Below, one piece after another: positions 1 through 40,520 of a DNA stretch of 40,520 nt (positions are counted from its first letter, which is position 1; every line of letters starts with the position of its first letter). Under the pieces are notes generated by a model that ran no database searches, had not been told where the DNA came from, and was given only the letters and a program-made list of their open reading frames with translations. The DNA comes from Gemmatimonadaceae bacterium (GTDB lineage: Bacteria; Gemmatimonadota; Gemmatimonadetes; Gemmatimonadales; Gemmatimonadaceae), in the NCBI GenBank assembly GCA_019186945.1, contig JABAQJ010000003.1, forward strand, positions 1 through 40,520. The letters run 5' to 3'. A program made the position numbers and the translations under genes.

Positions 1-19
1 GGCCGCCCCGTCAAGCCCG

Positions 20-63
20 TGCGGGAATTTGCGTGTTCACGACTGCGGGAATTTGGGTGTTCA
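20..63. repeat. Two 20-bp direct repeats
   Basis: TGCGGGAATTTGCGTGTTCA at 20-39 recurs at 44-63 with a single change (C to G at position 13 of the repeat). The copies start 24 bp apart. Repeats spaced like this occur at the ends of some insertion sequences, such as the IS21 family, and also as protein-binding sites. Nothing else in the first 190 bases identifies which. No gene was seen in 1-189. Confidence 0.6.
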
Positions 64-189
64 TCTACACTGCCAGCCACTCTGCGCTGTACCCCGGCCA
101 CCGGGGCAGCGCCGGAAGTGCTTGGAGCCACGGCGGTTCCCGTGCCATAATCAGGCCGTTTTTGTGAGCGAGCGAGGCGAATTAACCGA

Positions 190-972
190 ATGAACCGGCC
201 GGCAGACCCGAACCAGAAGCCCGAGCAGAGGGCGCGAGACGCCATCGACCTGATGCTCGCTCAGGCCGGCTGGAAGGTCCAGTCGAAGAACCGGATCGAC
301 TTCAGCGCCGGCCCCGGCATCGCCGTCCGGGAATACCAGACCGATATCGGCCCGGCCGATTACGTCCTGTTCGTCGACAAGACCCCGGTGGGTGTTATCG
401 AAGCCAAGCCCGAGGACTGGGGCCAGAAGCTCACCACCGTTGAGGATCAGTCCGGCGGCTATGCCGCCGCGAAGCTGAAATGGCTCAACAACAAGGAGCC
501 GCTCCCATTCGTCTACGAGAGCACCGGCGTCCTCACCCGATTCACCGACGCGCGCGATCCCAGGCCACGCTCGCGCGAGGTCTTCAACTTCGCCCGCCCG
601 GAGACGATGCAGGAATGGCTCTCGCAGCCGGCATCGCTGCGCTCTCGCATCCAGCGTCTTCCGCCGCTCGACCCGCACGGCCTGCGGGCCTGCCAGATCA
701 AGGCAATCGAAGGACTCGAGGACTCATTCAGGGACGATCGCCCGCGCGCCCTCATCCAGATGGCGACGGGATCGGGAAAGACCTACACCGCCATCACGTC
801 CATCTACCGCCTGCTCAAGCACGCGGACGCCAGGCGCGTCCTCTTTCTTGTTGACACCAGGAATCTCGGCGAACAGGCCGAGCAGGAGTTCATGGCGTAT
901 GTGCCAAACGACGATAACCGGAAATTCACGGAGCTGTACAACGTCCAGCGCCTGAAATCCTCCAAGGTATGC
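190..972 (+). pseudogene. hsdR: Truncated type I restriction enzyme R subunit (HsdR fragment)
   Basis: About 261 residues match the start of HsdR, the ATP-dependent translocating endonuclease subunit of type I restriction systems. Residues 1-140 contain the RecB-like nuclease core, with Asp57 and the Glu71-x-Lys73 pair (motif IEAK). Helicase motif I is at residues 192-198 (ATGSGKT) and a following motif at about 219-226 (FLVDTRNL). Full HsdR proteins run to roughly 800-1100 residues. Here the similarity stops near NVQRLKSSKVC, exactly where a hairpin-rich segment begins at 971. The frame stays open to 1371 but that tail is not HsdR-like. No hsdM, hsdS or HsdR remainder is visible, so the gene is almost certainly dead. 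The ATG at 190 has no strong ribosome site. Confidence 0.8.
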
Positions 973-1206
973 GCGGTATTACCGCGCCCCTTGGCAAGGG
1001 AGGGTTCCACCCCCCGTTGCATCCCCCGGCCAGGCGCTTCGCCCGTGGACCAGACCAGGGTATTTCATTCCCTGGACCCGTTGACCGGCTGTTTCGGCAG
1101 CGGCTTCGACCAAGGAGGGAGACTTCGGCTCTCCCTCCGGACTCCCATCGACCATAGGGCTCACGCAGCCCCCTGGACCCGGCGGCAGGGGTTTCCGCAC
1201 CCCTGC
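971..1206. other. Hairpin-rich non-coding segment upstream of mobC (candidate oriT)
   Basis: Between the hsdR break and mobC lie four perfect inverted repeats. They are 971-977/981-987 (GCGCGGT), 1055-1060/1070-1075 (CCAGGG), 1114-1122/1130-1138 (GGAGGGAGA) and 1185-1192/1199-1206 (GCAGGGGT). MobC accessory proteins bind near the nick site of a transfer origin that commonly lies just upstream of the mob genes. The position and folding therefore suggest an origin of transfer or a piece of one. No recognised nick sequence was identified, so this is inference. The remaining bases to 1306 show no further structure. Confidence 0.4.
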
Positions 1207-1306
1207 TACCACGGCGAATATCGGAGCAACCTGGGCCACGCGCAATTGGAAGCCGAGGCACCGACAGGACGCCGCAACGGTGCACCGCAACAGAAGGAGC
1301 TATCGC

Positions 1307-1696
1307 ATGCCGCCGCGCCAGACCAGCAACAGCCGCAAACGCCAGATTGTCCTCACCGCGCGGTTCTCTGAAGCCGAGGCCAGCGCCATCCGAAAGATCG
1401 CGGAGCAGACCGGTCTGTCGCTGGGAGCGCTGCTACGCCATGCCCTGCTGCAAGTCCCGGCGCCCCACGCCCGGCACCGCCCGTCTGTTGACCATGAAGC
1501 GGTAGCCCGTCTGCTGGGTGAGTTGGGCAAGATCGGCTCGAACATCAACCAGCTCGCCTACTACGCCCACCTCGGCCGCTTCCAAAGCAACAGCATCGAG
1601 CTGGCGCTGCGCGACCTGATGGAGCTGCGCCTTGCCTGCCTTCAGGCGCTGGGGCGCGAGCCCACCCATGACCATCCGCCACACGGCGGCCCATGA
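1307..1696 (+). CDS. mobC: MobC-family relaxosome accessory protein
   Basis: A 129-residue protein. Its N-terminus reads like a ribbon-helix-helix DNA-binding segment (KRQIVLTARFSEAEASAIRK), and its C-terminal half has the MobC hallmark, a conserved stretch near GELGKIGSNINQLA. MobC proteins help a relaxase open the DNA at oriT during conjugative mobilization. The start at 1307 is supported by a good ribosome site, AAGGAGC at 1294-1300; an upstream in-frame start at 1280 lacks one. A relaxase gene would normally follow directly, but none does, so this is a remnant of a mobilizable element. It lies just after the hairpin cluster. The family call is firm; activity is doubtful. Confidence 0.75.
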   Translation: MPPRQTSNSRKRQIVLTARFSEAEASAIRKIAEQTGLSLGALLRHALLQVPAPHARHRPSVDHEAVARLLGELGKIGSNINQLAYYAHLGRFQSNSIELALRDLMELRLACLQALGREPTHDHPPHGGP

Positions 1697-1789
1697 CTTC
1701 CCGCGCCGCAGGGGGTTCCGGGTTCCCCATCGAACCCATCCGATGTCAACTTCAACAGGGGCTGAACCACCCGAACCGTCGGGGAACTC

Positions 1790-2389
1790 ATGGATCTCAG
1801 ATTTGACGCCGCGGGACAGATGGTATCAGACCTGGCCACCGCCGTGGCCTGGCGACTGGACCCCGACCGGCCGCCCAGGGTGCCCAATGATCCCCGAGCC
1901 AGGGAAGCCATCGCGCGCGTCTTCGTCACCAACGTGGCGAGGATGGAAATGCCTCCCCGGCTGAGTCGTCAGGTCGAGCCGCTGAGAGAGGCATTTCCAA
2001 CGGCCGTGTCGGATCTCCTCGGATTCATCGCACTGGAGCACATCTACGCTGCGGTGCACTCGGAGATGGCCGCGAGCATTCAACATCCAGGTCGGGCGCC
2101 ATTTCTCATAATCGACGACACGCCTCAACCGGACGCGATCCTCGTTGACATCGGAGCCATGATCGCGGAGTATCGGGAAGCCCTGCGTGGGCTTGGATGG
2201 GAACGAATGACAGAAGACGCGATCAAGAAAATCATTGGAAACTCGATAACGCCACGTTTTGACGGCGTGGACGTGAGACTCGAGGAAATCAGCCGCAAAC
2301 TCGACGCCGGGTTTAAGGCCACGGCGTCGAATCAGCAGTTTGAAGAGTTGATAGCCGAGATTCGAAAGCTTCAGCCGCCCCATCCCTGA
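1790..2389 (+). CDS. Hypothetical protein, 199 residues
   Basis: No family was recognised. The protein is soluble-looking and mostly helical, with no signal peptide or membrane segment. The last 45 residues (from about DGVDVRLEEISRKLDAGFKA) have heptad-like spacing and may form a coiled coil. The ATG at 1790 follows GGGGA at 1781-1785, a clear ribosome site. The next gene starts two bases after its stop, so the two are probably co-transcribed. It lies between a mobilization remnant and defence genes, which hints at an accessory or defence role without proving one. Confidence 0.6.
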   Translation: MDLRFDAAGQMVSDLATAVAWRLDPDRPPRVPNDPRAREAIARVFVTNVARMEMPPRLSRQVEPLREAFPTAVSDLLGFIALEHIYAAVHSEMAASIQHPGRAPFLIIDDTPQPDAILVDIGAMIAEYREALRGLGWERMTEDAIKKIIGNSITPRFDGVDVRLEEISRKLDAGFKATASNQQFEELIAEIRKLQPPHP

Positions 2390-2391
2390 TC

Positions 2392-2757
2392 ATGGCGCGC
2401 ACAGTCAAACTGCCGGAGGGCCATACCGCGCTCACACCCGCCGACATGGATCGCTTTTCCGTCGGCCCCGACAAGAAGCTCTACCTCGACAACGAACGCG
2501 TTGCTACAAAGAGCCTCTTTGAGCGGCCTATGGCACGCGTGCTCGCCGTCGTGACGGCGGGAGTAACGATTCTGGGCGGCGCGGCGGTCCTCGCAGATAC
2601 CGTCCTGACAATGAACGACCGGTATTGCTGGTGGGCAGGCCTCTACTCTCGCGAAACACAGTGCAGCGACAACGCGGCGTCGAAGGCACCCGCTCCGGAC
2701 TCGAAGACACCCGCCCCGGCTGATACGTCTCGATCCCAGCGCGATAGCACGCACTGA
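2392..2757 (+). CDS. Small single-pass membrane protein, hypothetical
   Basis: A 121-residue protein with no recognised family. Residues 1-47 are polar. A hydrophobic stretch at about 49-70 (VLAVVTAGVTILGGAAVLAD) looks like one membrane segment. A short region with two cysteines and WW follows, then a Pro/Ala/Ser/Thr-rich tail. The start lies two bases after the stop of the preceding orphan gene, so the two form a likely two-gene unit. It is convergent with the OLD-like nuclease gene, and only 29 bases separate the two stop codons. A short inverted repeat there (CGGCC 2770-2774, GGCCG 2778-2782) could serve both as a weak terminator. Confidence 0.55.
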   Translation: MARTVKLPEGHTALTPADMDRFSVGPDKKLYLDNERVATKSLFERPMARVLAVVTAGVTILGGAAVLADTVLTMNDRYCWWAGLYSRETQCSDNAASKAPAPDSKTPAPADTSRSQRDSTH

Positions 2758-2786
2758 CAGCGCGAGATACGGCCGCAGGCCGCGTC

Positions 2787-4751
2787 CTATCTGACCAGCG
2801 CGTTCAAGTGCTTGAAAGCCAGCTCGAATCGGTCCTTCGTTGCGTTCGCAACCTGCGGCCAAAGCGCCGCCGCGTTTTCGGAAAAGTAGCGCGCAGGCCG
2901 GTAGTGACCGAACGTGCCAGACTTCATCGGATTGGCTGCGAGCCATGCCTCGATCGCACGCAGCACGCGCGGCTCCTTCGCGTTGAGAGCAGCCGCGTCA
3001 ATCGGCCGGCTCAGCTGCGCCGCGAACTCAGCATTCACGACTGAGACGTAGAAGTCGCGCTCGAACATGTCCTCAATGTCGGCCTCATTCCTGCCTACGA
3101 ACTCGCCATAGGTGGCCACCTGTTTCTTCTTCAGCAGCTTCTTCTTATAGAGATCCTCAATCAGAACGCGGTCCTGCTCCTGAATGTCCAGCAGCGTGGC
3201 GACGTTCATGCCCTTCTGCGGCGCCAGCAAGGCAACAAATGTCGGCACCTTGCCGCTGCCGCCCACGGGCGTGATCACCCACTTCTCAGAGAGACCGACA
3301 CGGCCCTCTCGCTCCATCTGCGCCGACACCGCGCGCAGGAATAGCATGTCGGCAGGACCTTCAACCACGAGGGAATTGGGGCCGATGAACAAAGTCTGAT
3401 GAATCTCGTATCCGAGCGCCCCCTGCAATGGAAACAGGCTGTCGTCCGTCGCGTCGAAAATGTTGGTCAGAACCTTCGTGCCGTCCTCTTCCCTCGGAAG
3501 CGGAGTCTTAGAGTCGATTCCGAGATCCTGCACGATCCTCACACGCTCCAGCCGTGAGGGATCGATCATGAAAGGTGAGTGCGTGGTGTAGACCAGCTGA
3601 TGAGATGAAAGCTCCGCCTCGAAGTACGCCAGGAGATCGGCCTGCGCGCGGCCGTGGAGCGAAAGGCCAGGTTCATCGAGGAGCAGCGCGACATTCTGCT
3701 TCTGGCGCTTGATATCCTCGTACCACGCCAGAAACGAGAAGAACCAGACGAAGCCGCGGGAGCGCGAGCCCAGCGGTGTATGCGCCCAGTGAACGGTGTC
3801 GTAGACTTCGCCCCAGACGTTGATGCACTTGCGCATGTGCTCTGGGTCTTCCGGCTTGGCGTCGCGGACATCGAACCTCATCTGAACGTGCTGGTTTTGC
3901 GACCAGTACTTCACAATGCGGCTCGTCAGATAGTTGCACGCGCCCTCCAGCCTGTTCTTCAATTCCGTCGTGTTCTTGGTCTGGACAAGCTGCCGGTGGT
4001 CGAGCCGCGCCAGATGGATCAGGCCAAGCAGAGGGTAGTCGGAGTCCTCAAGTTGGTTGCTGTCTTCCCGTGCGATCAGGGCGTTCAGATTCGCCTGACC
4101 CTCCATCTGGTAGTACTCGTCGAAGTACAGAAACTTCGGGGCGCGAGGCCAGAGGATCGTGTTGAAGACGTAGTGCGGGAGGTCGTGCGCGCGGACCTTC
4201 GCCACGAGCGCCTTCAGCGCCTTGACGGCTTCGGTCGCCTCCGCCGCATCCAGTGCCGCGCCGAATGCGTCCCAGTCCGTCGCGCCAGCAAGCGTGTTCT
4301 TGAGATCGTCGGGCAAGGCCGGATTGTCAGCCAGGTGCTTCCGGGCGGCGCTGCTATCGACTGACAGCCGGAACTTGCTGTTGCTCTTCCCATAGGACGT
4401 CAGCCGCTTGAACGTCCGCTCTTTCAGCGCCGACGGGCCGAACACGGAGGAGACGGCCGCTATGTCGTCATCCTCAAGCTCGTAGTCACATTCGACGACC
4501 ACTGCTTCCTCACGATCCCCGCTCTCGACCGCGAACCGGTAGTCCTCGACCTCGCGCTTCGGGTAGTCGTACGTCTCATCGAAGACCGCATCGGCAGCGA
4601 TGATCGGGTTTGTCCGGTACAGCGCCGTCAGCAACGCCGTCTTTCCCGCCTCGTTCTTGCCCACAAGACAGGTGGTCTGATCTTCCAGCCTGATCGGGCC
4701 GGAATCCCAAACGCTTCTGAACTCCCGGACGCGGTATCCCCTGAGCTTCAT
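2787..4751 (-). CDS. OLD-like AAA ATPase with C-terminal TOPRIM nuclease domain
   Basis: A 654-residue protein. The ABC/SMC-type ATPase half has Walker A at residues 31-38 (GKNEAGKT), a signature-like region at 327-339 (LGSRSRGFVWFFS), Walker B at 356-361 (LLLDEP) and an H-loop at 390-394 (THSPF). The TOPRIM half has Glu464 in LVVEGPAD and an acidic patch at LLD (520-522). This layout is that of OLD-family ATP-dependent nucleases, many of which act in phage defence. No UvrD-like helicase (GajB) follows, so it is closer to stand-alone class 1 OLD proteins than to Gabija. The ATG at 4751 is 147 bases downstream of abiEii on the same strand, so the three may be transcribed together. The specific target is unknown. 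Confidence 0.75.
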   Translation of the reverse strand: MKLRGYRVREFRSVWDSGPIRLEDQTTCLVGKNEAGKTALLTALYRTNPIIAADAVFDETYDYPKREVEDYRFAVESGDREEAVVVECDYELEDDDIAAVSSVFGPSALKERTFKRLTSYGKSNSKFRLSVDSSAARKHLADNPALPDDLKNTLAGATDWDAFGAALDAAEATEAVKALKALVAKVRAHDLPHYVFNTILWPRAPKFLYFDEYYQMEGQANLNALIAREDSNQLEDSDYPLLGLIHLARLDHRQLVQTKNTTELKNRLEGACNYLTSRIVKYWSQNQHVQMRFDVRDAKPEDPEHMRKCINVWGEVYDTVHWAHTPLGSRSRGFVWFFSFLAWYEDIKRQKQNVALLLDEPGLSLHGRAQADLLAYFEAELSSHQLVYTTHSPFMIDPSRLERVRIVQDLGIDSKTPLPREEDGTKVLTNIFDATDDSLFPLQGALGYEIHQTLFIGPNSLVVEGPADMLFLRAVSAQMEREGRVGLSEKWVITPVGGSGKVPTFVALLAPQKGMNVATLLDIQEQDRVLIEDLYKKKLLKKKQVATYGEFVGRNEADIEDMFERDFYVSVVNAEFAAQLSRPIDAAALNAKEPRVLRAIEAWLAANPMKSGTFGHYRPARYFSENAAALWPQVANATKDRFELAFKHLNALVR

Positions 4752-4898
4752 TGCCCCATCCCAAGATCTGGAGGAGTGAAGTGTGGCGAGAGCCGGCAGT
4801 GCTCGGCCCCCGCTATACCCGAATGATTCCCGAAACGTAGCGCGGCCCGTGCCCGCGATCCAGTGCAGCCGCGCCCACCGGCTGCGCGACCCGCCAGA

Positions 4899-5714
4899 CT
4901 AAGCGCTGCCCTTCCACGGGTCCCCGGGAAGCCGCGCGATGAGCCGCGCGCGCACGAGCGCGGCTTCGGCACTGGGCGCCCATTGGTAGTCCGATGACAG
5001 CAGGGGCGTGATGTCCGCCAGAAACGCGGGGTCGTTCATTTTCAGCTCGAAGTTCTCCTCAAACTGCGCTCGTGAAATCCGGCTGCCTTCCTCGCGCATG
5101 TACTGAAGGAATGTCGTCACGATGCGCTCCGGATCGCACCGCCCGGCGCCGAGCGCGATCGCAAGATCGAAAAGGTCGCGCCCCTGCTTTCGCTGATACA
5201 GTGCGCGCATCTTGGTTCCGAGCAACTCGTCGAGATTGTAGCTGTGAATGCTGCACGCGCCCTCGAACCAGCGCGACTCCACCTCAAACGGAATCTCGGC
5301 AAAACCGTGAACGGCGAAATGCTCGCGCGTGTTCACTTCGACCTTCAGGCGCAGCGGCACGGCAGGCAGCCCCTCGGAATCGAAGCGGTACACGAAAGTC
5401 ACGCGGCCTTCCGTCTGCTTGTAACGGGGCTTGCCGAGCCACGGATCGAGAGTCGCCCGCAGCGCCTCCATCATCGGCCCTGCCGGCTCCGCGCGCGTCT
5501 GAACCAGGTCGATGTCCTCGGAATAACGGGCGGGCGGCTTCAGGTGCAGCTTGTACAGCGCTGTGCCGCCCCGAAACGCGAGCGCGTCGTGCAGCAGCGG
5601 ATGCGAGAATATTTCGACCAGGGCGCGGCTGATGACGAGATCCTGCTCAACCTGAAAGTCCTGCACCCACGGTGCGTGGGTGCGCCATTCCGTAATGTAG
5701 TCGCGCGGAATCAC
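4899..5714 (-). CDS. abiEii: AbiEii-type nucleotidyltransferase toxin
   Basis: A 271-residue member of the AbiEii/AbiGii toxin family, the toxin of the type IV AbiE abortive-infection module. The nucleotidyltransferase signature is present: FRGGTALYKL (residues 47-56) followed by SEDIDL (65-70), giving the metal-binding acidic pair. A second conserved block is LLGTKMRALYQRKQGRDLFD (164-183), with Lys168 and Arg179-Asp180. Related toxins add nucleotides to tRNA acceptor ends. The start is GTG at 5714, overlapping the abiEi stop in a GTGA, so translation is coupled. All motifs look intact. Confidence 0.88.
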   Translation of the reverse strand: MIPRDYITEWRTHAPWVQDFQVEQDLVISRALVEIFSHPLLHDALAFRGGTALYKLHLKPPARYSEDIDLVQTRAEPAGPMMEALRATLDPWLGKPRYKQTEGRVTFVYRFDSEGLPAVPLRLKVEVNTREHFAVHGFAEIPFEVESRWFEGACSIHSYNLDELLGTKMRALYQRKQGRDLFDLAIALGAGRCDPERIVTTFLQYMREEGSRISRAQFEENFELKMNDPAFLADITPLLSSDYQWAPSAEAALVRARLIARLPGDPWKGSA

Positions 5715-6517
5715 AGCTCAGTCTCCACCTCGGCGTTGACGTGGAGTTTCCAGTCTTCACGGCGCGCCGCCTGCGCGCGCGGAGAACCAGGCGCAAGTGC
5801 GGTCCACTGTTTCGCATGCTCGCTGACGTAGGCTTTGAGGGGCGCGGTCCGCTCGGCCGCGCCCGCCAGCTCCAGCAGGTAGCCAAGCCGCTGCGCCCAT
5901 GGAAGCGGCGCGGTGTCCGCCGCTTCCGCGAGCTTCTGCGCATCGATTCTCTCGGCCAGCTCCGAGAGTATCGTCGCCACTTGATCCAGCCCGCCGACAC
6001 GGGCTTCATAGCCCACCAGATCGAGCGCGGTCGCTTCGGGCGTGGAGACGAGAAGTTCCCCCCGGGGCGTGTTGATATTCTGGACCGGAACCTTGGAGGC
6101 GCGGGCGCGCCTGATGAATGAAACCCGAACCGCACCGCACACGATCGGGCGGCGGGTTGATTCAACGACGACCTGGAATTCCTGCGGGCGTTGGTGCGCC
6201 GCCCCGTGATACTGCGCCGCCGTCAACAGCCCGGCGTAGTAGGGAAGCTTCAAGCGGTTCATGAGCGCCGGGATGAATTGCTCGGCAGGCAGGCAGCCCA
6301 GCGCCCGGTACTCGGGCGGCACGATGACGTAGAACCCCCTTGCCGGAGAGGCCACGAGGCGCTGCTTCGCCAGCCGGTTGACCGCCAGCTTTGCCGCATC
6401 AGCGGAAACGCCCAGCGCCCGCCTGACCTCGGCAGAGGCGAAGTGGTATCTTCCCGCAGCAGCCAGCGAGAGGATGTAGTCCCGGACATTCCGGGAATCG
6501 TGCGCGGCAGATTTCAT
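5711..6517 (-). CDS. abiEi: AbiEi-type antitoxin / transcriptional repressor
   Basis: A 268-residue protein. The N-terminal part (about residues 1-85) is a winged-helix domain (FASAEVRRALGVSADAAKLA, then a wing near RGFYVIVPPEYRALG). The following C-terminal domain is typical of AbiEi antitoxins and includes TPEATALDLVGY. In studied AbiE systems the antitoxin represses the operon by binding inverted repeats and does not bind the toxin directly. Both features fit here: the toxin follows with a 4-base overlap, and a near-perfect inverted repeat sits three bases upstream of the ATG at 6517. Confidence 0.85.
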   Translation of the reverse strand: MKSAAHDSRNVRDYILSLAAAGRYHFASAEVRRALGVSADAAKLAVNRLAKQRLVASPARGFYVIVPPEYRALGCLPAEQFIPALMNRLKLPYYAGLLTAAQYHGAAHQRPQEFQVVVESTRRPIVCGAVRVSFIRRARASKVPVQNINTPRGELLVSTPEATALDLVGYEARVGGLDQVATILSELAERIDAQKLAEAADTAPLPWAQRLGYLLELAGAAERTAPLKAYVSEHAKQWTALAPGSPRAQAARREDWKLHVNAEVETEL

Positions 6518-6519
6518 GA

Positions 6520-6550
6520 GCGTAAGGTATCAGTTTTCAATACTTTACGC
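6520..6550 (-). promoter_or_regulatory. Candidate AbiEi operator (11-bp inverted repeat)
   Basis: GCGTAAGGTAT (6520-6530) and ATACTTTACGC (6540-6550) are inverted copies matching at 10 of 11 positions, with a 9-base spacer. The element ends two bases before the abiEi start codon, so a bound repressor would block transcription or initiation. Autorepression by AbiEi through upstream inverted repeats is known for this family. Its role here is inferred from position. Confidence 0.6.
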
Positions 6551-6626
6551 AAACAGAATACCGGGAAGCCGCTCCTGGACGCCGGCGCTGATCGTTTTCC
6601 CTAATCAAGACAACGGGTTGGCGTAT

Positions 6627-6650
6627 TTACACACTTTCTTACACACTTTC
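6627..6650. repeat. Two tandem 12-bp repeats TTACACACTTTC
   Basis: TTACACACTTTC occurs at 6627-6638 and again, exactly, at 6639-6650, followed by the partial copy ACACA. They lie about 65 bases before the tRNA fragment, where integrase arm-binding or excisionase sites of an integrative element would be expected. Three CTTAC words (6671, 6685 and 6707) follow in the same non-coding stretch. No gene was seen between 6518 and 6823. Confidence 0.55.
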
Positions 6651-6714
6651 ACACAGCGCCGCTAAATCTCCTTACAGATCAAGTACTTACGCATTGGCGC
6701 AAAGCACTTACAAT

Positions 6715-6758
6715 CCCCTTCGGGTAACCGAGTGCGGGTTCGAGTCCCGCCCCGCGCA
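6715..6758 (+). other. 3' tRNA gene fragment, candidate attachment site
   Basis: The T arm is intact: GCGGG (6734-6738), loop TTCGAGT, CCCGC (6746-6750). It is followed by a 7-base acceptor strand CCCGCGC (6751-6757) and discriminator A6758. Upstream, CCCTTCGGG could be a long variable arm of the class II kind. The matching 5' acceptor strand GCGCGGG and the D arm are missing, so this is a fragment and not a working gene. The acceptor and variable arm suggest tRNA-Leu, but the isotype is uncertain. Integrases commonly recombine within tRNA 3' ends and leave such a copy at the far island boundary. Confidence 0.6.
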
Positions 6759-6778
6759 TGCGCCCGGCCGACCAAGCC

Positions 6779-6812
6779 GCCGGCGAAGCGCACGAACTGA
6801 ACGCTCGCCGGC
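6779..6812 (-). terminator. Hairpin downstream of the amidohydrolase operon
   Basis: GCCGGCGA (6779-6786) and TCGCCGGC (6805-6812) form a perfect 8-bp stem with an 18-base loop, 12 bases past the last amidohydrolase stop codon on the minus strand. It has no T-tract, so it could be a transcript-end stabilising structure instead of a classical terminator. Confidence 0.3.
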
Positions 6813-6823
6813 AGCGGATGCTG

Positions 6824-8443
6824 CTACTGCGCGATCGGCTTGACCGTCGGATACGTGATCCCCAGCTGTTCGAGGTACGTCTTGAACTTCGTGGGATCGT
6901 AGTAGTACTTCCGCATTTCCGGTCGGTACTTCTCCATGATATCCGCGTTGAGCCAGATGGGCGGACCGTCGTTCGGGCCGAGGAAGGACTTGTACTTCGT
7001 TTCCTTCGTCTGGACGTCGTTGAAGTAGGTCCAGGCATCGGCTACGACCTGCGGACGCAGCAGGATGTCGAGGAGTGTCATCGCCTGCACCTTGGCGCCG
7101 GCCACGCCGCCCTTGTGCGCGATCGGCGTAGCCATGGCGATGCCGTTTGCCCAGTTGTGTCCGGGAAGCCCCGGGATGTTCGACGGATACCGCAGCGTGA
7201 CGGTGGGCACGTTCCAGGACACGTCGCCGATATCGTCGGAGCCGCCCCCCAGCGAGCGCGACATGTCCACCGGGCCACCGAGCGAATCGATCGCGGTCGC
7301 GAGGCCCTCTTCCTTCACGCCGAGTTCGTGCTGGATCCCTTTGGCGAGGGTGATATCCTTGTCGTCCCACTTGGGCAGTCCGACACGCTTGATGTTGTCG
7401 TAGGTCACCTGGGCGATCGTCTTGTTGAAGTGGCCGGACCATGCGGACCCGAGGATGATGACCGAATCGACCTGGGTGTCCGTCATGAGTGCCGCGCCCT
7501 GGGCGATCTTCTTTGCAGTCGCGAACATTGCCTGGACGTTGTCGTAGTTTCGCTCGCGCAGGTAGAACCAGATCGATGCCGTTTGGGGCACGACATTGGG
7601 CTGGTCACCACCATCCTTGATGACGTAGTGCGATCGTTGCGCAGGTTCCATGTGCTCGCGATGGAACTCCCAGCCCTGGGCCATGAGCATGACCGCGTCG
7701 AGAGCGGACTTCCCGCGCCATGGCGCTCCGGCCGAGTGGGCCGTCTGTCCGCGGAACTTGAACATGACGGACACGATGGCGTTGGATCCGGACTGGCCCC
7801 ACGACACGCCCAGGTTGTTGCCGACGTGGGTGAAGAGGGTGACATCGACGTCCTTGAAGACGCCGGCGCGCACCAGGTGCGCCTTCCCGGCCACGGCCTC
7901 CTCGGCTACGCCAGGCCACAGCTTCAACGTGCCGGGAATCCTGTCGCGTTCCATCAATTCCTTCACGACAATGGCCGCGGCGATGTTGACTGCCTGGCCG
8001 GAGTTGTGTCCTTCGCCGTGACCGGGAGCTCCGGGAACGATCCATTCCTTGTAGCCGAACGCCGGCTTCTGGTTCGATTGGGGGATCCCGTCGATGTCGG
8101 AGCCTAACGCGATCACCGGCTTGCCGGATCCCCACGTGGCCACCCATGCGGTGGGCATTCCTGCCGTACCGCGCTCGACGGTGAATCCGTTCTTCTCCAG
8201 CAATCCCGTGAGGTACTTCGATGTCTCGAACTCCTGCATGCCGAGTTCGCCGAACGAGAAGACCTGGTCGATGATTTCCTGGATCAGTTTGGCGCGCTCC
8301 TCGATCTTCTGCGCGGCTTCGGTCTTGAGGCGCTCGAGTCGCGGGTCCACAGGCGATGCTGAAGGCGCTTTCCGTCCCTGCGCCAGCAGGGCGGCTGGCA
8401 CGAGCGCGCAGAGGACGAGCGAACGGGTAATCCGGCGAGACAT
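6824..8443 (-). CDS. Secreted M20 amidohydrolase (AbgB-like), second of a tandem pair
   Basis: A 539-residue protein with an N-terminal signal peptide (about residues 1-22, ending LLAQ). The rest matches M20-family amidohydrolases of the p-aminobenzoyl-glutamate hydrolase subunit B type, which cleave amide-linked amino acid conjugates in a metal-dependent way. Candidate metal ligands are Asp116/Asp118 (GSDIDG), His142 and His146 (GHGEGHNSG), Glu181-Glu182 and His206 (THVG). Where AbgB-like enzymes have GHGCGHN, this protein has Glu144 in place of the Cys. A C-terminal region (LGPNDGPPIWLNADIMEKYR) is shared with its paralogue. The gene starts 52 bases after the paralogue's stop, so the two are probably one operon. 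The substrate is not determined by sequence, and no abgA partner is present. Confidence 0.8.
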   Translation of the reverse strand: MSRRITRSLVLCALVPAALLAQGRKAPSASPVDPRLERLKTEAAQKIEERAKLIQEIIDQVFSFGELGMQEFETSKYLTGLLEKNGFTVERGTAGMPTAWVATWGSGKPVIALGSDIDGIPQSNQKPAFGYKEWIVPGAPGHGEGHNSGQAVNIAAAIVVKELMERDRIPGTLKLWPGVAEEAVAGKAHLVRAGVFKDVDVTLFTHVGNNLGVSWGQSGSNAIVSVMFKFRGQTAHSAGAPWRGKSALDAVMLMAQGWEFHREHMEPAQRSHYVIKDGGDQPNVVPQTASIWFYLRERNYDNVQAMFATAKKIAQGAALMTDTQVDSVIILGSAWSGHFNKTIAQVTYDNIKRVGLPKWDDKDITLAKGIQHELGVKEEGLATAIDSLGGPVDMSRSLGGGSDDIGDVSWNVPTVTLRYPSNIPGLPGHNWANGIAMATPIAHKGGVAGAKVQAMTLLDILLRPQVVADAWTYFNDVQTKETKYKSFLGPNDGPPIWLNADIMEKYRPEMRKYYYDPTKFKTYLEQLGITYPTVKPIAQ

Positions 8444-8495
8444 AGGCGGTGATCGGAAGGGGGGGACGAACGGGTGGTCGATCGCGACTGCGCAC

Positions 8496-10118
8496 CTACT
8501 GCACGGCGCGCACGGTGGGGTACTTGATGCCTAACTGCTCGAGGTAGGTCTTGTAGCGGCTCGGGTCGTAGTAGAATGGGCGCATCTGCTCGCGATACCG
8601 GGCCATGATGTCGGCGTTGAGCCACGTCGGCGGTCCGTCGTTCGGTCCGAGGAACGACTTGTACTTGATCGTCTTCGTCTGGACGTTGCGGAAGTAGTCC
8701 CACGCATCGGTGACGAGCCGCGGCGTGAGCATGAGGTCGAGGAGTGTGAGGGCCTGGACCTTGGCGCCGGCCAGGCCGCCCTTGTGTGCGATCGGTGTGG
8801 CCATCGCGATTCCGTTGGCCCAGTTGTGGCCGGGAAGTCCGGGTATGTTCGACGGATAGGACAGGGTGATCGTCGGGACGTTCCAGGAGACATCGCCGAT
8901 GTCGTCGGAGGCACCGAAGGTCACGTTCTCCGGTGGCGGGGGACCAAGGCGTTCTACCTGCGTGGCAAGCCCGGTCACCGGGGCGCCGATCTCGCGTTGC
9001 AGCGAACGCGCAAGGGTCTGATCGTCGTTGTCCCATGTGGGCAGGCCGACGCGTTCTATGTTCAGATATGCGGCTTCGGCAACGGCCTTGTTCATGTGCG
9101 GATTCCACGCCGAGCCGAGTATCATCACCGTGTCGACCTGTGTGTCCGTCATCAGCGCCGCACCCTGGGCAATTCGCTTTGCGGCCTCGAACATCTGCAG
9201 GACGCGATCGTGGTCACGCTCACGCAGGTAGAACCAGATGCTCGCCGTCTGCGGCACTACGTTGGGTTGGTCGCCGCCGTCCTTGATCACGTAGTGCGAG
9301 CGTTGCTGCACTTCCATGTGCTCGCGATGATACTCCCATGCCTGTCCCATCAGCATCACGGCGTCCAGGGCCGATTTTCCGCGCCACGGCGCACCGGCCG
9401 AGTGCGCGGTCTGACCGCGGAACTTGAACATCACGGAAACGAGCGCGGTGAGCGGCATGCGTCCCCACGAGACCGCCAGATTGTCGCCGACATGCGTGAA
9501 CAGGTTGACGTCTACATCCTTGAAGACGCCGGCGCGCACCAGATGTGCCTTCCCTGCGACCGCCTCCTCCGCCACTCCGGGCCACAGCTTGAGCGTGCCC
9601 GGGATCCCGTTGCGCTGCATGATGTCCTTCACGACGAGCGCCGCGACGATATTCACCGCCTGGCCGGAATTGTGACCCTCGCCATGGCCGGGTGCGGATG
9701 TCACCAGGGGCTCGCGATAGCCCACGCCAGGCTTCTGGTTCGACTGGGGAATCCCGTCGATGTCCGAGCCTAACGCGATCACCGGCTTGCCCGAACCCCA
9801 GGTCGCGACCCACGCGGTCGGCATCCCGGCCACTCCACGTTCGATCCGGAACCCGTTCTGCTCGAGGATGCCAGTGAGGTATTTCGACGTCTCGAACTCC
9901 TGCATGCCCAGTTCGCCGAAGGAGAAGACCTGGTCGATGATCTCCTGAACTTGCTTGCCGCGCGCGTCAACGGCCGCCAGCGCTTCCTTCTTGAGTCGTT
10001 CCAAACGAGGATCCACCGGCGGAGCATTGGCCGTCTTCACCTGAGCGACGACCGGGTCGACCTTCAGCACCAGGCCGAGGAGGAGAAGTGCGAGGGCAGC
10101 AGTCCGAGTGCGATGCAT
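8496..10118 (-). CDS. Secreted M20 amidohydrolase (AbgB-like), first of a tandem pair
   Basis: The chosen start gives 540 residues beginning MHRTRTAALALLLLGLVL, a clean signal peptide. In-frame starts at 10127 and 10217 would only prepend polar residues and lack ribosome sites. The mature protein is highly similar to the downstream paralogue along its whole length. It shares the GSDIDGIPQSNQ block, GHGEGHNSGQ (with the same Cys-to-Glu change), EEAVAGKAHL, THVG and PGLPGHNW. It differs mainly around the loop near GPPPPENVTFGASDD. A recent duplication with retained export is the simplest reading. It may hydrolyse acylated or peptide-like conjugates outside the cytoplasm. The 154 bases upstream (10119-10272) show no further gene. 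Confidence 0.78.
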   Translation of the reverse strand: MHRTRTAALALLLLGLVLKVDPVVAQVKTANAPPVDPRLERLKKEALAAVDARGKQVQEIIDQVFSFGELGMQEFETSKYLTGILEQNGFRIERGVAGMPTAWVATWGSGKPVIALGSDIDGIPQSNQKPGVGYREPLVTSAPGHGEGHNSGQAVNIVAALVVKDIMQRNGIPGTLKLWPGVAEEAVAGKAHLVRAGVFKDVDVNLFTHVGDNLAVSWGRMPLTALVSVMFKFRGQTAHSAGAPWRGKSALDAVMLMGQAWEYHREHMEVQQRSHYVIKDGGDQPNVVPQTASIWFYLRERDHDRVLQMFEAAKRIAQGAALMTDTQVDTVMILGSAWNPHMNKAVAEAAYLNIERVGLPTWDNDDQTLARSLQREIGAPVTGLATQVERLGPPPPENVTFGASDDIGDVSWNVPTITLSYPSNIPGLPGHNWANGIAMATPIAHKGGLAGAKVQALTLLDLMLTPRLVTDAWDYFRNVQTKTIKYKSFLGPNDGPPTWLNADIMARYREQMRPFYYDPSRYKTYLEQLGIKYPTVRAVQ

Positions 10119-10272
10119 GGCGTGCATGGACAGGGTGGCGAGATGTCGGTCGGCGCGGAAGGCACTCTGGCGAGCAATGGGCCGCGCATGGCCGTCAAGG
10201 CGATTGTATCGGCCCACGCGATGCCGTCCAGCACTCGCCCAGAAATACGGACGCAGGAAGCCGGACGTTGAG

Positions 10273-11625
10273 TCAGCGGTTCATCGAGGTTGCGTCTGGC
10301 GGGCGGGCAGTCACGAGGCCGCCAGTGGAGCGACAAGGGAGTCGTTTGAGCAGACGTGCGGTGGTGTCCTCGTCACGGCTGCGAGCGAAGCGAACGTGAC
10401 GCCGGATGAACTGACGCGGCGAAGGCGCCGCCACGCTGGCTGGCGCCGGGACTGGCGCCGGAATAGGCGCAACGCTCGGCCGACGTGGCGCGACGGCGGC
10501 CGCCGGACTGGTGGCAGGGGGAACGAGGTGGCCGGCGCGTGCCTCCGCTGGCTGCAACCTCTGCGACCACAACATAGTAACGGCGGATCCCGTGATGGCG
10601 AGCGCGGCGCGCTGCACCGGCGGGAGCCCAGGCGGCGTTCCAGGACGCGCACGATGTCCAGCCGTCGGCGCAATCGGCGGGTTCGAAGATGTTGCTGCGT
10701 TGTCCTGGCTGGCTGCAGGCCGAGCGACTCCCAATCGCTCGGGCTCTTCCGGCGGTGTCTCGGGTGACGAGCGCGTGTCTGCTTGTGTTGCTGCCGACGC
10801 GACTGGAGGTTCAGGGGCGTCGACGATCCGAGGCGCTGTATCTGCCATCTCGGCGGGGACGGCGGCGAGGTCCACCATCACGTTCAGGTTTACCACGTGG
10901 CCCGTCGCACGCGCCGGTTCGAGACGTTGCATGACTCGGGGATCCACGGCGCAATGGCAGCCAGCCGCGGACCCGAGGTCGAGCAGACAGGACTCGTCGG
11001 GGTCGCAATGCCGGGCAACTGTGGTGAGCGTCTCCGGGGCGACGGCATGCACATGGGCCGTTCTCGTCATCAGGGAGAGGAACGACGCGGACGGGACTCC
11101 GCCGGGGACGGACGCAAATCGGCGCCGGTCGGCAGGAATCATATCATCGAAATGCGGTGGCTGACGGGCTGGATCGCACCCGGAGCCAACGAGTCGTGCC
11201 AACAGCATCTCGGGCAGCAAGCGCTCGTCGATGTCATCGCTCAACGCACCTGGGCACGCACCCGCGTAGGTGATATGCAATGTTGCAGGGTGAAACGATG
11301 CCCGGAGGTATCGCGCGGTGGCGACAGGCGGCGACACCGACCTCAATGTCTGGAAGTCGTCGGCTCCCGCAGCAGCAACGAGTGCCTGCACACGCGGACA
11401 GTGTGCGAGGAGGATGGCGGCGGTCGATTCGTCGCGGGAAAAATGCGCGGCACGTGCGGCGATGAGTTCGTCGCCCCAGCTCGCCGGCGCCACGAATGCG
11501 AAACCGTATGCGAGACAGGCACGCGACAGTTGCACCACGTCCGCCGGACGAGCAGCAACCTGCGCGTCATTGCCAAGAACGATGACGCGCAGGATCGAGG
11601 ACGCGGGAGAACTGCTCGACTTCAT
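10273..11625 (-). CDS. Degenerate [FeFe]-hydrogenase-like protein with proline-rich tail
   Basis: A 450-residue protein from ATG 11625; a TTG at 11706 would add 27 residues. Residues 60-230 resemble the catalytic C-terminal domain of iron-only hydrogenases. HCPRV (Cys76) fits the TSCCP motif, SPPVATARYL fits the SP(x)nARYL region, ACPGA (Cys124) fits PCxxK, and a stretch ending GCHC (223-225) fits the last motif. Three of the four cluster-ligand cysteines appear kept and the first of the last pair is Ala. The N-terminal ferredoxin domains are absent. Residues 260-440 are Pro/Ala-rich with a hydrophobic stretch near 340-353. A hydrogenase is unlikely; a sensor or cluster-binding relative is possible. 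The homology is by eye and moderate. Confidence 0.45.
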   Translation of the reverse strand: MKSSSSPASSILRVIVLGNDAQVAARPADVVQLSRACLAYGFAFVAPASWGDELIAARAAHFSRDESTAAILLAHCPRVQALVAAAGADDFQTLRSVSPPVATARYLRASFHPATLHITYAGACPGALSDDIDERLLPEMLLARLVGSGCDPARQPPHFDDMIPADRRRFASVPGGVPSASFLSLMTRTAHVHAVAPETLTTVARHCDPDESCLLDLGSAAGCHCAVDPRVMQRLEPARATGHVVNLNVMVDLAAVPAEMADTAPRIVDAPEPPVASAATQADTRSSPETPPEEPERLGVARPAASQDNAATSSNPPIAPTAGHRARPGTPPGLPPVQRAALAITGSAVTMLWSQRLQPAEARAGHLVPPATSPAAAVAPRRPSVAPIPAPVPAPASVAAPSPRQFIRRHVRFARSRDEDTTARLLKRLPCRSTGGLVTARPPDATSMNR

Positions 11626-11749
11626 CGAGCGGGAGACGAAGACGTGAGCTGGGGGAAGGGGATCACCTCGTGAGGCCCCGCGCCCGAGCCTCTCCTGCAC
11701 AGGCAAAGGTAGTCGCGCGCACGATCATCGACAGGGTGTTTTGCGAGGC

Positions 11750-11778
11750 ATGACACGCTGCCAGCGCTCCGCTACGTT
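11750..11778 (+). promoter_or_regulatory. Promoter of the dapE-asd-lysC operon
   Basis: ATGACA (11750-11755) and TACGTT (11773-11778) are separated by 17 bases, a good sigma-70-like pair. The -10 box ends only 10 bases before the dapE ATG at 11789, so the mRNA would have almost no 5' leader. The same TACGTT box appears before rplM. Confidence 0.45.
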
Positions 11779-11788
11779 TGGACGCACC

Positions 11789-12784
11789 ATGATAGACGTC
11801 GTCGCGCTCGCCGCCGAGCTACTTTCGATCGAGTCCCCCACCGGTGGTGAGGGGAAGGCCGTGGACTTCGTTTCGCGGTGGCTTGTCTCGCGGGGATGGA
11901 ACGTGACCGTCCAGGAGGTGACGCCGGGTCGCGGCAACATCTGGGCATCCCGCGGTCGCGGGGTCGTCACGCTTTCCACGCACCTGGACACCGTGCCACC
12001 GTACATTCCTCCGCGTCTCGATGGCTCGCGACTCTACGGGCGCGGTGCCTGTGATGCCAAGGGGATCGCTGCGGCGATGGCAGCCGCGGCGGAGTCGCTG
12101 GCGGCAAGTGGCGAGGATCGCGTCGACCTCCTTTTCGTGGTCGGGGAAGAAAAAGGTTCTGACGGTGCACGGGCCGCCAATCGTCTTCCCACCTCGTCGC
12201 GGTTCCTAATCAATGGAGAGCCGACGGAGAGCAAGCTTGCGATCGGAGCGAAGGGATCGCTGCGCGTGCACTTGCGCACGCGTGGCAAGGAAGCTCACTC
12301 GGCGTATCCGCATTTGGGTCGTTCGGCCATCGAGCCCATGCTTGCACTCCTCCCGACGATGGGCGAGATGCACCTGCCGGTGGACGACAAGCTGGGCGAG
12401 ACCACGGTCAACATTGGGACGATTCGCGGCGGCACGGAGGCGAACATCGTGCCCGGGCTCTGCGAGGTCGAACTGATGTTTCGGCTGGTGAGCGACGTGC
12501 AGGATGTGAAGGCTGCCCTGGAGCGGTGGGTCGGCGATCGGGCAGAGATTTCCTACGGCTCGCACATCCCGGCCCAGTATTTCCACACGCTTCCGGGATT
12601 CGACGCCGCTCCCGTGGCGTACACGTCCGACATCCCGTTGCTCGACCGCTGGGGTACGCCGCTCCTTTTCGGTCCCGGCTCGATCCACGTCGCCCACACG
12701 CTGGATGAGCACATCGACGTCGAGGAATTGCGCGCGGCGGTGCCGGCCTACGAGCGGCTGATCCACGCGTTGCTGGCCACCTGA
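11789..12784 (+). CDS. dapE: Succinyl-diaminopimelate desuccinylase-like M20 peptidase
   Basis: A 331-residue cytosolic M20 metallohydrolase. The ligands are all visible: His-x-Asp in STHLDTVPP, Asp in RGACDAKG, the GEEKGSDG pair, Glu in INGEPTE, and the closing His in HVAHTLDEH. The dimerisation domain region begins near HSAYPHLG. ArgE, LysK and DapE share this fold. The DapE assignment comes from context: it heads an operon with dapD, the preceding succinylation step, and has asd, lysC, dapB and dapA beside it. DapE removes succinate from N-succinyl-LL-diaminopimelate. ATG 11789 is preferred over upstream 11741 because the protein aligns from MIDVVALAAELL and a promoter lies between them. 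It is shorter than E. coli DapE (375) and closer to LysK-like forms. Confidence 0.75.
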   Translation: MIDVVALAAELLSIESPTGGEGKAVDFVSRWLVSRGWNVTVQEVTPGRGNIWASRGRGVVTLSTHLDTVPPYIPPRLDGSRLYGRGACDAKGIAAAMAAAAESLAASGEDRVDLLFVVGEEKGSDGARAANRLPTSSRFLINGEPTESKLAIGAKGSLRVHLRTRGKEAHSAYPHLGRSAIEPMLALLPTMGEMHLPVDDKLGETTVNIGTIRGGTEANIVPGLCEVELMFRLVSDVQDVKAALERWVGDRAEISYGSHIPAQYFHTLPGFDAAPVAYTSDIPLLDRWGTPLLFGPGSIHVAHTLDEHIDVEELRAAVPAYERLIHALLAT

Positions 12785-12793
12785 ACATCTCCA

Positions 12794-13861
12794 ATGATTT
12801 CACCCCGCAGCCGCATTCCCGTAGCGATCCTTGGCGCCACCGGTGCCGTCGGACAGACGTTCGTCAGGCGCTTGGCGGATCATCCATGGTTCGAGATCGC
12901 AGAACTCGCCGCGTCCGAGCGGTCGGCCGGGAAAACGTACGCCGAGGCGTGCCAGTGGCTGGAAGGCGACATGCCCGAGTCGCTTGCAGACCGACGTGTG
13001 GTGCTTTGCGATCCGGCAAGCGTCGGGTCGCCTATCGTATTCTCCGCGCTGGACTCGGCGGTCGCCGGAGACATGGAGCCGGCCTTCGCTCGCGCGGGTG
13101 CCGTAGTCCTCAGCAATGCCAAGAACTTCCGGATGGAAGCGGACGTCCCTCTGGTGATACCGGAAGTCAACGCATCTCACCTTGCCCTGCTGGAGCGGCA
13201 GCGCGCGAATCGGGGCTGGCCTGGCGTGATCGTCACGAATGCCAACTGCGCGGCAACGGTGGCGACAATGGCCCTTGCCCCACTCAGCGAGACGTTCGGG
13301 CTGAAACAGGTGGTCGTCGTAACGATGCAGGCTATCTCGGGGGCGGGGTATCCGGGTGTCCCATCGCTCGACATCCTCGGCAACGTGGTTCCGTATATCG
13401 GCGATGAGGAGCCGAAGATCGAACGAGAAATGAACAAGATGCTGGGGCAGGTCACGAACGATGCCGTTGTACCGGCGTCTTTCGCGGTGTCCGCCCACGC
13501 CAACCGTGTGCCGACCGAGCACGGCCACCTCGTCTGCATGTCGATAGCCTTGGAACGTCGGGGATCGCTCGATGAGATCATTCAGGCAATGAGCGCCTGG
13601 CGCGGGGCTCCAGACGCATTGACGCTGCCCAGCGCCCCGTCACGCGCACTGGTCGTAACGACGAGCCCCAATCGGCCACAGACACGACGGGATGTGGGCG
13701 CAGGGAACGGGATGACAGTGACAGTCGGTCGTATTCGTCCGGATCCGATCTTCGACGTGAAGTTGGTCGCGTTAGGGCACAACACGATACGCGGTGCCGC
13801 CGGTGGCTCCGTGCTGAACGCGGAGTTGATGGTAGCGCGCGGCCTCATCGGTGCCACATGA
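12794..13861 (+). CDS. asd: Aspartate-semialdehyde dehydrogenase
   Basis: A 355-residue enzyme that reduces aspartyl phosphate to aspartate semialdehyde with NADPH, a branch step to lysine, threonine and methionine. The nucleotide-binding loop is ILGATGAVG (residues 12-20). The catalytic cysteine is Cys152 in TNANCAAT, and the His-containing segment SAHANRVPTEHGH follows. Length and motif spacing fit the archaeal/fungal-type branch found in several bacterial phyla. It begins 9 bases after dapE, and its TGA overlaps the lysC ATG (ATGA at 13858-13861). Confidence 0.93.
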   Translation: MISPRSRIPVAILGATGAVGQTFVRRLADHPWFEIAELAASERSAGKTYAEACQWLEGDMPESLADRRVVLCDPASVGSPIVFSALDSAVAGDMEPAFARAGAVVLSNAKNFRMEADVPLVIPEVNASHLALLERQRANRGWPGVIVTNANCAATVATMALAPLSETFGLKQVVVVTMQAISGAGYPGVPSLDILGNVVPYIGDEEPKIEREMNKMLGQVTNDAVVPASFAVSAHANRVPTEHGHLVCMSIALERRGSLDEIIQAMSAWRGAPDALTLPSAPSRALVVTTSPNRPQTRRDVGAGNGMTVTVGRIRPDPIFDVKLVALGHNTIRGAAGGSVLNAELMVARGLIGAT

Positions 13862-15222
13862 TCGTCGTCAAGTTCGGCGGCACGTCAGTCCAGGACACAT
13901 CGGCGGTGCTGCGAGCCGCGGAGGTCGTTCGCGGCCGGCTGTCGCGCCGTCCCGTGGTGGTCGTATCGGCCCTGGGCGGGGCAACGAACGCGCTGCTCGC
14001 GATTGCCGAACAGGCGTCACAAGGGCACCTGATCAGCGCGCTGAGCGCCGTCGAGGGACTGCGCGACCGGCACCTGAGGACTGCGGAGGAATTGCTGGCG
14101 GAGGCTCCCAGCGCGCAGGCCGCCGACGTGATGGCTGACCTGAGCGCGACGTTCGATGAACTGGCCAGTCTGGCCGAGGCGCTGTCGGTGCTTGGTCACG
14201 TAACGCCGCGCAGCATGGATGCGATCGCGGCCAAGGGAGAGATGCTCAGCTCGGAACTGGTAGTCGCGGCATTTCGTGCCCGGGATATCCCGGCGACGCA
14301 CGTCAACGCGATGCACGTGATGGTCACAGGCGAGCAATACGGGAGGGCTGAGCCACTTCCCGAGCGTATCGCCGAGGCTGCGCGGCGCCATGTGCGACCG
14401 CTCGTGGAACGCGGCGAGGTTCCTGTCCTGGGTGGCTTCGTCGGTGCAACCGAGCTGGGAATCGTGACGACTTTGGGGCGCGGCGGTTCCGACTACAGCG
14501 CATCGCTATTCGGCGCGGCCCTTGGTGCGGACGCCATCGAAATCTGGACGGACGTCGACGGGATGCTGACGGCAGATCCGCGTGTCGTGCCGGACGCACA
14601 GCTGATCGAGCGCATTGGATTCGACGAAGCGAGCGAACTCGCGTCGTTCGGGGCGAAGGTGTTGCATCCGAGTACCATCGCGCCCGCGGTGCGACTCGGG
14701 ATTCCAGTGTACATCTACAACTCGCGGAATCCGTCTGGGCGTGGCACGCAGATCACGTTCGACGCGCCGGTGCGGGACGTGCGAGCGATAGCCGGCAAGC
14801 AGGGTGTGACTGTGGTGAAGGTACGTTCGCCGCGCATGCTCCTGGCACACGGGTTCCTTCGTACCGTGTTCGAGATCTTCGACAAGCATCGCACGTCGAT
14901 CGACGTCGTGGCCACATCCGAGGTTTCCGTCAGCCTTACGGTCGACGACGCCACGCACCTCGATGGCCTTGTGGTCGATCTCTCCCAACTCGGCGACGTG
15001 TCGGTGGAACGCAATCGCGGCATCGTGGCGCTCGTTGGCGCGAACCTCGGCAACAGCAGCGAGGCGATGTCGCGCGCGTTAGCGGCTATCAGTCCCATGA
15101 AGGTACACATGCTGTCGCTGTCGGCGAGCGGCATCAATCTGACTATCCTGGTGGATGGCGATCAGGTGGCGCCAGCGATGCGGGCACTGCATCGGGCGTT
15201 CTTCGGGGTTTCGAATGACTGA
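13858..15222 (+). CDS. lysC: Aspartate kinase (lysine-sensitive type)
   Basis: A 454-residue monofunctional aspartokinase, the first step of the aspartate pathway. The kinase motif VKFGGTSV is at residues 4-11. The substrate-binding region GGSDYSASLFGAALGADAIEIWTD follows, and two ACT regulatory domains lie at about 310-450 (near VTVVKVRSPRMLL and MKVHMLSLSASGINLTIL). These predict feedback inhibition, probably by lysine given the operon. It overlaps asd by four bases and dapB by eight, so translation is probably coupled. No homoserine dehydrogenase domain is fused. Confidence 0.93.
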   Translation: MIVVKFGGTSVQDTSAVLRAAEVVRGRLSRRPVVVVSALGGATNALLAIAEQASQGHLISALSAVEGLRDRHLRTAEELLAEAPSAQAADVMADLSATFDELASLAEALSVLGHVTPRSMDAIAAKGEMLSSELVVAAFRARDIPATHVNAMHVMVTGEQYGRAEPLPERIAEAARRHVRPLVERGEVPVLGGFVGATELGIVTTLGRGGSDYSASLFGAALGADAIEIWTDVDGMLTADPRVVPDAQLIERIGFDEASELASFGAKVLHPSTIAPAVRLGIPVYIYNSRNPSGRGTQITFDAPVRDVRAIAGKQGVTVVKVRSPRMLLAHGFLRTVFEIFDKHRTSIDVVATSEVSVSLTVDDATHLDGLVVDLSQLGDVSVERNRGIVALVGANLGNSSEAMSRALAAISPMKVHMLSLSASGINLTILVDGDQVAPAMRALHRAFFGVSND

Positions 15223-15925
15223 GCGGCGCCGCATCGCGATCATTGGCGACGGCAGGATGGGACGCGCCGTGGCGGCGCTTGCGGCCGAGCGAGGGCATGC
15301 GATCGTGGCAATGCTCGGTGAACGCGAGAACGTCGGTGGCGTCGCAATCGGCAGCGCCAGGCTCGGCAACCCGGACGTAGCGATCGAGTTCACCGAACCG
15401 GCATCGGCGTTGGCGAACGTGCTTGCGTGCGTCCGGGAGCGCATTCCTGTCGTGGTTGGCACCACGGGATGGTACGCAGGGCTGCCGGAGGTTGAACGTC
15501 TTGTTGCGGACGCGGCAGGGGCCGTCTTCTACTCCCCTAACTTTTCCTTCGGCGTGGCGCTGTTTCTGCGGATTGCCGGTGAGGCGGCGCGCGCCTTCCG
15601 GGACATGGCCGAGTACGATGCGCACATCGTGGAGACCCACCACAAGGCGAAGAAAGACGCGCCATCGGGGACGGCCGCATCGCTGGCAGCGGTGGCGTCC
15701 GCTGGGCTCGGGCGCGCCATCGGCGTGACGAGCGTGCGGGTTGGCTCGGTGCCGGGAACGCACGAACTCCTGTTCGACGCTCCGTTCGAGCAGATTCGGG
15801 TAGCGCACGAAGCGCGTGACCGGCGGGTATTCGCCGCTGGCGCGGTTCGAGCCGCCGAGTGGCTCGTTGGACGACAGGGAGTCTTCACGATGCAGGACAT
15901 GTTGCAGCTCACGCTGGAGCGCTGA
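15215..15925 (+). CDS. dapB: 4-hydroxy-tetrahydrodipicolinate reductase
   Basis: A 236-residue NAD(P)H-dependent reductase that follows DapA in diaminopimelate synthesis. The dinucleotide loop is GDGRMGRAV near the N-terminus. The catalytic and substrate-binding block ETHHKAKKDAPSGTA holds the paired histidines and the lysine. GTTGWY and SPNFSFGV are also typical. The start at 15215 is chosen because the Rossmann strand begins right after it (ERRRIAIIGDG); the longer frame from 15155 would add a non-homologous tail inside lysC. It is slightly shorter than E. coli DapB (273), as in other compact bacterial forms. Confidence 0.92.
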   Translation: MTERRRIAIIGDGRMGRAVAALAAERGHAIVAMLGERENVGGVAIGSARLGNPDVAIEFTEPASALANVLACVRERIPVVVGTTGWYAGLPEVERLVADAAGAVFYSPNFSFGVALFLRIAGEAARAFRDMAEYDAHIVETHHKAKKDAPSGTAASLAAVASAGLGRAIGVTSVRVGSVPGTHELLFDAPFEQIRVAHEARDRRVFAAGAVRAAEWLVGRQGVFTMQDMLQLTLER

Positions 15926-15927
15926 CG

Positions 15928-16827
15928 ATGCCAGGACGATTGCTGACCGGGTGCGGGACCGCGTTGGTCACGCCGTTTACGCCGGATGGTCATGTCGACG
16001 AGCCGGCGCTCCGCGAGTTCGTGAAATGGCAGGTCGACTCGGGTGTGCACTTCCTCGTCCCGTGTGGCACAACAGGCGAAGCGGCGACTTTGACGCCATC
16101 CGAGCATCGTAGGGTCGTGGAGATCGCGGTCGAAGTAGCGGCCGGCAGGATACCGGTCGTCGCCGGCGCGGGCAGCAATGATCCTGCGAGGGCGATCGCG
16201 ACGTCGAAGGAGATGCAGGCGGCGGGGGCGACGCACCTGTTGCACGTATCTCCGATGTATAACAAGCCGCCGCAACGCGGGATCGTGTCGCATTTCCGGC
16301 GGATCGCCGATGCGACCGATCTGCCGATCGTGGTCTACAACGTTCCTGGGCGTACGGCGAGCAACATCGAGGCGCGAACCACGTTGGAACTGGCGAAGAT
16401 CCCCGGGATCGTGGGCATCAAGGAAGCGTCGGGAAACCTCGCCCAGATCGCCGAGATCCTGCGGGAACGGCCGGCGGATTTCGCCGTGCTTTCCGGCGAC
16501 GATGCGTTGACGCTGCCGGTGATGGCGCTTGGCGGCGACGGCGTGGTGTCGGTTGTGAGCAACGCCACGCCTCGGTTGATGGCGCAGCTGTGCGAAACCT
16601 GTGCAGCCGGCGATCTGGCGACGGCGCGCGCCCTGCATCGCAAGCTGCAACCGTGGATGAGCGCAGCATTCGTGGAGAGCAACCCTATCCCGGTGAAGGC
16701 GGCACTGGCACTCCAGGGGCGGATGGCCAATTCGTTGCGGCTGCCGATGGTGCCGCTGGCGGAGACGCATCTGAGTACGGTGTACGCCGCGCTTCAGGTC
16801 GCCGATGCGCTGCCGCCGGACAGATGA
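15928..16827 (+). CDS. dapA: 4-hydroxy-tetrahydrodipicolinate synthase
   Basis: A 299-residue TIM-barrel aldolase that condenses pyruvate with aspartate semialdehyde. The Schiff-base lysine is Lys165 (GIKEASGN), with Tyr137 (YNVPGRT) and Tyr111 as the other catalytic-triad tyrosines. PCGTTGEAATLT (45-56) carries the Thr pair. The start ATG 15928 lies two bases after the dapB stop; the frame is open further upstream but that part overlaps dapB out of frame. The stop overlaps the dapD start (ATGA, 16824-16827). Confidence 0.95.
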   Translation: MPGRLLTGCGTALVTPFTPDGHVDEPALREFVKWQVDSGVHFLVPCGTTGEAATLTPSEHRRVVEIAVEVAAGRIPVVAGAGSNDPARAIATSKEMQAAGATHLLHVSPMYNKPPQRGIVSHFRRIADATDLPIVVYNVPGRTASNIEARTTLELAKIPGIVGIKEASGNLAQIAEILRERPADFAVLSGDDALTLPVMALGGDGVVSVVSNATPRLMAQLCETCAAGDLATARALHRKLQPWMSAAFVESNPIPVKAALALQGRMANSLRLPMVPLAETHLSTVYAALQVADALPPDR

Positions 16828-17672
16828 GCCTGACGGAACTAGAGCAGCGCGTGGTTTCGCTGGCCGCTACCCCGGCCGGCGAACCGCTCGATCAGGATGC
16901 GGAGTCGGTCGTGGCGTCGCTGGTCGCGGCTCTGGAAAGCGGGGCCGTTCGGTCCGCGGAGCGCGGAGACGATGGAACGTGGCGCGCTGTCCCGTGGGTG
17001 AAGCAAGGTATCCTGCTCGCCTTTCGCGCCGGACGCCTGGTGTCCTTCGGTGACGCTGACGGCCCGTTCTCGTTTCAGGACAAGCACACCCTTCCGGCCC
17101 GCCACTTTACGCTGGCCGACGGCGTGCGCGTGGTTCCCGGGGGATCGACCGTACGCCGCGGCAGTTTCGTTGCGCCCGGCGTGGTCTGCATGCCGCCCAT
17201 GTTCATAAACGTCGGCGCGTGGATTGGGCCGGGCACGATGATCGATTCGCATGCGCTGGTGGGATCGTGTGCGCAGATCGGCGCGCGAGTCCACATCAGC
17301 GCAGCGGCGCAGGTCGGTGGCGTTCTCGAGCCCGTTAATGCCGCGCCGGTAATCGTCGAAGACGATGTCGTCGTGGGTGGAAATTGCGGCATTTACGAAG
17401 GAACCGTGGTTCGCGAGCGCGCGGTACTGGCCTCGGGGACAGTACTCACGCGAGGTACGCCCGTGTTCGATCTGGTTAGGGAAACCGTCTATCGCGGATC
17501 GGAGGGAAGCGCGCTCGAGATCCCGCGGGGGGCGGTGGTGGTTCCCGGCGCCCGGCGCATCGTGCATGGCTGGGGTGCGGACCACGGTCTCTCCGTACAG
17601 ACGCCGGTGATCGTGAAGTACCGCGACGACAAGACCGATCTCTCCACGGCCCTGGAAGCATGGCTGCGCTGA
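16824..17672 (+). CDS. dapD: Tetrahydrodipicolinate N-succinyltransferase
   Basis: A 282-residue acyltransferase of the left-handed beta-helix family, close to E. coli DapD (274). The hexapeptide repeats run from about ADGVRVVPGG through VGSCAQIGARVHISAAAQVGG to GGNCGIYEGTVV. The characteristic blocks PPMFINVGAWIG and LEPVNAAPVIVEDDV are present. It succinylates tetrahydrodipicolinate, which commits the pathway to the succinylase branch and explains the dapE at the head of the operon. The aminotransferase between them (DapC) is not encoded here. Its 3' end overlaps aroA by 13 bases. Confidence 0.93.
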   Translation: MSLTELEQRVVSLAATPAGEPLDQDAESVVASLVAALESGAVRSAERGDDGTWRAVPWVKQGILLAFRAGRLVSFGDADGPFSFQDKHTLPARHFTLADGVRVVPGGSTVRRGSFVAPGVVCMPPMFINVGAWIGPGTMIDSHALVGSCAQIGARVHISAAAQVGGVLEPVNAAPVIVEDDVVVGGNCGIYEGTVVRERAVLASGTVLTRGTPVFDLVRETVYRGSEGSALEIPRGAVVVPGARRIVHGWGADHGLSVQTPVIVKYRDDKTDLSTALEAWLR

Positions 17673-18943
17673 TCGCCCGAACGCGCACGCTCCGAGTTCA
17701 TGGGAACGTGCGGATGCCTGGCGACAAGTCGATATCGCATCGCGCGTTGATGCTGGCGGCGGTCGCGAACGGCTCGTCGCGTCTGGAGGGGCTGCTTTGC
17801 GGAGAGGACGTCCAATCGACCGCTCGCGTCCTCCGTTCCTGTGGCGTCGCCATCCCTTCGCTCCAACGTCAGATCGTCGTACCGGGTTGCCTGCCGTTCC
17901 GTTCGCCCGAGCATGCGCTCGACTGTGGCAACAGCGGTACGACTGCACGGCTGATGGCGGGCTTGCTTGCCGGACAACCGGTCGAAGCCACGCTGACTGG
18001 CGACGAGAGCTTGAGTCGCCGGCCGATGCGCCGCGTCGCGGAACCGCTGCGCCGGATGGGAGCTGGCATCGAGTTTCCGGCTGGCGGCGACACCCTGCCG
18101 ATGCGTGTGAGGGGCGCAGCGCTCCGCGGACACGAATTTGAGCTGGCGACAGCCAGCGCGCAGGTGAAGAGCGCGGTCCTGCTCGCTGCCCTGGTCGGTC
18201 GGGTAAGCGTTCGGGTGCGCGAACCATCGGCATCGCGCGACCACACGGAGCGGATGCTGCGCGCCATCGGCTGCGGCGTGGAGGAGGGACCGAACGGCAT
18301 CGACTTCACGCCAGTGGATCGGTTACAGCCGCTGGATCTCGACGTCCCCGGCGATCCCTCGTCGGCCGCCTTCATGGTGGCACTGGGATGCCTCGCCAGC
18401 GAAGGCTCCCTGCGCGTTTCCGGCATTTCTCTCAATCCGACACGCACGACCTTCATCGACGTGCTGAGGAGAATGGGCGGCGACGTGGCGACTCGGCCGG
18501 GCAGGAGCCAGCTCGAACCCATTGGTGACGTGATTGCCACGGCGTCCGCCGGGCTCAGAGGCACGACGGTTGCCGGGTCCGAGGTGCCGGGCCTCATCGA
18601 CGAGATTCCGCTGCTCGCTTGCTTGGCCGCGCGTGCCGAAGGCGAGTCGATCTTTCGCGACGCTCGCGAACTGCGCATCAAGGAATCGGATCGCATTGCC
18701 GCGACTGTCGCGAACCTGCGCGCGATCGGCGTCGATGCCGATGAACTCGACGATGGTCTGGTCGTCGTCGGATCCGACCGACCTCTTCGTGGGCGAATCG
18801 CGACCCACGACGATCATCGCATTGCCATGGCGTTCGGGATTCTGGGCGCACTCCCCGGAAACGCCATCGAGATCGACCGACCGACGTGCGTCGCCATCTC
18901 CTATCCGGACTATTGGAGCGATCTGGCTCGTGTCACCGCGTGA
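17660..18943 (+). CDS. aroA: EPSP synthase (3-phosphoshikimate 1-carboxyvinyltransferase)
   Basis: A 427-residue enzyme of the shikimate pathway that joins PEP and shikimate 3-phosphate. The family blocks occur in order: PGDKSISHRALMLAA (Lys23), LDCGNSGTTARLM, LTGDESLSRRPM, PGDPSSAAF, RIKESDRIAA and DDHRIAMAF. The residues around the PEP site (GNSGTT) place Gly where class I enzymes have the conserved Gly, and no rarer tolerance motif was noticed. It follows dapD with an overlap and is followed by cmk two bases after its stop. aroA-cmk-rpsA is a common bacterial order. Confidence 0.95.
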   Translation: MAALIARTRTLRVHGNVRMPGDKSISHRALMLAAVANGSSRLEGLLCGEDVQSTARVLRSCGVAIPSLQRQIVVPGCLPFRSPEHALDCGNSGTTARLMAGLLAGQPVEATLTGDESLSRRPMRRVAEPLRRMGAGIEFPAGGDTLPMRVRGAALRGHEFELATASAQVKSAVLLAALVGRVSVRVREPSASRDHTERMLRAIGCGVEEGPNGIDFTPVDRLQPLDLDVPGDPSSAAFMVALGCLASEGSLRVSGISLNPTRTTFIDVLRRMGGDVATRPGRSQLEPIGDVIATASAGLRGTTVAGSEVPGLIDEIPLLACLAARAEGESIFRDARELRIKESDRIAATVANLRAIGVDADELDDGLVVVGSDRPLRGRIATHDDHRIAMAFGILGALPGNAIEIDRPTCVAISYPDYWSDLARVTA

Positions 18944-18944
18944 T

Positions 18945-19625
18945 GTGAGAGAGCGTCGGGGCGTCGTGATCGCGATCGATGGGCCGGCTGCCTCCGGGAA
19001 GTCGTCCACCGCTCAGTGGGTCGCGCGCGAACTTTCGATCCGGCACGTGGACTCGGGTTCTCTGTACCGGGCAGCCACGTGGGCGGCACTGCTTGATGCG
19101 CCGGATCCGGGTGCGTGGACGCCGGAGTCCGTATTGGCGGCTTCATCGGGGATTCGGTTGCTGCCGACCAGCGTCTCATTCGTTCCTTTTCTCGACGATG
19201 TCGATCTGACGGAAGCGACGAGATCGGCCACGGTAACCAGCCAGGTTTCGAGCGTTGCCCGGATGGGGGAGGTGCGAGCGTGGGTGAACGATTGCGTCAG
19301 GGCTGTGGCGAAGGATCACGATGTGGTGGTCGACGGGCGCGACATTGGCACCGCGGTCTTTCCCGATGCTGGCCTGAAGATCTTCCTTGTGGCCGATCCC
19401 TGGGAGCGCGCCAGGCGACGCCTCGTGCAGCGTCTGGGTCGGTCTCCGACGGAAGCGGAGATTGCCGCCGAGACGGAGTGGCTGGTCAGGCGAGACGCCG
19501 CCGACGCGACGCAGACGGTTCAGGCACGCGATGCGATCCTCCTGGACACGACATACCTGACGCAGCAGGAGCAGGTCGAACGGATCGTGGCGCTGGCCAG
19601 AGCCGCGTTCAGCGAGCTCTCTTGA
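18945..19625 (+). CDS. cmk: Cytidylate kinase
   Basis: A 226-residue P-loop kinase that phosphorylates CMP and dCMP. The P-loop GPAASGKS is at residues 13-20. DSGSLYRAA, VVDGRDIGTAVFPDA and the basic lid region near RRDAADATQ are typical of Cmk. No ATG is available near the N-terminus. GTG 18945, two bases after the aroA stop, is the best start; GTG 18930 would overlap aroA and GTG 18966 would trim the first strand. Confidence 0.9.
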   Translation: MRERRGVVIAIDGPAASGKSSTAQWVARELSIRHVDSGSLYRAATWAALLDAPDPGAWTPESVLAASSGIRLLPTSVSFVPFLDDVDLTEATRSATVTSQVSSVARMGEVRAWVNDCVRAVAKDHDVVVDGRDIGTAVFPDAGLKIFLVADPWERARRRLVQRLGRSPTEAEIAAETEWLVRRDAADATQTVQARDAILLDTTYLTQQEQVERIVALARAAFSELS

Positions 19626-19642
19626 GATCCGACGACCGACGA

Positions 19643-19680
19643 ACCGGCAGTTGACCGTTTTGCCGGTAGGCCGCTAACTT
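19643..19680 (+). promoter_or_regulatory. Promoter of rpsA with overlapping inverted repeat
   Basis: TTGACC (19651-19656) and TAACTT (19675-19680) are 18 bases apart, a plausible strong promoter giving a leader of about 90 bases. ACCGGCA (19643-19649) and TGCCGGT (19661-19667) form a perfect 7-bp inverted repeat across the -35 box. It could terminate the upstream operon or bind a regulator. Confidence 0.5.
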
Positions 19681-19777
19681 ATTTGGCTTCCTTTGTCGGG
19701 GCACGACGGCTATGTGTCTGCCACGCTCACCCTCAACCTCGCCCGCGGCGAGCACCGAATCCGCGGACTCCCATTAC

Positions 19778-21544
19778 ATGACCGAAAGCACCGCTACCGC
19801 CGAGAAGCGAAAGGCTCAGAAGGGCGAACTGCGCCCGCTCGCCAATCGCCGTCCCGAGCTTTACGACGAGGACGAATACACGTCTGCGGAATACGAGCAG
19901 ATGATGGAGATGTACAACGGGACGCTGGCCTCGATCGACGAGGGCGAGATCGTCAAGTCGCGAGTGCTGGAGATCCGCGAGAACATGGTCGTCCTGGATA
20001 TCGGGTTCAAATCCGAAGGGACGATCCCGCTCGAAGAGTTCAAGGACATGCCGGACCTGAAGGTTGGCGATGAGGTCGATGTCCTGCTCGAGCACCTCGA
20101 GGATCAGGAAGGGTCCGTCGTTCTGTCGAAGAAGAAAGCCGACTTCATGCGCGTGTGGGAGCGCATCCGCGTCGCGTACGAGAGCGATCAGCCGGTGGAA
20201 GGAACTCTCGTCAAGAAGATCAAGGGCGGCGTGGTGGTCGATCTGATGGGTGTCGACGCATTCCTCCCGGGTTCGCAGATCGCACTCCGTCGTGTGCCGA
20301 ACATCGACGAGTTGCTGGGCCAGAAGTACGAATTCAAGATCATCAAGCTCAACAAGCGCCGCCGCAACATCGTGGTCTCGCGCCGCGTCATCCTCGAAGC
20401 CGAGCGTGCCGGCAAGCGCGAGAAGCTGATGAAGGAGTTGCAGAAGGACCAGGTGCGCAAGGGTGTAGTCAAGAACATCACGGACTTCGGCGCCTTCATA
20501 GATCTTGGCGGCGTCGATGGCTTGCTCCACATCACCGACATGTCGTGGGGGCGCATCTCGCACCCGAACGAGATGGTGCATATCGGGCAGGAACTCGAGG
20601 TCAAGGTTCTCGACATCGACTGGGATCGCGAGCGCATCTCGCTGGGCCTGAAGCAGCTGCAGCCGTATCCCTGGAAGGACGTGATCGCGAAGTATCCGGT
20701 CGGGACACGCGTGGCCGGCAAGGTGGTATCGATCACGAACTACGGAGCCTTCATCGAACTCGAGCCGGGAATCGAGGGACTGGTGCACATCAGCGAGATG
20801 AGCTGGACGCGGAATGTGCGTCACCCGTCCAAGATCGTATCGATCGGGGAGACCATCGAGGCGGTCGTGCTCAAGGTGGATCCGAACGAGGAGAAGATCT
20901 CTCTCGGCATGAAGCAGACGGAGCAGGATCCATGGATGGTGCTGCCTCTCAAGTATCCGGTGGGAACGCGCCTTTCCGGAAAGGTCCGGAACCTGACCAG
21001 CTTCGGCGCGTTCGTGGAGATCGAGCCGGGGATCGACGGTCTGATCCACATCTCGGACATGAGCTGGACGAAGCGGGTGCAGCATCCGTCGGAAGTGGTG
21101 AAGAAGGGCGATACGGTGGACGTAGTGATCCTGAATATCGACAGCGACAACAAGCGCATTTCGTTAGGTCTGAAGCAGGCTACCGACGATCCGTGGTTGA
21201 GCATCGGCGAGTCGTACCCGGTGGGGACCGAGCTGCGCGGCCATGTGGTGCGTCTCATGGAGAAGGGCGTGGTGGTCGACATCGGTAACGACATCGAAGG
21301 GTTCGTGCCGCTCAGCCACATTCCGTCAGCCCAGCAGATCGAGTCGCCAGCCGACGTTTGCTTCGAAGGGATGCTTCTTGACCTGCGGATCGTGGAGGTG
21401 GACCCGATCCATCGCCGGATCGTTCTCACGGTCACTGACATTCCCGCCGAACAGCCGCCGCGTCCGGAGACGCCGTCGAAGATCTTCACGGAGGACGACG
21501 AAGTGGAGATCCCGGCGGACATCAACATGGATGATCCGGCCTGA
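19778..21544 (+). CDS. rpsA: 30S ribosomal protein S1
   Basis: A 588-residue protein with six S1 (OB-fold) domains. They begin near GEIVKSRVLEIRENMVV, VEGTLVKKIKGGVVV, RKGVVKNITDFGAFI, VAGKVVSITNYGAFI, LSGKVRNLTSFGAFV and LRGHVVRLMEKGVVV. Domains 3-5 carry the fuller RNA-binding face with HIS/HITDMSW. S1 helps the ribosome load mRNAs, especially those with weak ribosome sites, which are common in this window. The start at 19778 (MTESTATAEKRKA) is taken because the reading frame upstream to 19712 is not S1-like; no Shine-Dalgarno is seen, as is common for rpsA. The C-terminal tail is acidic. Confidence 0.94.
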   Translation: MTESTATAEKRKAQKGELRPLANRRPELYDEDEYTSAEYEQMMEMYNGTLASIDEGEIVKSRVLEIRENMVVLDIGFKSEGTIPLEEFKDMPDLKVGDEVDVLLEHLEDQEGSVVLSKKKADFMRVWERIRVAYESDQPVEGTLVKKIKGGVVVDLMGVDAFLPGSQIALRRVPNIDELLGQKYEFKIIKLNKRRRNIVVSRRVILEAERAGKREKLMKELQKDQVRKGVVKNITDFGAFIDLGGVDGLLHITDMSWGRISHPNEMVHIGQELEVKVLDIDWDRERISLGLKQLQPYPWKDVIAKYPVGTRVAGKVVSITNYGAFIELEPGIEGLVHISEMSWTRNVRHPSKIVSIGETIEAVVLKVDPNEEKISLGMKQTEQDPWMVLPLKYPVGTRLSGKVRNLTSFGAFVEIEPGIDGLIHISDMSWTKRVQHPSEVVKKGDTVDVVILNIDSDNKRISLGLKQATDDPWLSIGESYPVGTELRGHVVRLMEKGVVVDIGNDIEGFVPLSHIPSAQQIESPADVCFEGMLLDLRIVEVDPIHRRIVLTVTDIPAEQPPRPETPSKIFTEDDEVEIPADINMDDPA

Positions 21545-21569
21545 TCCCGCGGCGCGTTCGTCCAGGACA

Positions 21570-21602
21570 CAGAAACCCCTCGCAGGCAGCGAGGGGTTTC
21601 TG
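21570..21602 (+). terminator. Strong hairpin terminator after rpsA
   Basis: CAGAAACCCCTCGC (21570-21583) and GCGAGGGGTTTCTG (21589-21602) form a perfect 14-bp stem with a 5-base loop, 25 bases after the rpsA stop. The AAACC/GGTTT base of the stem supplies T residues on the 3' side. It closes the long lysine-rpsA transcription unit before pccB. Confidence 0.8.
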
Positions 21603-21629
21603 CTGCTGGTCCACGCTGGCCGGTGCGGC

Positions 21630-21635
21630 TACCTT
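21630..21635 (+). promoter_or_regulatory. Possible -10 box for the carboxylase operon
   Basis: TACCTT at 21630-21635 ends eight bases before the pccB ATG, between it and the rpsA terminator. A clear -35 box at the right distance was not found. If used, the transcript would be leaderless, like the dapE transcript. Confidence 0.3.
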
Positions 21636-21643
21636 CCGCGCCT

Positions 21644-23194
21644 ATGACGATGCGTGACAAGCTCAAGCTTCTCGAACGACGGCGCGCCGAGTCGGAGCAG
21701 GGCGGTGGCGAGGCGCGCACCGCCGCGCAGCACCAGAAGGGAAAGCTGACGGCGCGCGAGCGACTCGACATCCTGCTCGACGACGGCAGCTTCACCGAGT
21801 ACGACCGGTTCGTGACGCATCGGTCGACGGACTTCGGACTGGGAGCGCAGAAGTTCTACGGTGACGGCGTGGTCACTGGCCATGGTCGCATCGACGGGCG
21901 TCTCGTTTACGTCTTCTCGCAGGATTTCACGGTTTTCGGCGGCTCATTGTCCGAGGCGTTCGCCGAGAAGATCTGCAAGGTGATGGATCTGGCGGTGCGC
22001 AATGGCGCTCCGGTCGTCGGTTTGAACGATTCCGGCGGCGCGCGCATCCAGGAAGGCGTCGTTTCGTTAGGCGGTTATGCCGACATCTTCCTCCGCAACA
22101 CGCTCGCGTCAGGCGTCGTCCCGCAGATTTCGGCTATCCTCGGGCCTTGCGCCGGAGGCGCGGTCTATTCGCCGGCCATCACCGACTTCATTTACATGGT
22201 GCGGGGCTCCTCGTACATGTTCGTGACCGGTCCGAACGTCGTGAAGACAGTCACGCACGAGGACGTCACGATGGAGGAACTGGGCGGTGCGGACACGCAT
22301 GCGGCCACGTCGGGCGTTGCGCACTTCGCATGCGATTCGGAACTCGAGTGCCTCCAGAGCATTCGCGAGCTTTTCCGCTACATCCCGCAGAACAACCTGG
22401 GCGAGCCGCCGCGCGGTGCCGGTTCCGACGCGCGAGACCGCCGAGACGAGGCGCTGCTCGATATCGTGCCCGATCATCCGAGCAAGCCCTACGACATGCG
22501 GGACGTCATCGCGCGCATCGTGGACGACGGCGAGTTCTACGAAGTGCACCGCGCCTATGCGGAGAACATTCTGTGCGGTTTCGCGCATTTGGGCGGATGC
22601 AGCGTCGGCATCGTCGCGAATCAGCCCGCGGTGCTGGCCGGCGTTCTGGACATCAATGCGTCGATCAAGGGCGCGCGCTTCGTGCGTTTCTGCGATGCGT
22701 TCAATATTCCTCTCGTGACGCTGGAGGACGTGCCGGGCTTCCTGCCGGGTCTGGCTCAGGAGCACGGCGGTATCATCCGGCATGGCGCCAAGCTGCTGTA
22801 CGCGTATTGCGAGGCGACAGTCCCGAAGCTCACCGTCATCACGAGGAAGGCCTACGGTGGGGCATACGACGTCATGAACTCGAAGCACATCCGGGGCGAC
22901 TGCAACCTCGCCTGGCCGTCCGCCGAAATCGCCGTGATGGGGCCTAAGGGCGCTGTCGAGATCCTGTTCCGGAAGGAAATCGCCGACTCCGACGACCCCC
23001 AGGCGGCGATGGACGAGAAGGTCGCCGAATACACGGCGAAGTTCGCAAATCCCTATGTCGCGGCCAGTCGCGGTTATCTGGACGACATCATCGATCCGCG
23101 CGACACGCGCATGCGACTGATCGATGCGCTGGACACGCTGATGGCCAAGCGTGACCGCAATCCGCCCAGAAAGCACGGGAACATCCCGCTCTGA
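21644..23194 (+). CDS. pccB: Acyl-CoA (probably propionyl-CoA) carboxylase carboxyltransferase subunit
   Basis: A 516-residue protein with both crotonase-like carboxyltransferase domains. The oxyanion-hole glycines are at [12 protein letters not shown] in the N-half and [16 protein letters not shown] in the C-half. It transfers carboxyl from biotin on the carrier protein to an acyl-CoA. Asp409 in GGAYDVM corresponds to the residue reported in Streptomyces PccB to favour propionyl-CoA; acetyl-CoA-preferring relatives have Ile there. That suggests a role in propionate/methylmalonyl-CoA metabolism. ATG 21644 sits just past the rpsA terminator. Its TGA shares one base with the accC ATG. Confidence 0.85.
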
Positions 23195-24699
23195 TGTTCA
23201 ACAAGGTTCTGGTTGCCAACCGCGGCGAAATCGCGCTCCGCGTCATCCGTGCCTGTCGGGAACTGGGAGTGCAGTCGGTCGCCGTCTACTCGGATGCCGA
23301 CGTGCAAGCCCCGCACGTGCGCGATGCCGATGAAGCAGTGCGCATTGGCGAGGCTCCGTCGAGCGAGAGTTATCTGCAGGGCGAGCGGATCGTTGAGGCT
23401 GCCCATGCCACCGGTGCGGAGGCGATCCATCCCGGTTATGGCTTCCTGTCGGAACGCGCCTGGTTCGGACGCCTTGTGCGGGAAGCGGGTCTCGCGTTCA
23501 TCGGTCCTCCTCCAGAAGCGATCGAGGCCATGGGCAACAAGACGGCGGCACGCAAGCTGGCAAGCGCCGCCGGCATTCCGATAGTGCCGGGTACAACGGA
23601 AGGCGTGCGGGATGCCGAGGAGGCCCGTGGGATCGCGGCGCGTTTCGGCTATCCGGTGTTGCTCAAGGCATCGGCCGGAGGCGGGGGGAAGGGCATGCGC
23701 GTGGTGCGCGACGCGTCGGATGTGGAGCCGTCCCTGGAAATGGCGCGACGTGAGGCGAGGAATGCGTTCGGCGACGAGGCCGGGTACGTCGAGAAGTACA
23801 TCGAGCGGCCGCGGCACGTCGAGATCCAGGTGCTTGCCGATAACCATGGCACCGTGCTGTCGCTCGGCGAGCGCGAGTGCTCCATACAGCGGCGCCACCA
23901 GAAGATGATCGAGGAGGCGCCGTGCATCGCCGTGTCTCCCGAGCTGCGTCATCGCATGGGAGAGACCGCCGTTGCGGCGACGCGAGCGGCGGGCTACCGG
24001 AATGCCGGCACGTGCGAGTTCCTGCTCGATCGCGATGGAGCGTTCTATTTCCTCGAGATGAACACGCGCCTGCAGGTCGAACACCCCGTCAGCGAACTGG
24101 TTACCGGGATCGACATCGTGCAGTGGCAGATCCGGATTGCGGCTGGCGAGGCGCTCCCGTTCCCAGCGGAAATGACGCCCCGTGGCTGGGCGATCGAATG
24201 CCGGATCACCAGCGAGGATCCCGCCAACGGTTTCCTCCCGTCGACCGGACGGATCGAGTATCTCCATGTACCCTCCGGTCCCGGCGTGCGATGGGACGGC
24301 GGCATCGAAGCCGGGAGCGTCGTCGGATTGCACTACGATCCGATGCTCGCGAAGCTGATCGTCTGGGGGGCGAACCGGGAGCAGGCGATCGCCCGAATGC
24401 ATCGCGCCCTCGACGAACTGGTGATCCTCGGTGTCGCGACATCGCGAGAGTTTCACCTGCGGGTGATGGAGAACGAGGAGTATCGCCGCGGGGAAGTCGG
24501 TATTCAGTGGCTCGAGCAGCGGCTCCCCCACCTGCTGGCGATCGGCGCGCCCGAGGAGCGCCGGATGGCTGCGGCGGTGGCGGCAGCGCTGCTGGCGGAA
24601 CGCGATCGCGACACTCGTCGCGGTGCGAATCCGTGCTCGCCGTCACCGGCCCGTGGCGATGCATGGCTCGCCGCGGCCCGTCGCGAAGGTGTGCGGTAG
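23194..24699 (+). CDS. accC: Biotin carboxylase subunit of acyl-CoA carboxylase
   Basis: A 501-residue ATP-grasp enzyme that carboxylates biotin with bicarbonate and ATP. The N-domain starts FNKVLVANRGEIALRVIRAC. The ATP loop is KASAGGGGKGMRVV. Catalytic blocks ECSIQRRHQKMIEEAP and FLEMNTRLQVEHPVSELVTG follow. It ends after the C-terminal domain with about 45 extra residues rich in Ala and Arg and has no fused biotinyl domain, so the carrier is separate (25934-26458). It is co-transcribed with pccB, to which its start codon is fused by a shared base. Confidence 0.92.
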   Translation: MFNKVLVANRGEIALRVIRACRELGVQSVAVYSDADVQAPHVRDADEAVRIGEAPSSESYLQGERIVEAAHATGAEAIHPGYGFLSERAWFGRLVREAGLAFIGPPPEAIEAMGNKTAARKLASAAGIPIVPGTTEGVRDAEEARGIAARFGYPVLLKASAGGGGKGMRVVRDASDVEPSLEMARREARNAFGDEAGYVEKYIERPRHVEIQVLADNHGTVLSLGERECSIQRRHQKMIEEAPCIAVSPELRHRMGETAVAATRAAGYRNAGTCEFLLDRDGAFYFLEMNTRLQVEHPVSELVTGIDIVQWQIRIAAGEALPFPAEMTPRGWAIECRITSEDPANGFLPSTGRIEYLHVPSGPGVRWDGGIEAGSVVGLHYDPMLAKLIVWGANREQAIARMHRALDELVILGVATSREFHLRVMENEEYRRGEVGIQWLEQRLPHLLAIGAPEERRMAAAVAAALLAERDRDTRRGANPCSPSPARGDAWLAAARREGVR

Positions 24700-24701
24700 C
24701 C

Positions 24702-25937
24702 ATGTCGTCCGTGGCCGAGTTGTCGATCGACTCGATCGCCGCCGGCGGCGACGGCGTAGCGCGATCCGATGGACTGGTCGTGTTCGTCCCACGAACGGCT
24801 CCGGGAGACCGCATTGCCGCGCGGATCGATTCCGCGGGGCGCTTTGCCCGCGGCCGACTGCAACGCCTGATACAGGGGAGCGTCGAGCGTACCGATCCCG
24901 TTTGCCGGCATTACGACGGCGACGACTGCGGCGGCTGCCAGTTGCAACACATGTCGTACGATGCTCAGTTGCGCGCCAAGCGCGGGATCGTCAACGACGC
25001 GCTCGAACGGATCGCGCGCGTGCCGAACCGTGTGGAGGATGTGATGCCGAGTCCATCGCCCTGGAGGTACCGTCGAAAGCTGACTCTTGCCATACGGCGT
25101 CGCGCGCACGGGCCACCGGTAGTGGGGCTGCGGAACCTGGCCAATCCCGACGACGTGTTCGACCTGCATGAATGCCCGATCACGGATCCGCGAATCGTGG
25201 CGTCGTGGCGGGAGGCAGGCTTGGTGCGACACCTGCTGCCGGACGAGCGTACGCTCTCGGGAGCGATCCGGCTCGATGGAGATTCCCTGGTGCTTGTCCT
25301 GAACGGAGGTCGAACCTGGCCATCGGCGGCCGCGTTCGCCGCCGCCTGTCCGTCACTGGCCGCGGTTCACTGGTATCCTCACGGCGGCGGCCATCGGGTC
25401 GTCGTCGACCGTCGCGCGGATGGCACGCCGGTCGCGTCGTTCCAGCAGGTGAACCTGGCGGTGGCGTCGCTCCTGCGAAGTGCGGTCGTGAATCGCGTGA
25501 TGCGGCACGCTCCGGAGACCGTCATCGATGGCTACGCGGGTAGCGGCGAGAACGCCATCGCGTTACATGAACGCGGAGTCCGGGTCACGGCGATCGAAAT
25601 GGACCGCGAAGCGAGCGCATACAGCGCACGCTTCCTGACAGCGCCATCGAAGGCCGTGGCGGCGCGACTCGAGGATGCGCTGGCGAGTGCCCTCCCTGCC
25701 AGCGTCGTGATTCTGAACCCGCCGCGGGCCGGCGTGGCCGCGGTCGTGTGCCAGGAATTGGAGCGGGCTCGGGACACGACGCGTGCGATCCTTTACGCCA
25801 GTTGCAATCCGGCGACGCTGGCCCGGGACATCCAGCGACTTCCGTCGTATCGCATTGCGTGGATCGTGGCGTTCGACATGTTCCCGCAGACAGCACACGT
25901 GGAGACCGTGTGCGAGCTCGTGCCGGAGGTGTCATGA
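24702..25937 (+). CDS. TrmA/RlmD-family iron-sulfur RNA (uracil-5-) methyltransferase
   Basis: A 411-residue class I SAM-dependent RNA m5U methyltransferase. An N-terminal TRAM-like domain spans about residues 1-55. The four cluster cysteines are Cys68, Cys76, Cys79 (CGGCQLQH) and Cys158. The SAM loop is IDGYAGSGENA, the nucleophile is Cys368 in YASCNPATLARD, and the Glu of HVETV (Glu401) is the base. Whether it acts on 23S rRNA (RlmC/RlmD) or tRNA (TrmA) is not decided here. It sits two bases after accC and overlaps the BCCP start (ATGA, 25934-25937), so it is translated within the carboxylase operon although its function looks unrelated. Confidence 0.88.
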   Translation: MSSVAELSIDSIAAGGDGVARSDGLVVFVPRTAPGDRIAARIDSAGRFARGRLQRLIQGSVERTDPVCRHYDGDDCGGCQLQHMSYDAQLRAKRGIVNDALERIARVPNRVEDVMPSPSPWRYRRKLTLAIRRRAHGPPVVGLRNLANPDDVFDLHECPITDPRIVASWREAGLVRHLLPDERTLSGAIRLDGDSLVLVLNGGRTWPSAAAFAAACPSLAAVHWYPHGGGHRVVVDRRADGTPVASFQQVNLAVASLLRSAVVNRVMRHAPETVIDGYAGSGENAIALHERGVRVTAIEMDREASAYSARFLTAPSKAVAARLEDALASALPASVVILNPPRAGVAAVVCQELERARDTTRAILYASCNPATLARDIQRLPSYRIAWIVAFDMFPQTAHVETVCELVPEVS

Positions 25938-26458
25938 AGTACCTGGTCGACGTGGATGGAGAACGGATCGAGGTGTCGATCGGCGCGGACGGCGCTCGGG
26001 TGGGCGGGCGGGTGGTTCACGCACACCTCGCCGACGTAGAGGGAACGCCGATCCACCTGCTGCGCATCGACGATACCGTCCACCGGGTCGCGGTACGGCG
26101 GGGCACCGAACGCGGACGCTACGATCTCTGGATGGGAGGCTACTCCTTTCGTGTCGAGGCTCTGGACGAGCGATCGCGCGTTATCCGGGAGCTTACACAG
26201 GCGAAAAACGGACCGAAGGGACCGGCTCCAGTGACTGCGCCCATGCCGGGACTGGTGGTGCGGGTCCACGTGATCGAGGGGCAGCAGGTGGTTGCCGGAC
26301 AGGGTGTTGTGGTCATCGAGGCCATGAAGATGGAGAACGAACTGCGTGCGGCAGCAGATGGGACGGTGAAGCGGGTGGTGGCGGTGCAGGGGATTGCGGT
26401 CGAGAAGGGTGCGGTGCTGGTCGAGTTCGAGCGGGTGTCTGGTCCGGACGGCGGATGA
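25934..26458 (+). CDS. accB: Biotin carboxyl carrier protein
   Basis: A 174-residue protein whose last 75 residues are a biotinyl domain with EAMKMENEL, so Lys132 is the biotinylation site. A TAPMPGLV segment (101-108) begins the domain. The N-terminal 95 residues form a domain resembling the linker region of propionyl/methylcrotonyl carboxylase alpha chains, here on a separate polypeptide. It is the carrier for the accC and pccB products encoded upstream. The start overlaps the methyltransferase stop. Confidence 0.88.
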   Translation: MKYLVDVDGERIEVSIGADGARVGGRVVHAHLADVEGTPIHLLRIDDTVHRVAVRRGTERGRYDLWMGGYSFRVEALDERSRVIRELTQAKNGPKGPAPVTAPMPGLVVRVHVIEGQQVVAGQGVVVIEAMKMENELRAAADGTVKRVVAVQGIAVEKGAVLVEFERVSGPDGG

Positions 26459-26489
26459 CCGCAAACCGTATGGCTGCCATGACTTACGA

Positions 26490-26518
26490 TTGACAGCAGA
26501 TTGTAGTCTGACTACGTT
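26490..26518 (+). promoter_or_regulatory. Promoter of rplM-rpsI
   Basis: A perfect TTGACA (26490-26495) and TACGTT (26513-26518) are separated by 17 bases. The leader to the rplM ATG is about 65-70 bases. A small palindrome, GTAGTCTGACTAC, overlaps the end of the spacer and the -10 box and could bind a regulator. Confidence 0.6.
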
Positions 26519-26592
26519 TGCAGTCTTGCCCAAAAAACGTTACGACCTGAACCGCGGCGCGGTGTGACTGCGCGCGAGCCGGAATCCGTCCC

Positions 26593-27039
26593 ATGAAGAC
26601 CTACTCAGCAACTCCCAAGGACATCGAGCGCCGATGGTACGTCGTCGATGCTGACGGTCAGATTCTTGGCCGCCTTGCGTCCGAGATATCGAAGATCCTG
26701 CGCGGGAAGCACAAGCCGACCTTCACGCCGCACATGGATACAGGCGACTTCGTGATCGTCATCAACGCCGCCAAGGTGCGCATGACCGGCCGGAAGGCGG
26801 AGCAGAAGCAGTATTTCCGACATACCGGCTATATGGGTCACGAGCGCTACACGCCGGCATCCACGATGCTGGAGCGCCATCCGACACGCGTGATCGAGAA
26901 GGCCGTGTATGGCATGCTTCCCAAGTCGGCCTTGGCCCGCCAGATCCTGCGGCGAAAGCTGCGAGTCTATCCTTCTTCCGAACATCCGCACGTGGCACAG
27001 AAGCCAACCGTGCTGACTTTCAGTCCCGCGAGTGAGTAG
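26593..27039 (+). CDS. rplM: 50S ribosomal protein L13
   Basis: A 148-residue protein of standard length. The family blocks are WYVVDADGQILGRLASEIS near the N-terminus, GDFVIVINA, and YGMLPKSALARQILRRKLRVY. L13 is an early-assembly protein of the large subunit. It forms the usual pair with rpsI, which starts two bases after its stop, under the promoter at 26490-26518. Confidence 0.97.
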   Translation: MKTYSATPKDIERRWYVVDADGQILGRLASEISKILRGKHKPTFTPHMDTGDFVIVINAAKVRMTGRKAEQKQYFRHTGYMGHERYTPASTMLERHPTRVIEKAVYGMLPKSALARQILRRKLRVYPSSEHPHVAQKPTVLTFSPASE

Positions 27040-27041
27040 GC

Positions 27042-27434
27042 ATGTCTGAAACCGTTCGTCATAGCGTCGGTCGGCGCAAGGAGGCCGTGTGCCGACTGTA
27101 CCTCTCACCGGGTTCCGGCAAGTGGGCCGTGAACGGTCGCACGTTAGGCGACTACTTCCCGCGCCCCACGCTGGTTTCCGCCATCCAACAGCCGTTCACA
27201 GCTACGGATACTCTCGGCCGTTTCGACGTCAAGGCGACGATTGTCGGCGGTGGCCTGAATGGCCAGGCAGGCGCCCGGCGTCTCGGTGGGGCCCGGGCGC
27301 TGGTCCTGGTCGACGAAGCGCACCGGCGCAAGCTGCGCGACCTCGGGCTGCTCACGCGGGACGCCCGCGCCGTCGAACGGAAGAAGCCCGGACGTCCGGG
27401 CGCTCGTAAGCGGTTCCAGTTCTCGAAGCGGTAA
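27042..27434 (+). CDS. rpsI: 30S ribosomal protein S9
   Basis: A 130-residue protein. It starts near VGRRKEAVCRLYL and has the GGGLNGQAGARRLGGARAL core. It ends in the basic tail KRFQFSKR, whose last residues reach the tRNA anticodon stem in the P site. The last two residues are the invariant Lys-Arg. It follows rplM directly and is followed by a hairpin (27440-27459). Confidence 0.97.
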   Translation: MSETVRHSVGRRKEAVCRLYLSPGSGKWAVNGRTLGDYFPRPTLVSAIQQPFTATDTLGRFDVKATIVGGGLNGQAGARRLGGARALVLVDEAHRRKLRDLGLLTRDARAVERKKPGRPGARKRFQFSKR

Positions 27435-27439
27435 CGGCG

Positions 27440-27459
27440 CCGGTCGCTCCGGCGACCGG
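27440..27459 (+). terminator. Hairpin after rpsI
   Basis: CCGGTCGC (27440-27447) and GCGACCGG (27452-27459) form a perfect 8-bp stem with a 4-base loop, six bases past the rpsI stop. Only a weak T-rich stretch (GTCGTTTCCC) follows, so it may attenuate rather than fully stop transcription into rpsB. The rest of the 147-base gap to rpsB is its leader; no conserved leader RNA was recognised. Confidence 0.5.
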
Positions 27460-27581
27460 TACCACAGTCGTTTCCCAATCACGCACGCGATTCGAGCTGT
27501 CCAGGGTGCTGGCCAAGCCGGTCGAGGATGGCGGTGACGATCGCGGACGACCCAACCCCAGCGCACAAGGAATCAGTGGTC

Positions 27582-28481
27582 ATGTCAGTCTCCCTGGAGC
27601 AACTGCTAGAAGCGGGCGTTCACTTCGGCCACCAGACCCGGCGGTGGAACCCGAAGATGCGCCGTTTCATCTTCGCCGAACGCAACGGCATTCATATCAT
27701 CGATCTGCAGAAGACACTCAGGCAGATCGAACTCGCGCAGAAACTGATCGGCGATACGCTGATGCGCGGTGACAACGTGCTCTTCGTCTGCACGAAGCGG
27801 CAGTTGGCCGCGATCGTACAGGGCGAAGCCTCCCGAAGCGGCTCGATGTACGTGACGGAACGCTGGCTCGGCGGCTTGCTTACGAACTTCCAGACGATCA
27901 AGCGCCAGACCAAACGGCTGAAGGATCTGGAAACCGGCAGCGAAGCCGGCGGAGAGTTCGAGAACTACACGAAGAAGGAGCAGTTGCTGCTGGTTCGCCA
28001 GCGCGACAAGCTCTCGAAGAACCTGCAGGGCATCAAGAACATGACGCGCCTGCCAGGTCTTCTGTTCATCGTAGACTCCCGTAAGGAACGCATCGCCGTC
28101 AGCGAAGCGAACAAGCTGGGGATCCCAATCGTCGCGATCTGCGACACCAACTCGGACCCCGACCTGATCAGCGTGCCGATCGCGGGTAACGACGATGCGA
28201 TCCGATCGGTCGAGCTCATCACGCACGTGCTTGCCGATACCATTATCGAAGCACGACTGGCCGCGCCCGTCCGGCCGCACGAGCAGGAGGGCGAGGCGAG
28301 CACCTACAGTTCGGATCGCGGGCTGGAGCCAGCCGCCCAGTCGGATGAGGAAAAGAAGCGGCGTCGCCGGCCTCGTCGTCGCCGCGCGAAGCCGGAAGCG
28401 ATCGCCAGACGCCTGAAGACCGGTGAAGACGGTGCCGAAGTCGACGGAGACGCCCCTGCGGACGATGGCGCAACCGAGTAG
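27582..28481 (+). CDS. rpsB: 30S ribosomal protein S2 with long charged tail
   Basis: A 299-residue protein; S2 is usually 230-260. The conserved start is [23 protein letters not shown], with [18 protein letters not shown] and [10 protein letters not shown] further in. The last 70 residues, from about RPHEQEGE, are an added tail that contains a very basic run ([11 protein letters not shown]) and then an acidic end. ATG 27582 gives the normal N-terminus; the frame extends upstream to 27528 without homology. It is followed by tsf, the usual partner. Confidence 0.95.
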
Positions 28482-28523
28482 CTCGTCGGCACGCGACCTC
28501 ACCGTGACTACAACAACAGTGCG

Positions 28524-28546
28524 CGCCGCCGGTTCAACTGGCGGCG
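28524..28546 (+). terminator. Hairpin in the rpsB-tsf gap
   Basis: CGCCGCCGG (28524-28532) pairs with CTGGCGGCG (28538-28546), a 9-bp stem with one G-U pair and a 5-base loop, within the 94-base gap. A partial terminator between rpsB and tsf is known in E. coli. This one lacks a T-run, so it may only reduce or stabilise the transcript. Confidence 0.4.
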
Positions 28547-28575
28547 TTCGTACAAGCCTCAGCGAATAGAGTCCA

Positions 28576-29481
28576 ATGTCCAACGTTACCATTAGCGCCA
28601 AGGAAGTCGCAGAACTCCGTGCCAGGACCAGTGCCGGGATCGCAGACTGCAAGAACGCCCTCGTGGAGGCTGAGGGCGACATGAACCGTGCCGTAGAGAT
28701 CCTCCGTACGAAGGGTATCGCCAAGGCGGAGAAGCGCGCCGGCCGGGTCGCCTCCGAAGGCCGTATCGCGTGCCTGACGAGCGAAGACGGACACGCGGGC
28801 ATCCTCCTCGAACTCAACTCGGAGACCGATTTCGTTTCCCGCGGCGACGAGTTCGGAGCCTTGACCGACGCGCTCGGCGCCCAGCTCCTGAACGACGCCA
28901 ACATCGATGGCGTCTTTCCGAACGCCGGTGAAGGCACCTTTCCCGGTGCACCGGCTGCCGGCGCGCCAGGCAAGACGGTCGGCGAACTCGTTACCGAAGC
29001 CTCGGCGAAAACAGGCGAGAAAGTCGTCCTGCGCCGCTATGCACGGTTCCAGACCGCTGGCGCGTTAGGCACGTACCTGCATCACAACGGGAAGGTCGCG
29101 ACGCTGGTCGAGGTCACGGGTTCGGACAGCGGCACGGCAAGGACCGTCGCCAGACAAATCGCCGAACACGTCGCCGCCGGCGTGCCATCCGTGGCCCTCG
29201 CCGTGACGCGAGCGGACGTACCGGCAGAGGCCGTCGACCGCGAGCGCCGGATTTTCGAGGAACAAGCCAAGCAGAGCGGCAAGCCGGAAAACATCGTCCA
29301 GAAGATGGTCGAAGGGCGCGTCAACAAGTTCTTCGCCGAAGTTGCGCTCGTCGAGCAGCCGTGGGTGCGCGACGAGGCCAAATCCATAAAGCAGTTGCTC
29401 GACGATGCGTCCCGCGAGCTGGGAGGGAACGTCACACTGGCTGTGCGTCGCTTCGTCCGGTACCGCATGGGCGAGGAATGA
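28576..29481 (+). CDS. tsf: Elongation factor Ts
   Basis: A 301-residue guanine-nucleotide exchange factor for EF-Tu. The N-terminal UBA-like domain has [22 protein letters not shown]. The hallmark [11 protein letters not shown] of the core follows, and the second core repeat has VASVALAV-like and [11 protein letters not shown]-like strands ([12 protein letters not shown]). Length fits the two-core-repeat form. Its TGA overlaps the pyrH ATG (ATGA at 29478-29481). Confidence 0.95.
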
Positions 29482-30203
29482 TCCGCGTGGCCGACGGGCT
29501 CAAGTATCGGCGCATCCTGCTCAAACTCTCCGGCGAAGCCCTCGCCGGAGCGAAGGGCTTTGGTTTCGACTTCGACCGCGTTCGCGTGTTCTGCGACGAA
29601 ATCAAGAGCGTGATCGAAATGGGTGCCGGTGTCGGACTGGTAATCGGCGGTGGCAACATCGTACGCGGTACGCAACTGGCCGCCATGGGCATGGACCGCG
29701 TTGCCGCCGATTACATGGGGATGCTCGGAACGGTCATCAACGCGCTCGCCCTGCAGGATGTGCTCGAGAAAGAGGGCGTGGACACGCGGGTGATGACCGC
29801 CATCCGGATGGAAGAACTCGCCGAACCGTTCATACGTCGGCGCGCGCTACGTCACTTCGAGAAGGGCCGTACCGTGATCTTTGCCGCGGGCACGGGCAAT
29901 CCGTATTTTTCCACGGATACCGCCGCCGCACTGCGCGCGATCCAGATCAAGGCGGACGTCATTATCAAGGCGACCAGCGTCGATGGAGTGTATTCCGCGG
30001 ATCCAAAGAAGGACCCGGGTGCCAGGCGGTACGAGGAGATCAGCTATCGGGACGTGATGCTCGCGGAGTTGGGCGTCATGGACCAGACCGCAATACCGTT
30101 GTGCAAGGAAAACAACCTGCCGCTGATCGTGCTGAACGTTCACCAAGCGGGCTCGGTGGCCAAGGCCGTTCGTGGCGAACGCGTGGGGACCATCATCTCA
30201 TGA
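29478..30203 (+). CDS. pyrH: UMP kinase
   Basis: A 241-residue amino-acid-kinase-fold enzyme that makes UDP from UMP. Motifs include [41 protein letters not shown] and [13 protein letters not shown]. The start is [19 protein letters not shown] at 29478, overlapping tsf; an earlier in-frame start at 29361 would lie inside tsf. The stop overlaps frr. tsf-pyrH-frr is a standard bacterial order. Confidence 0.95.
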
Positions 30204-30754
30204 GCTCGATCCCAAACATCCTGAAGGACACGCGCGCCCATCTGGACAAGGCGCTGGAGAATACGAAGCACGAGTTCTCCACGATCCGTTCGGGGAAGGC
30301 ATCGCCGGCCATGCTGGACACCGTACGCGTCGAATTGTACGGAACGCAGATGTCGCTGAACCAGGTTGCGACGGTTTCCTCTCCCGAACCTCGTGTCCTG
30401 ATTGTCACGCCATTCGACAAGGGGCAGCTCAAGGCGATCGAGAAGGCGATCCGTGAAGCGGATCTGGGCCTCGATCCATCGGCCCAGGGGACGCTGATAC
30501 GCGTTCCGCTGCCGTCGATGAACGAACAGCGACGAAAAGATCTGGTGAAGGTAGTTCACAAGCTCGCCGAGGAGGGCCGCGTTGCCGTCAGACACTGGCG
30601 GACGGATGCGCGCGAACGTCTCAAGAAGCTGACAGGTGTGGGCGAAGACGAGGTGAAGCACGCCGAAAAGGACGTTCAGAAGGTCCACGATGACTACATG
30701 GCGAAGATCGACGCGCTTCTGAAAGCGAAGGAAGCCGAGATCATGGAAGTCTGA
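30200..30754 (+). CDS. frr: Ribosome recycling factor
   Basis: A 184-residue, tRNA-shaped factor that splits post-termination ribosomes with EF-G. It has the conserved stretch [16 protein letters not shown] near the N-terminus, then [14 protein letters not shown] and [21 protein letters not shown]. The length is standard (185 in E. coli). It overlaps pyrH by four bases and precedes uppS by five. Confidence 0.96.
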
Positions 30755-30759
30755 GGCGC

Positions 30760-31524
30760 GTGCTCAAGGGCGTGCGCACGCAGTCCCCGGCAGAGCTCCT
30801 GGCGCAGGTTCGCGCGCATGGGCGTGTACCGAGGCACATCGCCATTATCATGGACGGGAACGGCCGCTGGGCACGCGAGCGATTCATGCCGCGCACGTTC
30901 GGACACCGTTCAGGGATGACGTCGGTTCGGGACGTCATCGAGGGGTCTATCGAGGCTGGCATCGAGTACCTCTCCCTGTTCGCGTTCTCGCAGGAGAACT
31001 GGGACCGGCCGGCAGACGAGGTCGGCGCCCTGATGTCCCTGCTCGAAGAATACGTCGAACGCGAGGCCGACGAGCTTCACAGCGCGGGCGTCTGCGTGCG
31101 TGTACTTGGCGATCTGACGCGACTCACCGCAGCGGCAGGGGAGGCAGTCGGGCGTGTTACCGGCAGAACCGCGCGTAACGACCGCCTGATTCTCAACCTC
31201 TTCATCTCCTACGGATCGCGGGACGAGATCGTGCGGGCCGCTCGCGCACTGGCAACCGACGTGGTAGAGGGTCGCCTCGCGGTGGACGACATCGACGCGG
31301 ATCGTCTTGGCGCGCGTCTGTACACGGCTGGGTGTCCCGATCCGGATCTTCTGGTACGTACGTCGGGAGAACAGCGGATCTCGAACTTCCTCCTGTGGCA
31401 ACTGGCGTATTCGGAACTCTACCTGTCGCCCGTCCTGTGGCCGGACTTCACGCGGAGTGACCTGTACGATGCTATCCTCAGCTTTCAGGCCCGCGAACGA
31501 CGGTTCGGCCGGGTGAGCGTGTGA
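30760..31524 (+). CDS. uppS: Undecaprenyl diphosphate synthase
   Basis: A 254-residue cis-prenyltransferase that makes the C55 lipid carrier for peptidoglycan. The N-terminal motif is HIAIIMDGNGRWA (Asp32, Asn34, Arg36). FAFSQENW and the C-terminal LLVRTSGEQRISNFLLWQ with YSEL are also present. The start is GTG 30760, five bases after frr. It continues the translation-to-envelope cluster with cdsA, dxr and rseP. Confidence 0.95.
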   Translation: MLKGVRTQSPAELLAQVRAHGRVPRHIAIIMDGNGRWARERFMPRTFGHRSGMTSVRDVIEGSIEAGIEYLSLFAFSQENWDRPADEVGALMSLLEEYVEREADELHSAGVCVRVLGDLTRLTAAAGEAVGRVTGRTARNDRLILNLFISYGSRDEIVRAARALATDVVEGRLAVDDIDADRLGARLYTAGCPDPDLLVRTSGEQRISNFLLWQLAYSELYLSPVLWPDFTRSDLYDAILSFQARERRFGRVSV

Positions 31525-31552
31525 GAGGGTGCGTCGCGAGTCCGGCGGGTCC

Positions 31553-32407
31553 ATGACCAACCTCGCGCAACGCGTGCTGACGGCGGTCGTGGCGATCCCA
31601 ATCGTGGTCGGTGTCAGCTATTCGGGCGGCGTCCCGTTCGCGCTCTTGTTAGGCGTGTTGAGCGGCCTCGGGACGTGGGAGCTGTTCCGTATCGCGCGTG
31701 CTGGAGGCTCCGACCCATTGGACCCGATCGGCGTGGTTGCGGCGGCAGCCCTGCCGCTGATTGTGCACGCGACGCGCTTCGGGTGGCTGGACCGTCCAGT
31801 AGCGGCGGCCGGCGTCATCCTCGTTGCCGTGATCGGTACGGTCGTCTTCGCGCGAGCCCCCCGGGAACGACCGCTCGAATCGACGGCCGTCACGGTCTTC
31901 GGTGTCCTGTACGCTGGCGGCACGCTGACTTTTGCCTACGCACTCAGGCATCATCCCTGGGTAGTTGGAAACGCCGCGGGGGCCGCGCTCCTTTTCTTCC
32001 CCATCCTTGTGACGTGGGGTACGGACGTGGGAGCGTACGCGTTTGGGCGATTGTTCGGGAAGAAGAAGCTGATGCCGAGTGTGAGCCCCGGGAAGACGGT
32101 CGCCGGGGCCTACGGCGGGACGGCGACAGGCATCGCCGTCGCTGTCGGTTACAACGCGTGGATCCTGCAGCCGGTAGCGCATGTCACGCTGCAGGCTGGT
32201 GTGGCGCTCGTCGTCGGTGCGATCCTGGCTATGGTCGTCCAGGTTGGCGACCTGGCAGAGTCACTCTTCAAGCGGCAAGCGGGCGTGAAGGACAGCTCCA
32301 ACCTGGTCCCGGGTCATGGTGGCGTGCTGGACAGGCTCGACAGCCTGTACTTCGCACTGCCCGTCGCATACCTCCTTCTCGGTCGTTTGCTGCTGCCCGC
32401 GGGCTGA
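31553..32407 (+). CDS. cdsA: Phosphatidate cytidylyltransferase
   Basis: A 284-residue polytopic membrane enzyme that makes CDP-diacylglycerol from phosphatidate and CTP. Hydrophobic helices fill most of the sequence. The CDS signature lies near the C-terminus (GDLAESLFKRQAGVKDSS, then LVPGHGGVLDRLDS). ATG 31553 is chosen because the first membrane helix starts soon after; a GTG at 31529 would add eight residues. The stop shares one base with the dxr start (TGATG at 32405). Confidence 0.93.
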   Translation: MTNLAQRVLTAVVAIPIVVGVSYSGGVPFALLLGVLSGLGTWELFRIARAGGSDPLDPIGVVAAAALPLIVHATRFGWLDRPVAAAGVILVAVIGTVVFARAPRERPLESTAVTVFGVLYAGGTLTFAYALRHHPWVVGNAAGAALLFFPILVTWGTDVGAYAFGRLFGKKKLMPSVSPGKTVAGAYGGTATGIAVAVGYNAWILQPVAHVTLQAGVALVVGAILAMVVQVGDLAESLFKRQAGVKDSSNLVPGHGGVLDRLDSLYFALPVAYLLLGRLLLPAG

Positions 32408-33537
32408 TGACGGTCGGCGTCGCGGTTCTGGGTTCGACCGGTTCGATCGGTCAGAGTACGCTGCGCGTTCTCTCGCGGCATTCCGACAAGTTCCACGTTG
32501 CAGCGCTTACGGCGTACTCGAACGCGGAGCTCCTGGCACGGCAGGCGCTGCAGACGTCGGCGGGTTTCGTCGGGATAATCGAGGCCAGGGAGAGGCCGAA
32601 CGTGCAGTGGCATGCCGGTGCCGACTGTCTGACGATCGCTTCGACGCTGCCGGAAGTGAGCATCGTCGTGAATGCCGTCGTTGGGGTAGCCGGCATGGAT
32701 GCCACGCTGGGGGCGTTGCGCGCGGGGAAACGTGTGGCGCTCGCCAACAAGGAATCGCTGGTAGTGGCCGGGCGTCTGGCGTTGGATGCGGCGCGTACCG
32801 GCGGTGGGGAAATAGTTCCGGTAGACAGCGAGCACTCGGCGATTCTGCAGTGTCTGGCGGGGCGACGCGCATCGGACATCCGCCGCCTGGTGCTCACGGC
32901 GTCGGGTGGACCGTTTCGCGACTGGGGGTCTGACCGTCTTCAGGACGCGACGCTTGCCGACGCGTTGCGCCACCCGACGTGGCGAATGGGGCGGAAGATT
33001 TCTGTGGATAGCGCGACGTTGGCAAACAAGGCACTCGAAGTCATCGAGGCCCACTACCTGTTTGGCGTGCCTTACGACAGGATTGAGGTGGTCGTCCATC
33101 CACAGAGTATCGTGCACTCGATGGTCGAGTTCGTGGACGGTAGCGTGCTGGCCCAGGTGGGCGTTCCATCCATGGAACTCCCGATCCTGTACGCGCTCAC
33201 GCACCCGCTGCGTGTCGAAGACCTGGGAATCGATCGGTTCGATGCCGTGACGTCCTCACCGCTGACGTTCGAGGCCGTGCGTGGCGAGGATTTTCCGGCG
33301 TTCGCCCTGGGTGTGGAGGCCGGACGCCGTGGGGGCGTGGCACCGGCGGTGTTCAATGCGGCGAACGAATGTGCAGTAGGGTTGTTTCTCGACGGTAGGA
33401 TTCGGTTTGGAGATATCTCGCGCGCCATCGATGCCGCTCTATCGCGCGCAGCGAGCGGCGCAGGACGTACACGGGAAGAGCTTCTCGCGGCGGACGCAGC
33501 GGCTCGCGCGCTAGTGAAGGAATACTGCCTATGTTGA
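32407..33537 (+). CDS. dxr: 1-deoxy-D-xylulose 5-phosphate reductoisomerase
   Basis: A 376-residue NADPH enzyme, the first committed step of the MEP isoprenoid pathway, which feeds uppS. The nucleotide loop is LGSTGSIGQST. NKESLVVAG, VPVDSEHSAILQ (metal-binding acidic residues) and SVDSATLANKALEVIEA follow. It starts on the ATG sharing a base with the cdsA stop. The last seven bases overlap rseP. Confidence 0.95.
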   Translation: MTVGVAVLGSTGSIGQSTLRVLSRHSDKFHVAALTAYSNAELLARQALQTSAGFVGIIEARERPNVQWHAGADCLTIASTLPEVSIVVNAVVGVAGMDATLGALRAGKRVALANKESLVVAGRLALDAARTGGGEIVPVDSEHSAILQCLAGRRASDIRRLVLTASGGPFRDWGSDRLQDATLADALRHPTWRMGRKISVDSATLANKALEVIEAHYLFGVPYDRIEVVVHPQSIVHSMVEFVDGSVLAQVGVPSMELPILYALTHPLRVEDLGIDRFDAVTSSPLTFEAVRGEDFPAFALGVEAGRRGGVAPAVFNAANECAVGLFLDGRIRFGDISRAIDAALSRAASGAGRTREELLAADAAARALVKEYCLC

Positions 33538-34670
33538 CGTGGCTGGCACCGATTCTCGTTTTTGGCCTGGTCGTTTTTATCCACGAACTTGGTCATTTTC
33601 TCGCCGCCAAGTCGGTGGGCGTGTACGCGCCGCGTTTCTCGATCGGGTTCGGACGGCCGATCTTTCGGTACCGGCGCGGCGAGACGGAGTACGTCATCGG
33701 CATACTCGCAATCCTGGGCGGCTACGTGCGCATGGCGTCGCGCGAAGACGAGACGATGGCTGCGATCGAGGGTGGGAACGAGGAAGCGAAGGCGGGGCGG
33801 TCCGACTGGGATCCGGACGCAATGCAACCGTTTGGTCCGAAGCCGGTTCCGCCGAACCGATGGTTCGAATCCAAGCCACTTTGGGCCCGATTGTTCATTC
33901 TGATCGCTGGCGTGGCGATGAATGGCCTGCTGGCGCTGGCGATCAACATCGGCATCTTCGCCGCGAGTCCGCGTCAGATCCCGACGCTCGCCGTCGACTC
34001 GGTTGTGGCTGGTCGGCCCGCCGAGCGAGCGGGGCTTCTCGCTGGCGACAGCGTCGTGTCCGTCGACGGAGTACCGATGACCGTATGGTCGGACGTGCTG
34101 GACAAGGTACGGCGTTCGCCAAACGTAGCGCTGCAGTTCGAAGTACGCCGGGATGGCACTTCGCAACGACTCGTCGTGACGCCAGACGCGATCCCTGACG
34201 TGGAGGGCGACACGGCGAACCGGGTCGGGCAGATCGGCGTTCTTCCAGCGCTCGAGACTCAGCCGGTCACCGTGGGCTACGCACTGCGGGAGGGAACGCG
34301 CACGACCTGGCTGATGGGCAGTATGGTGCTGGACGTTGTTGGTGGCCTGTTCAGCGGTCGCGTCTCCATGACTCAACTTGGCGGGCCGATCGCAATCGCC
34401 AAGTCATCGGTGGAAGCGGCGCGGAGCGGGATGGAGGTATTGCTGTCACTCATCGCCTTCCTCAGCATCAACGTTGCCGTTCTGAACCTGCTGCCGATTC
34501 CTATCCTCGATGGTGGCCAGATTCTCCTCAACGCGATCGAGGGGGCGAGGGGTAGCGCGTTCAGTGCACGGACTCGCGAGTACATACTTCGGGCGGGCCT
34601 GCTGGCGATCGCGCTGTTGTTCGCGGTCGTCATGTTCAACGACCTCGGCCTCAGGCGGCTCTTCCCGTGA
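33531..34670 (+). CDS. rseP: RIP zinc metalloprotease (site-2 protease)
   Basis: A 379-residue inner-membrane protease. The zinc motif HELGH is at residues 18-22 in the first membrane helix. A central PDZ domain (about 145-215) and the second motif NLLPIPILDGGQ near residue 320 complete the family pattern. It cleaves membrane-bound anti-sigma factors and signal-peptide remnants. It overlaps dxr by seven bases and the next small gene by four (GTGA). Confidence 0.93.
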   Translation: MLTWLAPILVFGLVVFIHELGHFLAAKSVGVYAPRFSIGFGRPIFRYRRGETEYVIGILAILGGYVRMASREDETMAAIEGGNEEAKAGRSDWDPDAMQPFGPKPVPPNRWFESKPLWARLFILIAGVAMNGLLALAINIGIFAASPRQIPTLAVDSVVAGRPAERAGLLAGDSVVSVDGVPMTVWSDVLDKVRRSPNVALQFEVRRDGTSQRLVVTPDAIPDVEGDTANRVGQIGVLPALETQPVTVGYALREGTRTTWLMGSMVLDVVGGLFSGRVSMTQLGGPIAIAKSSVEAARSGMEVLLSLIAFLSINVAVLNLLPIPILDGGQILLNAIEGARGSAFSARTREYILRAGLLAIALLFAVVMFNDLGLRRLFP

Positions 34671-35059
34671 TTGGCCGGATGCTGGCCGTGACGCTCCTTG
34701 CGCTGACGGTGAGTTCGTCGGAGGCGATCGCGCAGTATCGGGGCGTTCGTTTCGAGATCACGAGTGTTGGCGACTCCACGTTCTCGTTCGCGTCCGGGAA
34801 CGAGAAATGGATCAGGACCGGACTGGTGGGGATAGCGGTCGATCCGAAACGGCGCGATGCGCTCGTGGCGCGGTTTCGAGTGATTTCGGTGCGGGCTGGC
34901 GAGGCCAGTGCGCTGGTGGAGGGTCAAACGACGAATCTGCGTACCGACCATGTCGTGGTGCTGGAGGAGCCGCGCCGCTCGTGGTACCGGCAATCCGCAT
35001 TTTGGTGGGGACTGGTGACCGGATCGGCGTTAGGCGCGTCAGTCGCGCTTGTCCGGTGA
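34667..35059 (+). CDS. Small exported protein, hypothetical
   Basis: A 130-residue protein with no recognised family. The N-terminus looks like a signal peptide (MLAVTLLALTVSSSEAIAQ). A short beta-rich middle follows (FEITSVGDSTFSFASG, GEASALVEGQTTNLR). The last 20 residues ([19 protein letters not shown]) resemble a membrane segment. The start is GTG 34667, overlapping the rseP stop; ATG 34679 is an alternative. Its last 21 bases overlap the convergent kinase gene. The coupling to rseP suggests an envelope role. Confidence 0.6.
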   Translation: MIGRMLAVTLLALTVSSSEAIAQYRGVRFEITSVGDSTFSFASGNEKWIRTGLVGIAVDPKRRDALVARFRVISVRAGEASALVEGQTTNLRTDHVVVLEEPRRSWYRQSAFWWGLVTGSALGASVALVR

Positions 35060-36694
35060 CGGTGTAGCGCAGATCATCCGGAACGGGATACGCATTGCCT
35101 GGCCCGCGGCGAGCGCGAAGTCCTGCTCGAACTGCGCGCACTGCGGTTTGTTGGCCGTCAGGTGGTAGGATCCGACCGGGAGCACGAGCGTGCCGTCCAG
35201 GGGCAACTGCCCTTCGCGCTTGATGGTGCCGTCGCCGGATGTGATGACGTAGTGAGCGCCAGGCGGCTGGCCCTCGATGGCGACGGTGCCGCAGCCCCGT
35301 GGTGCGAGGACGACATCCCGTGGGGCGCCGGGTCGCAGTCGGACGCTTTGCTCGTCGCGGGCGGACTCGCAGCCATCGATGGCGTCGACCGTCGCCACGA
35401 GCACGTATTCCGCCGGCTTCAAGGTATCCGCTCGCCAGTGACCGTCGCCAACGGAGACGCCGTTGACGCTGAGGTGCGCATCGTTGGGCGCGGTGACGGA
35501 GAGGCGCAGGACGTTGGCCGCCGCTCTGGCGGCGGTGTCACGGCGCGCGGGGACGGACGGTGCGTTTGTCGGAGACAGCCTCGCGGAGCTGGTATCAGGG
35601 CGCGCTGTGGTGTCCGACACGGGGGGCGCCACCATGGCAACGGTATCCGCCGGTGGCGCGGCTGGCGCGACGGGCGGCGTCTCGCGTGCGGTTCGCCAGC
35701 GCGCGAGCAACGGGACGGCGGCCGCGCCTAACGCGGCAACGGCGAGGACCGTCACCACCGCTACGCGACGCGATGCGCGCGTCCCGATGCTGGCCGTGGC
35801 GATTACTGTCGGAGCGGACGAAGGGGAGACGGCCATCGTCAGTGACCGGGCCGCCGAACCCTGACGGCGCCCGTCGAGGATGGCCGCGAGCTCGTCCGCG
35901 AGTTCCTCGCCTGTTACTGGCCGATCGTCCGGATGCTTGGCCAGGCAGCGGAGGAGCACGCGTTCGAGGCCGCTGGAGAGGGCGGAATTGAATCTGGTGG
36001 GCGGCGGCGCAGGTTCCTCCACGTGCTGGCGGGCGATCTCGTACCAGTCCTCGCCATCGAATGGGAGGCGTCCCGTCGCCGAGCGGTACAGGGTCACACC
36101 TAACGAATAGATGTCGGCACGACCGTCGAGCGGCTTGGCGCGTGCCTGCTCTGGGGCGAAGTACTGTGGTGTGCCGACGACCATGTTCGTCCCGGTCTGT
36201 TGCTTATGACCGCTGACAGCGCGCGCGATGCCGAAATCCGCTACCACGGCGTTGCCGTGCACGTCGAACATGATGTTGTCCACCTTGATGTCCCGGTGGA
36301 TCACACCTTCGCGATGCGCGAAACCCAGAGCCCGGGCGACGTCTATGCCCACGCGAAGAACGAACTCTTCGGGTAACGTGGGCGTTTTCTCGAGCTTGTC
36401 TGCCAGGCCGGTCGGGAGGTAGTCCATGACGAAGAAGACAGCGTCGCCTTCTTTCCCGACCGAATAGATTTTGATGATGTTCGGATGACGCAGCTTGGCC
36501 GCCGTAGAGGCTTCACGTCGAAAGCGTTCCTCGAAGGCGGGGTCGCCGGCGAACTGCGGTTTCAGGACCTTGATGGCGACGGGGATCTCGAGTTCCGGAT
36601 CGTACCCGCGGTATACCCACGCAAACCCACCGGAGCCGATCACCTCATCGACTCGGTACTTTCCCAGCGTCCTGCCAAGGAAGCGTTCAGGCAC
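35039..36694 (-). CDS. Membrane Ser/Thr protein kinase with extracytoplasmic domain
   Basis: A 551-residue Hanks-type kinase. The glycine loop is GSGGFAWV (20-27). Lys42, Glu61, the catalytic loop HRDIKVDN (133-140), DFG (153-155) and APE (180-182) are all intact, so it should be active. A membrane helix spans 311-331. The extracytoplasmic part is a Pro/Thr-rich linker, then about 150 residues of beta-rich repeats resembling PEGA-type domains ([16 protein letters not shown] and [15 protein letters not shown]), with no PASTA repeats. It may sense envelope state. It is transcribed away from rpsO. Confidence 0.9.
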
Positions 36695-36705
36695 TCCGTG
36701 ACGCC

Positions 36706-36734
36706 TTTACAGGGTGTGGTGGGATCAGTAAATT
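36706..36734 (+). promoter_or_regulatory. Promoter of rpsO
   Basis: TTTACA (36706-36711) and TAAATT (36729-36734) are 17 bases apart, a close match to the sigma-70 consensus in a high-GC genome. The leader to the rpsO ATG would be about 50 bases and contains GAGGA near 36779 as the ribosome site. Confidence 0.6.
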
Positions 36735-36792
36735 GCTGTGCTCCAAAGCACTTAGCTCACTAGCGCTACGGGATGCGCGAGGAATATACACA

Positions 36793-37053
36793 ATGGCTTT
36801 TGAAAAAGCAGCGACGATTTCCCGGTACAAGACGCATGACACGGACAGCGGTTCAACGCGCGTACAAGTCGCGCTGCTGACGGAGCGGATCAACTACCTG
36901 ACGAGTCATTTTCGTGGGCATGCGAAGGACCATCACAGTCGTCGCGGCTTGTTGAAGATGGTCGGCAAGCGCCGGCGCCTGCTCGATTACCTGAAGCGGA
37001 CAGACGTCGAGAGCTATCGCCAGATCATCGGCGACCTTGGTCTGCGTCACTAG
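36793..37053 (+). CDS. rpsO: 30S ribosomal protein S15
   Basis: An 86-residue protein of standard length. It has the family block [20 protein letters not shown] and [19 protein letters not shown], and ends [13 protein letters not shown]15 binds 16S rRNA directly. ATG 36793 has GAGGA about 10 bases upstream and gives the normal N-terminus ([16 protein letters not shown]). It pairs with pnp downstream, as in many bacteria. Confidence 0.97.
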
Positions 37054-37074
37054 ATCTCCCTGGCATTCCGCAAG

Positions 37075-37107
37075 CGCGCGGGCGCACCAATCGGGCCCGC
37101 GCGTTTT
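37075..37107 (+). terminator. Rho-independent terminator between rpsO and pnp
   Basis: CGCGCGGGC (37075-37083) and GCCCGCGCG (37095-37103) form a perfect 9-bp stem with an 11-base loop, followed by TTTT (37104-37107). It lies 22 bases after the rpsO stop. In E. coli a terminator in the same gap limits read-through to pnp. Confidence 0.75.
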
Positions 37108-37188
37108 GTGTTCTGTCCACGCAATTCTTCGCTCCGGATGCACATGGTGCTGCATCCGCTCGCAGCGTTTCACGAGGGTATTCACGCA

Positions 37189-39435
37189 ATGACGCATCAC
37201 TTGGAACACACATTCGCCGGTCGCCGTCTGACGATCGAAACGGGGCGGATGGCGAAGCAGGCAGCGGGGTCGGCGCTCGTGCAGTTTGGCGACACGATGG
37301 TGCTCGCCGCGGTCACGGTATCAAACAAGACGAGTGCGCTGGGTTTCTTTCCGCTGACGGTGGAGTACCGCGAGAAGACCTATGCGGCGGGAAAGATCCC
37401 AGGCGGCTTCATCAAACGCGAGGGACGTCCGCACGACGCGGAGATCCTGGCGGCTCGTATCATCGATCGATCCATTCGCCCGCTGTTCCCCGAAGGTTTC
37501 AAGAACGAAGTGCAGGTGTTCGTCTACGTGATCTCCGCGGACCAGGAGAATGACGCCGACGTTCTGGGGTTGATCGCCGCGTCGTATGCGCTGTCGTCGT
37601 CGTGCATTCCGTTCGAAGGACCGATCGCCGGCGTCCGCGTCGCTCGAGTTGCCGAGAAGTGGGTGCTCAATCCCACGTTCCAGCAGTTCGCGTACAGTGA
37701 CATGGAGATCGTTCTCGCGGGATCGAGCGACTCCATCGTCATGGTCGAAGGCGGTGCCCTCGAAGTGTCCGAGGCCGATATGCTCGAGGCCTTGTCGATC
37801 GGGCACAACGGCATCAGGGAACTGATCGGTCTGCAAAACGATTTGCTCGCCCGCGCGGGCCGCCCCGAGAAGATGGCGTGGACCAGGACCGAGGTTCCGG
37901 CCGATGTCGTGCAGGCGGTGCGGGCTGCGGCCGAGGGCCGGATCCAGGCGGCACTGAACCAGAAGGAGAAGCATACGCGGGTGCAGGCAGTGGAAGAGGT
38001 GAAGCGCAGCGTCGGCGAGACGCTGAGCGCGGAACTGCCCGAAGCTGCGCCTTTCGTGCACGGCCTCCTCGACGATCTCGAGTACGACGCGTTGCGCGCG
38101 CAGGTACTGGGGACGGGCCGGCGAGTAGACGGACGCGCACCGAACGAGGTTCGGCCGATAGCGATCGACACGTCGGTACTGCCGAGGGCGCATGGCTCGG
38201 CGCTGTTCACGCGCGGCCAGACACAAGCCCTGGTTTCGTGCACGTTAGGCACCGCGGACGACGTGCAGCGGCTCGATTCGATCGACGCTGCGGCGGAGAC
38301 GACGAAGTCGTTCATGCTGCACTACAACTTTCCGTCTTTCTCCACGGGTGAGGTTCGCCCGGTCAGAAGCACCAGTCGCCGGGAGATTGGCCACGGGAAC
38401 CTCGCCGAACGTGCGTTGCAGGGTGTGCTTCCGCCGTTCGAGGAGTTCCCGTACACGGTGCGCATCGTATCCGATATCCTGGAGTCCAACGGCTCGTCAT
38501 CGATGGCTTCGGTGTGTGGTGGGTCGCTGGCGCTGTTCGACGCCGGCGTCCCCACCAGAGCCGCGGTAGCTGGAGTGGCGATGGGCCTCATCAAGACGGG
38601 CGACAAGTACGCGATCCTCACGGATATCCTTGGCACCGAGGACCACCTGGGCGACATGGATTTCAAGGTCGCCGGAACGGAGGCCGGAATCACGTCCATC
38701 CAGATGGACATCAAGATTGCGGGCCTCGACCTCCAGATCATGAAGGAGGCGCTCGCTCAGGCGCGCGAAGGGCGCTTGCATATCCTTGGCGAAATGCAGA
38801 AGGCGCTCGACGCACCACGACCGGACCTCTCCCCGTACGCGCCCCGCATCGTGACGATGAGCATCAATCCCGAGAAAATCGGGGATCTCATCGGACCGAA
38901 GGGGAAGACGATCCGCGGCATTCAGGAAGAGACCGGGGCGGAGCTGACGGTAGACGACTCTGGAACGGTTACCATCGCGGCCGTTGGCGGCTCGGCCATG
39001 GAGCGCGCACGCCAGATGGTGGCGGCCATCACGGCGGAGCCTGTCGTCGGCGAGACCTACGAAGGGACGGTGAAGAGCACCACGGCGTTTGGCGCCTTCG
39101 TCGAGATCATCCCGGGCACGGAGGGCCTGCTGCATATCTCGGAAATGCAGCACGCGCGCACGGAGCGGACGGAAGACGTGGTGAAGAAGGGGGATCGTGT
39201 CACGGTGAAGCTGATCGATCGGGACGAGCGAGGCCGGCTGCGTTTGTCCCGCAAGGCGCTGATGCCGCGTCCGGAAGGCGCGGATGGCGTTCCGGAGGGC
39301 GGCACGGAGGGAGCGACTGCATCCGACGGATCCGGGGCCGAACGGCGGCCGAGGCGCGATCGAGGTGGCGACCGCGAACACAGCCGTCACGGTGGGGGCG
39401 GACGCGGTCGTCGTCGCGATGGAGGCGAGCAGTAG
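37189..39435 (+). CDS. pnp: Polyribonucleotide nucleotidyltransferase (PNPase)
   Basis: A 748-residue 3'-5' phosphorolytic exoribonuclease. Two RNase PH domains (about 1-230 and 310-550) flank a helical linker. A KH domain (GDLIGPKGKTIRGIQEETGA) and an S1 domain (EGTVKSTTAFGAFVEIIPG) follow. The tail is rich in Arg and Gly (residues ~715-748, RRDRGGDREHSRHGGGGRG). Catalytic Asp residues are in the DILGTEDHLGDMDFK segment. ATG 37189 starts MTHHLEHTFAGRRL, in line with other PNPases; an open frame reaches upstream to 37108 without homology. Confidence 0.95.
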   Translation: MTHHLEHTFAGRRLTIETGRMAKQAAGSALVQFGDTMVLAAVTVSNKTSALGFFPLTVEYREKTYAAGKIPGGFIKREGRPHDAEILAARIIDRSIRPLFPEGFKNEVQVFVYVISADQENDADVLGLIAASYALSSSCIPFEGPIAGVRVARVAEKWVLNPTFQQFAYSDMEIVLAGSSDSIVMVEGGALEVSEADMLEALSIGHNGIRELIGLQNDLLARAGRPEKMAWTRTEVPADVVQAVRAAAEGRIQAALNQKEKHTRVQAVEEVKRSVGETLSAELPEAAPFVHGLLDDLEYDALRAQVLGTGRRVDGRAPNEVRPIAIDTSVLPRAHGSALFTRGQTQALVSCTLGTADDVQRLDSIDAAAETTKSFMLHYNFPSFSTGEVRPVRSTSRREIGHGNLAERALQGVLPPFEEFPYTVRIVSDILESNGSSSMASVCGGSLALFDAGVPTRAAVAGVAMGLIKTGDKYAILTDILGTEDHLGDMDFKVAGTEAGITSIQMDIKIAGLDLQIMKEALAQAREGRLHILGEMQKALDAPRPDLSPYAPRIVTMSINPEKIGDLIGPKGKTIRGIQEETGAELTVDDSGTVTIAAVGGSAMERARQMVAAITAEPVVGETYEGTVKSTTAFGAFVEIIPGTEGLLHISEMQHARTERTEDVVKKGDRVTVKLIDRDERGRLRLSRKALMPRPEGADGVPEGGTEGATASDGSGAERRPRRDRGGDREHSRHGGGGRGRRRDGGEQ

Positions 39436-39441
39436 GGGGTC

Positions 39442-40520
39442 GTGACGGACGCAGTGCGGATCGGGACCAACGGATACCGGAAGACCGTCCTCCCCAACGG
39501 GCTGACGGTAGTTTCGGAGACTGTCTCCGGTGTGCGTTCGGTGGCGTTTGGCGCGTGGGTGCGCGCGTCGTCGATCCATGAGCAGACGGCACAGATGGGT
39601 GTGTCGCACCTGCTCGAGCACATGGTATTCAAGGGGACGCATCGCCGGAGCGCGCATCAGATCGCGCTGGCGCTGGAGAGCCTTGGCGGCTCACTGGACG
39701 CCTTCACCGCGCGCGAGCACACGTCTTTCCAGGCACGCGTGCTGGACGAGCACTTGCGAGAGGCAGCGGACGTCGTGGGCGACCTGCTGTTCACGCCAGC
39801 GCTGCGGGAAGGCGACCTGCAGCTCGAACGTCGTGTCGTCCTGGAAGAAATCGGGATGGTGGAAGACACACCGGACGACCTCGTCTTCGAACTGCACAAC
39901 GCGGCGATGTGGGGACGCCATCCCTACGGCTTCTCGATCCTTGGCACGCGCGACACGGTCGCAGAGATGCCAATCGGCGTGTTGCGCGACACTCATGCCC
40001 GAGGCTATCAGCCACAGCACATCGTCGTGGCGTGTGCGGGGCACGTCGAGCACGATGCTCTGCTGGAGGTCCTGCGCCAGACCGGCTGGACGGACCAGCG
40101 GCGTGGCACGTCGGTCGTGGCGGCGCCGGCGCCGCCACAGGCGGAACCTCCGGTGACGAAGCACGTCGAGCGTGAGGGGGCGCAGACGCACCTGGTCCTG
40201 GCGACGCCGACCGTTCGCTACGGCGACCCGCGACGGTACGGGATCACGCTCATGAACATGTTGTTAGGCGGCGGGATGTCGTCCCGACTGTTCCAGCGAA
40301 TTCGTGAGGAACTCGGGTTGGCGTACTCCGTCTACGCGTTTCAGAACTTCCATGCCGACGTGGGGCTCGCGGGTACCTACGTCGGCACCTCGCCGGACAC
40401 GGCGGCGACCGCGCTGTCCGCGGTCACCCGCGAACTCGATCTGCTGTCGCGTGAGGGTTTCAGCGTTGACGAAGTGAGCGCCGGGCGACAGCAGCTCAGA
40501 GGGCAGTTGATGCTGTCGCT
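39442..40520 (+). CDS. M16 family zinc metalloprotease (partial, cut by window end)
   Basis: The frame opens at GTG 39442, seven bases after the pnp stop, with GGGGG just upstream as ribosome site, and runs without a stop to the last base. The 359 visible residues match the insulinase/processing-peptidase family. The inverted zinc motif is HLLEH (His56, Glu59, His60) and the third ligand is Glu136 in VLEEIGM. GGGMSSRLFQRIREELGLAYSVYAF marks the second, inactive M16 domain. Genes of this type often follow pnp in bacteria. The C-terminal part lies outside the window. Confidence 0.88.
   Translation, partial: MTDAVRIGTNGYRKTVLPNGLTVVSETVSGVRSVAFGAWVRASSIHEQTAQMGVSHLLEHMVFKGTHRRSAHQIALALESLGGSLDAFTAREHTSFQARVLDEHLREAADVVGDLLFTPALREGDLQLERRVVLEEIGMVEDTPDDLVFELHNAAMWGRHPYGFSILGTRDTVAEMPIGVLRDTHARGYQPQHIVVACAGHVEHDALLEVLRQTGWTDQRRGTSVVAAPAPPQAEPPVTKHVEREGAQTHLVLATPTVRYGDPRRYGITLMNMLLGGGMSSRLFQRIREELGLAYSVYAFQNFHADVGLAGTYVGTSPDTAATALSAVTRELDLLSREGFSVDEVSAGRQQLRGQLMLS

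Follow-up and report, generated by a model that had tools for sequence, protein, structure and literature searches.

An orphan [FeFe]-hydrogenase-like H-domain protein of Gemmatimonadaceae with a putatively remodelled cysteine site

H-domains without hydrogenase activity are already known from eukaryotic Nar1. Nar1 holds one cluster at the [4Fe-4S]H site (site 1), its clusters are O2-labile and a role in cluster trafficking has been proposed for it (PMC12621388). Sensory [FeFe]-hydrogenases (HydS) mostly lack the proton-relay cysteine, 17% of them keeping it (PMC10055695); the group C subtypes are described as being transcribed with different regulatory elements (PMC5037454).

The gene considered here lies on a 40,520-nucleotide stretch of DNA from a Gemmatimonadaceae bacterium ("the window"). 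Its product had been likened, in a preliminary description made by eye, to a degenerate H-domain. Pfam, NCBIfam and PDB searches with the single 450-aa sequence gave no match (0, 0 and 0), so that the resemblance lay below their detection; PADLOC also returned 0 matches with this query, and PF02906 had 0 matches across the whole of the genome. Table features are numbered from the first letter of the window.

Table 1. Features of the H-domain locus and its immediate neighbours
Feature	Position	Strand	Remarks
Orphan H-domain protein gene	10273..11625	-	ATG at 11625, stop at 10273-10275, 450 aa
[FeFe]-hydrogenase-like H-domain, residues 8-261	10843..11604	-	Predicted (AlphaFold); VIA Z 16.3
Cys76, motif 1 (HCPR)	11398..11400	-	Aligns with second Cys of TSCCP
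Cys124, motif 2 (GACPG)	11254..11256	-	Aligns with Cys of MPC
Cys223, motif 3	10957..10959	-	Aligns with second Cys of CEGC
Cys225, extra Cys of orphan form (GCxC)	10951..10953	-	Proposed stand-in for lost first motif-3 Cys
Pro/Ala-rich tail, residues 262-450	10276..10842	-	Largely disordered by prediction; membrane helix not evident
M20-like amidohydrolase	8496..10217	-	Downstream, same strand; no Pfam match at 1e-5; resembles 6824-8443 by eye
M20-family (DapE/ArgE-like) gene	11741..12784	+	Divergent neighbour, first of asd-lysC run; same layout in G005

Fold and family of the orphan protein

Over the H-domain, the best codon score among the three minus-strand frames was that of the 450-aa ORF; over the tail, the score was weak in all three. 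The idea that the tail represented a frameshifted longer gene was rejected, translation of the other frames having yielded no recognisable product. Residues 1-273, modelled with AlphaFold together with 34 relatives, gave a pLDDT of 86.3 and a pTM of 0.86. Rows 1-31 of the Foldseek comparison were all [FeFe]-hydrogenases (best E 3.5e-4, probability 1.00), and the rows after them mostly thiamine enzymes with a probability of 0.12 or less. VIA-align superposed range 8-261 of the model on CpI with a Z of 16.3 (rmsd 3.8 Å, 246 residues aligned), its best 50 rows being all hydrogenases of the [FeFe] kind. Judged from the computed model, residues 8-261 nearly certainly adopt a complete H-domain fold. 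The preliminary description had made its reading depend on whether a hydrogenase-like fold would be predicted, and such a fold was found. It had also remarked on the missing ferredoxin domains: the protein indeed begins directly at the H-domain, neither the model nor Pfam revealing an N-terminal ferredoxin-like site, and no Fer4 was found in the query by Pfam.

Matches to the query (E 0.001 or better) were present in 55 of 99 related genomes, namely in 26/59 from its own family, 29/33 from a second family of the same order (f2) and 0/7 from f3. Three long-form f2 proteins of 569-602 aa were found by Pfam scan to combine Fer4, PF02906 (E 3e-11 to 1e-21), FeS (PF04060) and GGDEF. PF02906 was matched above its curated cut-off (22.1 bits) in 43 of 97 genomes. 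In 13 of the 43 the matching protein was of the orphan form, scoring up to 35.8 bits and in one case passing only with its neighbouring stretches. As the query lies below the cut-off and these 13 relatives above it, the query is placed in the PF02906 superfamily solely by its modelled fold and by these relatives. Profile-profile comparison (hhalign) joined the orphan and GGDEF forms with a probability of 99.9 and an E of 1.2e-35 (22 versus 8 rows), or of 5.8e-33 with a larger set (35 versus 10 rows). The two forms have the motifs PATPxQ, GDEL, RRR, AGG/PGG and EPPR in common. A profile built from ten cysteine-retaining GGDEF forms reached the [FeFe]-hydrogenases of the PDB at an E of 5.6e-6, and the orphan-form profile alone at 0.13.

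Defined by CP, GxC, GCxC and EPPR-type motifs in a protein devoid of Fer4 or GGDEF, the orphan family includes the query, and a second family copy occurs on contig 5 of the same genome. A search of the whole phylum produced matches in 115 of 395 genomes. Scores above 250 bits were confined to Gemmatimonadaceae; weaker matches came from f2, f7 and f9, mostly in frames of 560-600 aa, and two weak ones from f11. Scanning of contigs with one peptide pattern retrieved 35 loci, all titled Gemmatimonadaceae, Gemmatimonas or Gemmatimonadetes MAGs, of which 34 entered the alignment, the partial locus L085 being omitted.

Cysteine site and selection

In CpI, the first cysteine of TSCCP is the proton relay. 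Alignment of the orphan profile with hydrogenases placed the CxCP of the family on TSCCP, with His75 at the position of the relay cysteine. The lysine pair of MPCTAKK is absent from motif 2 of the query, and the first cysteine of motif 3 is replaced by Ala220. Position by position, therefore, the preliminary description was right to count three of four ligands as kept (Cys76, Cys124 and Cys223, the lost one being Ala220). A count of distinct orphan-form H-domains, from which those covering fewer than 200 profile positions and contained duplicates had been excluded beforehand, showed positions 76, 124, 223 and 225 to be cysteines in 49 out of 49. Nothing in the GGDEF forms corresponds to Cys225. 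Since this residue lies two positions beyond Cys223 and is invariant in the family, "remodelled" describes the site better than "degenerate": the proposed homology with the H-domain was upheld by fold and profile, whereas the qualifier "degenerate" was not. We read the change from CEGC to GCxC, as it appears in the alignments, as the relocation of one ligand and not simply its loss.

The GGDEF forms are less uniform. The CP, GxC and CEGC set is kept in 10 of 16 and lost in 6, a retention rate biased upward by the presence of the top PF02906 matches among the 16. Loci L027, L028, L029, L030, L039 and L044 encode the forms in which the cluster cysteines of the H-domain are lost and the GGDEF domain is present. 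The H-domain can thus persist without the full ligand set, and in these proteins it may have changed its role.

Across nine close pairs of relatives, dN/dS ranged from 0.04-0.16 in the H-domain to 0.18-0.40 in the tail. Selection thus acts on the family as sampled in these pairs.

Tail, genomic setting and the window copy

Modelled at full length, the protein had a pLDDT under 50 at almost every residue from 268 to 450. The Pro/Ala-rich tail noted earlier is thus present as described, but the accompanying "hydrophobic stretch", near residue 339, scores too low for a membrane helix (KD19 0.83), and the best value in the tail of the window copy, 1.09, likewise gives none. A membrane helix, scored as a hydrophobic stretch with KD19 above 1.6, was predicted in 28 of 49 orphan-form proteins, 18 of the 28 stretches lying within 21 residues of the C-terminus; these figures are undercounts, some relatives ending at contig or locus ends and L085 having been left out. 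The motif LPRAYxARR recurs in 29 of the 49 otherwise variable tails (shuffle mean 0.22; the sequences are related, not independent) and is missing from that of the window copy. A search for a partner with this pattern in 10 genomes returned 12 matches, of which 5 lay in H genes and the other 7 did not; given 4 matches in the reversed control, no partner was found.

The codon-based caller with which neighbourhoods were established was home-made and overlooked some genes, including the query gene. Four settings recur. The window copy and the copy in genome G005 both adjoin the same lysine-pathway run, M20-asd-lysC. In a second setting the H gene diverges from a Crp/Fnr-type regulator and adjoins an M28 peptidase. 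The third has SCO1/SenC and Caa3_CtaG preceding the H gene in the same orientation and, at some loci, a sulfocyanin-like gene following it; in the fourth, an anti-sigma-like gene, a penicillin acylase and a thioredoxin are found nearby. In loci L062, L065, L066 and L067 the H gene lies about 80 bases past Caa3_CtaG and is read in the same direction, and SCO1/SenC is found upstream wherever the locus extends that far; the sulfocyanin-like gene lies downstream of the H gene in L062 and L065, and L037 is from the same genome as L065. The Crp/Fnr-type regulator was considered as an obligate partner and rejected as such, because 7 of the 15 genomes with the regulator have no H gene beside it (the other 8 do); conserved synteny with it is weak evidence. 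The neighbours scanned included no recognisable gene for Fe-S assembly.

Further genes were noted in the window. Two adjoining M20-like amidohydrolase genes occupy positions 6824-10217 on the minus strand, only one of which (6824-8443) has the Pfam M20_dimer domain. An AbiEii toxin (4899-5714) and an AbiEi antitoxin (5711-6517), a pair of the type IV toxin-antitoxin or phage-defence kind, span positions 4899-6517. Positions 190-4751 hold possible remnants of a mobile island: an HsdR/ResIII-like protein of 393 aa (190-1371), a NikA-like mobilisation protein (1280-1696) and an OLD-like AAA protein (2787-4751).

The window copy has only distant relatives. In a quick tree, built with 10 of the 16 GGDEF rows, it joined the G005 protein with an SH-aLRT of 96, a pairing that carries a long-branch warning for both partners; its end branch of 1.33 was the longest among the flagged rows. 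A paralogue next to lysine-pathway genes, the window copy is evolving fast.

Proposed function and comparison with known systems

The orphan protein is almost certainly not a working hydrogenase, because neither HydE, HydF nor HydG was found above cut-off in its genome, which is listed as 100% complete. The best matches there, 18.6 bits for HydG (cut-off 312.15) and 32.9 bits for HydE (cut-off 254.6), were short stretches at one place. HydF exceeded its cut-off in 0 of 97 genomes; sub-cut-off matches occurred in all 97, the rows listed spanning about the first 175 profile positions only, and these look like ordinary GTPases. The earlier remark that no maturation genes lie nearby thus extends to the genome as a whole. 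A functional hydrogenase was rejected on this result together with the incomplete canonical four-cysteine set (3/4). The aerobic setting suspected in the preliminary description agrees with the several haem-copper oxidases of the genome, where COX1 was matched above cut-off at five places.

Four conserved cysteines without the [2Fe] machinery are most simply explained if the [4Fe-4S]H site holds a single [4Fe-4S] cluster, like site 1 of Nar1. The conservation of these residues makes the binding of an Fe-S cluster likely. The relatives fused to GGDEF, and the one clade found among oxidase-assembly genes, point to redox, O2 or NO sensing, so that a redox- or oxygen-sensing role is perhaps what the cluster serves. 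We infer the type of cluster, the signal, the partner and the direction of evolution as follows. Cys76, Cys124, Cys223 and Cys225 would hold one [4Fe-4S] (or another Fe-S cluster), with the [2Fe] subcluster absent. Related Gemmatimonadota families have ferredoxin-H-domain-FeS-GGDEF proteins, whose H-domain would act as input to the diguanylate cyclase; the orphan form probably arose from these or has an ancestor in common with them. It would have exchanged the ferredoxin, FeS and GGDEF parts for a long, disordered tail that in many members includes a membrane helix. The cluster would be a switch responsive to redox state, O2 or NO, whose loss or oxidation alters the binding of a partner, and in the window copy, a paralogue, the tether would be missing. 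Counting against a sensor, the neighbours of the window copy are biosynthetic and no partner was found. Taken as a whole, the statement that this is a soluble, non-catalytic H-domain with one [4Fe-4S] cluster, engaged in redox, O2 or NO sensing and descended as proposed, has in our estimation about an even chance of being right.

A complete H-cluster in a true H2-sensing hydrogenase, like those of group C, is extremely improbable. The missing relay cysteine does not by itself exclude an H-cluster, since most HydS lack it too (PMC10055695), and GGDEF-fused relatives do exist; but the absence of maturases argues strongly against one, and the altered spacing of motif 3, the missing lysine of MPCTAKK, the missing ferredoxin relay and the haem-copper oxidases all weigh on the same side. 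As regards the features by which group C is recognised, no Pfam domain, and hence no fused output such as GGDEF, was found in the query (a separate output protein may be encoded elsewhere), and alignments to hydrogenases and to the GGDEF forms showed that the H-cluster ligands and [2Fe] contacts are not fully conserved in it. An Fe-S carrier or assembly factor that, in the manner of Nar1, holds a labile cluster and then passes it on appears quite improbable. Nar1 combines an H-domain lacking [2Fe]H with the O2-labile clusters and proposed trafficking role mentioned above, and the orphan form is likewise without maturases; however, Nar1 has a second site, in an N-terminal ferredoxin-like domain (PMC12621388) of which the orphan form has none, its patchy presence (26/59 genomes of its own family) ill suits a general assembly factor and no Fe-S assembly gene was recognised near it.

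An H-domain that no longer binds Fe-S and serves in structure or protein docking, its cysteines holding zinc or nothing, is unlikely, while deserving some weight: the six GGDEF-form H-domains that have lost cysteines keep their other motifs and GCxC departs from the known H-cluster spacing, yet four cysteines in all 49 orphan forms and strong purifying selection speak for a retained site. That the window copy alone is a decaying, functionless paralogue in an otherwise functional family we also think unlikely. Its long end branch, the weak coding signal of its tail and its lack of both the membrane helix and LPRAYxARR would fit decay, but its frame is open, all four cysteines and the PGG and EPAR motifs are retained, and G005 has likewise retained its copy, which shares this lysine-operon setting.

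The fold family is already known; within the literature searched, the orphan form with its relocated ligand and tail is undescribed, no account of such a family having been found in a partial coverage of publications on [FeFe]-hydrogenases, on sensory and GGDEF forms and on Gemmatimonadota. Returning to the proposed non-catalytic sensor, we suggest only tentatively, as a rather doubtful generalisation, that it represents a bacterial class of H-domains without H-cluster or ferredoxin, in which a ligand has moved from CEGC to GCxC, the GGDEF output has been dropped, many members are tethered to the membrane by their long disordered tail, and the fold of an anaerobic enzyme has been put to use in aerobes as a [4Fe-4S] switch for redox state, O2 or NO, with a connection to genes of oxidase assembly in one clade. 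If true, it would offer a bacterial system for asking what the H-domain does away from hydrogen, and a bacterial case of how evolution rewires a metal site, in oxidase-bearing genomes and with relatives fused to a cyclic-di-GMP enzyme.

Among described systems, the PF02906 enzymes (CpI, CrHydA1, TmHydA) share with the query the whole H-domain fold, the motif-1 and motif-2 cysteines and the second cysteine in motif 3. They differ in that the query lies below Pfam detection, aligns over 246 residues as against about 357 in the CpI range, lacks the proton-relay cysteine, the motif-2 lysine and the first motif-3 cysteine, possesses Cys225 and comes without ferredoxin or maturases above cut-off. 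Nar1/NARFL of the eukaryotic CIA machinery resembles the orphan form as an H-domain without [2Fe]H in organisms without maturases; it differs in possessing a ferredoxin-like domain and in targeting the CIA complex, whereas the orphan form has the Pro/Ala tail, in many members with a membrane helix, a separation drawn from the description of Nar1 and not from its sequence. Sensory [FeFe]-hydrogenases (HydDB group C; TmHydS) use the H-domain for sensing, as proposed for the orphan form, and often miss the relay cysteine, but HydS retains the H-cluster ligands and takes up [2Fe], whereas the orphan form has neither maturases above cut-off nor a fused output domain. Closest to it by profile are the ferredoxin-H-domain-FeS-GGDEF proteins of related Gemmatimonadota families, which retain Fer4, FeS (PF04060) and GGDEF and whose motif 3 is CEGC (10/16) or lost (6/16), in contrast to the GCxC of the orphan form.
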